This document shows positions 1 to 64,000 of a stretch of DNA of 64,000 nt, one piece after another. The DNA is taken from the NCBI GenBank assembly GCA_024226735.1, contig JAAELL010000593.1, positions 1 through 64,000 of the forward strand, written 5' to 3'. A model generated the notes under the pieces. That model saw nothing but the letters and a program-made list of their open reading frames with translations, made no database searches and was not told the origin of the DNA. Position 1 is the stretch's first letter, and each line of letters opens with the position of its first letter. This DNA is from a bacterium (GTDB lineage Bacteria > Planctomycetota > UBA1135 > GCA-002686595). Position numbers and translations under genes: made by a program.

Positions 1-58
1 AGCGCGCCCGTACGGGCCGATCGATATGCCCCATAAGAGTGAATCACACCACTAGGAG
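1..58. repeat. Right half of a palindromic MITE-like element, cut by the window edge
   Basis: Positions 35-58 are identical over 24 bases to 9789-9812, and the block TACGGGCCGA at 11-20 recurs at 9771-9780. The order of the blocks is the same and only the spacer differs (14 versus 8 bases). The left half would lie outside the window. The end carries the motif CACCACTAG, the inverted form of the CTAGTGGTG terminus of the complete copy at 9649-9809. Confidence 0.75.
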
Positions 59-94
59 CCTACGCCCGATCGATGTAACCTTCAGGCTCCTGAC

Positions 95-1024
95 ATGGAG
101 CCTCTCGCAGACCTCAAGCTCGATTCCCCCTGGCTCGTCGCCGCTTGGCCGGGCATGGGCGGCGTCGCGCAGATCGCCGGTCGCTACCTCGTCCAGAAGC
201 TGTCCGCCGTGCCCGTCGCGGAGATGGAAGCCGGCGGCTACTTCGACTTGACCGCGGTCGAGGTGCGGGAAGGAATCGTGCACCCCGCCGATCCGCCGCG
301 CAGCGTGTTCTACGGCTGCCGCAACGAGCAGGGGCGCGACCTCGTCATCTTCCTCGGAGACCAGCAACCGCTCCACCGCACGGCGACGTTCTGCGAGACG
401 CTCCTGGAACAGGCCGCGGCACTCGGGGTCGAGCGCGTCGTGACGTTCGCGGCGCTCGGCACGCCGATCGCGCCCAAGGCCGATCCGCGCGTGTTCGCGG
501 TGGCGAGCCATCAGGAGCTGTTGAGCGAGGTCGAGGGCGAGCGCGTCGAGGTTCTGCGCTCCGGTCAGATCCGCGGCCTCAACGGTCTCCTAGTCGCGGC
601 CGCCGCGGCACAGAACGTCGAAGCCCTGTGCCTACTGGGAGAGTTCCCCTTCTACGCGAGCGCCGCCCCCAACCCGAAGGCCTCGCAGGCCGTCCTGCGA
701 ACGTTCAGCGCGCTCGCTGATCTGAAGCTCGACTTCTCCGATCTCGACGTCCAGGTGAGTGGAATCGAGCGCAGCCTCGAGCAACACCTGCGCCAGCTCG
801 AGCGCAACGCGCGCGAGCAGACAGAGCAGAAGGAGTCGGGCGAGGCCTGGTCCCAGCGCGAAGAGGAGCTGCGGGCCGAGGATCTCGCGCGCGTCGAGCG
901 GCTGTTCGCGGACGCTGCACACGATCACTCCAAGGCGATCGAGCTGAAAGCAGAGCTCGACCGCCAGGGGCTGTTCAAGCGGTTCGAGGATCGCTTCCTC
1001 GACCTGTTTCGCAACGCGGAGTGA
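95..1024 (+). CDS. PAC2 family protein (proteasome assembly chaperone 2-like)
   Basis: A 309-residue soluble protein of the PAC2 family. The N-terminal two thirds show the family pattern: a PWLVAAWPGMGGVA start, a central stretch VERVVTFAALGTPI, and a GLNGLLVAAAAAQNVEALCLLGE block near residues 165-190. The C-terminal third is charged and helical, as in bacterial and archaeal PAC2 proteins of about 300 residues. Bacterial members are mostly uncharacterised. The eukaryotic relatives chaperone proteasome assembly, but no proteasome genes are visible here, so a proteasome role should not be assumed. The ATG at 95 lacks a strong Shine-Dalgarno sequence. It follows the repeat at 1-58 and converges with the DUF1501 gene, 8 bases away. 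Confidence 0.85.
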   Translation: MEPLADLKLDSPWLVAAWPGMGGVAQIAGRYLVQKLSAVPVAEMEAGGYFDLTAVEVREGIVHPADPPRSVFYGCRNEQGRDLVIFLGDQQPLHRTATFCETLLEQAAALGVERVVTFAALGTPIAPKADPRVFAVASHQELLSEVEGERVEVLRSGQIRGLNGLLVAAAAAQNVEALCLLGEFPFYASAAPNPKASQAVLRTFSALADLKLDFSDLDVQVSGIERSLEQHLRQLERNAREQTEQKESGEAWSQREEELRAEDLARVERLFADAAHDHSKAIELKAELDRQGLFKRFEDRFLDLFRNAE

Positions 1025-1032
1025 CGCGCGCG

Positions 1033-2286
1033 TCAGATCAGGCCGATCGCCCGCGCCTCGTGCCCGGGCAGCACGACGTCCATTCGCTCGTTCCCGAGGT
1101 GTTTGCCAACGGCCTCGACGACGACGTCACGGAAATCGATCGAGTGCGCTAGGTCACGTCCTTGGTTGAGCGCGTCGGCCCCGAGCCCGGGCCATTCGCC
1201 CAGGACCATCCGCGGCTTGTCGCGCCGCAGCGACCCGCCCGCCGCGAGCGCACAGCTCGCCCACCCGTGGTCGGTACCACCCGTACCGTTCTGCGCCGCG
1301 GTGCGTCCGAACTCGGTCAGCGTCAGGACGAGCGTGCGATTCCAGATCTCGCCCAGGTCCTCGCGCAGCGCCGCGATCGATGCCGACAGATCGGCGACGA
1401 GGTTCGCGAACGGACCGGAGGCCCCACCCTGGTTCTGGTGCGTGTCCCAGCCGCCGTAGTCGAGCTCGACGACTTCGACGCCGAGGTCGGCTTTCACCAG
1501 TCGCGCCGCCTCGCGCGCACGCCGCCCGAGATTGGAGGTCGGGTACGACACTTTCGTCTCGTAGGGCCGCGCCGCGACGTCCTCCAGCTCGCGCAACGCG
1601 TCGAGCGTCGCCAGGCCCTCGCCCGCCAGCAAGCCTTCGGCTGACTGCGCCTTCTTGCCGTAGGCCTTGTGTAGGGCGGAGAGCGTCGCGCCAAGGCGCG
1701 CGCCGTCGCCGACCGACAGCTCGTCCAAGCCCTCGAACGCGAGCGCCGGCGCAGGACCGCGCAGGATGCGCGGCAGCCTTCCGCCGAGCGCCACAGCGCG
1801 AATCGGTCCACGCCCGGGCGCGCTCGCCAGGTGCCGGTTCAAGATTCCGTCGGCGCGCGCGCGGTCGGTCAGCGAGCCCGTCTCGAAGACGTCCTGCTCC
1901 TCGAAGTGGGAACGCGTGTTGCTCGGATTGCCGACGGCCGTGAGCGCGACCGCGTCACCAGCTCGGAACGCCTCGAGCAGCGGCTTGGCGCTCGGATGGA
2001 GTCCGAAGAAGCCATCGAGGTCGAGCGCTCCGTTCTGCTCGCCCGGCCGCCGAATCGCGATCTGCTGACGCAGCGCGTAGTAGGCCTCGTCCCCGTGCGG
2101 CACGAGAAGGCTGAGGCCGTCGGCTCCACCGCGCAGGAAAAACAGAATCAGCACGGGTCCGCCGCGCTCCCGTCGCGACCAGGGGTCGAGCGCGAACGCG
2201 CTCGGTGATGTCCCGAGGCCGGCGGCGCAGACACCGGCGTAGGCACCGGCGCCGACGAGAAAGCTCCTGCGGTCGATGATGGTCAT
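1033..2286 (-). CDS. DUF1501 family Tat-exported protein
   Basis: A 417-residue member of the DUF1501 family, relatives of the sulfatase/alkaline phosphatase fold that are abundant in planctomycetes. The ATG at 2286 was chosen because TAGGAG lies 7 bases upstream and it places a twin-arginine signal (DRRSFLVGAGAYAGVCAAGLG) at the N terminus; the frame extends further but without such support. Family hallmarks visible include FFLRGGADGLSLLVPHGD, the SHFEEQDVFETG block, DYGGWDTHQNQGG and the C-terminal TEFGRTAAQNGTGGTDHGWA. It lies 51 bases downstream of the DUF1800 gene on the same strand, the usual partner. The substrate is unknown. The partnership suggests an envelope or extracellular role. 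Confidence 0.92.
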   Translation of the reverse strand: MTIIDRRSFLVGAGAYAGVCAAGLGTSPSAFALDPWSRRERGGPVLILFFLRGGADGLSLLVPHGDEAYYALRQQIAIRRPGEQNGALDLDGFFGLHPSAKPLLEAFRAGDAVALTAVGNPSNTRSHFEEQDVFETGSLTDRARADGILNRHLASAPGRGPIRAVALGGRLPRILRGPAPALAFEGLDELSVGDGARLGATLSALHKAYGKKAQSAEGLLAGEGLATLDALRELEDVAARPYETKVSYPTSNLGRRAREAARLVKADLGVEVVELDYGGWDTHQNQGGASGPFANLVADLSASIAALREDLGEIWNRTLVLTLTEFGRTAAQNGTGGTDHGWASCALAAGGSLRRDKPRMVLGEWPGLGADALNQGRDLAHSIDFRDVVVEAVGKHLGNERMDVVLPGHEARAIGLI

Positions 2287-2337
2287 GGCACGGCTCCTAC
2301 TTCGGGCGGACAACTGCGATCTCGGGCTGGACAACGG

Positions 2338-5300
2338 CTATTTCAAGCTGGCTTCGGGAAGGCGGCAGAGGAGCACGATCGTCTCCTCGACACGCTCCCA
2401 CGGGTTACCTTCGGCCTGCGCCAGGAAGTCGAGCGCGGCGTCGTTCGACTCGGCGCTGAGCGTCGATCCGGTCAGCCGCACCGCCGCGTGATCGACGACG
2501 CGCTGGCGCCACGCCGAGCCGTCACCCGCGCCGGGGCTGCGCATCCCGTCCGGTACGAGGCTACGCACGATCCAGCGATGGCGCTGCACGAACCGCCAAC
2601 GCTGCATGAGCGCATTCGTGTCGACCCAAGCCTCATCCTCTTCCGGATAGCCGTCGGGAGTCTCGCGGTCGGCGAAGCCCATGCCGCTCTGGCGCAGGTA
2701 CTCGGACACTGCCCAGTCGGCGGCGAACGAACCGGTCGTGCGCGCGACGCGCACGGCGAAGTCGATGGGCTGCGCGAGGCGCGCCTCGTCCGCTCGCCAG
2801 AACGCGTCGTGTTCGGCAATCGACGCCACGACCTCGGTCAGGTCGCCGCCGGAGGCGACGAAGATCGGCACGAGGTCGTCGACGAGCCCAGCCGGCGCGG
2901 GAACCGCGACGTAGTGCTCGGCGAGCTTCGTGCACACGAAGCGCGCGGTGCTCGGGTGCGCGGCAAGCATCTCGAGCGTGAGCAACAGCCGGTCGAAACG
3001 CTCGCCCGGAGGGCGCGCTTCGAAGCGCATGCCCAACACCTCGCGCGCCGCCCCGTCGCCGAGATCCGGATCGTAGCGGAACTCGCGCGCGAAGTACGGC
3101 CCCATGCCCGACGGCGCCGACTGATACGCGAGCGTCAAGCCGCACAGGAGCTCGGCCAAGGTCGTCACGTCCTCTTGGTCGTAGCCGCCGTTCACGCCGA
3201 CGGTGTGCAGCTCCATCACCTCGCGGGCGTAGTTCTCGTTCAGCCGCTGTGCGAAGCTCTGCGCCTGATCCAGGTAGTGGACCATCGCCGGACTCGTGGC
3301 CGAGCTGAGCAGGAGCTCTCCGAACGGCGCCGCGGCGAGCTCTTGGAAGTCGAGGTGCTCGCGCCACTCGCTGGGGTAGCCCGTCTTTCCGCCGTAGGTC
3401 GAGAAGTGGTTCTCGATCCACGCACACAGGCGCGCGCGCACCGGGTTGGGTGTGCGCAGCAGGTGCGAGACGACCCAGCGCTGGTAGTTGCCGTTGACGT
3501 GATCGCCGCGCATCGCGAGCGCGAGCCCGACGGTCGCCGCATCGCCGGCCCCGTCGTTCGCGAGCCGCGCCCGCAGCCATGGGCGTTCGCCGTCGAGCAG
3601 GATCCGCGCGAGCTGTTCCGGATCCGGCCCGAAGCCGAAGCGGTTCAGGATCCGCACGGCGCGTGCGTAGCGCGAGTCCTCGTCCGGCAGCCCGTCCGCG
3701 ACCCAGAAGTGAATCTCCTCCGACTGACCGAGGTTGCCGGCTTCGTCGGTCACGCGCACGGCGAGCGTGTGCTCGCCCGGCACCAGGTCGCGCGCGAGCA
3801 ACGGAAGAACCGTGTACCCCGCGCCCTGCGGGACGTGGCCGAACGTCCTACGCGGCTGCCCGTCGATCAAGAGGTCGGCCGATTGCAGTCGCCCGTCGTC
3901 GTAGGCGTCGACGACGACGGCGTCGACGGCGTGCACGACGTGTCCGGGTGCCGGATACGCGATCGCCGCACGTGGCGCGAAGCGATCGGGCTCGCGCGCG
4001 GTGTGCAGGATCACGCTACGCAGGTTCAGCGTCTTGTTGACGTTGCCGGCGTGCTCGGGCGCGACGGAGAACGCAAACGTCAGCTTCTTGGGACCGGGCT
4101 GAAGCTCGATCTCGCCGCCGGGCTTGTAGTCCCACCAGCCATGCAGCTTCGCGCTGAGCTCCGTCTCGCCGCCTTCGGTCACCAGGGCAACGTCGACCTG
4201 CGTCTCCTCCTGCGAGCGGGCTTCGAACACGAGTCGAAACCTACCCTCCAGCTCGTCGGGCAGCTCGAGGAACGCCAGCCGGTCGTGGGTCGGCAGCGCG
4301 ACGGACTGCCCGGGCTCCTGCCCCTGTGTCGTCAAGGTGTCGTCCCAGGCGCCGCCCCAGCGTTCGTCGTGAACGCTGAAGCGCAGCCCGTCCCGTGCGG
4401 GCGCCGGACCGGAGTCCCCCATCATGTGCACCGTCTGCACCGGCGTCTCGGCAACCCGCCCGTCGGCGAGCTCGGCTACGAGCTGCAGCGTGTTCTCCCC
4501 TTCGCTGAATGCCGCGCGGTCGAGCGCGAACACCGGCCGCGCCGCCTGCTGCCTGACGACCGTCTCGCCGTTCAAGAGCAGCGACACGTGCGGCGCCGGC
4601 ACGTCTTCCATTCCGACCCAGCTGCAGTACCCGCCGATCTCGAGCAGGCCGTTGACCGGAAGCCCGTCGAACGAGCGCCGGAATGCCACCCAGAGCCCGG
4701 GGCCACCGGTGATCGCCGCTTGCTGCTCGGCGACCGGCACCATCATCATCCCGGCCTCGACGGGGTCGACGCTCGGGCCGTCGACGGCGAGGAGCTCGAC
4801 GCGATCGAGGTAGAGGTTGCGGTCGGTCACCGGCGCGGACGACATGTCGTTGCCGAAGCGAATGCCGATGCGACGCTCGCCTGCCTCGAGCTCGAGCGGC
4901 GGGCCGAGCGGAATTCTGTGCCACGCGCGATCGACGAGCCGCGCGGTGCGCACGACGTCAGGACGGTCGACGGAGACCGCGATCGTCGGGAAAGCGCCTG
5001 CGCCCCAGTCGCCACGCGCGCGCGCGACGAGCTGGTAGCGACCGTTGCGAGGGACCGAGTACGGAAGCGTCCAGATCGGATACGCACCGGCGTTGACGAT
5101 GAACGCGCCGCCCGAAGCCCCGGGGTCGGACCCGACCGGCAGCTCCTTGGGACCGTAGCGACGTTCGGCCGTCTCGCCGCTCGATTCGCACTCGAACGTC
5201 TGCGTGGCGGACGCCGCCGGGTGTGCCACCGTCACACGCAGCGGTTCGCTCGCGACGCCCCTCACGACGGCGACCAGCTCGACGGGCCCGGGCGGCAGCG

Positions 5301-5838
5301 CGCTGGCGTCGACCGCGAACGCGACATGTTGGAAAGGCGAGCGATGGACGGCGACCGCTCGGCGCCCGCCGAGCTCCTCGCCGCCCGGGAGCCGGAGCCG
5401 CACGTCGGACACGTCCGCTTCGCCGGTCACGTCGACGCCGACCGCGAACGTGCCCCACACGATCGCGCCCGGCGTCGGCCCGACGATGCGCGCAGCATCG
5501 CGGCGGATGCGCGCGGCGCCGTTCGCCGCGGTGACGACGACCTCGAGCTCCGCACTAGCGACGCGTAGCTTCGTCGTTCCCAGCTCCCGGCCGCGCACGC
5601 GCAGAAAACCGATCGCCTTGCCCGCCAAGACCTCGGCCGGTCGCAGCACTTCGAGCAAGTCCGGATCGGCAGCCGCCGTGTCGAAGCTGCGGTCGGCGTC
5701 CGCCGCCTCGACGTGAAAGGCGATGACCTGGGAACGGTCGAGCCATACGGTCTGTGCGCGCGTCGCGAACTCCTGGGCGGCGGCGTGCTCGCTGGAAGCG
5801 AGACCGAACGAGACGACCAACGCGAGGGCGATCTTCAT
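2338..5838 (-). CDS. Large secreted DUF1800 family protein with N-terminal carbohydrate-binding-like and Ig-like domains
   Basis: A 1166-residue exported protein. The start at 5838 gives a classical signal peptide (MKIALALVVSFGLASSEHAAAQ) and has GGAG 8 bases upstream; a TAGAAT -10-like box lies at 5879-5884. The predicted cleavage AAA|Q would leave glutamine first. In order: a small beta domain (about 25-110), an Ig/CBM-like region with a CBM35-type stretch around 215-345 (FECESSGE, GGAFIVNAGAYPIW, RYQLVARARGDW), further sandwich domains, an Ig-like domain near 620-690, then the DUF1800 domain from RILNRFGFGPDPEQLARI to the end, with NENYAREVMELHTVGVNGGY. Ordinary DUF1800 proteins are about 500 residues, so the first 700 residues are an extension that may bind polysaccharide. 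It forms an operon with the DUF1501 gene. Confidence 0.88.
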   Translation of the reverse strand: MKIALALVVSFGLASSEHAAAQEFATRAQTVWLDRSQVIAFHVEAADADRSFDTAAADPDLLEVLRPAEVLAGKAIGFLRVRGRELGTTKLRVASAELEVVVTAANGAARIRRDAARIVGPTPGAIVWGTFAVGVDVTGEADVSDVRLRLPGGEELGGRRAVAVHRSPFQHVAFAVDASALPPGPVELVAVVRGVASEPLRVTVAHPAASATQTFECESSGETAERRYGPKELPVGSDPGASGGAFIVNAGAYPIWTLPYSVPRNGRYQLVARARGDWGAGAFPTIAVSVDRPDVVRTARLVDRAWHRIPLGPPLELEAGERRIGIRFGNDMSSAPVTDRNLYLDRVELLAVDGPSVDPVEAGMMMVPVAEQQAAITGGPGLWVAFRRSFDGLPVNGLLEIGGYCSWVGMEDVPAPHVSLLLNGETVVRQQAARPVFALDRAAFSEGENTLQLVAELADGRVAETPVQTVHMMGDSGPAPARDGLRFSVHDERWGGAWDDTLTTQGQEPGQSVALPTHDRLAFLELPDELEGRFRLVFEARSQEETQVDVALVTEGGETELSAKLHGWWDYKPGGEIELQPGPKKLTFAFSVAPEHAGNVNKTLNLRSVILHTAREPDRFAPRAAIAYPAPGHVVHAVDAVVVDAYDDGRLQSADLLIDGQPRRTFGHVPQGAGYTVLPLLARDLVPGEHTLAVRVTDEAGNLGQSEEIHFWVADGLPDEDSRYARAVRILNRFGFGPDPEQLARILLDGERPWLRARLANDGAGDAATVGLALAMRGDHVNGNYQRWVVSHLLRTPNPVRARLCAWIENHFSTYGGKTGYPSEWREHLDFQELAAAPFGELLLSSATSPAMVHYLDQAQSFAQRLNENYAREVMELHTVGVNGGYDQEDVTTLAELLCGLTLAYQSAPSGMGPYFAREFRYDPDLGDGAAREVLGMRFEARPPGERFDRLLLTLEMLAAHPSTARFVCTKLAEHYVAVPAPAGLVDDLVPIFVASGGDLTEVVASIAEHDAFWRADEARLAQPIDFAVRVARTTGSFAADWAVSEYLRQSGMGFADRETPDGYPEEDEAWVDTNALMQRWRFVQRHRWIVRSLVPDGMRSPGAGDGSAWRQRVVDHAAVRLTGSTLSAESNDAALDFLAQAEGNPWERVEETIVLLCRLPEASLK

Positions 5839-5981
5839 GACGATGCTCCGTGGGATCCGGCTGGAATCCGGCGCACCGATTCTACACCGGCCAGCGCATC
5901 CGAGAACGCAACCTGCGAGCGCGCTGCGCACGGCGTACACGCCGTGGCACGCGGATCGTTACACGGATTCGGGCGCTTTCT

Positions 5982-6590
5982 TCAATCCCGCTCGTCCACG
6001 AACAGTCCCATGTGGCCTTCCAGCTCGTAGTTCCGCCGGTCGTACCGCGATCCGATTCCCGACCAGCGCAGAACTCCGTGGTGCACGCGCGGCCGACTCG
6101 TGCGGCGGTCCTCGCGGTACAGCTCGAGGGCGACGTTCATCACGGGGAAGGCGAACTCGTCCCACGGCAGCTCATCCAACCCGAACACGCGCACCTCGCT
6201 GCTCTCGGGGCCGACGCCGTAATCGGGCGTGAGCATACGCGCGCGAAACAGGACGTAGTGCTGTCCTATGTGCGGCAGGTCGAAGTGTGCGTACGGCGCG
6301 ACGACCTCGACGCGGGCGCAAGCCTCCTCGAGCGTCTCGCGTACCGCTCCGCTCGCCGCACTCTCGTCGACCTCGAGGTAGCCGGCCGGCACGGTCCAAA
6401 GCCCCGGTTTTGGCTCGATTGCACGACGACAAAGCAGGAGTCCGTCCTCGTGCTCGACCAGGCAGCCCACGACCGCCTTGGGGTTGACGTAGTGCACGAC
6501 GCCGCAGCCGGCACACACGTGGCGCAGGCGGTTGTCGTCGGCGGGGATGCGCTCCTCGACGGGCGCGCCGCAGTCGCTGCAGAACTTCAT
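5982..6590 (-). CDS. Nudix hydrolase with N-terminal zinc ribbon
   Basis: A 202-residue protein. Residues 1-30 form a zinc ribbon (C4, C7, C26, C29), followed by the Nudix domain. The Nudix box begins GYLEVDESAASG and continues RETLEEA, with the usual glutamates for metal binding; the final Gly-hydrophobic pair is replaced, as is common in this subfamily. RRAIEPKPGLWTVPAG is typical of the zinc-ribbon Nudix group, often annotated as ADP-ribose or NAD-type pyrophosphohydrolases; the substrate cannot be told from sequence. The ATG at 6590 was chosen because it precedes the zinc ribbon, although the frame stays open upstream across the neighbouring gene. It is divergent from the aminotransferase, with 43 bases between the two starts. 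Confidence 0.88.
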   Translation of the reverse strand: MKFCSDCGAPVEERIPADDNRLRHVCAGCGVVHYVNPKAVVGCLVEHEDGLLLCRRAIEPKPGLWTVPAGYLEVDESAASGAVRETLEEACARVEVVAPYAHFDLPHIGQHYVLFRARMLTPDYGVGPESSEVRVFGLDELPWDEFAFPVMNVALELYREDRRTSRPRVHHGVLRWSGIGSRYDRRNYELEGHMGLFVDERD

Positions 6591-6633
6591 CCGGTCCACG
6601 AGTGTAACGAGGACGCGAAGGTAAGATCGCGCC

Positions 6634-7821
6634 ATGATCGCTACGCAGCAACTGGCCGCACACTGGACGCTCTCGCCGGACATCCGTTTCCTCAACCACG
6701 GCTCCTTCGGCGCGTGCCCACGCGTCGTACTCGAGGCCCAGGCCGAGCTGCGCGCGCGACTGGAGGCGGAGCCCGTGCGCTTCATGGCCCGTGAGCTCGA
6801 GGGACGGCTCGACGCGGTGCGCGAGGCGCTCGGGTCTTTTCTGGGCTGCCGGCCGCGGGACCTCGGCTTCGTCCCCAACGCGACCACCGCGGTCAACGCG
6901 GTCCTGCGCTCTTTCGCCTTCGAGCCGGGCGACGAGCTCGTCGTCACCAACCACGGCTACAACGCGTGCAGCAACGCGGCGCGCTTCGTCACCGAGCGCG
7001 CGGGCGCAAAGGTCGTCGTCGCGGACGTGCCCTTCCCCATCCGCAGCGAGGACGAAGTCGTCGAAGCTGTGCTCGCCAAGGTCAACGACCGCACGCGGCT
7101 GCTGTTGATCGACCACGTGACGAGCCCGACCGCGGCCGTCCTGCCTGTCGAGCGCATCGTGCGCGAGCTGCGCGAGCGCGGTGTCGAGACGCTGATCGAC
7201 GGCGCCCACGCTCCCGGCATGCTCGCCCTCGATCTCGATGCGCTCGGAGCGGGCTACTACACGGGCAATTGCCACAAGTGGTCGTGCGCGCCGAAGGGCG
7301 CGGCTTTCCTGCACGTGCGCGAGGACCTGCAGGAGAGCGTGCGCCCTGCCGTGATCAGTCACGGCGCGAACAGCCCGCGCCAAGGACGGTCGCGTTTCCT
7401 CGTCGAATTCGACTGGGAAGGAACCGACGACCCCACGCCCGTACTCGCGGTGCCCGTGGCCCTCGAGTTCTTCGAGAAGCTACTCCCCGGAGGGTGGGAC
7501 GAGGTACGGACGCGCAACCGCGAGCTCGCGCTCGAGGCGCGTCGCATCCTGTCCGCGACGCTCGGCACCGAACTGCAAACGCCCGACACGATGATCGGCT
7601 CGCTCGCGACCGTCCCGCTCCCCGACGGCGCGTCGGACGGTCGCCGCGACGCGTTCACCGTGGACCCGCTGCAGGCCGTGCTCTACGACGTGCATCGAAT
7701 CGAGGTGCCCGTGTTCATCTGGCCTGAGGCACCGCGCCGCTGGCTACGCATCTCGGCCCAGCTCTACAACAGCGAGGCCGACTACGTCGCTCTCGCGGAG
7801 GCGTTGCAGCAGGCGCTCTGA
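6634..7821 (+). CDS. Class V aminotransferase (isopenicillin-N epimerase-like PLP enzyme)
   Basis: A 395-residue fold-type I PLP enzyme of the class V aminotransferase/cysteine desulfurase superfamily, closest in pattern to isopenicillin-N epimerase-like proteins. Visible motifs: FLNHGSFGACPRVV near the N terminus, the phosphate-binding PNATTAVNAVLRS, LIDGAHAPGM with the PLP-ring aspartate, and the Schiff-base lysine in YYTGNCHKWSCAPKGAAF. WPEAPRRWLRISAQLYNSEADY closes the small domain. Length is typical. The substrate is unknown; relatives act as epimerases, lyases or desulfurases. A TAAGAT box lies 6 bases before the ATG, suggesting a very short leader. The divergent Nudix gene shares the 43-base control region. 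Confidence 0.87.
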   Translation: MIATQQLAAHWTLSPDIRFLNHGSFGACPRVVLEAQAELRARLEAEPVRFMARELEGRLDAVREALGSFLGCRPRDLGFVPNATTAVNAVLRSFAFEPGDELVVTNHGYNACSNAARFVTERAGAKVVVADVPFPIRSEDEVVEAVLAKVNDRTRLLLIDHVTSPTAAVLPVERIVRELRERGVETLIDGAHAPGMLALDLDALGAGYYTGNCHKWSCAPKGAAFLHVREDLQESVRPAVISHGANSPRQGRSRFLVEFDWEGTDDPTPVLAVPVALEFFEKLLPGGWDEVRTRNRELALEARRILSATLGTELQTPDTMIGSLATVPLPDGASDGRRDAFTVDPLQAVLYDVHRIEVPVFIWPEAPRRWLRISAQLYNSEADYVALAEALQQAL

Positions 7822-7981
7822 GGTCGCTCCGCGAATTGCTCAAGGCGCGGTCGGAGACGACCCGAAGAGTCGTGTGGAGGGGCTCGACGGCGCGCACGGG
7901 TGCCGGTGAGTTTGGTCGTAGGATTCGCAAGTGGGCTGTCGTGGCGACACGGGCTCCAGCACCGGGGGGGTGCTCGTCAAC

Positions 7982-9652
7982 ATGCCTCATTGGGCGCTGA
8001 TCGCTTGGTTCGTGGGTCTGGCCGCTACGGTCGTTCTCTTCCGCGCTGGGCAGACGAAGACGGGCCGTGGCGCCCGTGAATTGGGCGGTGCCTGGCTCCT
8101 CGACGCTCTGCCCGCGCGCATCCATGAGCCCGGCGGGCCACTGGGCATCGGTCTCCTCATGGGACTCGTGGCGCCGTCGTCGTTCTTGGCGCTGCGCGGC
8201 TCGATCGGCGCGGTGAACACCGGACAGATCTCGACTGCGCGCGCGCCGTGGATCGTGTTCGGAGCCGCGTGGGGCGCGACCCTATTCGGAGTGATCGCCG
8301 CGTTCTTCGGACCCGGGCTCGGACTCATCGGAATGGGCGCGGGGCTGCTCTGTGCCAGCACGGTACTCAAGCGCCGCGGCAAGCCGGCAGCTTCCGATCT
8401 GATCGAGGGCTGGGGGTTCGTGTTGCTGGCGACCGCGGGCATGGGACACGCGTTCGCACAGCTCGGTGGACACGTGCGGCTCGACGCCGTCGACCTGGGA
8501 TTGGCGGCACGACTCTTGGCGTGCGCGGCGGTCGGCGCACTGACTACCGCGGTCCTGCGCTCCCCGGCGCTCCTGACGTGCCTGGTCGTGTTCGCCGCGC
8601 GTGAGGGCGTCGTCGAGCTGAGCTCCGGCGTCGCCGCCGGCCTGGGCGTGCTGATCGGCCAGAGCGTGCCGGCGCTTCGCGCGCTCGCATCGGGTACACC
8701 GAACTCCAGGCGCGTCGCCTTCGGCCTGGGTGGCTACGTCTTCGCGAGCGGTCTCGTCGGCGCGCTGCTCGTCACGTACAGCCTGCCGTGGCTCGGCGAG
8801 GTCGCCGAAGCGTTGGGAGATCCGGGCCGCGGCGTCATGGCGCTGCAGGTGCTCAGCCTCTCGATCGCCGCGGCGGTCTGGGGTCCGTTCGTAGTCCCGG
8901 TGCAGTCGGCACTCGACGGCTTCTTCCTCGAGCTCGAGAACGATCCGCGGCGGCCCAAGCACATCGATCGAACGACGCTCGAGTCGCCGGACCTCGCTTA
9001 CCACTGCGTCGTGCTCGAGATCCAGCGCATGCTGGAGATCCCGGCCCAGATCGCCGAGACGACGCTGCGCGAGCAGCCCGTGTCCGCCTTCCGACGCGAC
9101 CAGCGCCGCAAGCGTGTCGAGGGTCTGCGCAAGGCGATCACCGAATACGCCGAGAGCGCGTCGCGCCTCGCCACGGGCTCGTCCAGCTTTACGCTGGTGC
9201 GCGGGCTGTCCGGAGCCCCGGTCGCGGCGACGAGCGTCGAGCGCGTGTGCGAGCTGCTCGAGAGCTACCCCCACGCCGGGCTACCGTACGAAGTCGGCGA
9301 CGATGAACACCTGCTCTCGCGGGTGCGCGAGCTGCAGCTCGCGACCCTCTACCTGATTCAGACGGCCGACCCGCGCCTCCACAACTACTCGCACCAGACG
9401 GCGCAGGCGCAGTGCACGGCCATCGACTCGCACGCGCGTGCGCTCGAGGGGTGGCTCCGCCAGCCGCAGCTCGCGGCGGCGCGCACGCCTGACCAAGTGG
9501 CGAACCTCATCGATCGCCTCTACGCCTTGATCGGGATCGCTCAGGCGGCTCTCGAGGCGGCCCGCGATATCGAGAGCGTGCTCGTGCCGAACGCGGACAG
9601 CACGCCGGAGCCGGCGGCGTTCGGTGCCGAGCCGGCGGCCGTCGCTGCCTAG
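7982..9652 (+). CDS. Na/Pi-cotransporter-like membrane protein with C-terminal PhoU-like region
   Basis: A 556-residue protein. About eight hydrophobic segments fill residues 1-320, then a soluble helical half follows that resembles the PhoU region of NptA/YjbB-type Na/Pi cotransporters (LEIQRMLEIPAQIAETTL, RKRVEGLRKAITEYAES). GVLIGQSVPALRALASGTPNSRRVAFGLGGYVF aligns by eye with the family's second repeat, normally a GANIGTT segment followed by ARRAA. The signature QSSSA motifs are replaced (APSSFLAL and LRSPALL), so phosphate transport is doubtful. The ATG at 7982 places the first membrane helix directly after the start; a GTG at 7931 is a weaker alternative. Hairpins lie just upstream. The TAG stop lies inside the terminal repeat of the element at 9649-9809. 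Confidence 0.7.
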   Translation: MPHWALIAWFVGLAATVVLFRAGQTKTGRGARELGGAWLLDALPARIHEPGGPLGIGLLMGLVAPSSFLALRGSIGAVNTGQISTARAPWIVFGAAWGATLFGVIAAFFGPGLGLIGMGAGLLCASTVLKRRGKPAASDLIEGWGFVLLATAGMGHAFAQLGGHVRLDAVDLGLAARLLACAAVGALTTAVLRSPALLTCLVVFAAREGVVELSSGVAAGLGVLIGQSVPALRALASGTPNSRRVAFGLGGYVFASGLVGALLVTYSLPWLGEVAEALGDPGRGVMALQVLSLSIAAAVWGPFVVPVQSALDGFFLELENDPRRPKHIDRTTLESPDLAYHCVVLEIQRMLEIPAQIAETTLREQPVSAFRRDQRRKRVEGLRKAITEYAESASRLATGSSSFTLVRGLSGAPVAATSVERVCELLESYPHAGLPYEVGDDEHLLSRVRELQLATLYLIQTADPRLHNYSHQTAQAQCTAIDSHARALEGWLRQPQLAAARTPDQVANLIDRLYALIGIAQAALEAARDIESVLVPNADSTPEPAAFGAEPAAVAA

Positions 9653-9809
9653 TGGTGTGAGTCACTCTTGTGCGGCATTTTGGTCGGTGCGTACGCGTTC
9701 GCTGCAAGGCGCAGCGACGACGCGACTTCGCTGCAAGTCTCGGAGGAGGCGCAACGCAGCAGCGGGCGGGTACGGGCCGACGCCGCACAAGAGTGAATCA
9801 CACCACTAG
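9649..9809. repeat. 161-bp imperfect palindrome with 28-bp terminal inverted repeats (MITE-like)
   Basis: Positions 9649-9676 and the reverse complement of 9782-9809 match at 27 of 28 bases, beginning CTAGTGGTGTGA. The inner part is also imperfectly self-complementary (GTCGG...GTAC...CGCTGC on both arms), so the whole unit can fold into one long hairpin. It carries no ORF. A second right half lies at 1-58 and a relative with similar ends at 14922-15088. The CTAG ends would fit a TA target duplication of the IS630/Tc1-mariner type, which is inference. The stop codons of both flanking reading frames lie in its ends. Confidence 0.8.
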
Positions 9810-10111
9810 GAGTTTCGGGGTATCGCGAGGACGTCGACGAGGCTCGAGCCGTCGCCCGACTCCGCGCGACGGGCGTTGACGCTGCGGAAGACCTGGTCGA
9901 AGACCTCGGCGAGCGCCGGTAGGAGCGCGCTGGAGCCCTCGCCATCGAGCTTGATCGCAGCGAAGAATCCACTCGTGTCCGCGCCGGGCACGCCGTTCAA
10001 CGTGTCACCCTCAGCGACCTGGATCTCGGTGCCATTGATGAAGAGGCTGCCTGCGACGACCCCGAATCCGTGTTCGAAGTTGGGGCGCGGGGGAGCTCCC
10101 CCCCCCCCCAT
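9806..10111 (-). pseudogene. Unrecognised ORF, probably the 3' remnant of a larger gene
   Basis: The frame encodes 101 residues with good third-position GC, but its only ATG is followed by a poly-G tract, giving an artificial start MGGGGAPPR. The body (FEHGFGVVAGSLFINGTEIQV, then LLPALAEVFDQVFRSVNARR) does not match a family I recognise. The stop TAG is supplied by the right end of the palindromic element. The combination of a homopolymer start, an element-derived stop and short length suggests a remnant left after an insertion or deletion, rather than an intact gene. It could also be a real small gene with an unusual start. Confidence 0.35.
10098..10109. repeat. Homopolymer tract of 12 C
   Basis: Twelve consecutive C residues on the plus strand, preceded by GGGGGAGCT so that GGGGGAGCTCCCCC forms a short palindrome. 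The tract lies between the putative remnant at 9806-10111 and the SASA esterase gene. It is a likely slippage site or a sequencing-length uncertainty. Confidence 0.7.
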
Positions 10112-10220
10112 CGGCCGCCCCGGGAACGCTGCTTTTTAGAAAGCCGCATTTCGCATCCGGCGCGAGCGAGTATCGTGCGGACCGACTTTCGATCCAGCGA
10201 CGTCTCCGAGGACACTCCCG

Positions 10221-12167
10221 ATGATTGCCCTGCTTCCGCTCTTGCTCGCCGCCCCTTCGCTCTCGGCACCGCCCGACGTGAAGCTGCCCGCGGTCTTCGG
10301 TGACCACATGGTGCTACAGCGCGAGACCGAGGCTCCCGTCTGGGGCTGGGCCACGGCGGGCGAGACGATCACCGTCTCCGGGTCCTGGTCAGAGGAGCAG
10401 GTATCGACCGTCGCCGGCGCGGACGGCACGTTCCGCGTCACGATCGAGACGCCCGCCGCGGGTGGCCCGCACGAGCTGCGGGTGAAAGGCGAGAACGAGA
10501 TCGTCCTGACCGACGTCGCGATCGGCGAAGTGTGGATCTGTTCGGGACAGTCGAACATGGAGTGGAGGGTCACGCAGAGCGACGCGGCCGCGATCCCCGA
10601 CGCCGACGTGCCCGACATCCGGCTGTTCGACGTCGTGAACACGATCGGGCCTGCCCCGCGCGAGGACTGCGCCGGGACGTGGGCGCGCTGCGCACCTACG
10701 TCGGTGCCGCGATTCAGCGCTGTCGGCTACTTCTTCGGCCGCGAGCTGCACGAGACGCTGAACGTGCCGATCGGACTGATCGGTGCCAACTGGGGCGGGA
10801 CGGTCGCCGAGTCGTGGACGTCCGAGCGTACGGTCCGCAAGTTTCCCGAGTTCGGGCACGACCTCGATGCGCTCGAGGCGGCCCGCAAGCGGCCGGAGGC
10901 GATCGAGGCCGCGTACACCGTCGAGCTCGAGAAGTGGTGGAAGGCGGTCGACCGCCTCGTCGACGGCAGCACGGGCTGGGCCGCGCCGGACTTCGATGAT
11001 TCGACCTGGAGCACGCACGAAGTCCCCGAGAACTGGGAGCGCACGGAGCTCGGAGCCTTCGACGGCATCGTGTGGTACCGCAAATCGTTCGATGTCCCGG
11101 CCGATTGGGCGGAGCGCGAGCTCACGCTCACTCTCGGTCCGATCGACGACATGGACACGACCTGGCTGAACGGGCGCAGGATCGGTGGCTTGGACCGCGG
11201 CGTCGCCTGGAACACGCCGCGCCGGTACCGCGTGCCGGCGGAGACCGTCCGCGCCGGCCAGACGAACGTGCTGACCGTGCGCGTCTTCGACTCCGGTGGA
11301 GGCGGTGGCTTCCACGGCGACGCCGAAGCCATGCGGCTCACGGCGAGCGAGGACCAGCACATTCCCCTCTCGGGTGCTTGGCGCTATCGAGCCGCGGCGA
11401 GCACCACCCAGCTCGCCCCATGGCCGCGCAAGGTCTCGTTCCACCAGAACTCGCCCACCGCGCTCTTCAACGGCATGATCGCCCCCCTGGTCCCGTTCGC
11501 GATCCGCGGTGCGATCTGGTACCAGGGCGAGTCGAACCGGCCGCGCGCCGTGCAGTACCGCAGGCTCTTCCCGGCGATGATCACCGACTGGCGCGAGCAC
11601 TGGGGCCGTGGCGACTTCCCCTTCTACTTCGTACAGATCGCGCCCTTTCAGTACGGGGGAGATCTTGGAGAGGCGGCCGAGCTGCGCGAGGCGCAGTGGA
11701 TGACCCAGTCCCTGGTGAACACGGGCATGGCCGTCACGATGGACGTCGGCAACCCGAGCGACATCCACCCGCGCGACAAACGGACGGTCGGTCACCGACT
11801 CGCGCTCTGGGCGCTGGCCAAGACCTACGAACGGGAGGGGATCGTCTACTCGGGTCCCAGCTACCGCTCGATGCAGGTCGAGGACGGCGCCATCCGGCTC
11901 GCATTCGATCACGCCGCGGACGGTCTCGTCGCGCGTGGCGGCGAATTGACGCACTTCACGATCGCCGCCGAGGGAGGTGATTTCGTACCGGCGCAGGCCA
12001 AGGTTGATGGCGACACGATCGTCGTCTCGAGCTCGGAAGTCAAAAGTCCGGTGGCTGTGCGCTTCGCCTGGGGAGCGGCGGATGAACCGAACCTCTTCAA
12101 CAGCGCGGGCTTGCCAGCATCGTCTTTTCGCACGGATGACCGTCGGGCGGTCACCGCACCGGATTGA
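10221..12167 (+). CDS. Secreted sialate O-acetylesterase-type (SASA/SGNH) carbohydrate esterase
   Basis: A 648-residue protein with a signal peptide (MIALLPLLLAAPSLSA). The SASA domain is split. CSGQSNMEW near residue 111 carries the catalytic serine; GAIWYQGESN is the oxyanion block; NPSDIHPRDKRTVGHRLA near 515-530 supplies the Asp/His pair. Between them (about 230-380) is a GH2-type jelly roll (WAAPDFDDSTWSTHEVPENW to FHGDAEAMRL) that probably binds sugar; this architecture is known for large SASA-family esterases. It should remove acetyl groups from sialic acid or other polysaccharide residues outside the cytoplasm. GAGG lies about 10 bases before the ATG. The stop codon begins a hairpin. 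Confidence 0.9.
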   Translation: MIALLPLLLAAPSLSAPPDVKLPAVFGDHMVLQRETEAPVWGWATAGETITVSGSWSEEQVSTVAGADGTFRVTIETPAAGGPHELRVKGENEIVLTDVAIGEVWICSGQSNMEWRVTQSDAAAIPDADVPDIRLFDVVNTIGPAPREDCAGTWARCAPTSVPRFSAVGYFFGRELHETLNVPIGLIGANWGGTVAESWTSERTVRKFPEFGHDLDALEAARKRPEAIEAAYTVELEKWWKAVDRLVDGSTGWAAPDFDDSTWSTHEVPENWERTELGAFDGIVWYRKSFDVPADWAERELTLTLGPIDDMDTTWLNGRRIGGLDRGVAWNTPRRYRVPAETVRAGQTNVLTVRVFDSGGGGGFHGDAEAMRLTASEDQHIPLSGAWRYRAAASTTQLAPWPRKVSFHQNSPTALFNGMIAPLVPFAIRGAIWYQGESNRPRAVQYRRLFPAMITDWREHWGRGDFPFYFVQIAPFQYGGDLGEAAELREAQWMTQSLVNTGMAVTMDVGNPSDIHPRDKRTVGHRLALWALAKTYEREGIVYSGPSYRSMQVEDGAIRLAFDHAADGLVARGGELTHFTIAAEGGDFVPAQAKVDGDTIVVSSSEVKSPVAVRFAWGAADEPNLFNSAGLPASSFRTDDRRAVTAPD

Positions 12168-12214
12168 GTCGAACCCTCACCGGAACTAGAGGAGTGACTC
12201 AAGAGTTCGACTCA
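12165..12214 (+). terminator. Hairpin overlapping the stop codon of the SASA esterase gene
   Basis: TGAGTCGAAC at 12165-12174 is perfectly complementary to GTTCGACTCA at 12205-12214, with a partly self-complementary 30-base loop. There is no T tract, so it is a weak intrinsic terminator at best; it could instead protect the 3' end. The rest of the gap up to 12383 shows nothing I recognise. Confidence 0.45.
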
Positions 12215-12383
12215 CTACCAGAGGAGTAGCGGTGTCCGCGCTCTCCATGTGGGACGTGATCCGGAACGCGACTCGTCGACTGGGTTGTCGCGCTGGTTGG
12301 CGGGGCATGTATGATCGAACTACGTCGCGCGGCACGGGGGCTGCGCGACGTCCGCTTACCCCGATTGACTCTTCAAGGCGCGC

Positions 12384-12983
12384 ATGAACAGCGGAGTGCT
12401 CTCGCAACCAACACTCGTCCTCAACAGGTCGTGGATGGCGATCGCCACCACGACCGTCCGCCACGCGTTGGGGATGGTCTTCAGCGGGAGCGCGAAGGTG
12501 ATCCGGCCGGACACCTACGAGACCCACAACTTCGAGACCTGGTCCGACATGATCGTCGAGCCCGAGGAGCCGTTCATCAGGACGGTCACGCTGCGCATCA
12601 AGGTGCCCGAAGTCATCGTCCTCACCGGCTACAACGGTGTCCCCGCCCAGACGGTCACCTTCACGCGCCGCAACCTCTACAAGCGCGACCACAACACCTG
12701 CCAGTACTGCGGCTGCCGCCCCGGCAACGGCGAGCTCTCGATCGACCACGTCGTCCCCCGCTCCCGCGGGGGCAAGAGCACCTGGACCAACTGCGTCCTC
12801 GCTTGCGTCGGCTGCAACCATCGCAAGGCGAACCGCTTGCCGCAGGAGGCGGGGATGCGCCTCCTGACCAAGCCCGAAGCGCCGCACTGGACTCCGGTGC
12901 TGGAGGCGCCGGTGGGCCGGATCAGGCAGTCCTGGGAGCGGTTCGTGAGCGACCGGTACTGGAACACGACGCTCGAGCCGTAG
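12384..12983 (+). CDS. HNH endonuclease family protein
   Basis: A 199-residue soluble protein with a canonical HNH core in its second half. Two CxxC pairs (CQYCG and CVGCNHRK) frame the catalytic LSIDHVVPRSRGGKSTW followed by TNCVLAC. The N-terminal 95 residues (TLVLNRSWMAIATTTVRHALGM, then NFETWSDMIV) are typical of a widespread chromosomal HNH family found in many bacteria without restriction or phage partners. No methylase, integrase or phage gene is nearby, so a housekeeping DNA-processing role is as likely as a selfish one. It is convergent with the CHASE sensor gene, 22 bases away. Confidence 0.9.
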   Translation: MNSGVLSQPTLVLNRSWMAIATTTVRHALGMVFSGSAKVIRPDTYETHNFETWSDMIVEPEEPFIRTVTLRIKVPEVIVLTGYNGVPAQTVTFTRRNLYKRDHNTCQYCGCRPGNGELSIDHVVPRSRGGKSTWTNCVLACVGCNHRKANRLPQEAGMRLLTKPEAPHWTPVLEAPVGRIRQSWERFVSDRYWNTTLEP

Positions 12984-13005
12984 GAGCGATGGCGCTGTCG
13001 AGGGC

Positions 13006-14841
13006 TCAGCCCGGCGACAGCTCCTCCACCGCCCGATACCGATCGATCGCAACCCCCGCCAACCGCGCGAGCTCCCCGATCAACTCCAGCTCGAACGCAT
13101 CCGGGCTGCGCGGCTCGCGGTAGTACAGGGCAAGTGTCCCGAGCACCGAACCTGCTGACGAGAAGATCGGATGCGACCAGCACGCGCGCAGGTTGGCGCT
13201 GTGCGCGAGCTCGCGGTACGACGCCCAGTTGGGGTGGATGTCGATGTCCTCGACGATGACGCGGCGCCCCTCGTAAGCGGCGGCGCCGCAGGATCCGACG
13301 CCCGGGCCGACGGCGAGGCCGTCGACGGCGGCGTTGTACTCGGCCGGGAGGCTGGGCGCGGCAGCGTGCCGCAGGTGGATGCCAGTCTCGTCGAGCAAGA
13401 GGACCGAGCCGACCATGCCCGGGACGAGCTCCTCGGCGGACTCGAGCAGCGACGTCAGCACCCGATCGAGGCCCTCGCCCCGTGCGAGGCACGACAGGGC
13501 GCGCTTGTATGCGGAGTTGACGCCTTCGGCCTGGACGCGTTCCGTGATGTCGACGGCGACGCAGAGAACCGCCGGTCGCCCGTCGACCGAGGCGCGGTAC
13601 GGGATGCGGACCGTGTGCAACAGGTGGCTCTTGCCGTCCGCGTCGACGAACGTGTCGACAGGAATGAGCTGCGGTCGCGAGCGCTCGACGACGTCGCGTT
13701 CCGCGGCGCGCGATCGGTCGCGCCATTCGCGCGGTCCGGCGGCATCGAGCTCGACCTTGCCGGTCAGCCCCTGCACGGTGCTGCCAAACGCCACCGCGGC
13801 CGCCTTGTTTACGAGCAACATCCGTCCCTCGTCGTCAACCGCGAAGATCATGTGCGGCACGAGATCGATCACTTGGCGCAGCTGCAGCTCGAGGCGGCGG
13901 CGTTCCTCTTCGATCCGCACACGCTCCTCGAGTCCCTCTTCGACCGAGCGGTTCGTCTGCTCGAGCTCGACCTCCTGCTCGGCGACGAGTTTCGTGATGC
14001 GGGCGCGGCTCGTCGTCACGACAACGCTCTGCGCCAAGAGCAGGCTGACGAGCGCCCCCGCCACGAAGACCGCCCACGGGCGCCAGGTCGCGGTACGCAA
14101 CGGAACACGAGGACTGCAGACAACCGTCCACGATCGATCACCGACCAAGATGTTCCTTTGGAACAGTGCGGCGTCGTCGGCCGTTCCGGCCAGTGGCGTC
14201 CCGCTGCCGCCGTCCGTCACGAACAGACGCGTCTGGGCGCTAGCCGCTTCGACGAGGCGCGGCACGTCGAGCCGCACCGTGACCAGCCCTCCCGAGCCGG
14301 CGCGCAAGAACGGCAACGCGGCGAGGACCTGCTGCCCGGGTCCGGTGAGCGGCCGACTGAGGGCGAGTGCGCGCTGCTCGAGACTGCGGTCGAGAACCTC
14401 GGTGCGAACGGTGTCGAGCTCGGTGTCGGTCGCATCCACCTCATCGCTCTGCCCTTCGATGATCCCGACCGCGAACCGTTCGACTTCACTCGGCCGTACG
14501 TCGACCCAGCCGAAGGAGCGGATCGCTGGGTAACGCTCGAGGGCGCGTCCGACGAACGAAGCGAACTCGGTCGGCAGGACCTCCTCGGAGCTCTCGTACA
14601 GGCCGATCACCGAGTGCATGTGCTCGATCGTGCGCTCGAGGACGCCACGCAGTCCGTCGACGTCGCCGCTCGCCTGCATGCGAAAGTCCGACTCGGCGTC
14701 GCGCCGCTCCCACGCGCGCGCGCCGAAGCCCGCGAGCACGGATGCCGCGAGGCCGGTCATGAGGACGGCCCCGGCCGCGAACCAAGGAGCGCGCGGTCGC
14801 GACGCAGTCGCGGTCCTGGAAGACTCCGTGCCCAAGCTCAC
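13006..14841 (-). CDS. CHASE-PAS-GAF membrane sensor protein without an output domain
   Basis: A 611-residue protein. A first membrane helix (about 20-42, APWFAAGAVLMTGLAASVLAG) and a second (about 250-270, WAVFVAGALVSLLLAQSVVV) flank a periplasmic CHASE domain (RTIEHMHSVIGLYESSEEV, YPAIRSFGWVDV). Then come a coiled coil, a PAS domain (QVIDLVPHMIFAVDDEGRML, ending VAVDITERVQ) and a GAF domain (about 450-600, GVGSCGAAAYEGRRVIVEDI). The protein ends right after the GAF domain, where relatives continue into GGDEF/EAL or histidine kinase domains. The start is GTG at 14841 or TTG at 14835; the latter has AAAGG at a better distance. It is divergent from the AI-2E-type transporter, with a palindromic element between them. 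Confidence 0.82.
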   Translation of the reverse strand: MSLGTESSRTATASRPRAPWFAAGAVLMTGLAASVLAGFGARAWERRDAESDFRMQASGDVDGLRGVLERTIEHMHSVIGLYESSEEVLPTEFASFVGRALERYPAIRSFGWVDVRPSEVERFAVGIIEGQSDEVDATDTELDTVRTEVLDRSLEQRALALSRPLTGPGQQVLAALPFLRAGSGGLVTVRLDVPRLVEAASAQTRLFVTDGGSGTPLAGTADDAALFQRNILVGDRSWTVVCSPRVPLRTATWRPWAVFVAGALVSLLLAQSVVVTTSRARITKLVAEQEVELEQTNRSVEEGLEERVRIEEERRRLELQLRQVIDLVPHMIFAVDDEGRMLLVNKAAAVAFGSTVQGLTGKVELDAAGPREWRDRSRAAERDVVERSRPQLIPVDTFVDADGKSHLLHTVRIPYRASVDGRPAVLCVAVDITERVQAEGVNSAYKRALSCLARGEGLDRVLTSLLESAEELVPGMVGSVLLLDETGIHLRHAAAPSLPAEYNAAVDGLAVGPGVGSCGAAAYEGRRVIVEDIDIHPNWASYRELAHSANLRACWSHPIFSSAGSVLGTLALYYREPRSPDAFELELIGELARLAGVAIDRYRAVEELSPG

Positions 14842-14921
14842 CTTTCTTGCTGGCGACGCTCGTCGCCCACCTTTGAGCCTAGGATACGGAGGGCGAATCG
14901 AACAGTGCGTATCGGACGTGT

Positions 14922-15088
14922 CTGGTGGTGTGTGTCCGAGGTTCGGTGCATAGGTCCGGCCGCTTTCGTGTGGTGGCAGGGCGCTGGGTTCCGTGCGTAG
15001 CCTCTGTGCTACTCACGGGTTCCGGCAACGCCGCCACCGCGCGAAAGAGGCCGGACTCATGCACCGAGCTTCGGACTCGCCCCACTAG
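14922..15088. repeat. 167-bp imperfect palindrome, second member of the MITE-like family
   Basis: The arms (about 14922-15003 and 15007-15088) are near-complementary throughout: the shared blocks TCCGA, TCGGTGCAT, GTCCGGCC, CTTTCG and GGTGGC occur in order on both arms. The outer 15 bases (CTGGTGGTGTGTGTC on the left, CTAGTGGGGCGAGTC on the inverted right) each match the CTAGTGGTGTGAGTC end of the element at 9649 at 13 of 15 positions. It fills most of the 315-base gap between two divergent genes. The rest of that gap shows nothing else I recognise. Confidence 0.75.
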
Positions 15089-15156
15089 CGCGTACGTCAC
15101 TCAGCTTACGCCCCCCGAGGCTGGAGGATTCGATCCGAGCGGCTTACCCTGAGTTC

Positions 15157-16338
15157 ATGGCCCCCTCCCTCAGGCCGCTGACGATCCTGCTCGGCATCCT
15201 CACGACGATCATGCTGGGCTGGGTCCTGCACGTGGGCGCCGAGATCCTGCAGCCGCTCGTGATCGCGCTCCTGCTCGCCAGCATGCTGCAGCCGCTGGTC
15301 GTCGCCCTGGCTCGCAAGAGGATCCCGCCGGGGCTGACGGTCATTACGCTCGTCACGCTGCTCTTCCTCGGCCTCGCCCAGGTGGGGCTCTTGCTGCAGG
15401 CCAACGTAGTCTCGTTCCTCGGGGTGCCCGTCGAGACGACTTCGACGGCCCCGCTCGACCCCATGTCCAAGGAGCAGGGCGAGCTGTCCGACCGGCTCGG
15501 TGGCTGGTCCGGGGTCAAGCAAAACATCCGCGCGCGCATGGAGCGCTCGAGCCTGCCCGAGCCAGTGACCAACCTGCTGCACAGCTCGCTCGACAAGATC
15601 GACCGTGTCCGGCTCGAGGCCTTCGCCCCCGATTTGATTGGCGGCGGTTTCGACTTCGTCAAGAGCTTGTTGCTGGTCGTGATCTACATGGTCTTCATCT
15701 TCGCGGAGCAGGCGGTGTTCCGGCGCAAGATCCTGTCGATCGCAGGCGAGCGCCGCGAGGTCGCGGTCGAGGTACTCGACACCATGGGCCGCGGGATCCA
15801 GCGCTACCTCGGCGTGAAGACCGTCGCGTCGTTCGCCACCGGTGCCCTGTGCTACGCCGTGCTCGTCTTCCTCGAGATCCCGTACGCGCTCCTGTTCGGT
15901 TTCCTGACCTTCCTGCTCAACTACATCCCGACCTTCGGCAGCATCATCGCTGGGCTGTTCCCCACGATCACGGCGCTCGCCGTCGAGGAGTCGTGGAGCA
16001 AGGCGCTGGTCGTGATCGTGACCTACCTCACGGTCAACCTCACGATCGGCAGTTACCTCGAGCCAAAGGTGCTGGGACGCGAGCTCGACCTGTCACCGCT
16101 GGTCATCATCGTCTCGGTCGTCGTCTGGGCCGGCCTGTGGGGCGTCGTCGGGGCGTTCCTTGCGGTTCCGTTGACGTCGACGCTGCAGATCGTTCTCGCG
16201 AGTCAGGAGAACACGCGCCCGATCGCGATCATGCTCTCCAGCGGCCCGCCGCGCGAGCGACGACCACGCGGCGTGCGACGCAAGCGCCGCTCGGAGGGGA
16301 GCTCCGGGCGCGGCGGCGAGGGCCGCTTCACGGCGTAG
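15157..16338 (+). CDS. AI-2E family transporter (PerM/TqsA-like)
   Basis: A 393-residue polytopic inner-membrane protein of the AI-2E/PerM family. It opens with paired helices (TILLGILTTIMLGWVLHVG, LQPLVIALLLASML). The characteristic amphipathic section follows around 180-215 (RRKILSIAGERREVAVEVLDTMGRGIQRYL). The family core comes next: GFLTFLLNYIPTFGSIIAGLFP, then NLTIGSYLEPKVLGRELDLSPLVIIVSVVVWAGLWGVVGAFLAVPLT. The family includes exporters and Na+/H+ antiporters; the autoinducer-2 name is historical, and no quorum-sensing genes are present. The last 11 bases overlap the convergent glutaminyl cyclase gene. Confidence 0.9.
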   Translation: MAPSLRPLTILLGILTTIMLGWVLHVGAEILQPLVIALLLASMLQPLVVALARKRIPPGLTVITLVTLLFLGLAQVGLLLQANVVSFLGVPVETTSTAPLDPMSKEQGELSDRLGGWSGVKQNIRARMERSSLPEPVTNLLHSSLDKIDRVRLEAFAPDLIGGGFDFVKSLLLVVIYMVFIFAEQAVFRRKILSIAGERREVAVEVLDTMGRGIQRYLGVKTVASFATGALCYAVLVFLEIPYALLFGFLTFLLNYIPTFGSIIAGLFPTITALAVEESWSKALVVIVTYLTVNLTIGSYLEPKVLGRELDLSPLVIIVSVVVWAGLWGVVGAFLAVPLTSTLQIVLASQENTRPIAIMLSSGPPRERRPRGVRRKRRSEGSSGRGGEGRFTA

Positions 16339-17119
16339 CGTCGACCTCGATCTCGTACAGCGTCGGCCACAGCTTGCCGGTGACCCACAGCTTGCCCGTC
16401 TCGGGATCGTGGGCGATCCCGTTCAACACGGCGTCCTCGTTGTCGATCGGCGGAAAGTCCGCCAAGCCGGAAAGATCGATCCAGGCCTCGACTGCGCCAG
16501 TCGCCGGGTCGATGCGGGCGATCCGATTCGATTTCCACACGTTGGCAAGCACCTTCCCGTCGACGTACTCGAGCTCGTTGAGCCAGGTCACGGGGCGCCC
16601 GTCGGCCGTTACTCCAACCGTTCGCTTGACCTTGAACGTCTGCGGATCCAGGAAGCTCAAGAGATTCTTACCATTCGAGAGCACGAGATGCGTGCCGTCG
16701 AAGGTCAGCCCCCAGCCCTGTCCCGAATACTTGTGCTCGCGCAGCTTCTCGAACGACTCGCGGTCGTAGACGAGCGCCCGCCGCGAACGCCACGTCAGCT
16801 GGATCAACTCGTCGCCGAGAAGGACGAGCCCCTCGCCGAACAGCTCGCGCGGCAGGTCGATGTGTTGAACAACTTCACCGTCCTCGAGCCGCACGCGGCG
16901 CAGAGTTGATTGCTCGTAGAGGCCCGTGCTTTCGTAGAGGAAGCCGTCCTTGTAGAGCAGCCCCTGGCAGTACGACTCGGGCGCGCGCGGATACTGCTTC
17001 ACGAGTCGGTAGCCGAGGACGGGCACGGCCGCGCTGACCGCGCCCTCCTCCTTCGAACAGGTGCTTGTGAAGACGACGACGACCGCGAGGACCGTTCGAC
17101 AGGTGTGCGAGAGCGTCAA
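16328..17119 (-). CDS. Glutaminyl-peptide cyclotransferase (beta-propeller type)
   Basis: A 263-residue enzyme that cyclises N-terminal glutamine to pyroglutamate. The family is the plant/bacterial five-bladed propeller (Glu_cyclase_2), unrelated to the animal zinc enzyme. Diagnostic segments are LLYKDGFLYESTGLYEQSTLRRV, LPRELFGEGLVLLGDELIQLTW, YSGQGWGLTFDGTHLVLSNG, TWLNELEYVDGKVLANVW and IARIDPATG. The only suitable start is TTG at 17119. It overlaps the TGA of the upstream gene (TTGA), so translation is coupled. MTLSHTCRTVLAVVVVFTSTC gives an export signal with a possible lipobox, placing the enzyme in the periplasm or envelope. It is the last gene of a four-gene operon whose other products are predicted to start with Gln after processing. 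Confidence 0.88.
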   Translation of the reverse strand: MTLSHTCRTVLAVVVVFTSTCSKEEGAVSAAVPVLGYRLVKQYPRAPESYCQGLLYKDGFLYESTGLYEQSTLRRVRLEDGEVVQHIDLPRELFGEGLVLLGDELIQLTWRSRRALVYDRESFEKLREHKYSGQGWGLTFDGTHLVLSNGKNLLSFLDPQTFKVKRTVGVTADGRPVTWLNELEYVDGKVLANVWKSNRIARIDPATGAVEAWIDLSGLADFPPIDNEDAVLNGIAHDPETGKLWVTGKLWPTLYEIEVDATP

Positions 17120-17673
17120 GGAGTGAAGGTGATTCCGATGCCGTTGGTGAAGTTGAAGCCCGAGCCACACGGTCCGGCCGGGTCGCGGTAGGCGAGCTGG
17201 AAGTGCCAGCTGTCCCCCGCCGTGACCGCGCCGGCCGCGCCGAAGTTCGCGACCGAGTAGGCGACGAGCCCGGGTCCTTCCTCGATGACCCCCCAGGGCC
17301 CGGAGTCGCGTACGGGGAAGCGGAAGATGCCGATGCCCCCGGTCGCGATGCACAGCACGCCGTCGCCGAAGGGAACCTGCGTCCGGCCGCCCCCCATGAA
17401 CACGAGACCGAACTGGTTCGGCGGCAGGTTCGCGGCGACGAGCAGGAGGTCGTCCGCGGCCACGCTGTTCGACCCCTGGTTCGGACCGAGGAAGCCCTTG
17501 AACCCGGTCGAGTTGAAGCAGCCGCCCGGAATCCCGGTCGGCTGATCGTTGCCGCAGGGACCGAGTCCCTGGAGGCACTCGCAGTAGTAGTCGACCTGCG
17601 CTGTCGCCCGCGGCGCGAGCGCCACGGCGAAAAGGGTCGCCAAAAGGATCGAGGGCAAACTCGAGTAAGTCAT
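17116..17673 (-). CDS. Small secreted planctomycete-type protein of unknown function
   Basis: A 185-residue exported protein. The signal peptide MTYSSLPSILLATLFAVALAPRATA ends with ATA|Q, so the mature protein should begin with QVDYYCEC. It has paired cysteines near the new N terminus (CECLQGLGPCGND, CFNSTGF). Its C-terminal signature is SWHFQLAYRDPAGPCGSGFNFTNGIGITFTP, which I associate with the ends of many secreted planctomycete proteins; a broken copy of the same signature lies at 35961-36105. The start at 17673 has GGAGG 9 bases upstream. It sits 16 bases after the vWA gene and overlaps the glutaminyl cyclase start, so it is an obvious candidate substrate of that enzyme. Confidence 0.75.
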   Translation of the reverse strand: MTYSSLPSILLATLFAVALAPRATAQVDYYCECLQGLGPCGNDQPTGIPGGCFNSTGFKGFLGPNQGSNSVAADDLLLVAANLPPNQFGLVFMGGGRTQVPFGDGVLCIATGGIGIFRFPVRDSGPWGVIEEGPGLVAYSVANFGAAGAVTAGDSWHFQLAYRDPAGPCGSGFNFTNGIGITFTP

Positions 17674-17689
17674 GGCACAAGACCTCCGT

Positions 17690-19579
17690 TCAGTCTCGAC
17701 GCACGTAGCGTCCACCCGTGTCGGACGTCAGCCAGCGTAGCAGAGTCGAGTCCTGACCGATCGTAATGCCGTGGATCCGCACGCGGCGCGACGCATTCCA
17801 GCGCCGAACTTCCTCGCGAATCGCCGCGATGTCAGTGATCTCGCCCTCGGTCGGCGCGCCGTCACTGATCAGGTAGATCGTGTCGACAAGCGGGTCGGAA
17901 AAGGCGAGCTCGAGCGCCGGGTAGAGGGCGGTCGCGCCGAGAGCGTACTGCTCGCGGATGAATCGCAGCGACTTCTGGCGATGCGCCTTCTTCATCTTGA
18001 CGAGCTTCTTCGCCAGCGCGCGCACCTCGGTCTCGAAGAAGATCAAGTTGAAGAGCCGCCCGTCGGGCATGGCGCGCAGGATCCCGGTCAGCTCCTCCTT
18101 CGCGACGTCCATGCGCGAGGGTTTCGAGGGGTCCTGCGGCCCGCTCGGATCGACGCCTAGGCCGGCATTCGTGCGCATCGATCCGGAGACGTCCAGAACG
18201 AACACGACGCGCTCGCTGAAGACCTCCGCGCCGTAGAACGTGGCCGCGACCGAACGGCCCTGCTCGGCGAGACGTTCCTTCGCGATGCGCTCCGCCTTCT
18301 CGACCGCCGCGACGTCGGGCACCTCGAAGCGCTCGCCCTCGCGCGCCCAGAAGCGCCTCCACGGGTCGACCCGGCGGCCGAGGTCGAGCCCCGTGAGCAC
18401 GCGCAGTGCGGCATAGACGTCCTCGCGCATGCGCCCCACCTCGACCTCGAGACGGTCGATCAGGAGCGGGATCGAGTCCTTGCGCCGCAGCCGCGCGAGC
18501 TGCTCGATCGCGGTCGAGCGCACCGGCCACTCGTCGTCGCGGGTCAGCTCGCCGAGCCGCTGCAGCGCAGGCTCGGTCCGCACGTGCACGAGCGCCTCGG
18601 CCGCCCCCATTCTCAACAAGGGGTCGCGGGCGCGGGAGAGCTCGAGGATCTCGTCGCGCCATTCGGGCTCGGTCAGCTCGAGTCGGCCCAGCGCGACCAC
18701 GGCCGCGCGCCGCAGCGACGGTTCCTTCGAGCGGAACAGCGGCCGCAGCTTCGGTCCGAGGCCCTTGGCGTCGTCGCGCCGCACGACGTGCGCGAGCGCC
18801 GCGGCCGCGACGGCCGGATCCGAGTCGTCGAACACCTCCGCGAGCGCGCGGGTGAGCGCCTCCCCTTCGCGCCGCGCCAACAGGTCGATCAGGAGGAGCT
18901 TCCAATCGCGCGACGTATCGCCCTCCAGCATGTGCTCGACGAGCAACGCCTCGAGCTCGGGCTGGGTGCAGCGCTCCAGCGCGCGGCACACGACCTCGCG
19001 CTCGCGCTTGCCTGCGTCCGCTTCCTTCTCTCTTGCGTCGACGCCGAGACTGGGAGTTGCCGGCTCCCACCCCACCGAGGCGAAGTCCAAGACGAGCCGC
19101 AGGGCGTCCACCTCGCCGCGCGCGGCGAGCCGCGCCACGAGCGCGTCGCAGGCGAGACTGCGACACGCGGGGTCGGAGTGTTCGACGAGCACGCGCTCCA
19201 AGATCGGTAGCGCGTCGTCACCGAACGCGCGCAGGGTGTGCACGACGACCGGCCGCGCGCTCTTGTTCTTGATGCGGAAGGCCTGACGCGCCAGGAACTG
19301 TCGCGCGCGGTCCGCGTGGACCCCACCCGCGAACGTTGCGAACGCCTCGATCGCGGGCTGCAGCGCCTCGATCTTCTTGAGCGCCTGCGCCGCCTCCTCG
19401 AGCACCTCGAGAGCCGCCTCGTCGCCCAGGCCCGCGAGCTCTGTGAAGACGTCGGGATGGACCCGATCCTTCTCCTTTTGGATGCGCCGCGCGAGCTCGT
19501 CCGCGTCCTGGCCGAAGCCGGTCGCCGCGAGGCCCACCACGATGATGGCCGCGCGCACGACGGCCCGAGTCCACTTCAC
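17690..19579 (-). CDS. Exported HEAT-repeat/von Willebrand factor A protein
   Basis: A 629-residue protein. The GTG start at 19579 overlaps the upstream TGA (GTGA) and gives the signal MKWTRAVVRAAIIVVGLAATGFG, with cleavage before QDADELAR. Residues about 40-430 are HEAT repeats (VVHTLRAFGDDALPILERV, RRAAVVALGRLELTE, STAIEQLARLRRKDSIPLL). The C-terminal vWA domain starts near 458 with RVVFVLDVSGSM, giving MIDAS residues D463, S465 and S467. The distal threonine and aspartate are likely in YALGATALYPAL and LISDGAPTEGE. Such proteins form protein-protein platforms in the periplasm, and the MIDAS may bind a metal and a ligand. It is the second gene of the operon that ends with glutaminyl cyclase. 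Confidence 0.85.
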   Translation of the reverse strand: MKWTRAVVRAAIIVVGLAATGFGQDADELARRIQKEKDRVHPDVFTELAGLGDEAALEVLEEAAQALKKIEALQPAIEAFATFAGGVHADRARQFLARQAFRIKNKSARPVVVHTLRAFGDDALPILERVLVEHSDPACRSLACDALVARLAARGEVDALRLVLDFASVGWEPATPSLGVDAREKEADAGKREREVVCRALERCTQPELEALLVEHMLEGDTSRDWKLLLIDLLARREGEALTRALAEVFDDSDPAVAAAALAHVVRRDDAKGLGPKLRPLFRSKEPSLRRAAVVALGRLELTEPEWRDEILELSRARDPLLRMGAAEALVHVRTEPALQRLGELTRDDEWPVRSTAIEQLARLRRKDSIPLLIDRLEVEVGRMREDVYAALRVLTGLDLGRRVDPWRRFWAREGERFEVPDVAAVEKAERIAKERLAEQGRSVAATFYGAEVFSERVVFVLDVSGSMRTNAGLGVDPSGPQDPSKPSRMDVAKEELTGILRAMPDGRLFNLIFFETEVRALAKKLVKMKKAHRQKSLRFIREQYALGATALYPALELAFSDPLVDTIYLISDGAPTEGEITDIAAIREEVRRWNASRRVRIHGITIGQDSTLLRWLTSDTGGRYVRRD

Positions 19580-20454
19580 TTGAGACCGAGCTTCCTCTTG
19601 TTGTCCTTGATGTACGAGAGAGCCTTGGCCGAGTCCCCCGGGTGCTCGCCCTCCGCCGGTCGGAAGACTTGGCCGGTCAGCTCCTTCAACGACCACGCGA
19701 CGTCGCGGCGAATCTTGGACCACTTCTCCCAGCGCGAAGCCCAGTACGAGCCGGGCGGATTGCTCGGAGAGTCGACGGCTCCGGGTTCGGGCGCGGCGAG
19801 CTGCTCACACAGCGCGCGCACGATCGAGTAGTCGTTCGTCTTGATCGTTCCGAAGTAGCGAACGCTGGCGCGCATGATGTCCTCGTGCTCGAACGCCTTG
19901 AAGAGTTTGTAGACGTCCGGCTCGACCTTGCGGTTCCCGACCTGCGCCAACGACAGGATGACCGCCCCGAGCGCCTTGGGCTTGTCCTTGCGAAGGCGCT
20001 TGTCCTTGAACGCCTTGACGAGGGCGGAGCTCGCCTTCTTATCGCCCGGGAAGTTCGCGAGGAGACGCGCCGCCGCCGCCTGAACGGCGCCCTCGCGCTC
20101 GAACAACAGCAGCTTCTTCTCCTTCTTCTTCCGCATGCCGAGCTCCTCGGCCTGTGCCTCGACCGCGGCCTTGTCAACCTTGGTGAGCTTGTAGGAGAGC
20201 GCCTCGCGCGCAACGACGGCGAGCTCGGGATTGTTGAAGGAGACCATCTCGTCCAGGACGCGCATCAGCTCGGCGCCGTCCTTGGCCACGAGCGCCGCCT
20301 CCTGCTTCTTCATCAGGAGGTCGAGTTGCGCCGGTCCGGCCGCCTCGATCTTGGGCGGCTCCTCGAGCGGCTCCTGCGCGCGGACGGGCGCAGTGAAGAG
20401 AAAGCAAACGAGCGCGACAGGTGCGACGGACGCGATGACGGAGCGATCCTGCAT
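19576..20454 (-). CDS. Exported HEAT-like repeat protein
   Basis: A 292-residue protein starting at ATG 20454, which has GGAGG 9-10 bases upstream. The signal peptide runs MQDRSVIASVAPVALVCFLF to VRA and is predicted to be cleaved before QEPLEEPPKIE. The remainder is an all-helical repeat region of HEAT type (LMRVLDEMVSFNNPELAVVAREAL, EGAVQAAAARLLANFPGD, ALGAVILSLAQVGNRKVEPDV), rich in lysine (RKKKEKKLLLF). It ends with WASRWEKWSKIRRDVAWSLKELTGQVF, resembling the end of armadillo/HEAT platforms. No catalytic motif is visible. It is the first gene of the operon, with a promoter-like TTGACC/TACAAT pair upstream, and its stop overlaps the GTG of the vWA gene. A scaffold partner of that protein is the simplest reading. 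Confidence 0.75.
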   Translation of the reverse strand: MQDRSVIASVAPVALVCFLFTAPVRAQEPLEEPPKIEAAGPAQLDLLMKKQEAALVAKDGAELMRVLDEMVSFNNPELAVVAREALSYKLTKVDKAAVEAQAEELGMRKKKEKKLLLFEREGAVQAAAARLLANFPGDKKASSALVKAFKDKRLRKDKPKALGAVILSLAQVGNRKVEPDVYKLFKAFEHEDIMRASVRYFGTIKTNDYSIVRALCEQLAAPEPGAVDSPSNPPGSYWASRWEKWSKIRRDVAWSLKELTGQVFRPAEGEHPGDSAKALSYIKDNKRKLGLK

Positions 20455-20483
20455 GGCGTAACCTCCGGAGGCTTTGTGCGCCG

Positions 20484-20514
20484 ATTGTAACCGAGTCGCG
20501 CAGTCGCAGGTCAA
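20484..20514 (-). promoter_or_regulatory. Predicted sigma-70-like promoter of the HEAT/vWA/glutaminyl cyclase operon
   Basis: On the minus strand, TTGACC (20509-20514) and TACAAT (20484-20489) are separated by 19 bases and lie about 30 bases before the start at 20454. The spacing is slightly long for sigma-70. A ribosome binding site follows. Confidence 0.5.
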
Positions 20515-20692
20515 ACGCGCCGTCAGTCGCGGAATCGGCCTGCAGCCGCGCCTGGTAGGCAGCGTGGAGAGCCGCATCCTCGCGTGCGCTCTCGGCGAAA
20601 AAGATGAAGCCGGGACACCTGAGGAAGCCGTCGCGCTCGAACGCCGCGCGGGCCGCATGCCCGTCGAAACCCCGTACGTCCTCGACGTTCAT
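20510..20692 (-). pseudogene. Possible N-terminal remnant of a PhyH-like dioxygenase gene
   Basis: A reading frame starting at 20692 encodes MNVEDVRGFDGHAARAAFERDGFLRCPGFIFF and about 30 more residues with coding-like base use. It then runs into the promoter and leader of the HEAT operon, where it loses sense. FERDGFLRCPGF resembles the N terminus of phytanoyl-CoA dioxygenase family proteins, but the iron-binding motifs are absent. The boundary given at 20510 is my estimate. It may be a remnant or coincidental coding-like sequence. Confidence 0.3.
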
Positions 20693-20709
20693 GACGGTAG
20701 TGTAGCCGC

Positions 20710-21162
20710 ATGCCCGCAACGATTCAGGCCCGCGCCGCCATCGCCGACGCGAGTGGTGGTTTCGTGTTCGAGGAGGTCGACGTCGACCCGCCGCGCGCCG
20801 GCGAGGTGCTGGTCGAGATGCGCGCTTCGGGCGTGTGCCACACGGACTGGGACTGGGTCCGAATCACCGATGACGCCCACGTGATCGGGCACGAGGGCGC
20901 GGGAGTCGTCGCCCTTGTCGGGGAGGGAGTCGAGCGCGTCGCGCGCGGAGACGCGCTCGTTCCCAACTGGGCCATTCCCTGCGGCACCTGTTCTTGGTGC
21001 GAGCGCGGAGCGGAGTCGATCTGCGAGTCGAAACCGCTCGTCCCCCACGAATGCACCCGTTGGCGCGGCCAGGGCATTCGCCGCAACTTCGAGCTGGGCA
21101 CGATGTCGACGCACGCGATCGTGCGCGAGGAAGCCGTGATCGCGATCCCGACAGGCTGCTAG
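20710..21162 (+). pseudogene. Truncated zinc-dependent alcohol dehydrogenase (GroES-like domain only)
   Basis: The 150 residues match the N-terminal catalytic domain of medium-chain zinc alcohol dehydrogenases: ASGVCHTDWDW with the catalytic-zinc cysteine, IGHEGAGVV with the conserved GHE, and the structural-zinc set CGTCSWCERGAESIC. The sequence then stops at IPTGC, just before the point where the family continues into the NAD-binding Rossmann domain. Full-length relatives are about 370 residues, so more than half is missing. The TAG stop overlaps the end of the convergent symporter gene by four bases. The product could not bind NAD and is probably non-functional. Confidence 0.85.
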
Positions 21163-22634
21163 CCGGGTGGCGTGCCCGCGACGCACAGGAACGCGTCATC
21201 GCTGCACGGGCGCGTCAGCCGCGACAGGACGAGCAGCGTGACGACGTTGGCGGCGAGCCCGTAAGCGCCCGCGTGGATCGCGAACGGCCGGGACTCCGGC
21301 GAGACGACGAACCACGTGTTCACGACGATGCCGGCACAGAGGCCGCCGAACACGGCGGCACCGCTGATGCGTCGGGCGTACAGTGTCGCGACCACGGCTG
21401 GAAAGAACTGCGTCACCGGCCCGTAGGCGTAGATCAAGAGCCCCGCCAGCGAACCGCGGTACGAGATGGCGAGCGCGTACGAGCCCAGCATGACGACGAC
21501 GACCAGGCGCCGGATCCAGGCGCGCTCCTTGTGCGGGTCGAGCTCCTTCCCGAACGCCGTCGCGATCCCGTCGCGCACGACGATCGATGCCGCCGCGTGC
21601 ACCATCGCGTCTCCCGACGACATCGACGCGGCGAGCGCGCCGGCGCAGAAGAGCCCCACGACGATCGCGGGCAGCTCGGTGTGCATCATCATGTGCGGCA
21701 GGATCTGATCCGCCCGCGGCGGCGCCGGTTCGAACAGCACCCCCGCGAACCCGATGATCAGGATTGGGACGAGAAAGATCTGAAACGTCGGATAGAGGAC
21801 GACGGTCCGCCGAATCGTCCGCTCACTGCGCGCGGTGTAGGCCTTCATGAAAAGGTGCGGCCACATCGAGAAGCCCAGGATCGACACGATCACGGTGCTC
21901 GAGTATTCCGACCATGCCCAGGGCGCTCCGGTCGAGGTCAAGCCGGGCGCGCGCAGGAGCTCGGGCCTCTCGTTGGCGATGCGCTCGAACATCGGTCCGA
22001 TGCCGCCGTAGAGCAGCTGCGGCAGGTACAGCCCCATGAACCACGCGAGCGCCATCATGAAGATGCCCTGGAACGTGTTCGTCCAGCCGACGCCGAGAAC
22101 ACCGCTCTTGAGGACGTAGGCGAGAACGACGCCGTAGACGATCGCGGCCCCCTGCCACTGCTCGATCCCGCCGCGCGTCACGGTCTCCAGCACGTAGCCC
22201 GCCCCCTTCATCTGGAGCGCGAGGTAGGGAACGAACGCCATAACGCTGATCACCGCCATCACGCCGGCGATGGCGGGCATCGAATACCGAGCCGCGATCA
22301 TCTCGGCTTGCGTGACGAAACCGTAGTGCCGGCCGAGACGGGCGGCCCGTGGCCCCAGGAAGTAGAAGGGCAAGAACCCGAGTGCCCCGTACGCAAGGAT
22401 GTAGAGGCCGGCCACCCCGCGTGAGTAGGCCCAGCCTGGCATTCCGAGGAAGGCGAAGGCGCTGAAGATCGTCGCTCCGGTGATGAAGTACATCACCAAG
22501 GTTCCGAGCGAGCGGTCGCCGGCTACGTACCCCGTGGCGCTGTCGCTCGTGCGCTTGCTCGGCCACATGCCGATCGCCAGACAGGCCACGAGGTAAGTCG
22601 CTGAGACGGAGACGACGACTGCGGAAGAAGTCAC
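21159..22634 (-). CDS. Sodium:solute symporter (SSS family)
   Basis: A 491-residue inner-membrane symporter with about 13 hydrophobic segments. SSS-family features: GYVAGDRSLGTLVMYFITGATIFSAFAFLG at the N terminus, FFLGPRAARLGRHYGFVTQAEMIAARY after helix 3, and ALAASMSSGDAMVHAAASIVVRD, the family signature near helix 9 containing sodium-site serines. The pattern is closest to pantothenate/monocarboxylate-type members; the substrate is not determinable. ATG at 22634 overlaps the stop of the small DUF3311 gene (ATGA), the usual arrangement in which the small membrane protein accompanies the transporter. A divergent TetR gene probably controls both. The 3' end abuts the truncated dehydrogenase. 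Confidence 0.9.
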   Translation of the reverse strand: MTSSAVVVSVSATYLVACLAIGMWPSKRTSDSATGYVAGDRSLGTLVMYFITGATIFSAFAFLGMPGWAYSRGVAGLYILAYGALGFLPFYFLGPRAARLGRHYGFVTQAEMIAARYSMPAIAGVMAVISVMAFVPYLALQMKGAGYVLETVTRGGIEQWQGAAIVYGVVLAYVLKSGVLGVGWTNTFQGIFMMALAWFMGLYLPQLLYGGIGPMFERIANERPELLRAPGLTSTGAPWAWSEYSSTVIVSILGFSMWPHLFMKAYTARSERTIRRTVVLYPTFQIFLVPILIIGFAGVLFEPAPPRADQILPHMMMHTELPAIVVGLFCAGALAASMSSGDAMVHAAASIVVRDGIATAFGKELDPHKERAWIRRLVVVVMLGSYALAISYRGSLAGLLIYAYGPVTQFFPAVVATLYARRISGAAVFGGLCAGIVVNTWFVVSPESRPFAIHAGAYGLAANVVTLLVLSRLTRPCSDDAFLCVAGTPPG

Positions 22635-22849
22635 GGGTCGCGCCTAACCCTTTCCAGACTCCGGTCATAGAGAGCCACGGCGACGAAGCTCAACAACACC
22701 CAAAGAACGTTCCACGCAAACACGAAGGGCAGACCGAGAATCGTCGGACGCACGCGATCACCGATCCAAGCGTATCCCGGCCATGAGATCGCGGTGAGAC
22801 ACACGACCACGTAGGCGGCGAGTGCGCAGTGTGATCGGAGGGCGCTCAT
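22631..22849 (-). CDS. DUF3311-type small membrane partner of SSS symporter
   Basis: A 72-residue protein with two hydrophobic helices (CALAAYVVVCLTAISWPGYAWI and GLPFVFAWNVLWVLLSFVAVAL). LGLPFVFAWNVLWV is the DUF3311 signature; such proteins are typically encoded immediately before SSS transporters and are thought to be accessory subunits. The stop overlaps the symporter start. It is divergent from the TetR gene. Confidence 0.82.
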   Translation of the reverse strand: MSALRSHCALAAYVVVCLTAISWPGYAWIGDRVRPTILGLPFVFAWNVLWVLLSFVAVALYDRSLERVRRDP

Positions 22850-22865
22850 GCGGACGGACTACGAT

Positions 22866-22939
22866 GACTCTTCGACGAGTCGTGCACAACCCACAAGACT
22901 CGCGGGTTGAAGACTCGGGCGCCGGCCCGCCTAATAGGC
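22866..22939. promoter_or_regulatory. Repeat-rich control region between the symporter and TetR genes
   Basis: Within the 112-base divergent gap, GACTC occurs at 22866 and, inverted, as GAGTC at 22877. AAGACTCG is repeated directly at 22895 and 22910 (15-base period). The near-palindrome GCCTAATAGGC lies at 22929-22939, about 23 bases before the TetR start. These are candidate operator half-sites for the TetR protein; the assignment is inference. Confidence 0.4.
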
Positions 22940-22961
22940 CAACCCAAGAGAGAGAGAAACA

Positions 22962-23537
22962 TTGGCACGCACAAAGGAATTTGACCCGGACACCGCGCTC
23001 GAACGAGCGATGGAGGTGTTCTGGTACCACGGCTACGAGGCGGCGACTCTTCCCGAGTTACTCGACGAGATGGGGATCAGCCGGCAGAGCCTGTACGACA
23101 CGTACGGCGACAAGCGCACGCTGTTTCTCGCGGCGCTCGAGCGCTACCTCGGCATCATGGACGAGGACTTCGAATACCTCGAAGACTTGGACGCCACGCT
23201 CGACACCGTGCGCGAATACGCGGACGGCGTCGCGCGCACGATGACGTCGGGTGAACCGCGCGCGTGCATGATTCTGCGCACGTCGATCGAGCTCGCCCGC
23301 ATCGACGAGGAGGTGCACGAGATCGTGACGCGCTTCACGCGCCGTCTCGAGCGCACATTCGGCCGTGCGGTCGAGAATTCGATCGAGAACGGCGATATCG
23401 TCACGGACAAGTCACCGCGCGCGATCGCACGGTTTTTGTTCAGCACGATCCAAGGCTTGAGCATCTTGGCTTGCACGGGCGCTTCGCGCAGGACGCTGAA
23501 AGACGTGCTCGACATCGCGTTCGGCGCGATTCACTAG
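22962..23537 (+). CDS. TetR/AcrR family transcriptional regulator
   Basis: A 191-residue regulator starting with TTG at 22962. The TTG is needed because the DNA-binding domain begins at once (ARTKEFDPDTALERAMEVFWYHGYEA). The helix-turn-helix is TLPELLDEMGISRQSLYDTYGDK, residues about 28-50. The ligand domain (about 60-190) contains RACMILRTSIELARIDEEVHEI and FLFSTIQGLSILACTGASR, typical of the TetR_C group often seen with small-molecule transporters. A purine-rich AGAGAGAGAGAAAC precedes the start. It is divergent from the DUF3311/SSS operon and probably represses it and itself. A 55-bp-arm hairpin begins 7 bases after its stop. Confidence 0.9.
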   Translation: MARTKEFDPDTALERAMEVFWYHGYEAATLPELLDEMGISRQSLYDTYGDKRTLFLAALERYLGIMDEDFEYLEDLDATLDTVREYADGVARTMTSGEPRACMILRTSIELARIDEEVHEIVTRFTRRLERTFGRAVENSIENGDIVTDKSPRAIARFLFSTIQGLSILACTGASRRTLKDVLDIAFGAIH

Positions 23538-23544
23538 CCTGGCC

Positions 23545-23680
23545 CTGATGGGGTAGTACCGAGCCCGCGCAATCACCACCACTTACGGAGAGCGTCCCGG
23601 AGGGGCGGGCCTGCGGCCCATCCTTCGGGACGCTCTCCGTAAGTGGTGGTGATTGCGCGGGCTCGGTACTACCCCATCAG
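23545..23680. repeat. Perfect long inverted repeat: 55-bp arms, 26-base loop
   Basis: Positions 23545-23599 are an exact reverse complement of 23626-23680. The loop (23600-23625) contains its own GGGCC/GGCCC stem. This is far longer than an intrinsic terminator and has no T tract. It starts 7 bases after the TetR stop and lies about 155 bases before the ArsR-methyltransferase start. Its ends (CTGATGGGG) differ from the CTAGTGG ends of the other palindromes. The perfect arms imply recent origin or active maintenance. Confidence 0.9.
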
Positions 23681-23811
23681 CCGCCCTTGCGGATCCGTCA
23701 TGAATTGCCGCGGGACCGTACGCACATGTCGCCAGAGGCGCGTTTGGCCACGAGCTCGGTCCGGGACCGCGCGCAATTCCAGCCGATTCAGGGTTGAGGA
23801 GGAGGCGACTC

Positions 23812-23832
23812 ATGTCCGATCAAGTAATCTAG
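23812..23832 (+). CDS. Six-codon leader ORF upstream of the ArsR-methyltransferase gene
   Basis: ATG-TCC-GAT-CAA-GTA-ATC-TAG (MSDQVI) is preceded at 6 bases by the strongest Shine-Dalgarno in the region, GAGGAGGAGG at 23796-23805. The stop is 2 bases before the ATG of the regulator, which lacks its own site, so the downstream gene is probably translated by reinitiation. The stop overlaps ATCTAGAT (23827-23834), an 8-base palindrome that could be an operator. Confidence 0.5.
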   Translation: MSDQVI

Positions 23833-23834
23833 AT

Positions 23835-24769
23835 ATGGTGATGGCTCTCGCGACCACATCCCGCCTCCTCAAGGCCCTCGGCGACGAGACGCGCCTGCGG
23901 ATCCTCCATCTGTTGTCCCAGAACGAGCTGTCCGTCTCTGAGCTGATGGAGATCCTCAACATGGGCCAGAGCCGGATCTCGACGCATCTCACCCTGCTCA
24001 AGGAGATGGGTCTCGTCTGCGACCGACGGGCGGGACGACGCAGCTACTACGACCTTGTACCCGGGCCCGCCGCCGAGCTCTTCGAACGCGTGCTCGAAGA
24101 GCGGGGGCTCGTCGACGAGCTTGGACCGGACGTAGCGGGCCTGCGCGGGGTTCTGGCGCGACGGCGGGACAAGACGCGCTCGTACTTCGACCGCGTCGCC
24201 GCAACGTTCGGTGAACAGGTGCTCCCGGGACGCACGTGGGAGGGACTCGCGCGCGCGATCCTGCGCCTCGCGCCGCGCGCGCGGTACGTCGACCTCGGCA
24301 TTGGCGACGGGTTGTTGACGTTGATGCTGGCCGAGGCCGCCGAGTCCGTCACGGCGGTCGACCTGTCGCCCGCGATGCTCCAACAGCTCGAGGTGCGCGC
24401 CAAGCGCAAAGGCATCGACAACGTCGTGACCGTCGAGGGCGACATCGAGGATCTGCCGCTAGCGCCCGCGAGCTACGACTGCGCGGTGTTGAGCCAGGCG
24501 CTGCACCATGCCCACGTGCCCGCGCGCGCGCTCGGCGAAGCGCGCAGGATCTTGGTGCCCGGGGGGCGAGTCCTCGTCATCGAGCTGCTCGCCCACAGCG
24601 AGAGCTGGGTGCGCGACAAGCTGCAACACGTCCACCTCGGGTTCACTGAGGACGCCCTCGAATCGCTCGTTCGCGAAGCGGGCTTCGAAAACGTCTCCGT
24701 ACAACGGGCGGCTCGCGACCCCCAGCCACCGCACTTCATGACTCTGATCGCCACCGGTAACGTCCCAGC

Positions 24770-24773
<4 letters not shown>
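23835..24773 (+). CDS. ArsR-type regulator fused to a SAM-dependent methyltransferase
   Basis: A 312-residue fusion. Residues 1-100 are an ArsR winged helix ([57 protein letters not shown]) without obvious metal-binding cysteines. Residues about 120-310 are a class I methyltransferase: motif [18 protein letters not shown], acidic [36 protein letters not shown] and [14 protein letters not shown]. Such fusions are commonly encoded with methionine-cycle genes and are thought to read SAM or SAH. Here the TGA overlaps the ATG of metH (ATGA). Starts at 23835 and 23841 are both possible. The frame is open further upstream through the hairpin, but that part is not family-like. Confidence 0.9.
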
Positions 24774-28471
<3,698 letters not shown>

Positions 28472-28517
28472 CCCGGCGTGGCCGCCGCGCCTGGCGGCCT
28501 GGAGAGGATTCGCTAGC

Positions 28518-31262
28518 ATGCGGCACATGCGCACCGTGTTGCTGACCTGCCTTCTCGCACAGACGCCCGGAACGGGATTCGAACCACTCCTGGTCGGCGC
28601 CGCCGACGCAAACCGCGACGGCAAGACCACAGCGGTCGAGTGGACCGCGTTCGTCGATGCGGTCGCGCCCACCGACCCGGTCGACGCCGACGCGGTCAAG
28701 GTCGCCATCCTCCGGCACCTGCTCGATGCGAACACCGACGGCACGCTGATGCGCGACGACGTCGATGCCACCTTTGCCGCGATGGATGCCGACGGCAACG
28801 GCGCACTCGCCGCGGACGAGACGGGGCTCGGCGGCGGTTCGCGCGCGGGCGCGCGGCGCCGAGGGTTCGCGAACCGGCTCGCGCGCGGGGTCCTCGCACA
28901 GGCCGCCGATGCCGACGCATCCGGCGACGTGACGGGCGAGGAGTGGTCGACACTCGTGGCCGCCGTCACCGCGGAGGCGGTCCCGGACGAAGTCCTGCGC
29001 GGCTGGATGCAGACCGCGGAGCGAGCCCCCGGTGGACGGACGGCCTTCACGCCCGGCATCTTCATGATGACAGTGGGCAGCAGCCTCGACGTCGACAAGA
29101 GCGGCGACGTGTCGCGGGCGGACCTCACTTCCGCCTTCGCGAGCCTCGACACGAGCGGGGACGGCGACGTCGACGCGTCCGAGCTCGTCGTCCGGCCTTC
29201 GGGCGGCGGACCGGCGCCACAGGCAGGTCCTCCGATCGACCGCAGCCAGCCGCCGCTCATGCCCTGGCAGCGCAACCTCGACGATGCGCTCGCGCTCGCC
29301 AAGGCGACCGGCAAGCCGCTCTTGGTCTGCGTCAACATGGACGGCGAGGCCGCGAGCGAGTCGCTCGCCTGGGGCCGCTACCGCGACCCTGAGTTCGCCA
29401 AGCTCGCACAAGGCTTCGTGTGCGTCCTCGCATCGCCCGACCGGCGCAACGTGCGCGACCACGACGACCGCGGCCGGCGCATCACGGACACGCGTTTCGG
29501 CACGGTCGTGAACGCCGAGCACATCGACATCGAGCCCAAGCTCTTCGCGCGCTACTTCAGCGACCGGCGTGTCGCCCCCCGCCACGTCGGCGTCAGCCCC
29601 GGCGGCAAGATCCTGTTCGACATCTACCTGACGAACGAGCTCTCGTTGATCGACGCGGCCCTGCGCGAGCACGGTACGCCGGACGTGGAGGTCGGGGTGC
29701 CCGCGACCGAAGCGGAGCGGCTCGCGAGTCCAGCGTCGGAGCACCGCACGCAACTCGAGTCCGCGTTCCTGGCAGGCGACGAAGCCACGAGAGCCAGGCT
29801 CGCGAGCCTGGCGCTCTCCGCGCTGCGCGACACGCAGCATCCCGAGCTCCTGCGCCTCGCCCTGCACGACCCAGAGCCGGCCATCGTGCGCCAGGGTTTG
29901 TGGACGCTCATTCAGCACATCGAAGTGGCACCCGTCGAAATGCTGCCCCGCGCGGCCTACCTCGCGGGTGCCGAGCCGCGCCTGCGCGGCGCGCTCGTCG
30001 CCGCGCTGGCGGACCGCGCGGAGACCGATCGCGACGCGCTGCGACGCGTCCGCGTGCAGCGGCTCGCGCGGGTCTTCGAGGCCCTGCACACGGGGTCGCG
30101 AGCGATCGACGCCGAGCGCTGGAAGCTCGTGCTGGCGGTCTCGAGCGTCGGACCGGCGGCTCCCCCGTCACCCGCGGGAGTCGACGCCCTGACCGAGCAG
30201 ATGGCTCGCATCGAGGAGCGACTGGCGACGCGCCCGGGTGACGGCCAGCTCAACCTGTTGATGGCTGCCGCGACCATGAACCTCGCGCGGATTCGCCTCT
30301 TCGAAGGGCTGAACCCGACGTTCCTCTTGGAGGACGTCCGCGTCTCGGCGAAAGCGGCACTCGCAGGCGGCATCCCCAACGCCGAGGCGGCGCAGGCCTA
30401 CGTCGCGTGGTCCTCCTACCTGCTCGGCGACTTGGATGAGGCGGCGCAGTACGCGAGCGAAGCGCGGTCCGGCCTGATCGCCGACGCCGGCTCCACGCTG
30501 GCGCACGCGGTCTTGAACGTCGACGCCGACGTGCGGACGCGCAAGCTGTACGAAGCCACGCCCGACACGTGGACGGTCGAGGTCCTCGCTGACACGTGCG
30601 CCGCGCACGCGACTCTCCTCGCTCACCCCGCGTGCACCGAGGGCGAGGCCAAACGCGCGATCGCCTTCTTCGGCACGATCGAGGCCTACGCGGAGCAGGA
30701 GGCCGCGATCCGCGGGGCCCTCGAGCGCTTCCCGCTGTCTCCCGACCTGCACGCCCAGCTGCGGACCCAGACCCTGCGCGACCACGGCGCCGCCGGTCTC
30801 GAACGCATCTACGGCAAGGTCCGCATCCCCGAGCAGCACGCCGCCACGACTGAGTGGTTCGCGGGGCTCGCCGCGCTGGTCGCAGCCGAGCACTACGTGT
30901 CGAACAAGCGCAGCGTCGAAGCCCTCGCTGCCTACCAGCTCTCGATCGACCGGTTCCAAACGTCGGTCGAGCTCAGCCCCAGCTTCGAGGGTTCCGCGAC
31001 CCACTACACGGCGCTCGATCACGCGGGCCGCGCCCGGCTGCTGACGGCCGCGCGCAAGTGGGACGAGGCGCAGGACTCGATCCGGTCGGCACTCACGGCG
31101 AACGCCTCCGCCATCCAGGCGGAGGACGGCCTCGGCAAGAGCCCGGCCCAATCGGCGAGCGAGCTCTGGAACGCGCTCGTGCGCGCCGGCGAAGTCGACC
31201 ACGCGGAGGTGCTCGGGAGCATGCTGAACGATCTTGGCATCGAGATACGCCCCGCACGGTGA
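28518..31262 (+). CDS. Exported EF-hand, thioredoxin-like and TPR-like protein
   Basis: A 914-residue protein with a short signal peptide (MRHMRTVLLTCLLA, then QTPGTG). Five calcium-binding EF-hand loops are visible in residues 25-230: DANRDGKTTAVEW, DANTDGTLMRDD, DADGNGALAADE, DADASGDVTGEEW, DVDKSGDVSRAD, plus DTSGDGDVDASE. Next is a thioredoxin-fold segment (about 255-390, LDDALALAKATGKPLLVCVNMDGE) that lacks a CxxC, so it is not a redox enzyme of the usual kind. A HEAT-like stretch and TPR-like helices fill 420-914. GGAGAGG precedes the ATG by 10 bases. Its TGA overlaps the GTG of the PhyH gene. Function is unknown; calcium-dependent envelope scaffolding is plausible. Confidence 0.75.
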   Translation: MRHMRTVLLTCLLAQTPGTGFEPLLVGAADANRDGKTTAVEWTAFVDAVAPTDPVDADAVKVAILRHLLDANTDGTLMRDDVDATFAAMDADGNGALAADETGLGGGSRAGARRRGFANRLARGVLAQAADADASGDVTGEEWSTLVAAVTAEAVPDEVLRGWMQTAERAPGGRTAFTPGIFMMTVGSSLDVDKSGDVSRADLTSAFASLDTSGDGDVDASELVVRPSGGGPAPQAGPPIDRSQPPLMPWQRNLDDALALAKATGKPLLVCVNMDGEAASESLAWGRYRDPEFAKLAQGFVCVLASPDRRNVRDHDDRGRRITDTRFGTVVNAEHIDIEPKLFARYFSDRRVAPRHVGVSPGGKILFDIYLTNELSLIDAALREHGTPDVEVGVPATEAERLASPASEHRTQLESAFLAGDEATRARLASLALSALRDTQHPELLRLALHDPEPAIVRQGLWTLIQHIEVAPVEMLPRAAYLAGAEPRLRGALVAALADRAETDRDALRRVRVQRLARVFEALHTGSRAIDAERWKLVLAVSSVGPAAPPSPAGVDALTEQMARIEERLATRPGDGQLNLLMAAATMNLARIRLFEGLNPTFLLEDVRVSAKAALAGGIPNAEAAQAYVAWSSYLLGDLDEAAQYASEARSGLIADAGSTLAHAVLNVDADVRTRKLYEATPDTWTVEVLADTCAAHATLLAHPACTEGEAKRAIAFFGTIEAYAEQEAAIRGALERFPLSPDLHAQLRTQTLRDHGAAGLERIYGKVRIPEQHAATTEWFAGLAALVAAEHYVSNKRSVEALAAYQLSIDRFQTSVELSPSFEGSATHYTALDHAGRARLLTAARKWDEAQDSIRSALTANASAIQAEDGLGKSPAQSASELWNALVRAGEVDHAEVLGSMLNDLGIEIRPAR

Positions 31263-32131
31263 GCGGTCCCGCGGGCGTCCCCCTGACGGACGCGTTCCCG
31301 CGCGCGGAAGGCGACCTCGCGGAGTACCGGTTGAGCGCGGACGAGGTCGCCGCGTTCCACGCGAGCGGCTTCCTCTTCCCGCGCCCGCTCCTCACCCCCG
31401 CGCAAGTGACGGAGCTCCGCGCGCGCCTCGGCTCGATCGGGGAGCGGCTCATCGAGCTTCGCGACCGCTTGTACGAAGTCGAGAGTGCGTGGCTCGAGCG
31501 GCCGAACGAGGTCGTTCTGCACTTTCTCGGCGCGTGGCTCGTCGACGACTGGTTCCACGACCTGATCTTCCATCCGGGCGTCACGGTGCCGCTGGCGCAG
31601 CTGCTCGGCACCGATCGCCTGCGCTTCTGGCACGACCAGACGTTTTGGAAACCGGCTCATCACCCGGGCGTCGTGCCGTGGCACCAGGACTATTCGTACT
31701 GGACGCGCACCGAGCCCGCGAACCACATCACCATGTTCATCAGCCTCGACGACATGGACGCGTCGAACGGAGGCCTGCAGTACGTGCCTGAAAGCCATCG
31801 CTGGGGCCTCTTGCCGCGGCTTTCGTTCGGAGGCGCCGCGGACCAGGCCCTCGAGCATCTCACGCCGGAGCAGCGCGCGCAGTTCGAGCCGAAACAGGTC
31901 GAGCTGCACGCCGGTCAAGCGGCGATCCACCACTCGCACCTGATCCACGGTTCCCTGGGCAACCCATCCGACCGGCCGCGTCGCGCGATCGTCTTGAACT
32001 TCATGGGGCCCGAGACACGCTGCGCGGACGACTCGGAGCCGTTGTTGCGCGGCACGCCGGCCATCGCGCGCGGGGCGCTGGTCGATGGCGCGTACCACCC
32101 GATCGTGTGGCGCTCCAAGCCCAGGGGCTAG
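31259..32131 (+). CDS. Phytanoyl-CoA dioxygenase (PhyH) family iron/2-oxoglutarate oxygenase
   Basis: A 290-residue enzyme beginning with GTG at 31259, overlapping the upstream TGA (GTGA). The N-terminal YRLSADEVAAFHASGFLFPRPLL is typical of PhyH proteins. The iron site is the HxD in VVPWHQDYSYW and the distal histidine in HHSHLIHGSLGNPSDRPRRA, whose arginine is suited to binding 2-oxoglutarate. SLDDMDASNGGLQYVPESHRWG is the central family block. The reaction is oxidative hydroxylation of an unknown small molecule or lipid in the cytoplasm. Coupling to an exported EF-hand/TPR protein is unusual. A cluster of three hairpins follows the stop. Confidence 0.9.
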   Translation: MSGPAGVPLTDAFPRAEGDLAEYRLSADEVAAFHASGFLFPRPLLTPAQVTELRARLGSIGERLIELRDRLYEVESAWLERPNEVVLHFLGAWLVDDWFHDLIFHPGVTVPLAQLLGTDRLRFWHDQTFWKPAHHPGVVPWHQDYSYWTRTEPANHITMFISLDDMDASNGGLQYVPESHRWGLLPRLSFGGAADQALEHLTPEQRAQFEPKQVELHAGQAAIHHSHLIHGSLGNPSDRPRRAIVLNFMGPETRCADDSEPLLRGTPAIARGALVDGAYHPIVWRSKPRG

Positions 32132-32158
32132 CCCACTCAGATTTCGCTGCGAGCGCTC

Positions 32159-32223
32159 GGTCTGGAAGGAAACAGACCCGGTGCCGCTTGCGGCACCAGC
32201 GGGGCTGCGGAACCGGCCCCGCT
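32159..32223. terminator. Three tandem hairpins between convergent genes
   Basis: GGTCTG/CAGACC (32159-32178), GGTGCCG/CGGCACC with a 4-base loop (32180-32197) and AGCGGGGC/GCCCCGCT (32198-32223) follow one another. They lie between the convergent PhyH and AsmA-like genes; the last reaches the stop codon of the latter. No T tract is present. This is best read as a bidirectional terminator region. Confidence 0.6.
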
Positions 32224-35200
32224 ATCCGCCCTTCTTCGCCCGCGTCTTGATCAGCTTCTTGTTCTCCGCGTACACGGCGGACTCGTCGTAGCTGTCGCGC
32301 AGCTTCTTGTACAGCTTGCGCGCCGCGCCCTGGTCACCTTCGTCCCACAGCCGACCGGCTCGATCGAAGATCCTCTGTGCCTTCGCTTCGTCGACCGCCT
32401 CGTCTTCCTCGTCGTCTCCGCCGCCGAGCAGGTCGCCGATGTCGAGCTCGTCCTGGATGCGCTTCGTCAGCGCCTTCTTGGCGAGCCCATCGATCACGCC
32501 CTTCCACTCGAGCTTGGGCCTGCTGCTCGTGCCACGGATCGGGACCTGGATCGTGTCGCCGCGCAAGGACGAGAGGAAGTCGTAGCGCTCGATCAGCGCG
32601 TCGTCGACCGGCACGTTCCACTTCAGCTTGAGGCTCTGGTCCAGCCCGACGCTGCCGGTGAACGTCGTCTTCGTCCCGCCCAGCGTCCACGTCCAGTCTC
32701 CGTCGTACTTGAGACGCCCCGAATCGATCTGGAATCCGACCGGGTCGAGGGAGAGCTCGCGGCCCGAGTCGGCGTCGAACGCCTCGAACAGCTTGTTGAC
32801 GAGCGGCGAGCCGACGAGCAAGGCCTCGTCGATCTCGAGGTGGCCCGAGCCGCGCAAGAGATCCTTCGGCAGCGCGTCCCAGCCTTGCTTCAGCTCTTCC
32901 AGGCTCAAGGGCCCGTTGTACTCGAGCTCGAGCGCACCGCTGATCAGTCCGCCGAGCTGGCCGCCCTTCAGTCCGTCGACAGCTCCGAAGGCGGGATGCG
33001 CGAGCGCGAGCAGGGGCGAGAGTCCGGCGTTGACGGAGACCGCATCGAGCTCGAGCGCGATCCGGCCGCCCGCGGGCTCGTCGCCCAGCGGTTCGGGGCG
33101 CAGGGAGGCCTCGATCCCCAGGGTCCCGCCATTCGCGCGCAGATCGCCCTTCACGGTCGCGACGCCCTCGCCCGCCTGGACGTCGAGTCGACCCTGCGTC
33201 GCGAGACCCGTCGTCTCGAACAGGCCCAGGCCGACACTCATGTCGCCGCGTGCACGGTTCAGGATCGAAGCCGGATCGAGCACGTCGACCTCGCCGTCCA
33301 GCTGCATCGTCAGCGACTCGCGTTCCGCGCCCGAGAGCTTGCCCGGGAGCCACGGACCGAGCAGTGCCCCCAAGCGATCTGGCACGTAGGTGAACTCGCC
33401 GCGCAGCCCCTCGACCACGAGCGGCGCCTTCTCGTCCTCGGCCGCCAGCCCGATGAGCCTGCCGGCCAGCGTCCCCGCGAGGAACGTCGAGTCGATCGCC
33501 ACGTCGAGGTCCGTCGCATCCGCCGGCGGCGCGATCTTCGTCACGTCGAACGTGACCTCGACCTGCGGGTCCTCCACGCCGACGGCGGAGCGCCCCTCGA
33601 CCTCGGGCACGACCCAGACGAAGTCGCGGACCATCAGCTTGCCCTTCGCGGCGAGATCGTCCCCCTCGAGGGTCACGATCGAGCTCGCGTCGACTGCGCC
33701 CGAACCGCTGTAGCCGCCGAGCTCGAGGAAGGGGCCGAGGTCGCGAAGAATGGCCTCGACGCCGGCGTCGAGCGTGATGCGGTACACGGCACGCTCCGCC
33801 GTCGACTCCGGCTGGCTCGCGAGCCCGAGTCGCGCCGTCTCCGACGTGTAGCTCGCCTCCACCTCGAGGGGCGCTTCCTCCGCTCCGGTCGAGCTTGCGG
33901 TGTACGTGACGCGCGCGGCCCGCTGCGACAGCGGCGCGCCTTCGGCCGGCGTCACCGTGACCAGCGCCGCATCGAGGTGGCCGTCGATGCGCCAGGCGCC
34001 GTCCTCGGCGGTGAAGAGCCGCGTGCGTGCCGCCAGCGGTTCGCCCGAGAGCGCGTAGCCGAGCGCCGTCAGCCGATCGGGCACGAGTCGCGACACGACG
34101 ACCGCGGTCGCTTCCGGATCGCTGGCCGACTGGTCTTCCAGCGACCAGAGCAGCGTGCCGCCGAGGTCGAGGCCTTCGAGGTCGACGAGCTCGGCGAGGT
34201 TGTTGCCGAGGCTCTCGAGGTCCGCGTTCAGCTCGAGCTCGGTGCCGGTCAGGTCGAGCGCCTGCGCGCCCGCGGCGAGACCGGCCGCGCGCACCGCGCC
34301 GGACAGACGCACCGGCCCGAACGCCGCGTCGATCCCGCCGATCGAGAGCAGGTCGCCATCGCCCTGCGCGGCGAAGACGACGCGCGCCTGGCTCAGCTCA
34401 CCGAGGTCGAGCAGCTCGCCGCTCTCCCCCCTCGCCGCGACGTCGCGCACGCGCACATCGACGTCGACGCGGCCCGGCAGGAGCCCTCCGAGCGAATCGT
34501 CGACGTCGATGTGCGAGCTTCCGACGATGCGGCCCTCGACGTCGAGCCCCTCGCGCATCGGCACCCAGCCGGCCACGAGCTGTGTCAGTTGCTTCAGGTC
34601 CCCGTCGATCGTCAGGTCACCGATCGCATGCACGCCGTCCTCGCCCGAGCCCGTCGTCGTCCCTTCGAACCCGATTTTCAGTGCCTCTCCGACCTCGAAC
34701 GTGAGCTGCTGCGAGCCCGCGCGGGTCGCGTCGGCGTCGACGTGGACTGCGAGGGCGATGCGCCCGACTGTCGTCGTCGATGCCCCCTCGCGCGTGCCGG
34801 TCGCCGCCACGTCCTCGACGGCGAAGGATGCGTCCGCGCGTAGCGCTCCGTCCGCCTCGAGCGCGATGCTCGCTTCGCCGCCGAGCCGGCCCTCGATCGC
34901 CGCCAGCGGCAGCACAAGCTCGAGCGCGGGCTCCAGCGCCGCCAGCAACACGCCGTCGAGCTGCAGTGCCGAAGTGGCGGTGATGGTGTCCGACAGCGTC
35001 ACCTCGCCCTGGGACCGAATCGTCCCGCCCTCCCCCTGCGGCCCGCGGATCGCCAGCGACAGCTCGTAGGGCGCGGGGGCCTCGAGGCTCGCGAGGTCGA
35101 GCTGAAAGGTGAAGTCGGTCAGCTCGGTCCGCGCATCCGCTCCGTGCACGACGATCCGACCGCGCTGCACGCGAACGCGGCTCGCGACCGCGGGCGGGGC

Positions 35201-35659
35201 GCTCTCCTCCTCGTCGGTCTTCTCCTTGGAGCTGCCTTCGTTGTCACGGTCTTCGTCCTCGTCCACGCGCGGCAGCTCGGCGAGGTTCCACGTCCCGTCG
35301 TCGTTCTGGCGCACGTGAACGACGAAGCCGTCGACCGTGACGTCCGCGTCGTACGTGCCGCCGATCGCACGCAGCACGGCCGCCTCGACGTCGACGCGCT
35401 CGACCGCGACCAGCTCGCGTCCCAGGGCGTCGTTCCACACCATCCCGCCGACGTGGACGCCACCGGCCAGGTCGAACGAAAGCTCAGCAATCTCGGCGTC
35501 GACCGCGAGACTCTTCTCGATCTCCTGTACGGCACGCCTGCGCACCCACGGTGCCGCGAGCTTCGGCGCGATCCACGCGGCGAGGGCCGAGACGGCGACG
35601 GGCACAGCGACCCACTTGATCAATCGACGGCGGCGCGGACGAGTCGAGTCGGTATCCAT
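32222..35659 (-). CDS. Large AsmA-like/DUF748-type envelope protein
   Basis: A 1145-residue protein anchored by one N-terminal helix (LIKWVAVPVAVSALAAWIAP, about residues 15-35). The rest is repetitive beta-rich sequence. The N-terminal block (RRRAVQEIEKSLAVDAEIAELSFDLAGGVHVGGMVW, DGFVVHVRQNDDGTWNLAEL) is diagnostic of AsmA/DUF748-type proteins. A low-complexity acidic linker follows (about 133-155). The C-terminal part (GSGHLEIDEALLVGSPLVNKLF, GRLKYDGDWTWTLGG) also fits AsmA. Near the end are a DxGDLLGGGDDEEDE acidic patch and a lysine-rich helical tail. Such proteins form long hydrophobic grooves that move phospholipid between membranes. A true TamB lies at 57480, so the genome has at least two such bridges. 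The gene stands alone. Confidence 0.78.
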   Translation of the reverse strand: MDTDSTRPRRRRLIKWVAVPVAVSALAAWIAPKLAAPWVRRRAVQEIEKSLAVDAEIAELSFDLAGGVHVGGMVWNDALGRELVAVERVDVEAAVLRAIGGTYDADVTVDGFVVHVRQNDDGTWNLAELPRVDEDEDRDNEGSSKEKTDEEESAPPAVASRVRVQRGRIVVHGADARTELTDFTFQLDLASLEAPAPYELSLAIRGPQGEGGTIRSQGEVTLSDTITATSALQLDGVLLAALEPALELVLPLAAIEGRLGGEASIALEADGALRADASFAVEDVAATGTREGASTTTVGRIALAVHVDADATRAGSQQLTFEVGEALKIGFEGTTTGSGEDGVHAIGDLTIDGDLKQLTQLVAGWVPMREGLDVEGRIVGSSHIDVDDSLGGLLPGRVDVDVRVRDVAARGESGELLDLGELSQARVVFAAQGDGDLLSIGGIDAAFGPVRLSGAVRAAGLAAGAQALDLTGTELELNADLESLGNNLAELVDLEGLDLGGTLLWSLEDQSASDPEATAVVVSRLVPDRLTALGYALSGEPLAARTRLFTAEDGAWRIDGHLDAALVTVTPAEGAPLSQRAARVTYTASSTGAEEAPLEVEASYTSETARLGLASQPESTAERAVYRITLDAGVEAILRDLGPFLELGGYSGSGAVDASSIVTLEGDDLAAKGKLMVRDFVWVVPEVEGRSAVGVEDPQVEVTFDVTKIAPPADATDLDVAIDSTFLAGTLAGRLIGLAAEDEKAPLVVEGLRGEFTYVPDRLGALLGPWLPGKLSGAERESLTMQLDGEVDVLDPASILNRARGDMSVGLGLFETTGLATQGRLDVQAGEGVATVKGDLRANGGTLGIEASLRPEPLGDEPAGGRIALELDAVSVNAGLSPLLALAHPAFGAVDGLKGGQLGGLISGALELEYNGPLSLEELKQGWDALPKDLLRGSGHLEIDEALLVGSPLVNKLFEAFDADSGRELSLDPVGFQIDSGRLKYDGDWTWTLGGTKTTFTGSVGLDQSLKLKWNVPVDDALIERYDFLSSLRGDTIQVPIRGTSSRPKLEWKGVIDGLAKKALTKRIQDELDIGDLLGGGDDEEDEAVDEAKAQRIFDRAGRLWDEGDQGAARKLYKKLRDSYDESAVYAENKKLIKTRAKKGG

Positions 35660-35960
35660 CGGACAGCTCCGAAAAGGGAACGGAGCGAGATCTTAGCCCG
35701 CGCGAGCGGCGGACTGACCCGTTGAAACCCGATGCGAGCCCACCTCCCCCCGGAAGTTGCACGTCGTCTCCAGCCCGGCACGGTGGAAAACGGAAACGAC
35801 ACCGTTGCACCCGGTAAATCGGTAGAGCAGCAGAGCGTCCCGGAGGGAGCGGTCTCGCCCGCCTGAACGGTTTGTGTGCCGTGAGACTTACGCGAGAACG
35901 TGAAAAACCTCTCACCTGCCGGCCAGCGGAGGCGACTTCCGCCGGCCGGTCAGCGATCCC
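35660..35960. other. Intergenic stretch without recognised gene
   Basis: This 300-base gap upstream of the AsmA-like gene has lower GC patches (GAAAACGGAAACGACACC, GTGAAAAACC) and a GC-rich hairpin near 35921-35948 (CCGGCC...CGGCCGG). I see no gene, RNA or clear promoter in it. Confidence 0.4.
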
Positions 35961-36105
35961 TCACAGAAAGGTGATCGCCAGCCCTTCGGTGAAGTTCGAA
36001 GTCGTCCCGTCGCGGTACCAAGCCTGGAAGCCCCACGTCTCGCCCGGTTGAATCGGACCGGTCGGATTCGGGAACGCGTCGAGCCGGGTCCGGAAGGAAG
36101 GCTAG
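35961..36105 (-). pseudogene. C-terminal remnant of a secreted planctomycete-type protein
   Basis: Between an in-frame TAG (36103-36105) and the TGA at 35961-35963 the minus strand encodes about 46 residues: FRTRLDAFPNPTGPIQPGE, then TWGFQAWYRDGTTSNFTEGL, then AITFL. This is the same terminal signature as in the intact gene at 17116-17673 (SWHFQLAYRD ... FNFTNGIGITFTP). There is no start codon or signal peptide, so the rest of the gene has been lost. It lies 23 bases downstream of the acyltransferase stop. Confidence 0.72.
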
Positions 36106-36128
36106 TCGCACTCCGCCTCGAGGCAACA

Positions 36129-37129
36129 TCAACGTCCCATCGAATCGAGCACGGGCCGCGCGCCCTTCTGCAGCGCGTCGAAATCGGCCTTGGAACGTAT
36201 GCCGCGCCAGCCCTCGGCGACGAGGATCTGGCCGCACACTCCGCCGAGCGAGTTGCCCGGTCCCGGCAGCACGACGCGCTCGGGCGCGAACTCGCGGAGC
36301 GCCACGCGCACCGACGCCGTGAAGTCATAGGGCGTCGTCACCTGCGCGCCGAGCGTGTAGTCGCGCAGCGCAGCGACGTCCGCCGACCAGGGCGAGAAGA
36401 CGAAACCGCGGCCATCGACCAGCGGCACCTGAGGTCGGCGGAACTCGGGCTCGGCCAGCTCGATGCGCGCACGGTCGGCGACGCCGTTCGCCAGGTGCGT
36501 GTGGTAGGGGCCGTGCTGCGCGAGCTTGAATGGGTAGCTCGTGCGCCCGAGCTGCACCTTGGGAAGCTCTCGCAACAGGTGCGACACACCGCGCGGGCTC
36601 CCCGCGAGCACGGCGAACCCGCCGAGCCGAATCGAGGGAAACGCCTCCCCCTCCGAAGCGGCGAGCGCTTCGTCGATCGCTCGCGCCCGATCGGGGTCGC
36701 AGCGCCAATCGCCGTCGACGAACGGATAGATCACCTGTCCACCGCCCGCTCCATCCTCCTGCAAGAGCGACATCCGCTGGACGAGACGGAAGCCGTCCTC
36801 GAAGGACAGCACACCTCCCACCGCGAGTGCCGTGTACCACCCCATCGAGTTGCCCGCCACGCAAGCGACGCTGCCCTGGGGAGCGATCCGCTCGCCCGCC
36901 TTCTCCGCGTCGAGCATCGAGACCACGTAGATGAGCGCCGACACGTTGGACGGCTTCAGGTGGCGCGCCGGCTCGAATCGCTCGGCGCCGTCCAGCTCGG
37001 TCAACGGCTCGAGCCCGTAGCCGACGCGCATGCTTTCGGCCTGGCGCACCCACTCGTGATCACGGGGCAGACTGCCGAGCGACGCCTCGGTGTACGAACC
37101 GCGGCCGGGACAGACGATCGCGATGCGCG

Positions 37130-37133
<4 letters not shown>
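36129..37133 (-). CDS. Malonyltransferase-like ACP acyltransferase
   Basis: A 334-residue protein of the FabD/acyltransferase fold. VACVAGNSMGWYTALAVGG holds the nucleophile elbow (GNSMG, with N where FabD usually has H), and LAQHGPYHTHLANGV carries the catalytic histidine. ERVVLPGPGNSLGG resembles the C-terminal GPG block of the family. It should move an acyl group from CoA to a carrier protein, but specificity is open. Start ATG at 37133 overlaps the stop of the E1 dehydrogenase gene (ATGA), so the two are co-translated. No acyl carrier protein or ketosynthase is in the window. A branched or unusual acyl starter for lipid or polyketide synthesis is an inference from this pairing. Confidence 0.8.
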
Positions 37134-39373
<2,240 letters not shown>

Positions 39374-39474
39374 GGATTACGGCGCAAATGGTCGAGGAAA
39401 CGGCGCAAGAGGTTACCGCGGACCCATCACCGGAGCCCGTGCCAACCCCGGATCCGTTCGACACGTCCGCGCGG

Positions 39475-39984
39475 TCACCATCCGCCGGCGTAGTCGGTCG
39501 AGAACCCCTCGCAATCGCGGACGCTCAGGTCGTACATCCGGCGTGCGATCTGCCGCAAGTGCAGCGCGTCGTGCGCCACGAGCGACGCCAGCACGTCGCC
39601 CGCCCGCAGCTCGCCGAGCTTCGACTCATGCTGGACCGTCCAGTCCGGGGACGCGAGCTCGGAGAGCCAGGTGACGGTCTCGGTCCGGGCCGCCTCGAGC
39701 CGGCCGAGCGTCTCCGCGGGATCCTGCTCGTTGTACTTGCGCCGCTCGATGTCGCCCTCGGGGTCGATCGACGGCCACTCGCGCGCCGGGTCTTCCAGCG
39801 TGAGCCGGATCCGCGTGCGGAAGTCCTCGACCTCCTCGTCGGCGAGGTGGCACAGGATCTCCAGCAGGCTCCAGCCACCGGCGGGCGGCTTCCAGCGTAG
39901 GTCCGCTTCGGTCGCGGGGGCGTAGAGCGCGCGGACGGCGCGCGGGAAGGCGGCGAGGCGAGGGAGGATCGCGGCGAGGTCCAT
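39475..39984 (-). CDS. DinB-family protein
   Basis: A 169-residue four-helix-bundle protein of the DinB/YfiT superfamily. WSLLEILCHLADEEVEDFRTRI supplies the first metal histidine, and VAHDALHLRQIARRMYD the paired histidines near the C terminus. The family comprises metal-dependent thiol transferases and stress proteins (bacillithiol or mycothiol types in other phyla); the substrate here is unknown. The start at 39984 was chosen because it opens the first helix (MDLAAILPRLAAFPRAVRAL); there is no strong Shine-Dalgarno. It is divergent from the sigma-factor scar, 71 bases away. Confidence 0.82.
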   Translation of the reverse strand: MDLAAILPRLAAFPRAVRALYAPATEADLRWKPPAGGWSLLEILCHLADEEVEDFRTRIRLTLEDPAREWPSIDPEGDIERRKYNEQDPAETLGRLEAARTETVTWLSELASPDWTVQHESKLGELRAGDVLASLVAHDALHLRQIARRMYDLSVRDCEGFSTDYAGGW

Positions 39985-40055
39985 GGGCGCAGGATACTCG
40001 GTTTCGACGGAATCCCGCACCCCGCCCGGACACGGCGGGCTTTCCTGGAACGAAG

Positions 40056-40610
40056 ATGAGCTCACCCCTGCAAGACGAGCTGCTCGCTCACGAGGCCTTC
40101 CTCGAGCGCCTCGCCCTCCGGCTGGTCGGCGACGCGTCACGCGCCGATGATCTCGTGCAGGAGACGTGGCTCGCGGCCTACAGCCATCCGCCGCGTCGCG
40201 GTGGCGCCCTGCGCGCCTGGCTCGGAACGATCGAAGCCCGGGATCATCGTCCGTCCCCAGTCCACGACGCTCGCTGGCGGCGAGCGTCGCCGCGAGCAGG
40301 CGACGCTCGAGCGTGGCGGGGCGCTGCGTTTCGACGTGCGCGACGCGGACGGAGCCCACGCCGCGGCGCTGGTCGAGCTCGAGGGCCCGGGAGGAAGCGT
40401 GCCGGTCTACTTCTCGAGCGTCGACGAGAACGGGCCACGTTCAGCGGTTGGGGCCTTTCCGACCGCGGCGTGAACGACCTGGCGCAGAATCTCGCGCCGG
40501 GGATCTACGACCTCGGGCTGACGCTCACGGGCCACGCGCGCGTCCAACGCGAGGTGACGGTCCGGGCTGGCGAGCGGACGGTGATCGAGGAGCGGCTGCA
40601 GCGCGAGTAG
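40056..40610 (+). pseudogene. Deletion scar joining a sigma-70 N terminus to the end of a carboxypeptidase-regulatory-like protein
   Basis: The first 55 codons are the start of an ECF/sigma-70 factor (HEAFLERLALRLVGDASRADDLVQETWLAAYSH, then GGALRAWLGT), which breaks off inside region 2. From about 40236 a different frame encodes EQATLERGGALRFDVRD, then AAALVELEGPGGSVPVYFSSV, a beta-sandwich domain of carboxypeptidase-regulatory type. From about 40440 the first frame resumes with its natural end (DLAQNLAPGIYDLGLTLTGH, VTVRAGERTVIEERLQRE). Two adjacent genes, sigma factor and secreted partner, seem to have been fused by a large deletion plus a frameshift. No functional product is expected. Confidence 0.75.
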
Positions 40611-40613
40611 AAT
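40608..40613 (+). promoter_or_regulatory. -10-like box TAGAAT before the 40623 gene
   Basis: TAGAAT lies 9 bases before the ATG at 40623, overlapping the stop codon of the preceding scar. With a normal -10 to start-site distance the transcript would begin within a few bases of the ATG, so the mRNA would be nearly leaderless. No clear -35 is seen. Confidence 0.35.
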
Positions 40614-40622
40614 CCGCGCGCC

Positions 40623-41204
40623 ATGCCCACAACTCGAATCGACGGCGCGACCCTCCACTACCAGCAGTCCGGCTCGCTTTCGCCCGACGCCTGGCCGGGC
40701 GCCGCCGGCAAGACGATCCACGGCTGCGAGGTCGCGACGCTGGCGTTCCTCGACCGCGACGTCACGGCGTGCGAGGCGATCACGGCGATCAAGCGTGTGG
40801 AGCGCGACCTGGCGACCTACGCCACGTGGCGCGGGCTCACGCGCCCATACGCGAGCGCCAAGCTCGTCGACGACACCGTCCAGCGCAGCGCCGATGGTGA
40901 CGAGCTGCGCTGGCGCGTGCGCTTCGTCGTGCGCGCGCTCGGGTCTCCAACGCTCGAGGTCACCTTCCGCGATCGGTTCGAGAGCAACGGCACCTTCGTC
41001 CGGGAGTCCTACTCGACACACGAACGATTCGGCGTATGGATGGGACGCACGAGCTACCTGCCGCTCCACGACGCCGACGGCGAATCCGTCGCCCTGATGA
41101 TCGTCGGGAGCCTGGCGAGCGACGCGCCGGTCAGGCTGATGCGCGCGGTGCTGCGTGAGCAGCTGGGCAACGTCGTCGAACGAGCCGAACGAACAGCGCG
41201 CTGA
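40623..41204 (+). CDS. Conserved-looking hypothetical protein
   Basis: A 193-residue soluble protein that I do not recognise. It opens MPTTRIDGATLHYQQSGSL and has an alpha-plus-beta look: an internal helix (CEAITAIKRVERDLATYATW) and beta strands in the second half (RWRVRFVVRALGSPTLEVTF, RFGVWMGRTSYLPLHDADGE). There is no signal peptide, membrane helix or catalytic motif. Base composition matches the neighbours. It is convergent with the transhydrogenase gene, 6 bases away. Confidence 0.6.
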   Translation: MPTTRIDGATLHYQQSGSLSPDAWPGAAGKTIHGCEVATLAFLDRDVTACEAITAIKRVERDLATYATWRGLTRPYASAKLVDDTVQRSADGDELRWRVRFVVRALGSPTLEVTFRDRFESNGTFVRESYSTHERFGVWMGRTSYLPLHDADGESVALMIVGSLASDAPVRLMRAVLREQLGNVVERAERTAR

Positions 41205-41210
41205 GTACTG

Positions 41211-42626
41211 TCAACTGGCCCGGCGTAGCCCCTGCGCGCGTTGCGCGACGACGTCGAGGGCGGCGATGCGGTACGCCTCGGCGAACGTCGGGAAGTTGAA
41301 CACGTTGTCGACGAACGCGTCGACGGGCACCTGGCCGATCAATGCCATCTGCGCCATGTGAACGAGCTCGGTCGCTCCTTCTCCGACGATCTGTGCTCCG
41401 AAGACGCGACGCCCCTGCGGGCAGGTGACGAGCTTCAGAAGGCCGTCTTGCGCGCCGTTGATCTGGCCGCGCGCGATCGCGTCGAATTGGCAGCGGCCGA
41501 CGATGCAACCACCGTACTGGCTCGTGACTTGATCCTCGGTGCTCCCGACGCTCGCCATCTCCGGCACCGTGTAGATGCCGACCGGAATCAGCTCCGGGGG
41601 CGTACCGAGATCGAGCCCGAGCGCGTGCCGTACGGCACGCCGGCCCTGGTTCATCGCCGACGCGGCGAGCGCGGGGGGCCCGATGACGTCGCCCACGGCG
41701 TAGATGCTCGGTACCGAGGTGCGACCTACGTCGTCGACCGCGAGGAACCCTCGCTCGGTGAGATCGAGCCCTGCGTTCTCGACCGCGAGCCCGCCCACGC
41801 TGGCGGTCCGGCCGAGGGCGACGAGCGTCTTCTGGGACTGCAACACCTCCCCGCTCGATAGCGTGGTGTGCACCGTGCCCAAGCCGTCGTGGTAGACGTC
41901 GGCCGGTTTGTTGCCGGGGACGTAGCGACCACCGTCGGCCTCGAATGCCGCAACGAAACGCTCGACGAGCTCCTCGTCGAGGAACGCCATCGGGCGCTTT
42001 CCGCCGTCGACGATCGTCACGTGGACGCCCAACGACTGGAAGATGCTCGCGAACTCGCAGGCGATGACTCCTGCTCCGAGCACCACCATCGAGTGCGGCA
42101 GGTAGATCAGTGACAGGAGCGAATCGCTGTCGAGAATGTGCTCGTGATCGATCGGGATCCCGGGCGGCTTGCGCGGCCGTGACCCGGTGGCGACCACGAT
42201 CACGTCGGCGACGATGCGTGCTGACGTCCCGTCCGGATGTGTCACGTCGATCTCGTTCGCACCGGCGAGCCGCGCGCGTCCGTGGAGCACCTCGGCGCCT
42301 GTCTCGCGCGTCTGCTGAGCGATCTGACGGCCGTAGTTCGCGAGGACCTGGTCGAGCCGGCCCATGAGGCTCTTCACCATCGTCTCGGGGCCGACGCGCG
42401 TTCCGCCGACACCGACCGCACGGCGCTCGAGACCCGACAGGTACAAGGCCGTCTCGCGGATCGTCTTGCTGGGGATCGTGCCGTGGTAGACGCATTCCCC
42501 GCCGACGTTGCGGCTCTTCTCGATCACCAGGACGCGGCGCCCGGCGTCGGCGGCCGTGACGGCGGCCTTCTGGCCCGCGGGGCCTGCGCCGATGACGACG
42601 ACGTCATACCGTTCGGGCTGCGTCAT
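41211..42626 (-). CDS. sthA: Soluble pyridine nucleotide transhydrogenase (Si-specific)
   Basis: A 471-residue FAD flavoprotein of the disulfide reductase fold. VVVIGAGPAGQKAAVTAADAG binds FAD. GGECVYHGTIPSKTIRE has a single cysteine where disulfide reductases have CxxxxC, which is the mark of the SthA group. A second Rossmann motif (MVVLGAGVIACEFASIFQSLG) binds NAD(P), and SIYAVGDVIGPPALAASAMNQGR is the second FAD site. The dimerisation domain is complete (IPVGIYTVPEMASVG). It interconverts NADPH and NADH in the cytoplasm. The start at 42626 overlaps the stop of the HDOD gene (ATGA), so the two genes are co-translated. Confidence 0.93.
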   Translation of the reverse strand: MTQPERYDVVVIGAGPAGQKAAVTAADAGRRVLVIEKSRNVGGECVYHGTIPSKTIRETALYLSGLERRAVGVGGTRVGPETMVKSLMGRLDQVLANYGRQIAQQTRETGAEVLHGRARLAGANEIDVTHPDGTSARIVADVIVVATGSRPRKPPGIPIDHEHILDSDSLLSLIYLPHSMVVLGAGVIACEFASIFQSLGVHVTIVDGGKRPMAFLDEELVERFVAAFEADGGRYVPGNKPADVYHDGLGTVHTTLSSGEVLQSQKTLVALGRTASVGGLAVENAGLDLTERGFLAVDDVGRTSVPSIYAVGDVIGPPALAASAMNQGRRAVRHALGLDLGTPPELIPVGIYTVPEMASVGSTEDQVTSQYGGCIVGRCQFDAIARGQINGAQDGLLKLVTCPQGRRVFGAQIVGEGATELVHMAQMALIGQVPVDAFVDNVFNFPTFAEAYRIAALDVVAQRAQGLRRAS

Positions 42627-43486
42627 GGTGCGAGCACCTCGGCGGTCGAGTCGACGATCTCGTGCCGCTCGAGCAATCCGTCGAGCTCGTCGACGTAGAG
42701 GCCGAGAGCGCACAAGACCGGGTGCGCGCGCAGGGCCGCGAACGCGGCTTCGTCGTCCGCCTCCAGGGCGTGTGCGATCTCGTTCGCGAGGCAGATGGTG
42801 CGGGTCTCGTCGACGTGGGCATCCGCCTGCTCGGGCGTGTGGTGGTGCAAGATCGGTTCCAGCATCCACTCCGGCATGTCCCAGCTCGCGAGCAACCGCA
42901 CACCGACCTCGGCGTGGAACTCGTCGAGCCAGTCGTCCCAGATCTCGTCGGGCAGCTCGAACCCGACGAGCTCGACGACTCCGCTGAGCGCCTGCATCAC
43001 GATCGGCTTGCCGACGTCGTGCAAGAGCCCGCACATGAACGCGCCCTCGACGTTCTTGCGGCGCAGCCGTGCAATCTCCTTGGCCCAGCCCGCGGCTCGC
43101 GCGCTATGGCGCCAGATCCGGCCGAGGCGCTCCTCGTGACCGGGAATCCGGAACACCTCTCCCTGCATGATGACCGAGACCGCTATGCCGCACAGCGCAC
43201 CGAACCCCAGCCGGCTGACCGCCTGCTGGAGCGACACGATCGGCTCCGCCGGTGCGAACGCCGCCGAGTTCGTCACCCGCAGGACGTGACCAGCGAGGGA
43301 AGGATCGCGCTCGATCAGGCTCGCGACCTCACGCGCTTCGCAGGTGCCTTCCTGGCACGCGCTCAGCACCTGAGCCGCGGTCTCGGGCAGAAGGGGCAGC
43401 TCGAGCTCGTCCGATTCGATTTGATTGGCGAGGCGCGCGCGCAGGTTGCGCGCGGCCAACGATCCCTGAAAGATGGGACGGGGCAT
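42623..43486 (-). CDS. HDOD domain protein
   Basis: A 287-residue HDOD protein (degenerate HD domain) of the signalling type. Features: LPLLPETAAQVLSACQ, VASLIERDPSLAGHVLRVTNSAAF, VSLQQAVSRLGFGALCGIAVSVI and, unusually well kept, LLHDVGKPIVMQAL plus ILHHHTPEQAD, so part of the metal site may survive. HDOD proteins usually act in signalling or RNA metabolism; no partner kinase or GGDEF gene is attached here. It is the first gene of a two-gene operon with the transhydrogenase and is divergent from the CBS protein gene. Confidence 0.88.
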   Translation of the reverse strand: MPRPIFQGSLAARNLRARLANQIESDELELPLLPETAAQVLSACQEGTCEAREVASLIERDPSLAGHVLRVTNSAAFAPAEPIVSLQQAVSRLGFGALCGIAVSVIMQGEVFRIPGHEERLGRIWRHSARAAGWAKEIARLRRKNVEGAFMCGLLHDVGKPIVMQALSGVVELVGFELPDEIWDDWLDEFHAEVGVRLLASWDMPEWMLEPILHHHTPEQADAHVDETRTICLANEIAHALEADDEAAFAALRAHPVLCALGLYVDELDGLLERHEIVDSTAEVLAP

Positions 43487-43633
43487 ACGCTGGATCTTTC
43501 GACTTCCCGCTCACACGCGCTGGAGGCCGGCGCGGGCTTTCGCCGCCTCGATCTCCCTACGCAGACAGGGCTTTGGCGCTACGCACTCACACCACCACAG
43601 AAATGCGCACCTTAGACCGATACTATTAACAGT

Positions 43634-44458
43634 ATGCAAGTCGCGAACATCATGACGCGGGACCCGCTCACGATCGCCCCGGACGCGACGCTCGACGAAG
43701 CGATCGGGCGCATGGACGAGCACCAGATCAGACACTTGCCCGTCGTCGAAGACGGGAGCGTCGTCGGGGTCGTCTCGGATCGAGACCTCCTCGAGCGCAC
43801 CGGCTGGCTGCCGGCGCGCGTACGGGACATCTACCAGGGACCGGTGGAGTCGCGCGGCGCGTGCGTGCGCGACGTGATGCTCGCGCCTATCGAGTGCGCG
43901 ACGCCAGATGCGCCGCTCGGGCCGCTCCTCGAGAGCGCGCGCTCTCGCCAGCTCGAGTGCGTCCCGGTCGTGGACGGGGATCGCCTCGTCGGAATCGTGA
44001 CCGAAAAGGACGTGCTCGGAGCATTCGCGGAGCGCTGCCGCGACGCCAAGACGGAGCCGGGCGCGGGCGAGGACCCGCGCGTCGACGACATCATGGCGAA
44101 GGACGTCCACGTGCTCGAGGTCGGCGCGACGCTGGCCCGGGCGCGCGAGGAAATGGCCCGCGCGGGCGCCCACCACCTGCCGGTGATCCAAGGTGGAAGA
44201 CTCGTGGGCATCGTGTCGGACCGCGACCTCCGTCGCGCCGCGGGACGGGGACGGGGCGAGGACTACGTCATCGAGGAAGTCATGACGCGCGCCGTCGTCG
44301 GCGCTCCCCGGGACATGCGTCTGTCGGAGGCGATTCTGCGCATGTTGGCCGGCCGCTTCAGCTCCTTGCCCGTGGTCGAAGGCAGCCAGATCGTCGGGAT
44401 CCTGACGTTCTCCGACGCGCTCCAGCCGTGTCTCGCGGCCCTGGAGCCGGCCCAATAA
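43634..44458 (+). CDS. Four-CBS-domain protein
   Basis: A 274-residue soluble protein made only of CBS domains in two Bateman pairs. Each has the ending H-x-LPVV-x-G-x-LVGIVSDRDL: IRHLPVVEDGSVVGVVSDRDL, LECVPVVDGDRLVGIVTEKDV, AHHLPVIQGGRLVGIVSDRDL and SSLPVVEGSQIVGILTF. Such proteins sense adenine nucleotides or SAM and regulate partner enzymes. There is no fused enzyme, so the target is elsewhere. The gene seems to have almost no leader: an AT-rich GATACTATTAACAGT directly abuts the ATG and no Shine-Dalgarno is seen. It is divergent from the HDOD gene. Confidence 0.93.
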   Translation: MQVANIMTRDPLTIAPDATLDEAIGRMDEHQIRHLPVVEDGSVVGVVSDRDLLERTGWLPARVRDIYQGPVESRGACVRDVMLAPIECATPDAPLGPLLESARSRQLECVPVVDGDRLVGIVTEKDVLGAFAERCRDAKTEPGAGEDPRVDDIMAKDVHVLEVGATLARAREEMARAGAHHLPVIQGGRLVGIVSDRDLRRAAGRGRGEDYVIEEVMTRAVVGAPRDMRLSEAILRMLAGRFSSLPVVEGSQIVGILTFSDALQPCLAALEPAQ

Positions 44459-44573
44459 CGGAGGATTCACGCGGGGAGCGGGCAGATCGTTCGCTTGCAC
44501 CGTAGTCTCTCAGGCGCCCCCCCCCGCCCGGGGGACCGGGGATCGACCGCACTCCTTGGAGGCCCCGAGAGCA

Positions 44574-45323
44574 ATGACCCGCATCTTCCTCACCGTGACC
44601 TTCGCCGCCCTGGTCGGCATCGCCGGCTGGTGGACGGTGTTCCTCAACAACCAGATCAACGGTCACAAGCGCGAGCTCGCGAACCGCGACGAGAAGATCG
44701 TTTTGCTCGGCGATCAGGTCGCCGAGCGCGACGGACGGATCGTGGAGCTCGGCGTCGAGATCGAGCAGAAGGAAGAGGAGATCCAGGCCCTCGAGGTCGC
44801 TCTCTCGTTCATCAAGGTCGATCACCGCATCGCCCGTGTCGAGGTGCTCGAGCAAGGTGAGGTCGACGGCGAGATGCAGACCAAGATCCGCTTCGTCGAG
44901 CTCGACGCCGAAGGCCAGCCCATGGGCGAAGGGCGCGAGATGACGATCTCCGGCAAGACGCTCTACATCGAGGGGCTCGTCATCAAGTTCGAGGACAACT
45001 ACGTCGAAGGCGGCGACGTCCTGCGCGGGACGTCCATCTGCCTGTTCCGCCGCGCGTTCTCGGAGAACCAGACGCCCGAGCAAGGCATCGAGCTCGACTC
45101 GATCGGCATCCATCCGCTGGCGTACTCGGGCGACGACGTGCCCGACGAGTTCTACAACGAGCTCTGGGGTCGATTCTGGGACTACGCGAACGATCCGGAG
45201 GCGGCCGCTGCCAAGGGTGTGCGCGCGGCACACGGCGAAGCGCCGTTCGTCGAGCTGCGGCCAGGCAAGACCTACCGCATCGACCTGCGCGCGTCCGACG
45301 GGCTGAGCATCAAGCCGGAATAG
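44574..45323 (+). CDS. Membrane-anchored coiled-coil protein of unknown function
   Basis: A 249-residue protein with one N-terminal membrane helix (MTRIFLTVTFAALVGIAGWWTVFL). A periplasmic coiled coil follows (about 30-80, NRDEKIVLLGDQVAERDGRI to KEEEIQAL), then a 160-residue soluble domain (FVELDAEGQPMGEGREMTISG, YIEGLVIKFEDNYVEGGDVL, LRPGKTYRIDLRASD) that I do not recognise but that I believe recurs in planctomycete genomes. ATG at 44574 has GGAGG 12 bases and GAGAG 4 bases upstream; an upstream in-frame ATG is less likely. A run of 9 C lies at 44517-44525. An inverted repeat follows the stop. Confidence 0.7.
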   Translation: MTRIFLTVTFAALVGIAGWWTVFLNNQINGHKRELANRDEKIVLLGDQVAERDGRIVELGVEIEQKEEEIQALEVALSFIKVDHRIARVEVLEQGEVDGEMQTKIRFVELDAEGQPMGEGREMTISGKTLYIEGLVIKFEDNYVEGGDVLRGTSICLFRRAFSENQTPEQGIELDSIGIHPLAYSGDDVPDEFYNELWGRFWDYANDPEAAAAKGVRAAHGEAPFVELRPGKTYRIDLRASDGLSIKPE

Positions 45324-45350
45324 GGGTTCCCCGACCAAGATTGCAATCCT

Positions 45351-45422
45351 GCAAGACACTTGGGTCGCCCTCCACCACCCGAAGTTCGTGGTGCCCGCAC
45401 GGTGGGGACTGACCCATCTTGC
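45351..45422. repeat. Imperfect inverted repeat ahead of the headless kinase
   Basis: GCAAGA, TGGGTC and CCACC occur in order in 45351-45376 and again, inverted, in 45401-45422. An alternative inner hairpin CACCAC/GTGGTG (45373-45393) competes with the long arms. It begins 27 bases after the stop of the coiled-coil gene and ends 25 bases before the kinase remnant, at the place where the kinase lost its N terminus. Confidence 0.5.
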
Positions 45423-45447
45423 GACAGGGAGACGAAGACATGATCCG

Positions 45448-46197
45448 ATGGATCATCAGGGCGCGCGCGACGAGCTGACGGCAGAGGAGGCGACTCTGAC
45501 GTTCGAGGTGCACGACACGGGTGCGGGCGTCGCGCCCGAGGCCATCGACGAGCTGTTCGTACCGTTCCGGCAAGCGGACAACACGATGACACGCCGCTTC
45601 GGAGGTACGGGACTCGGACTCTCGATCTGCAAGCACCTCGTGGGCCTCATGGGGGGCGAGATCGAGCTCGAGAGCGAGCTCGGACGCGGCACGCTCGTTC
45701 GCTTCACGGCGTGCTTCGGAGCCGACGTCCAGGATCAGGCCGACGAGGAGTCACGGCTCGACTCGGTCGAAGGACCTTCGCCCGCGCCCACGTCCGACCC
45801 CGATGCGCGCGGGCTGCAAGTCCTGCTCGTCGAGGACAACGGCGTGAACCGCATGCTCATGTCCACGATCTTGAAGCGCGAAGGGCACATCGTCACGGAG
45901 GCCGTCGATGGGCAGGAAGCCGTCGACGTCTTCTCTCCGAGCTCGTTCGACGTCATCCTCATGGACTGCCAAACGCCGCACATGGATGGCTACGAGGCTA
46001 CCCGCACGATTCGCCGCGTCGAGAGCGAATGCGGCGCGCATCCGACCGTGATCGTCGCGGTCACCGCAAACGCCCTTCACACCGATCGCGCGCGCTGCCG
46101 CGAAGCGGGCATGAACGACTTCATCTCGAAGCCGTTCGTAAAGGAGGAGGTCATCGAGCGCTTGAACTACTGGCGTAGCCGCGCGCTCGTTTCGTAA
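45448..46197 (+). pseudogene. Headless hybrid histidine kinase: partial ATPase domain plus receiver domain
   Basis: The 249 residues begin inside a HATPase domain: HDTGAGVAPEAIDELFVPF is the G1 box and RFGGTGLGLSICKHLVGLMGGEI the G2 box. The sensor, HisKA phosphorylation helix and N box are missing. A complete receiver domain follows (about 128-245): VLLVEDNGVNRMLM, phospho-acceptor D in DVILMDCQTPHMDGYEAT, VTANAL and SKPF. Autophosphorylation is impossible. The intact receiver could in principle still be translated and accept phosphate from another kinase, but the ATG at 45448 is not well supported. Its stop directly abuts the stop of the convergent cupin gene. Confidence 0.8.
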
Positions 46198-47127
46198 CTA
46201 CTTCACGACCGCGCGCTGAGCGTTCGCCGCGTGCAGCGGCAACATGTCGCTGCCTTCTAGCCCCAGCCGCTCGTTGATCGCGTGCAGCCTGTGATCGACG
46301 CCGATCTCGGCTCCGGGTCGGAAGCCGGGCGTCGTGATCACCTGGGCAAGCACGCCACCGAGCCCACGATGCACGGTACCGCGCGGCAGGTAGACGAGGT
46401 CGCCGACCGCGAGCGGATGAACCTCGAGCAGCTGCGTCGCCTCTTCGCGCGTCACGTCCTCGGGCGACTCGATGCGAGCCGTCCGGTCGCTCGTGATCAG
46501 ACGCGCCTCCTCCTGGACCATCTGCACGAGGTAGAACTCGTCGAAGCCCCCTTCGAGCGGATGGTAGTGCGAGAACGAGTCCTGGATACGCACGCGGTGC
46601 GCGTTGAGCGCGTGGTAGACGTAGGGTCCGTTGTCGTTCAGCCAAGTGAGGAGGATCCGGCGATACGCCCCCGTCTCCTCGGCACACCCGCCCGGCGTGT
46701 CCGTGATGCCCGGATCCCAGTCCGGGCGCACGAACGGCGGCAGCTCGCGCGGCAGGTCAACGGGCACGTGGAACACGAGCGCCGCGATGTCACCCGAGCT
46801 GCGCGCGACCTCGCCGGGACGCAAGAGGAGCACATCGCCGCAGGCGAGCGGCGGGTCGCTCGTGTCACCCGCGACGGTGACGCTCGCTTCTCCCGCCTGC
46901 ACGAAGGCGACGAGCGGAGCGTCACCTGCGGCGAGCTCGGTCCAGTTGGCGTGCCAGGCAACGTCGTAGCCGGGGTTGGCCGCGCGGAACGACGCGCGCA
47001 GCTCCGCGAAGCCAGCGGCGTCGCCGCCTGCGCGGCCGAGGTGGGCGAATCGGACCATGGGTCTCGTCTCCTCGATCGCCGCGCAGCCCACGGCGAGCGC
47101 AGCGAGGGGGGCCAGGATCATACGCAT
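46198..47127 (-). CDS. Cupin-fold lipoprotein
   Basis: A 309-residue protein with a lipoprotein-type signal (MRMILAPLAALAVGCAAIEE, lipobox cysteine 15). Two cupin-like halves are seen: residues 60-130 (TVAGDTSDPPLACGDVLLLRPG) and 175-280 with a fuller metal motif (DSFSHYHPLEGGFDEFYLVQM, then VYLPRGTVHRGLGG). The ending GVDHRLHAINERLGLEGSDMLPLHAAN is distinctive. It may bind or isomerise a sugar or sugar acid in the periplasm, which would suit the neighbouring carbohydrate genes, but the family is not characterised to my knowledge. It is divergent from the DUF6807 gene, 44 bases away. Confidence 0.75.
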   Translation of the reverse strand: MRMILAPLAALAVGCAAIEETRPMVRFAHLGRAGGDAAGFAELRASFRAANPGYDVAWHANWTELAAGDAPLVAFVQAGEASVTVAGDTSDPPLACGDVLLLRPGEVARSSGDIAALVFHVPVDLPRELPPFVRPDWDPGITDTPGGCAEETGAYRRILLTWLNDNGPYVYHALNAHRVRIQDSFSHYHPLEGGFDEFYLVQMVQEEARLITSDRTARIESPEDVTREEATQLLEVHPLAVGDLVYLPRGTVHRGLGGVLAQVITTPGFRPGAEIGVDHRLHAINERLGLEGSDMLPLHAANAQRAVVK

Positions 47128-47171
47128 GGGTCCCAGTCTACCGCCGCCGCGGGTTCGAGTAGGCTGCGGTC

Positions 47172-48083
47172 ATGAACGCCACGCTATTGTTCCTCGCCGC
47201 TCTGGCAGCCTCCCCCCAGGATGCCGCCGCGGTCCAGGGCCAACACCTCGCGGTCGAAGTGCGCGGAGAGCCGTTCACGACGATCCACCTCGACGACGCT
47301 CAGGTGCCCTACCTCTACCCGGTGCTCGGCCCTGGCGGCATGCCGCTCACGCGCGGCTATCCGATGGATCCACGACCCGGCGAGGCGTCCGACCATCCCC
47401 ACCACCGCTCGATGTGGTTCACCCACGGCGCCGTCAACGGCTGGGATTTCTGGCACGAGGGCCAGCGCGCCGGCCGCATCCGATCGACGGGCGCCGTCGT
47501 CATCGCGCACGAGGCCGACGCCGTACGCGTGACATTGAACCTCGAGTGGCTCGCGGGCCCGGACCGGCTACTGGCCGAGGTGCGCACCTACCGTTTCTCG
47601 GTCGCGGAGAACGAGCGCCGCATCGACGTGCGGAGCGAGCTGCGCGCCGTCGCCGACAAGGTCGTCTTCGGCGACACCAAGGAGGGTTCGTTCGCCATCC
47701 GCGTGCGGCCGGAGCTGCGCCTGAAGGGTGACGGCGAGAGGGCCGCGGGCACGATGATCAACGCCGAGGGCGTCCGCGGAAAGAAGGTGTGGGGCAAGCG
47801 CTCGGCATGGGTCAGCTACGCGGGAACCTGCGCTGGAAAGACCTACGGGATCACCGTCTTCGATCACCCTGAGAACCCGCGGCATCCAACCTGGTGGCAC
47901 GCGCGCAGCTACGGCCTGTTCGCAGCCAACCCGTTCGGCGTACACGACTTCGAGAAGAAGCCGGCGGGGTCGGGTGACCTCTCGCTCGCGCGCGATGAGA
48001 AGCTCGTGCTGCGCTACCGCGTGCTCTTGCACGCAGGGAAACGCACGGGCGACGAAATCGGCGCAGCGGCGTTCAGCGAGTGA
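47172..48083 (+). CDS. DUF6807 (PmoA-like) secreted protein
   Basis: A 303-residue exported protein (signal MNATLLFLAALAASPQDAAA). The family is recognised by YPMDPRPGEASDHPHHRSMWFTHGAVNGWDFW near residues 57-90, by TKEGSFAIRVRPELRLKG, and by WVSYAGTCAGKTYGITVFDHPENPRHPTWWHARSYGLFAANPFG. DUF6807 proteins are abundant in planctomycetes and Bacteroidetes next to Gfo/Idh/MocA dehydrogenases and glycan-degrading enzymes, and have a galactose-mutarotase-like beta fold. The activity is not established. A TAGGCT box lies 7 bases before the ATG. It is convergent with the LamG-like lipoprotein gene. Confidence 0.88.
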   Translation: MNATLLFLAALAASPQDAAAVQGQHLAVEVRGEPFTTIHLDDAQVPYLYPVLGPGGMPLTRGYPMDPRPGEASDHPHHRSMWFTHGAVNGWDFWHEGQRAGRIRSTGAVVIAHEADAVRVTLNLEWLAGPDRLLAEVRTYRFSVAENERRIDVRSELRAVADKVVFGDTKEGSFAIRVRPELRLKGDGERAAGTMINAEGVRGKKVWGKRSAWVSYAGTCAGKTYGITVFDHPENPRHPTWWHARSYGLFAANPFGVHDFEKKPAGSGDLSLARDEKLVLRYRVLLHAGKRTGDEIGAAAFSE

Positions 48084-48113
48084 GGACAGGGAACTTCGGT
48101 ACGACTCGCATGT

Positions 48114-48806
48114 TCATTGGGCCCAGATCCGGATCTCGTCGAAGCGCCCCGTGTCGTCGAACGACCCGAACCCGACCCGTCCGGCGCCGTGCGTCGTGTC
48201 GCTTGCCTCGAGCACCGGCGTCTCCATGTCGTCGAAGAACACGCGGATCGTGCCCTCCCCCAATCTGCGCTCGACGCGCACCCGGTGCGGCTGGTCCGTC
48301 CCCCACTCGACGCCGGACTCCGGCACGGGCGCCAGGTTGGTGCGCGGCGCATCGGCGACGAGGAAGACGTTGTTCGCGTTCTGGTCCGGTGTCGTCGCCA
48401 GGTGCACGTAGTAGTAGCGCGCGGGCGAGGTGTAGCCGAAGAAGAGGCACAGGTCACGGTGCCCGTACTCGCGTCCCGTCTGCACGAGCGTCGCGTCGAG
48501 GACGAAGTCTCCGACGGTCAGATCTTCGATCCACGCGATCGATCGGGGAGAACGGTGCGGCGGCTCGTACTCGCTCGACGCAGCGAGCTCGAGCGCTCCA
48601 CTGTCGTGCCAACGCCAGGCGTTGGCGTCGGTGAACGTGAAAGCCTCGAGGCTCGCCGCGGTGTCGAAGTCCTCGGCGTAGACGAGCGGCAAGAGCCCAT
48701 GCTCTTGGCTGGCACCATCCCTGACGGTGTGGTCGTGATCGCGCGTCGAGCTGCAACCGACGGAGGCGAGCACCAACAAGGCGCACGCCAGGCCCTCGCG
48801 CCTCAT
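48114..48806 (-). CDS. LamG/DUF1080-like lipoprotein
   Basis: A 230-residue lipoprotein (MRREGLACALLVLASVGCSS). The mature part is a concanavalin-type jelly roll: VYAEDFDTAASLEAFTFTDA, VGDFVLDATLVQTGREYGHRDLCLFFGY, RYYYVHLATTPDQNAN, VRVERRLGEGTIRVFFDDME and GRVGFGSFDDTGRFDEIRIW. This pattern is common in planctomycete glycan-degradation clusters and probably binds sugars at the outer membrane. The start at 48806 overlaps the stop of the dehydrogenase gene (ATGA). It is the last gene of the four-gene minus-strand set. Confidence 0.8.
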   Translation of the reverse strand: MRREGLACALLVLASVGCSSTRDHDHTVRDGASQEHGLLPLVYAEDFDTAASLEAFTFTDANAWRWHDSGALELAASSEYEPPHRSPRSIAWIEDLTVGDFVLDATLVQTGREYGHRDLCLFFGYTSPARYYYVHLATTPDQNANNVFLVADAPRTNLAPVPESGVEWGTDQPHRVRVERRLGEGTIRVFFDDMETPVLEASDTTHGAGRVGFGSFDDTGRFDEIRIWAQ

Positions 48807-50269
48807 ACGGTCTCCGGCACGACGTACGGCGCGCGGTCGACGCGGCGGTGCAGCTTCTTTGCTGCCTCGTCGGTGTACGTCTCGGTCTCCGGATCGAGGT
48901 TCACCCACGTGCCGACCTTCGGCGGTGTCTTCGCCAGGTCGACCTCGTTGGCATCGAGGTGGGTGCAGAAGCGCTCGAACGCATCGGCGCCGGCCTCTAT
49001 CTCGATCGCCTCCCTGATCGCCTCGACGGGGACGCCACTGCCGAGCTTGTACGAGTCGTTCGCCATGTGGCAGAGCGCGCTCGAGAGGTGCCCTTCGACG
49101 ATGTCCGCGTTCTGATCCTCGCGCTTGCGGCTCTTGACCGCGTCGATGAAGTTCGCGAAGTGGTTGCCGCCGCCGGACCACTTCTTGATCTCCTTGCCGT
49201 TCTTGTCGACGGCCTTCACGTTGCCGTAGTTGGGGCCCAGGACGAGTGTGCCGCCCTCGCACTCGATCAGCGCGGCGATGTTCTGGCCGTGCATGCGATC
49301 CATGCTCCCCCCCCAGTTCTTCGACTGGGCGGCCTTGTCGCGCGGCAGGCCGCGCACCTCGAACAGGATCGGGACCGGCGCGTAGTCGAACCACGCGAGC
49401 TGCGTGTTCGCCGTGTCGCCGTCGTCGTCGTAGCCGAACCGCCCGCCCAAGCTGACCGCGCGCGCCGGGAGCTTGTCCGCACCGACCGCCCAGCGGCAGA
49501 TGTCCATCTGATGGATGCCCTGGTTGCCCAGGTCGCCGTTGCCGGTGATGAACTGCCAGTGCCAGTCGTAGTGCAGCTTGGCACGCATCAGCGGCGCGTC
49601 GGCCGCGGGTCCGCACCACAGGTCGTAGTCGATGTGATCGGGGATCGGCGTCGCTGCCTTGACCTTGCCGATGCTCTGGCGCGGCTTCCAGCACAGGCCA
49701 CGCGCGAGCTTCATCTCACCCAGGCCACCGCCCTGGAGCCAGGCGATCGCCTGCTGGATTGCCTCGCTCGAGCGGCTCTGCGTGCCCGCCTGGACGATGC
49801 GCTCGTACTTGCGTGCCGCCTTCACGGCCTGGCCGCCCTCCCAGACGTTGTGCGACGTCGGCTTCTCGCAGTACACGTCCTTGCCGGCCTGACAGGACCA
49901 GACCGTCTGCAAGGCGTGCAGGTGGTTCGGCGAAGCGATCGACACGACGTCGATGTCCTCGCGGTCGAGCAGCGTGCGCAGATCCTTGGCGGTGTCGGGC
50001 TTGCGTCCGTGCTTCTTCTCGAAGTCGCCGGCACGGTTGGCGAGCACCTTCGCGTCCGGATCGCAGAGCGCGACGACGCGCACGCCGTCCAGCGCCTCGA
50101 AGCCGCCGATGTGGTTGCCGCCCCGCCCACGGACGCCGGCGACGGCGACGCGGATCTCCTCGCTCGGGCTGCGACGCGGGATGCGTGCGGGACGGAAGGA
50201 GGTCAGGGTCGTCGCGGCCGCGGTGGCTGCGGAGACGTGCACGAACTGGCGGCGGGTGATCGAGGCCAT
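48803..50269 (-). CDS. Tat-exported Gfo/Idh/MocA family oxidoreductase
   Basis: A 488-residue NAD(P)-dependent sugar dehydrogenase. ATG 50269 has AAGGAG 5 bases upstream and opens a twin-arginine signal (MASITRRQFVHVSAATAAATTL). The Rossmann domain has IRVAVAGVRGRGGNHIGGFEAL, VVALCDPDAKV, VSIASPNHLHALQTVWSCQAGKDVYCEKPTSHNVWEG with the family EKP motif, and GDLGNQGIHQMDICRWAVGADKLP carrying the catalytic-region histidine. Tat export implies folding with its cofactor before transport, as in many planctomycete members. The substrate is probably a sugar released by neighbouring enzymes. It lies 37 bases after the esterase gene. Confidence 0.92.
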   Translation of the reverse strand: MASITRRQFVHVSAATAAATTLTSFRPARIPRRSPSEEIRVAVAGVRGRGGNHIGGFEALDGVRVVALCDPDAKVLANRAGDFEKKHGRKPDTAKDLRTLLDREDIDVVSIASPNHLHALQTVWSCQAGKDVYCEKPTSHNVWEGGQAVKAARKYERIVQAGTQSRSSEAIQQAIAWLQGGGLGEMKLARGLCWKPRQSIGKVKAATPIPDHIDYDLWCGPAADAPLMRAKLHYDWHWQFITGNGDLGNQGIHQMDICRWAVGADKLPARAVSLGGRFGYDDDGDTANTQLAWFDYAPVPILFEVRGLPRDKAAQSKNWGGSMDRMHGQNIAALIECEGGTLVLGPNYGNVKAVDKNGKEIKKWSGGGNHFANFIDAVKSRKREDQNADIVEGHLSSALCHMANDSYKLGSGVPVEAIREAIEIEAGADAFERFCTHLDANEVDLAKTPPKVGTWVNLDPETETYTDEAAKKLHRRVDRAPYVVPETV

Positions 50270-50306
50270 GGGGCTCCTTCGTCGGGACGCGGCGATGCCA
50301 CGTACT

Positions 50307-52238
50307 CTACTCGCTCGTGATCCACTCGGCGAGTTCGGCGCGCGTTGCGACGCGCACCGCGTCCGGCCGTCCGCTCGCGGCGTACACGGCGCGTACGAGC
50401 TCGGGCACCTCATCGATGCCACAGATACGCAGCTCGGCGGGTGCGAGGAGCGAGGCGAAGGCGGGCATGCCCCCGAAGCGCAGCGCGCCGGGCAGGAATC
50501 GTTCGTCGTCCGCGGATTCGATCGCCGCGAAGTCCGCCGGCCACTCGATGGCGACACGGTCGACGAGACCCGGGGCGAGCGCCGCGGCCAGCAGGATTGG
50601 CAAGGCGGAGTCGCGATCTCCCCAGAGACGGAGCGGGGCAGCCCCATCGCTCCACTGTGTGATCGTCGTCGAAAGATCGTCGACCCTCTGAGCGAGGAGC
50701 GTCCGGTTGTACCCGTGGGTGTACCCCGAGAATCCTGCGTGACGGCTCTCGTCGACCGGCGCGGGCCCTGCGCGGCGTTCGACCGTGAGCCACTCGACGT
50801 CCGCTGGGTCCTCGGGCGGCGGCGACGGGTCGCCGGCGAGACGAACGACGGTGCAGCGCTGGGCGCCAGCCGCGGCACGGACAGCCACGCGTACCGTGCT
50901 CCGTGTGCCCTCCACGTGCCGAAGCAGAATCGTCCCGGGACCCTGCTCCGCGATCGTGAACACCGAAGTGAGCCTCGCGTGCACGAGGACCCCGAGCGCT
51001 CCACCGACGACCTCGCGCCAGCGCTCCACTTCCTCGAGCGTGCGTGGCACGAGCGCCGAGACCGTGGGTGCGGTCGCGTCCACCCACGCCGCGCGCAGAT
51101 CGTCGACGTCCGCACGGCCCGGCCGCGCTTGCCCGCCCGCGTAGAACGAGAGGGCCCCGGGCGCGACCGGCTCGAGCGGCCGCTCAACGATCGGATGGGT
51201 CGCCCCGAGTCCGAGGTGGCGGTCGAACCACGCGTACATGCGTAGCCGCGACACCAGGTTGTAGTTGTGCGGGAACTTCGGGTAGCACCACGCCTCGACG
51301 CGATCCGCGGCGCCGTAGAAGCCCCAGACCTTCTTCAGTCCGGGTAGACCGTCGCGCTCGATGTCGACCGTCCAGTCGTTCGCGCCAGTCAGCGCGTACG
51401 CACGCGGCGCGGCGAGTGCGGCGAGCTCGACGTTGCCCGTTCCGACGCGCAGGTGCGAGGCGTTCTCGCACTCGCATCCGCCCTGCATCGACGTCGACAC
51501 CATCACGGCGGGTAGCGCGACCTTCGGCCGGTCGTCGATCGCGCACAATACGAACGTCTGCGTGCCGCCGCCACTGGCTCCCGTGACGCCGAGCCGCTCG
51601 GCGTCGACGTCCTCGAGCCCGGCGAGGAAGTCGAGCGCGCGGATCGAGCTCCACGTCTGCAGCCCGAAGTGGCTCAGGGAATGGAGCTCGTCCTGGACGC
51701 TGCCGAGCGAGTCGCGGTGATCGAGTTGGACCGAGTCGGCATAGCCGGTCATGTCGTAGTGAAAGACGACGCACCCCATGCGCGCGAGCTGCGCGCAGCG
51801 CGCCTGCAGGTGGTAGCGCCCGTTCGCGAGGTGCACCTCTTCCCCACGCGCGATCTCGGCGCGCACCTCGTCGTCGGAACGCTCCGAGAACCGACCGTCC
51901 GCCCAGTGACCGTGGGGGCACAGGACGCCCGGATGCGGCCCGGCACGATCCGGCCGGTAGAGGTTGCCCGTGACGTAGAAGCCGGGGAGCGCCTCGATAC
52001 GCGCCTTCTCCACGGAGTACCCCGCGCGCTCGATGCGCCCGTGCACGACGGGCTCGAGCAGCGTGCGCGCGGGCATCGGCCAGAGCCCCGCCGCAACGAG
52101 CACCTGGCGTCGCAAACGTTTGCGCCGCCCCTCCCAAGCCTTGAGCGTCGCTGGCGGCGCGAACGGAAAGTGGCCGTCGAGCGTGACGGCGCCGTCCTGG
52201 GGCGAGAGCAGCGAGAGCGCGAGGACCGGGCCGATCAT
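50307..52238 (-). CDS. Acetylxylan-esterase-like alpha/beta hydrolase
   Basis: A 643-residue protein. The first half (about 60-360) is an alpha/beta hydrolase of the acetylxylan esterase-like type: GFYVTGNLYRPDRAGPHPGVLCPHGHW, VVFHYDMTGYADS, and the nucleophile elbow LGVTGASGGGTQTFVL. The histidine is likely in WCYPKFPHNYNLVSRLRMYAWFDRHLG. The second half (about 400-643) is weaker and looks like a degenerate second hydrolase-like domain (LRLWGDRDSALPILLAAALAPGLVDRVAIEWPADF). The N terminus is only weakly signal-like (MIGPVLALSLLSP). It probably deacetylates plant or algal polysaccharide. It lies 38 bases after the Asp-box gene and 37 before the dehydrogenase gene. Confidence 0.83.
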   Translation of the reverse strand: MIGPVLALSLLSPQDGAVTLDGHFPFAPPATLKAWEGRRKRLRRQVLVAAGLWPMPARTLLEPVVHGRIERAGYSVEKARIEALPGFYVTGNLYRPDRAGPHPGVLCPHGHWADGRFSERSDDEVRAEIARGEEVHLANGRYHLQARCAQLARMGCVVFHYDMTGYADSVQLDHRDSLGSVQDELHSLSHFGLQTWSSIRALDFLAGLEDVDAERLGVTGASGGGTQTFVLCAIDDRPKVALPAVMVSTSMQGGCECENASHLRVGTGNVELAALAAPRAYALTGANDWTVDIERDGLPGLKKVWGFYGAADRVEAWCYPKFPHNYNLVSRLRMYAWFDRHLGLGATHPIVERPLEPVAPGALSFYAGGQARPGRADVDDLRAAWVDATAPTVSALVPRTLEEVERWREVVGGALGVLVHARLTSVFTIAEQGPGTILLRHVEGTRSTVRVAVRAAAGAQRCTVVRLAGDPSPPPEDPADVEWLTVERRAGPAPVDESRHAGFSGYTHGYNRTLLAQRVDDLSTTITQWSDGAAPLRLWGDRDSALPILLAAALAPGLVDRVAIEWPADFAAIESADDERFLPGALRFGGMPAFASLLAPAELRICGIDEVPELVRAVYAASGRPDAVRVATRAELAEWITSE

Positions 52239-52276
52239 CGCCCCAGACTACTGCGATTCCCTGCCTGGCTGCGGGC

Positions 52277-55162
52277 TCAGTCGAGGATCGGGTCGGCCTT
52301 GATCTCGAAGGTCCGCCGCTGCTCGTCGTCTCCGACCTTCAGCACGATCGTGTAGCGACCCGCCGGAGCACTGCCGCCACCGCGGCGGCGGCGGCCTTGC
52401 TGCGCCTCGCCCCGGCGGCGCAGGTTCCACGTGTCGACGTGCAGACCCGGCTTGCGCTCGAGGTCGGGCTCGGCGACGACCTTGCCGTCGGGCCCGAGGA
52501 TGCGTAGCTCGAGCTCGCCCTTCTCGAACTCGCGGCCCAGGTAGTACGAGAAGGTCGCGCCCGAAGCGGGGTTGGCGCCGCGGAAGATGCGGTCGCCGTT
52601 CCAGCCGCCCGCGCTGCGGCTCTGCAGCCGGACGACGTCGGAGACCGCGAACAGGTGCGCGTCCTTCGCGAGCGACTCGCCGCGCAGGCCGCGCACGACC
52701 GAGACGTCCATCGCCCAGAAACCGCGACCGTGGGTCGCGAGGACCAGCTCACCATCGCGCGGGTGCACGACGAGGTCGTGGACGGGGATCGTCGGCAGCC
52801 CCGAGCCGAGCTTGTGCCACGCACCGCCGGCATCGACCGAGACGTACGCGCCGAGCTCGGTCCCGACGTAGAGCACGCCCGCTTCGACCGGGTCCTCGCG
52901 CACGACGTTGACCGGTTCCTGGGGCAGGCCGTCCGAGATGCGGCGCCAGTTCCTCCCACGGTTCTCGGTGACGTACACGAACGCACGAACGTCGTCCTCG
53001 CGGTAGCCGGTGAACGACGCGTACGCCGTGTCGTTGTGGTGCGGCGAGAACTCGACCCGGCTCACCCACCACCCCGACGGCACGCCAGGGAAACGGCCCG
53101 CGAGGTTCGTCCACGACAGCCCGCCATCCTCCGAGAGATGCACGAGGCCGTCGTCGGAGCCGACGAGCACGGCGTTCGGATCGAAGGGGGACTCGGCGAT
53201 CGTCGTCAGCGTGCAGTGCGGCACGTTGCCCGCAATCTTGTCGGGATCGGCGGTCGTCAGGTCCTCACTGACGACCGGCCAGCTGTCGCCGCGGTCGTAG
53301 GACTTGAAGAGGCGGTTGCCGCCGAAGTAGACGATCTGCGAGTTGTGGTGCGAGATCAGGATCGGCGAGTTCCAGTTGTAGCGATTGGCGGGCTCGCCTT
53401 CGGCAGCGCGCGGAGGGCGGATACTGCGCGTCTGCCAGCGATCCACGTCGCGGCGATAGACCGCGCCGAACTGCGACTCGGCGTAGACCGTCGAGGGATC
53501 CGTCGGATCGATCTGGGCGTAGAAGCCATCGCCGCCGCCGACGCGGAACCACTCCTGGTTCATGATCCCGCGGCCGTTGCGCGAGCGCGACGGCCCCCCC
53601 CACGTCCCGTTGTCCTGCGTGCCGCCGTACACGCGGAACGGGACCGAGTTGTCGAGGCCGACAGCGTAGAACTGTGCGATCGGTAGGTTGCTGTAGTGAT
53701 CCCACGTCGCGCCCTGGTCGTAGCTGATGCCGAGACCCCCGTCATTGCCGAGCACGACGCGTCGCGAGTTGTTCGGATCGATCACAAACGCGTGGTGGTC
53801 GACGTGCAGCGACCCGGCGATGCGCTCCCAGGTGACGCCGCCGTCCGTCGACGTCGAGAGCGGTACCCCGACGACGTAGAGCCGCTCGCGGTCGTTCGGG
53901 TCGACGCGGATCTGGCCGTAGTAATAGGCAGGGCTGCCCCCGACCGCGCGCGTGTTGCGCTTGACCCATGTCACGCCGGCGTCCTCCGTCCGGTAGATCT
54001 CGCCGCCGATCTCTCTGTCGCGGGTCGCGGCTTCGACCTCGCCGATCAAGTCGGCGATGGTGACGCGCGTCTCGCGCTCGTCCTCGTCACGGGTGTAGAC
54101 GAGGTCGAGCTCCTCGTCCTCGGTGTAATTGGCGAGAGCGGTGACCCAGCTCCACGGCTCGTCGAACGTCACCTCTCCCAGGCGCACGAGGATGTCGCCG
54201 CGCCGCAGGCCCGCGCGGAACGCGCCACCGCTCTCCGCGACCTGCTGCACGCGCAGCGCACCCTTCTTGAAGCGCGTGCGCAAGCCGACGGTCGGATCGT
54301 CCTCGGGCACGACCAGGACGCGGTTCTGGTTCGAGACCGTCGCGTAGAGCACGCTTGGATCGCCCGGCCAGAGCGCGAGGCCGATGCGGCCGATCTCGCC
54401 CTCCGGCAGGCCGCCGGTGAGCTTGCGCCAGGTACCTCCAGCGTCGGTCGACTTGTAGATCGCCGACCCCGGCCCCGCACCGTCGAAGTTCCAGGCACGC
54501 CGGCGACGTTCGTAGCTCGCGGCGTAGATCGTGCGCGGCTCGTTCGGGTCGATCACCACGTCGACGACGCCGACGTCCTCGTTCACGTGCAGCACCTGGC
54601 GCCAGCTGGCGCCGCCGTCCTCGGTCTTGTAGAGGCCGCGCTCGGCATTGGGTGTGTACAGATGACCGAGCGCCGCGACGTACACGACATCGGAATCCGT
54701 CGGGTCGACGACGATTCGAGCGATGTGGTGCGAGTCCGCCAGGCCCGTGTTCGTCCAGGTCTCGCCACCGTCGGACGTCTTGTAGACGCCGTCGCCCCAG
54801 TAGGAGCTGCGCTGGTTGTTGGCCTCGCCCGTCCCGACCCAGATGACGTCGTCATCCGAGGGATCGAGCGCGATGTCGCCAATCGAGATCGTGCCCTCGT
54901 TCTCGAAGATGCAGTCCCAGGTCGTACCGTTGTTCCGCGTACGCCACAGGCCACCCGAGGCACTCGCGACCAGCAGGAACGAAGCGTCCCCCGGCCGCAG
55001 CGCGAGATCGACGATCCGCCCGCCGAACACCGCGGGACCGAGCTCGCGCCACTCAAACCGCTGGAAGTGCTCGTCCGCGGACGGCTCCTGGGCCGTGGCT
55101 TGGGGAAAGAAGAGGCTAGCGAGGAGCGCACAAGCGGCGCGGGCAGGCGTGCGACCGTTCAT
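52277..55162 (-). CDS. Secreted Asp-box (sortilin/VPS10-type) beta-propeller protein with inserted PDZ domain
   Basis: A 961-residue exported protein; the signal MNGRTPARAACALLASLFFPQATA is predicted to be cleaved before QEPSADE. Many Asp-box repeats build two propellers (SGGLWRTRNNGTTWDCIF, GVYKTSDGGETWTNTGLA, GLYKTEDGGASWRQVL, IYKSTDAGGTWRKLTGG, IYRTEDAGVTWVKRN, LSEDGGLSWTNLAG). Residues about 301-370 are a PDZ-like insert (GALRVQQVAESGGAFRAGLRRGDILVRLG). The end (RYTIVLKVGDDEQRRTFEIKADPILD) stops where relatives of about 1080 residues usually continue with a helical segment, so it appears about 120 residues short. It is often called glycosyl hydrolase-like, but no catalytic residues can be assigned. 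First gene of the minus-strand set. Confidence 0.85.
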   Translation of the reverse strand: MNGRTPARAACALLASLFFPQATAQEPSADEHFQRFEWRELGPAVFGGRIVDLALRPGDASFLLVASASGGLWRTRNNGTTWDCIFENEGTISIGDIALDPSDDDVIWVGTGEANNQRSSYWGDGVYKTSDGGETWTNTGLADSHHIARIVVDPTDSDVVYVAALGHLYTPNAERGLYKTEDGGASWRQVLHVNEDVGVVDVVIDPNEPRTIYAASYERRRRAWNFDGAGPGSAIYKSTDAGGTWRKLTGGLPEGEIGRIGLALWPGDPSVLYATVSNQNRVLVVPEDDPTVGLRTRFKKGALRVQQVAESGGAFRAGLRRGDILVRLGEVTFDEPWSWVTALANYTEDEELDLVYTRDEDERETRVTIADLIGEVEAATRDREIGGEIYRTEDAGVTWVKRNTRAVGGSPAYYYGQIRVDPNDRERLYVVGVPLSTSTDGGVTWERIAGSLHVDHHAFVIDPNNSRRVVLGNDGGLGISYDQGATWDHYSNLPIAQFYAVGLDNSVPFRVYGGTQDNGTWGGPSRSRNGRGIMNQEWFRVGGGDGFYAQIDPTDPSTVYAESQFGAVYRRDVDRWQTRSIRPPRAAEGEPANRYNWNSPILISHHNSQIVYFGGNRLFKSYDRGDSWPVVSEDLTTADPDKIAGNVPHCTLTTIAESPFDPNAVLVGSDDGLVHLSEDGGLSWTNLAGRFPGVPSGWWVSRVEFSPHHNDTAYASFTGYREDDVRAFVYVTENRGRNWRRISDGLPQEPVNVVREDPVEAGVLYVGTELGAYVSVDAGGAWHKLGSGLPTIPVHDLVVHPRDGELVLATHGRGFWAMDVSVVRGLRGESLAKDAHLFAVSDVVRLQSRSAGGWNGDRIFRGANPASGATFSYYLGREFEKGELELRILGPDGKVVAEPDLERKPGLHVDTWNLRRRGEAQQGRRRRGGGSAPAGRYTIVLKVGDDEQRRTFEIKADPILD

Positions 55163-55387
55163 CCAGATCTTTATCGGGCGTCTGCAGCTCGACGTGGAGG
55201 GAGGCGCCTCATCCTACGCCGCTCGGGTGGTCCAGTGGGCTCCATCTTCACATTGCGAGTTCTTTTGCAATCAGCTCAGGGCCAGGTCCGCCTGGATCAA
55301 TTGGAGCTCGAGCCACCCATCGACCCGTCTTGCGTCGTCAATCGGGGAGGTTGGACCTCGAACGGTCGCGCGAACACACTGTGCACG

Positions 55388-55645
55388 ATGACTCAAGCCT
55401 CCCGCTACTGGAGGAAGAACGTCCAGTACCTGGCGATCCTCCTCTCGATCTGGTTCGCCGTCTCCTACGGCTGCGGAATCCTGTTCGCCGGGCTACTGAA
55501 CCGCGTGCGCATCCCCGGCACCGGATTCAAGCTCGGCTTCTGGTTCGCGCAGCAGGGCTCGATCTACGTCTTCGTCGTCCTGATCTTCGTCTACGTACGG
55601 CTGATGAACCGGCTCGACGCCAAGTACGGCGTCGCGGAGGACTGA
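55388..55645 (+). CDS. DUF4212 small membrane subunit of an SSS symporter
   Basis: An 85-residue protein with two helices (VQYLAILLSIWFAVSYGCGILFAG and GSIYVFVVLIFVYVRLMNRLD). The sequence KNVQYLAILLSIWFAVSYGCGILF and FKLGFWFAQQGSIYVFVVLIF identifies DUF4212 (TIGR03647-type), which always precedes VC_2705-type symporters. The stop TGA shares one base with the symporter ATG (TGATG). The 225-base gap upstream, between it and the divergent Asp-box gene, shows only a short ATTGC/GCAAT hairpin. Confidence 0.92.
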   Translation: MTQASRYWRKNVQYLAILLSIWFAVSYGCGILFAGLLNRVRIPGTGFKLGFWFAQQGSIYVFVVLIFVYVRLMNRLDAKYGVAED

Positions 55646-57408
55646 TGGACACGCAGACCTGGACGTTCTTGATCGTCGCGCTGACCTCGGGTCTGTACCT
55701 GGGGATCGCGGTCTGGTCGAAGGCACAAACGACGAAGGACTTCTACGTCGCGGGCACGGGAGTCCCGCCGCTCGCCAACGGCATGGCGACGGCCGCCGAC
55801 TGGATGTCGGCCGCGTCATTCATCGGCATGGCGGGGATCATCTCGTTCATGGGGTACGACGGATCGGTCTACCTCATGGGTTGGACCGGCGGTTACGTGC
55901 TCCTCGCGCTGCTCCTGGCGCCCTACCTACGCAAGTTCGGGAAGTTCACGGTGCCGGACTTCATCGGCGACCGGTACTACTCGCAGACGGCTCGGATCGT
56001 CGCAGTGTTCTGCGCGATCTTCGTTTCGTTCACCTACGTCGCCGGCCAGATGCGCGGCGTCGGGATCGTGTTCAGTCGCTTCCTCGAGGTCGAGATCACG
56101 ACCGGGGTCATCGCCGGCATGGCGATCGTCTTCTTCTACGCCGTCTTGGGCGGGATGAAGGGCATTACCTACACGCAGGTCGCGCAGTACTGCGTGTTGA
56201 TCTTCGCCTACATGGTGCCGGCGATCTTCATCTCCATCCTGATGACCGATAGCGCGATCCCGCAGCTCGGCTTTGGCAGCCGGGGCGAGGACGGGACGTT
56301 CCTCCTGGACAAGCTCGACGGCCTGCACGAGCAGCTCGGCTTCGCCTCGTACACCGACGGCTCGAAGAGCCTGCTCGACGTGTTCTTCATCACGGCGGCG
56401 CTGATGGTCGGCACCGCCGGTCTGCCGCACGTCATCATCCGCTTCTACACCGTCCCGAAAGTGCGCGACGCACGGACGTCGGTCGGCTGGGCACTCGTCT
56501 TCATCGCGATCCTGTACACGACGGCCCCGGCGGTGGCCGTTTTCGCGCGGACGAACCTGATCGAGACGGTCAGCGGAGCGAGCTACACGGAGAGCCTGCC
56601 CGACTGGTTCAAGCGCTGGGAGGACACGGGCCTGGTCGCGTGGGTCGACAAGAACGGGGACGGTCAGGTCAACTACGTCGCCGGGCCGGCCTTCGTGGGC
56701 AAGCCGACCTTCGTCACGGACGAGGCCGAGCGCGGACCGAGCGGGGAACGGCTCGTCACGAACGCGCGGACCGAGAACGAGAACGAGCTCTACATCGATC
56801 GCGACATCATGGTGCTCGCCAACCCCGAGATCGCCCGATTGCCGAACTGGGTGATCGGGCTCGTCGCGGCGGGTGGCCTCGCCGCCGCGCTGTCGACGGC
56901 GGCGGGCCTCTTGCTGGTCGTCTCGTCCGCGATCAGCCACGACCTGCTCAAGCGCTCGATCCGGCCCCAGATCTCCGAGCGCGGCGAGCTGCTCGCGGCC
57001 CGCATCAGCGCCGCCGTCGCAGTCCTCGTCGCCGGCGTCCTCGGCGTGTACCCGCCCGACTACGTCGCCGCGGTCGTCGCGTTCGCGTTCGGGCTCGCTG
57101 CCTCGTCGTTCTTCCCAGCGATCATCATGGGCATCTTCTGGAAGCGCATGAACCGTGAAGGAGCCGTGTCGGGAATGGTCGTCGGGATCCTGTTCACGGC
57201 GTCGTACATCATCTGGTTCAAATTCTTGCACACGGGACCGGAGTCGCAGGAGGACTGGTGGTTCGGCATCTCGCCGGAGGGCATCGGAACCGTCGGCATG
57301 CTGATCAACTTCGCAGTCGCGATCACGGTGTCGCGATGGACGAAGGAGCCGCCACGGGCCGTGCAGGAGATGGTCGAGGAGATTCGGGTGCCGAGGGCGT
57401 CCCGGTAG
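55645..57408 (+). CDS. VC_2705-type sodium:solute symporter (ActP-like)
   Basis: A 587-residue SSS transporter of the subfamily that pairs with DUF4212, related to acetate permease ActP. Core features: TTKDFYVAGTGVPPLANGMATAADWMSAASFIGMAG, FVSFTYVAGQMRGVGIVFSRFL, GTAGLPHVIIRFYTVPKVRDAR, and GGLAAALSTAAGLLLVVSSAISHDLLKR, the SSS signature. A large periplasmic insert (about 325-395) contains an EF-hand-like DKNGDGQV, typical for this subgroup. Sodium-driven uptake of acetate or another short carboxylate is likely. It could import acetate released by the esterases in the window, which is inference. A hairpin follows. Confidence 0.93.
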   Translation: MDTQTWTFLIVALTSGLYLGIAVWSKAQTTKDFYVAGTGVPPLANGMATAADWMSAASFIGMAGIISFMGYDGSVYLMGWTGGYVLLALLLAPYLRKFGKFTVPDFIGDRYYSQTARIVAVFCAIFVSFTYVAGQMRGVGIVFSRFLEVEITTGVIAGMAIVFFYAVLGGMKGITYTQVAQYCVLIFAYMVPAIFISILMTDSAIPQLGFGSRGEDGTFLLDKLDGLHEQLGFASYTDGSKSLLDVFFITAALMVGTAGLPHVIIRFYTVPKVRDARTSVGWALVFIAILYTTAPAVAVFARTNLIETVSGASYTESLPDWFKRWEDTGLVAWVDKNGDGQVNYVAGPAFVGKPTFVTDEAERGPSGERLVTNARTENENELYIDRDIMVLANPEIARLPNWVIGLVAAGGLAAALSTAAGLLLVVSSAISHDLLKRSIRPQISERGELLAARISAAVAVLVAGVLGVYPPDYVAAVVAFAFGLAASSFFPAIIMGIFWKRMNREGAVSGMVVGILFTASYIIWFKFLHTGPESQEDWWFGISPEGIGTVGMLINFAVAITVSRWTKEPPRAVQEMVEEIRVPRASR

Positions 57409-57423
57409 CGAATTAATGCCTCC

Positions 57424-57455
57424 AGGACCGGGAGCAGGATGCGGAGGCCGGTCCT
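57424..57455 (+). terminator. Hairpin downstream of the SSS symporter gene
   Basis: AGGACCGG (57424-57431) pairs perfectly with CCGGTCCT (57448-57455) across a 16-base loop, 15 bases after the stop. No T tract follows. It may end the DUF4212/SSS transcript before tamB. Confidence 0.5.
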
Positions 57456-57464
57456 GTCCGAGGC

Positions 57465-57470
57465 TACAAT
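57465..57470 (+). promoter_or_regulatory. -10-like box TACAAT before tamB
   Basis: GCTACAAT ends 9 bases before the ATG at 57480, implying a leader of only a few bases. The same GCTACAATC string lies 10 bases before the ATG at 63484. No -35 match is obvious. Confidence 0.4.
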
Positions 57471-57479
57471 CCGCCTCCG

Positions 57480-60400
57480 ATGACCGAGCAAGCGGAGGCC
57501 GTCGCTCACCCGCCCCGGCGCCGCAAGTGGCGCCGGCGCGTCCTCGTCGTCGCGCTCGTCCCGGCCCTCCTCTTCCTGACGCGCAACTACCTGCTCCATC
57601 CCCTCGCTGCGCGCGGCATCCGCTGGGCGTCTCCGCGGTTCACGGACTACCGCGTCGAAATGGACGCCCTGCACGGAAACTGGGTGTCCCACCTCCGGAT
57701 CACCGGGCTCCGGATCGTGCCGGTCGACGAATCGGCGCCCCTGCGCACGGCACGCGCGAAGGAGGTCGCCATCGACTACGAGCTCCTCCAGAGGCGCTTG
57801 ACGAGCGTGCGTGCGCACGGCGTGACCGCGGACGTCGTCCTGCCACCCACGGGCGGCGATGATGCGGCCGGCAATGACGCGAGCGGGTGGCCGCGGCTCC
57901 CGGATTCGCTGCCCACGATCGACGCCCGAGTCGACTCCTTTCGATTGACGCGCGACGACCTCCTCGTCGAAGTGCAAGACGTCCGGGCCGACCACACGTC
58001 GGGGCAGATCGATCTCGCGCTCGATCGAGTGACGGTAGACGACCACACGATCCGAGCCGTCACGGCACGGATCGGATACGACGCCGGCGATCTCGCCATC
58101 GAGTCACTACGCGTCGGCGAGCGTGCGGCTCTTCGGTCGTCGCGGATCGACCTGAGCCGACTCGCGGACGAGCGCATCGCGTGGGAGGTCGAGCTCGTCG
58201 CGCTCGGCAGCCCGCTCGAGTTGGAGGGTACGCTCGAGGATGGCGTGCTCACGTCCTCGTTCTCCGGATCCGCCCTCGACCTCAGCAACATCACGGAGAT
58301 CCTCCCCGCCGCCGGCCTCGAGGGTGTGCTCGACCTCGAGGGTCTGGCCAGCCTTGCGCTCGACGACCCGCTCGCCGGCAAGCTCGATGTGCGGTTGAAA
58401 GGAGAGGCCATGCTGTTCGCGGGCCGGACCTTCGATCGCGTGCAGGGCGAGCTCACGCTCGAGGACCACGCGCTCGACGTCTCACGCCTGGTCTTCGAGA
58501 CCGGTTCGCGCCGCGCCGAGCTCACGCTTCAGGCACTCGTCAGCGACGAGGTCGCGCGCATCGACTCGGGCGCCCTCGTCCTGCGCGACGGCGACCTGCG
58601 CGTGCAAGGGGGCGAGCTCCAGCTCACCGGTCCCGTGCGCGACCGGCGCTTGCTGCTCGATCTCGAGGCGCATGCTGTCGACCTGCGCGAGGTATCGGCG
58701 GCCCTGGGGAAGGATCCGTGGGCCGGCGTGATCGATGGAGTGGTGCGGCTCGACGGGACCCTGGGGCGGCTCGGAGGCGAGATCGACCTCTCCGCGGGCG
58801 GCGTGCGGATCGACAGGTTCGATCTCGGTGACGTCACGGTGAGTGCCCACGGCGACCAGGACGTGCTCGTCGTCGACGCGCTGTCCGCCAGCGGCGGGAG
58901 CTGTGCGATCGTCGCGCGCGGTGGCTGGAACTTCGTGAAAGGGGAGCTCACCGAGACCACTTTCGAGCTCGACTTGACCGAGGCGGACCACTACTACGGC
59001 GGCTTCGCCGAAGACGGCCAGCTCCGTGCGAGCGGGACGCTCTCCGGAGCCTGGCCGAGCCTCGTCGGTGCAGTCGACGTCGAGAGCCGCGGCCTGATCG
59101 TCGCGGGCACGCCCCTCCGCGAGGTCGCGGCGAGCGCGCGCGCCGAGGGTGGAGCGATCGACGTGTACGACGTGCGCGCAACGACGCCGTTCGGGGAGGT
59201 GACGGGCGCGCTCGACGTCCGCCTGGCGGAGCCGCAAGCCCCCGTGCGCCTCGAGCTGCGCGAGCTGCTGCTCGCCAGCGACGGCAAGGAGCTCAGGCTC
59301 GAGTCGCCCAGTCACGTCGAGCTCGGCGAGCCCCTGGTCGTGCGCGGACTCGCTCTCGCGGGATCAGCTGGCGCGCTGACGGTCGAGCTCTCAGCCGCCC
59401 ACCAAACGAAGACGCACCTCTCGGTCGACGCTCACATCACGTCCCGAGGCCTCGACCCGATGCCGTTCCTCGGCAGCTGGATACCAGAGGGGTTCGGGCT
59501 GCAGGACGTCGACCTCGACCTCGGCGTCGTGCACGCGAACGGCCACCTGTCGGTGCACGGAAGCGGACGCCTCGGCACACTGCGCAATCCAGTGGACGAC
59601 CAGCCGTACGCGCTCACGTTCGACGGCGAGCTGCAGGATGACCAGCTCGAGCTCCGACACCTGCAGCTGGAAACCGGCGGGACGATCCTCTCGGACCTCG
59701 TCGTCAGCGCGCCGCTTCGCATCGGTGGAGCGAGCCTCTGGGCCGATGGAGACGTGTCGATCGGCGGGACAGTCGCGTTCCCCCCGGAGCGGGTCATCCA
59801 ACTCCCGATCGGCGAGTCGGTCGTCACTCTGAGCGGAGCGCTCGATGCCCGACTCGCGGTGGACGGTACCTGGCGCGCCCTGCGAGGCGACGTCGAGATC
59901 GACGCTCGCGACCTGCGGCTCGAACGCAAGACGGGCACGCTCGTCGACTGGATGCCGGAGCCCGCCGACCTCGTGTGCAAGCTCGTGCTCGACGACGGCG
60001 TCGAGCTCGAGCGGTTCGTGCTCGACCTGCCCCGCAGAGCGCGGATGGAAGCGAGCGGAACGGCGGCCGTGCCACTGGACGTCGACGCGTGGACGCGGGT
60101 TGGCGGCGATGTCCTCGACGGCCAGCCCGTCGCGGTTCACGGCGAGATCGAGTTCGCGGACCTCGCGTGGCTGGCTCAGTTCTCCGAGTCGCTGCGCCGC
60201 CTCGGCGGCCAGGGAAGCGCCGACTTCGCGGTCGGCGGCACTCTCGATGCGCCGGACATCGAGGCGCGCATGCACGTCGAGCGGGGCTTCTTGAAGCTCA
60301 CGGCCGCGCCGCAGATCAGCGACCTCGAGTTCGATCTGTCCGTCCGCGATGATCGGCTCGAGCTCGAACAGCTGAGCGGCACCCTGGGCGCCGCGCCCAT

Positions 60401-61370
60401 GCAGCTAGCGGGGCATCTCGACTGGGGCGGTGCCGAGCCGCGCCTGCAGCTCGACGTCGACGGCCAGAACGTCCTCTTGCAGCGCACCAGCACCATCCGG
60501 CTCCGCGCCGATGTAGACGCCGAAATCAATGGGCCGCTGTCGCAGCTCGAAGCGCGCGGAAAGGTGCGCCTGCGCAACAGCCGGATGATGCAGAGCGTCG
60601 ACCTCCTCGGATGGCTGGGCGGCGGGCACAGCATCGACTCGGCGGAGTCGGGTATCACGCTCCCCGCGCTCGGTGGTGGACCGCTCGCGACGATGAAACT
60701 CGACCTCGCCGTCGAGACGGCCCAGCCCCTGCGCGTCTTGACGAACGTCGCCCGCGGCGGGCTCGGCGTCTCCCTGACGATTCAGGGCACCGGCGAGGTC
60801 CCGACTCCGAAGGGTCGAGTCTTCTTGGAGCCGACGCGAGTCTCGCTGCCCGGAGGTACGCTGCGACTCAGCGGTGGCTACGTCGAGTTCACCGAGAAAG
60901 ACCCGTTCCATCCGACGATCCTGGTGCAAGGCGAGGCGCGGCTCGCGGGATACGACGTGACGATGCTGGTAACGGGCAACTACAACGATCCCGTCGTGGA
61001 GCTCAGCTCCTCTCCGGCCCTGCCGAGCGACGAGCTGTTGCTGCTGTTCCTCACGGGCCAACCGCCCACCAGCGGCGCCAGCGACAGCACCGCGGCCGCG
61101 CAGTCCCTGACGGTCTACATCGCCCGTGATCTCGTTTCGAAATGGGCGTCAGGCGGAAACCTCGAAACGGAGGAGGACTCGTTCTTCGATCGCTTCGAGC
61201 TGATGACGGGACAAGACGTATCCAAGTCGGGCGTCGCGACACTGGAGGCGCGCTACCGAACGCTGGACACTTGGCTGAAGCATCAAGACGACGACGTGTA
61301 CATCGTCGCGGAACGCGACGTCTTCGAGAACTACAACTTGGGTCTTCGCTTCGTCTTCCGCTTCCGATGA
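57480..61370 (+). CDS. tamB: TamB-like translocation and assembly module protein
   Basis: A 1296-residue protein with one N-terminal helix (VLVVALVPALLFLTRNYLLHPLA). A long beta-rich region of repeated strand-turn units follows, then the diagnostic DUF490 C terminus: PLRVLTNVARGGLGVSLTIQGTGEVPTPKGRVFLEPTRVSLPGGTLRLSGGYVEFTEKDPFHP, YDVTMLVTGNYNDPVVELSSSPALPSDELLLLFLTGQPP. TamB spans the periplasm with a hydrophobic groove and works with the outer-membrane barrel TamA in lipid transport or autotransporter assembly. Here the TGA overlaps the start of an Omp85 gene (ATGA), confirming the pair. The final residues FRFVFRFR end the predicted tail inserted at the TamA side. Confidence 0.92.
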   Translation: MTEQAEAVAHPPRRRKWRRRVLVVALVPALLFLTRNYLLHPLAARGIRWASPRFTDYRVEMDALHGNWVSHLRITGLRIVPVDESAPLRTARAKEVAIDYELLQRRLTSVRAHGVTADVVLPPTGGDDAAGNDASGWPRLPDSLPTIDARVDSFRLTRDDLLVEVQDVRADHTSGQIDLALDRVTVDDHTIRAVTARIGYDAGDLAIESLRVGERAALRSSRIDLSRLADERIAWEVELVALGSPLELEGTLEDGVLTSSFSGSALDLSNITEILPAAGLEGVLDLEGLASLALDDPLAGKLDVRLKGEAMLFAGRTFDRVQGELTLEDHALDVSRLVFETGSRRAELTLQALVSDEVARIDSGALVLRDGDLRVQGGELQLTGPVRDRRLLLDLEAHAVDLREVSAALGKDPWAGVIDGVVRLDGTLGRLGGEIDLSAGGVRIDRFDLGDVTVSAHGDQDVLVVDALSASGGSCAIVARGGWNFVKGELTETTFELDLTEADHYYGGFAEDGQLRASGTLSGAWPSLVGAVDVESRGLIVAGTPLREVAASARAEGGAIDVYDVRATTPFGEVTGALDVRLAEPQAPVRLELRELLLASDGKELRLESPSHVELGEPLVVRGLALAGSAGALTVELSAAHQTKTHLSVDAHITSRGLDPMPFLGSWIPEGFGLQDVDLDLGVVHANGHLSVHGSGRLGTLRNPVDDQPYALTFDGELQDDQLELRHLQLETGGTILSDLVVSAPLRIGGASLWADGDVSIGGTVAFPPERVIQLPIGESVVTLSGALDARLAVDGTWRALRGDVEIDARDLRLERKTGTLVDWMPEPADLVCKLVLDDGVELERFVLDLPRRARMEASGTAAVPLDVDAWTRVGGDVLDGQPVAVHGEIEFADLAWLAQFSESLRRLGGQGSADFAVGGTLDAPDIEARMHVERGFLKLTAAPQISDLEFDLSVRDDRLELEQLSGTLGAAPMQLAGHLDWGGAEPRLQLDVDGQNVLLQRTSTIRLRADVDAEINGPLSQLEARGKVRLRNSRMMQSVDLLGWLGGGHSIDSAESGITLPALGGGPLATMKLDLAVETAQPLRVLTNVARGGLGVSLTIQGTGEVPTPKGRVFLEPTRVSLPGGTLRLSGGYVEFTEKDPFHPTILVQGEARLAGYDVTMLVTGNYNDPVVELSSSPALPSDELLLLFLTGQPPTSGASDSTAAAQSLTVYIARDLVSKWASGGNLETEEDSFFDRFELMTGQDVSKSGVATLEARYRTLDTWLKHQDDDVYIVAERDVFENYNLGLRFVFRFR

Positions 61371-63451
61371 GAGCGCTCGTTCTGGTCTGCCTGCTCCTGG
61401 CTGCTTGCCGCGGCACGGGCACAGCGGCAGTGGACACGCAAGAGTCCGCCTTGCCCGCGTTCGAGGTTGTGTTCGTCGGGAACGGCTTCATCCCCGATCG
61501 GGTCCTGCGCAACGTCATCGACCTCGATCTGGAGGAGTTCGCCCTTTCCGACTTTCAGGAGGCCTTCGTCGATGACGCTGCATTTCAGATCGGCCTGCAC
61601 TACAAGGGTGCGGGCTGCGCCTTCGTCGTAGTCGAATACGCGGTCGAGCGAGGCGCGGAAGCGCCAGTCGTCACCTTCACGATCGACGAAGGCCCGATCG
61701 TGCTCCTGACCGCGATCGACTGCCAGGCAATCGCCGCCCCCGGAGACGAGCCGGTTTTCGGACCAAAGGAACACGAGGCGTTCTTCGAGGGTCCGCGCAT
61801 CGGGACCTTCGGGCGCGGAACGCTCCTGTACATCGAGGACCACGTTCGCTCGGCGCCACGGCGCGTGGCCGAGGAGTACCGACGGCGCGGCTACCTCGAC
61901 GTCGAGGTGACCGCCGCGGAGATCGACATCTCGGCCGACCGCACCGAAGCCAGCGTTCGCGTGCGGGTGCGACAGGAACAGCGCTACGACGTCGGCGAGG
62001 TCGAGCTCACGGCCGAATCCGTGATACCGGCCGCGCTCAAGGAGCGGTTCGACACGATCCTCGAGGCAGCACGGCGCGACGCAGGGGGCCAGAGCCACGC
62101 CTACAACCGCCGCGTCCCCTCCGAGCTTCAAGGGGCGTTGACCGATCTGATGTCCGGCGCCGGCTACCCCGACAACGAGGTGCGAGTCGCGCCTCGCGTC
62201 GTCGCCGAAGAGTCGCGCGTGCACCTGACCGTGCACGCGCAGGCAGGCATCCGTGTGACGATCCGCGGCGCACGGTTCGAGGGCAACGAGACGTCGCGGC
62301 AGGCGTTCCTGGACTCGCGGCTCGCGTTCGAGAAAGACGACCCGTACACGAGCGAAGCCCTGCGTCGCAGCGTCGAGAGGCTGTACGCAACGGGACTCTT
62401 CCGCCGCGTCGACGTGCAGCTCGAGGACTCGTCCGCCGCCGAGCGGGACGTCGTGATCACGCTCGAGGAGGCCCCGTCGCTGGAGGCGTTCGTCGAGCCC
62501 GGCTACGGCTCGTACGAGCTCTTCCGGCTCAAGACCGGCATACGCGAGAATAATCTGCGCGGTAGCGGCTTGCAGCTGCGTGCTGAGACGGCAATCGCTA
62601 TTCGCGCGCTGCGGGCCGAGATCGGCCTCACCGATCCGTGGTTCCTCCGGGAGGACCTGATCGGGGACGTGAAGCTCGACTTCGACCGGCGCGAGGAGCC
62701 CTCGTTCACGAGCGAGGCGACGGGGCTCGGTGCCTTCGTGACCAAGCGCTGGGACCGGCAGTCGGAGACGACGTTCGGATACCAGTTCCGTCAATCCAAA
62801 GCCGACGATGTCGAGGTCGTCACGCAGGAAGTGCGCGACGCCGCCGAAGACGTGAACATCTCGAGCGTGCGCTTGACGCAGCGGCTCGATGCGCGCGACA
62901 ACGTGTTCATCCCGACGGGCGGCACGTACGCGGAGCTGGGCCTCGAGTTGGGCGACGCGGCGCTCGGCTCCGAGCTCGACTTCCTGCGGACGACACTTTC
63001 GACGTCCGCCTACCACCAGCTCCGGCAGGGCACGGTCCTCGCGGCGGCGCTGCGCGGCGGCGTCATCGTTCCACGCGACAACGAAGTCCCGATTCAGGAG
63101 CGGTTCTTCAACGGCGGCGAGAACTCCGTGCGCTCCTTCAAGGAGAGCGAGCTCGGGCCCAAGGACCGCGAAGACAACCCGGTCGGCGGCGAGGCCTTCA
63201 CGACCTTCAGCATCGAGCTGCGCCAGAACGTCGGTCGGGCGTTTCAACTCGCGACCTTCGTCGATACGGGAAACGTCGTATCCGATCACTCCGACTACTG
63301 GGACTTCGACGACTTCGAGGTTGGGGTCGGCGTTGGCCTGCGCTACGTGCTGCCCGTCGGTCCAGTGCGCCTCGATCTCGCCCACAACCCGAACGCGGAC
63401 TCGGGTGAAGACGACTACGTCCTGCACTTCGCGATCGGCATGGCCTTCTGA
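61367..63451 (+). CDS. tamA: TamA/BamA-type Omp85 outer-membrane protein with a lipoprotein-like signal
   Basis: A 694-residue Omp85 protein. It begins MRALVLVCLLLAACRGTG, which reads as a lipoprotein signal (lipobox LAAC), unusual for this family. POTRA-like domains fill about 20-350 (FEVVFVGNGFIPDRVLRNVI, AEEYRRRGYLDVEVTAAEID, VTIRGARFEGNETSRQAFLDSRLAF). The barrel follows from about 360 (NNLRGSGLQLRAETAIAIRAL, LTDPWFLREDLIGDVKLDFD) and ends with phenylalanine (DDYVLHFAIGMAF), the outer-membrane insertion signal. The conserved loop motif VRGF reads VRSF here (GGENSVRSFKE). It is translationally coupled to tamB, so TamA is the best name. Confidence 0.9.
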   Translation: MRALVLVCLLLAACRGTGTAAVDTQESALPAFEVVFVGNGFIPDRVLRNVIDLDLEEFALSDFQEAFVDDAAFQIGLHYKGAGCAFVVVEYAVERGAEAPVVTFTIDEGPIVLLTAIDCQAIAAPGDEPVFGPKEHEAFFEGPRIGTFGRGTLLYIEDHVRSAPRRVAEEYRRRGYLDVEVTAAEIDISADRTEASVRVRVRQEQRYDVGEVELTAESVIPAALKERFDTILEAARRDAGGQSHAYNRRVPSELQGALTDLMSGAGYPDNEVRVAPRVVAEESRVHLTVHAQAGIRVTIRGARFEGNETSRQAFLDSRLAFEKDDPYTSEALRRSVERLYATGLFRRVDVQLEDSSAAERDVVITLEEAPSLEAFVEPGYGSYELFRLKTGIRENNLRGSGLQLRAETAIAIRALRAEIGLTDPWFLREDLIGDVKLDFDRREEPSFTSEATGLGAFVTKRWDRQSETTFGYQFRQSKADDVEVVTQEVRDAAEDVNISSVRLTQRLDARDNVFIPTGGTYAELGLELGDAALGSELDFLRTTLSTSAYHQLRQGTVLAAALRGGVIVPRDNEVPIQERFFNGGENSVRSFKESELGPKDREDNPVGGEAFTTFSIELRQNVGRAFQLATFVDTGNVVSDHSDYWDFDDFEVGVGVGLRYVLPVGPVRLDLAHNPNADSGEDDYVLHFAIGMAF

Positions 63452-63467
63452 CCTCGCGCGGTCTCGC

Positions 63468-63473
63468 TACAAT
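63468..63473 (+). promoter_or_regulatory. -10-like box TACAAT before the YtkA-like gene
   Basis: GCTACAATC is repeated here exactly as before tamB, 10 bases upstream of the ATG at 63484. This suggests a near-leaderless transcript. Confidence 0.35.
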
Positions 63474-63483
63474 CCTGCCGCCC

Positions 63484-63942
63484 ATGAGCCCCTTGACCGA
63501 ACGCTTGCTCGCCGCGCTCTGCTGTGCACTGATCAGCACGTGCGGCAACGACGAGCCGAGCGCGCCCGGGACGCCCCCGACGCCCGAGGTCGAAGCCGTC
63601 CAGCCGGACTGGGAGACGGCGACGAGTCGTGCCGGCCGCTACCGGGTTGCGTGGCGCCCCGCCGGTGGCCCGATTCCGCTCAACGAGCCGTTCGAGCTGG
63701 ACGTCGAGGTGCGCACGGCCGCCGACGACGCGCCCGTCACCGGCGGGATCGTCTCGGTGATCGCCGAGATGCCCGAGCACGGCCACGGTATGCTGCGCGA
63801 GCCGCGCGCGACCGAACAGGAGGGCGGCCGCTACCGGGTGAAGGGAATGTTGATGCACATGACCGGCCGCTGGGTGCTCTCGATCGACGTGATCGTCAAC
63901 AGCGTCTCCGAGTCGACCGACTTCGAGGTCGTGCTCGAATGA
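63484..63942 (+). CDS. YtkA/FixH-like exported protein
   Basis: A 152-residue protein with an export signal that may be a lipoprotein signal (LLAALCCALISTCGNDEP). The mature part is a YtkA-like immunoglobulin fold: RYRVAWRPAGGPIPLNEPFELDVEVRT, IVSVIAEMPEHGHGML with His/Met residues suited to copper, and GMLMHMTGRWVLSIDVIVNS. YtkA/FixH-like proteins often accompany copper or cytochrome oxidase maturation genes, or di-haem cytochrome c peroxidase-like genes. The TGA overlaps the next ATG (ATGA), so the downstream gene is co-translated. Confidence 0.83.
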   Translation: MSPLTERLLAALCCALISTCGNDEPSAPGTPPTPEVEAVQPDWETATSRAGRYRVAWRPAGGPIPLNEPFELDVEVRTAADDAPVTGGIVSVIAEMPEHGHGMLREPRATEQEGGRYRVKGMLMHMTGRWVLSIDVIVNSVSESTDFEVVLE

Positions 63943-64000
63943 CGGCTCGCATCTGGATGCTCGTCGCCTGGGTGGGCCTGTGCAGCTGCGGCGATGAGAA
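63939..64000 (+). CDS. N terminus of a lipoprotein, cut by the window edge
   Basis: About 20 codons are visible: MTARIWMLVAWVGLCSCGDE, a lipoprotein signal with a lipobox ending in C. The start overlaps the stop of the YtkA-like gene. Nothing can be said of the mature protein. By analogy with similar neighbourhoods a cytochrome c-type protein is possible, which is inference only. Confidence 0.6.
   Translation, partial: MTARIWMLVAWVGLCSCGDE

Follow-up and report, generated by a model that had tools for sequence, protein, structure and literature searches.

In the genome of a planctomycete-like bacterium, four tightly packed genes encode three exported proteins that may begin with Gln after signal-peptide cleavage and, at the end of the cluster, a glutaminyl cyclase (QC). 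This arrangement raises the question of whether the cyclase is dedicated to the proteins encoded beside it or belongs to a trait of the whole genome. The Q-rule, which links signal peptidase I (SPase I) cleavage before Gln to pyroglutamate, was called exclusive to Bacteroidetes in a 2023 paper (PMC10653852). In Porphyromonas gingivalis, complete loss of cyclisation is lethal (PMC10653852). The original prediction for this locus proposed a dedicated operon for N-terminal protection and held that no such system had been described in planctomycetes; on the latter point it was borne out, as the literature searched contained no description of either a Q-rule or a pyroglutamate rule for planctomycetes. 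The window analysed here is a stretch of 64,000 nucleotides that contains the cluster, and it was compared with other stretches of the same genome and with relatives.

The four-gene cluster

The cluster occupies positions 16328-20454, as first described, and its four genes are genuine and closely spaced. The genes are listed below in order of transcription, with an arrow marking the cleavage site, followed by two further exported proteins that the signal-peptide scan of the window placed outside the operon.

19576..20454, minus strand: exported HEAT-repeat protein (Pfam HEAT_2); ATG start with GGAGG upstream; signal peptide ends VRA↓QEPLEE
17690..19579, minus strand: exported HEAT-repeat/von Willebrand A (HEAT/vWA) protein (Pfam HEAT_2 and VWA); GTG start; weak possible site GFG↓QDADE
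17116..17673, minus strand: small secreted protein, no Pfam family; ATG start with GGAGG; signal peptide ends ATA↓QVDYY
16328..17119, minus strand: plant-type QC (PF05096); TTG start; export signal or lipoprotein; Q52, E96, N181, K249
2338..5838, minus strand: further exported Gln-first protein, AAA↓QEFATR
52277..55162, minus strand: further exported Gln-first protein, ATA↓QEPSAD

The stop codon of the HEAT gene overlaps the start of the HEAT/vWA gene (GTGA), a gap of 16 nt separates the latter from the small secreted protein gene, and this third gene overlaps the QC gene through TTGA. Good ribosome sites precede the HEAT gene and the small secreted protein gene. Three Gln-first exported proteins had been proposed, and two of them stand: a predictor that was blind to the +1 residue picked VRA↓Q in the HEAT protein and ATA↓Q in the small secreted protein, both of them canonical SPase I sites. 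The same predictor cuts the HEAT/vWA protein two residues before GFG↓Q, at ATG↓FGQ, and this protein is only a plausible third member.

Two fragments lie next to the cluster. Directly upstream of the HEAT gene, positions 20474-20719 (minus strand) encode a fragment that resembles the start of a phytanoyl-CoA dioxygenase (RDGFLRCPGFIF), and a fuller relative of it may sit at 31259-32131. Of a zinc alcohol dehydrogenase-like protein, positions 20710-21162 (plus strand) encode no more than the N-terminal ~150 residues; the gene looks truncated and runs into a symporter gene (21159-22634) on the opposite strand.

Two unrelated glutaminyl cyclases

The fourth gene, coupled through TTGA as had been noted, is confirmed as a QC of the plant type (type I) by a full-length match to the Glu_cyclase_2 profile (PF05096, E 3.9e-93) and by its resemblance to solved bacterial QCs in a PDB comparison (3mbr, E 5.5e-66). 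It retains the catalytic set of the papaya enzyme, in which the positions are Q/E24, E69, N155 and K225 (PMC5837995). The full-length match and the four catalytic positions are shared with 3mbr, 3nol and the papaya structures 2faw and 2iwa, and the window gene differs from these in closing an operon of exported HEAT/vWA proteins, in its TTG start and in a weak lipobox. The N-terminus is hydrophobic with Cys21 in a poor lipobox (TSTC), so that the export first suggested for this enzyme is likely, as a prediction; the plant-type QCs of relatives have clearer lipoprotein N-termini.

PF05096 was present in 10 of 37 genomes of the family. Eight of the family's 11 plant-type QCs could be aligned, and these form a single group with support of 92/89. 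This led us to reject a recent transfer of the window gene from proteobacteria, and the grouping points to an old presence followed by repeated loss.

A profile search of the same genome returned 18 hits to the M28 domain, and among these proteins we identified a second QC on a separate contig (C523, positions 500-1459). Its top PDB match is 7d18 (2e-37), an entry whose only label is 'Peptidase M28'. Most of the matches that come next are QCs from bacteria, insects, Plasmodium and humans, and the first characterised aminopeptidases (2ek8 and 6hc6) are far weaker matches than the QCs. The protein carries the QC motif residues D134, E167, E168, W174, D207, D253 and H281 behind a textbook lipoprotein signal that ends in VAAC. 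By its sequence it is an animal-type QC and no ordinary aminopeptidase, with cyclase as its predicted activity. It shares the metal and catalytic positions and the lipoprotein signal with the animal-type (type II, M28) group that includes 7d18, the bacterial enzymes 6qro and 7cje and the human enzyme 2afm. Its residue 168 is Glu, whereas most enzymes of Bacteroidetes carry Asp there (PMC5837995). This QC is not homologous to the plant-type QC of the window, so the genome encodes both kinds.

Orthologues of the M28 QC (46-57% identity) were found in 30 of the 37 family genomes and were absent from the other seven (G001, G015, G021, G027, G029, G033 and G034). This enzyme is thus near-universal in the family, and of the two it is more likely to be the housekeeping cyclase. 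Across the whole phylum M28 QCs are scattered, occurring in 18 of 117 genomes. Seven order-level relatives (G037, G041, G049, G053, G055, G056 and G058) have a pair of M28-QC-like genes side by side, which would fit a duplication of the cyclase.

The two types are distributed in a complementary way: PF05096 occurs in five of the seven genomes without an M28 QC and in five of the 30 with one (Fisher p 0.009). At least one QC of either kind was found in 35 of the 37 family genomes, most of which are incomplete drafts, and neither was found in the drafts G027 and G033. From gene content, it looks as if the plant-type and M28 enzymes substitute for each other among family genomes. Both QC classes also occur among Bacteroidetes, where most are predicted lipoproteins (PMC5837995).

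Gln at the +1 position

The residue that follows the SPase I site was examined in 728 kb of the genome, taken as contig stretches, and in stretches of relatives, with Bacteroidota and E. coli as controls. Genes and signal peptides were called by purpose-written scripts, with the gene caller retrained for AT-rich Bacteroidota. Among predicted SPase I substrates of the genome, Gln takes the +1 position more often than any other residue, at 27-49% depending on the method. It was found in 26 of 97 proteins when sites were chosen blind to +1 and in 41 of 97 with a fitted site model, and in a stricter set the counts were 19/55 (blind) and 27/55 (fitted); at comparable interior motifs its share was 2.8%. 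The identical scan gave 58-70% for Bacteroidota, a comparison in which the planctomycete set is diluted by membrane anchors. Because 27-49% of exported proteins are Gln-first, two or three such neighbours in the window operon are not surprising.

A second measure considered every AxA-type site past the hydrophobic core and compared Q with E, D, N, K, R and H there and in protein interiors, using 28-124 proteins per genome. The resulting odds ratio (OR) was 12.5 (CI 7.3-21.8) for the genome of the window and was little altered over three thresholds or when the window operon was removed. The comparison of Gln at +1 with its background, by which the original prediction could have been refuted, was run genome-wide and the idea survived. 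The Q share of sites also differed from that of E. coli (p = 0.0007). The per-protein contrast with E. coli was weaker (p 0.04-0.09 fitted, p 0.18 blind), as that count comprised only 23 E. coli proteins. Relatives with an M28 QC had ORs of 24 (G010, which lacks the plant-type enzyme) and 14, and relatives with the plant-type QC only had ORs of 3.1 (G015) and 8.2.

An OR of 6.4 was obtained for Rhodanobacteraceae and related proteobacteria with a plant-type QC. The moderate Gln bias in these genomes (L158-L173, L179, L192 and L198, from Rhodanobacteraceae and Burkholderiales) is an observation in its own right, and to judge from this OR further phyla may follow the Q-rule to some degree.

The best reading of these data is that the Q-rule is a genome-wide trait here, graded rather than absolute, and we consider it probable that a rule like that of Bacteroidetes, with pyroglutamate made by QCs, operates in this lineage and in much of its family. 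The reading draws on what the sequences contain: both QC genes with their catalytic residues and export signals, the Gln bias and the complementary distribution. From these we infer catalysis, pyroglutamate formation and protection as the purpose. In the proposed mechanism, SPase I would cleave a large share of Sec substrates directly before Gln on the outward side of the membrane, and exported, membrane-anchored QCs would convert the exposed Gln to pyroglutamate, by analogy with P. gingivalis. The pyroglutamate would protect envelope and secreted proteins, once mature, against aminopeptidases. Either of the two non-homologous cyclases could serve, the M28 lipoprotein being usual in the family and the plant-type propeller enzyme being that of the window; the latter tends to occur where the former is missing, although this genome has both. 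Several observations run counter to this explanation: the weak Gln enrichment in G015, which has the plant-type QC only, the moderate one in proteobacteria with a plant-type QC, a Gln share lower than the Bacteroidetes mean, the weak per-protein contrast with E. coli and the two family genomes in which neither QC was found.

Alternatively, Gln at +1 could be a preference of the lineage's signal peptidase, with the QCs acting on something else, such as peptides or a few proteins. The bias is high in G010 without the plant-type QC and low in G015 with it, and so does not follow the presence of that enzyme, as this alternative would have it. However, an exported QC of one or the other unrelated kind is found in nearly the whole family, and the strongest bias among the sampled genomes is in those with the M28 QC, which makes a peptidase preference alone unlikely. 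It is very improbable that the bias is an artefact of the scripted gene caller and signal-peptide scan, despite the script-based calls, the small counts per genome and the membrane anchors or lipoproteins that make up part of the set, since the identical scan told Bacteroidota apart from E. coli, with ORs of 52 and 1.5 (the latter not significant), the blind site choice ignored +1 and the result was stable over the thresholds.

Operon conservation and the reach of the rule

The tight packing with its GTGA and TTGA overlaps, and the fact that at least two of the three partner proteins are Gln-first, would suit a dedicated four-gene operon whose cyclase specifically modifies the three proteins encoded with it. 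The relatives speak against this. The HEAT and HEAT/vWA genes are adjacent in four of them (G001, G012, G027 and G029), in which a QC lies on another contig or 170 kb away or is absent. In the ten relatives with a PF05096 QC, this gene has unrelated neighbours, the sole exception being G008, where a HEAT-repeat protein is encoded upstream of the QC. Linkage of a QC with the three exported genes was not found conserved among family relatives; the HEAT pair is kept without the QC and the QC without the HEAT pair. Because they separate in this way, the operon is no dedicated system, and its four genes form a local grouping without conservation as a unit. Additionally, Gln-first proteins are frequent elsewhere in the genome and the bias stays when the operon is excluded. 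We therefore reject the dedicated operon, which retains very little probability. Thus the first interpretation keeps its Gln bias, its exported QC and its lack of a planctomycete precedent, and loses its operon. Three more HEAT/vWA paralogues lie in a row elsewhere in the same genome (G000:C348:34310-39800).

The genome-wide, graded rule resembles that of Bacteroidetes in that Gln is the leading residue after SPase I sites and that the exported QCs, mostly lipoproteins, belong to two unrelated classes within the group (PMC5837995, PMC10653852). It differs in its phylum, in the co-occurrence of both QC classes in one genome and in its Gln share, which is 27-49% by the present methods compared with a Bacteroidetes mean of 71%, and pyroglutamate here is deduced from sequence. 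The Q-value is above about 48% in 332 of 334 Bacteroidetes, and scattered outliers with high Q-values outside Bacteroidetes have already been listed (PMC5837995). Because the share here is below 71% and such outliers are known, we describe the trait as graded and claim that a known rule extends to a new lineage; the mechanism is not new.

It seems fairly likely, with somewhat less assurance than we attach to the rule itself, that the Q-rule arose or spread outside Bacteroidetes in this planctomycete lineage and that two unrelated cyclases interchange among its genera. If so, the rule would change from the oddity of a single phylum to a repeated solution, and independent lineages would be available for studying why it evolves. 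Proteomic studies of planctomycete secretomes would have to allow for N-terminal pyroglutamate. Sealing of the N-terminus would then be a convergent strategy of bacteria that are rich in exported peptidases, as the M28-domain hits of this genome illustrate.
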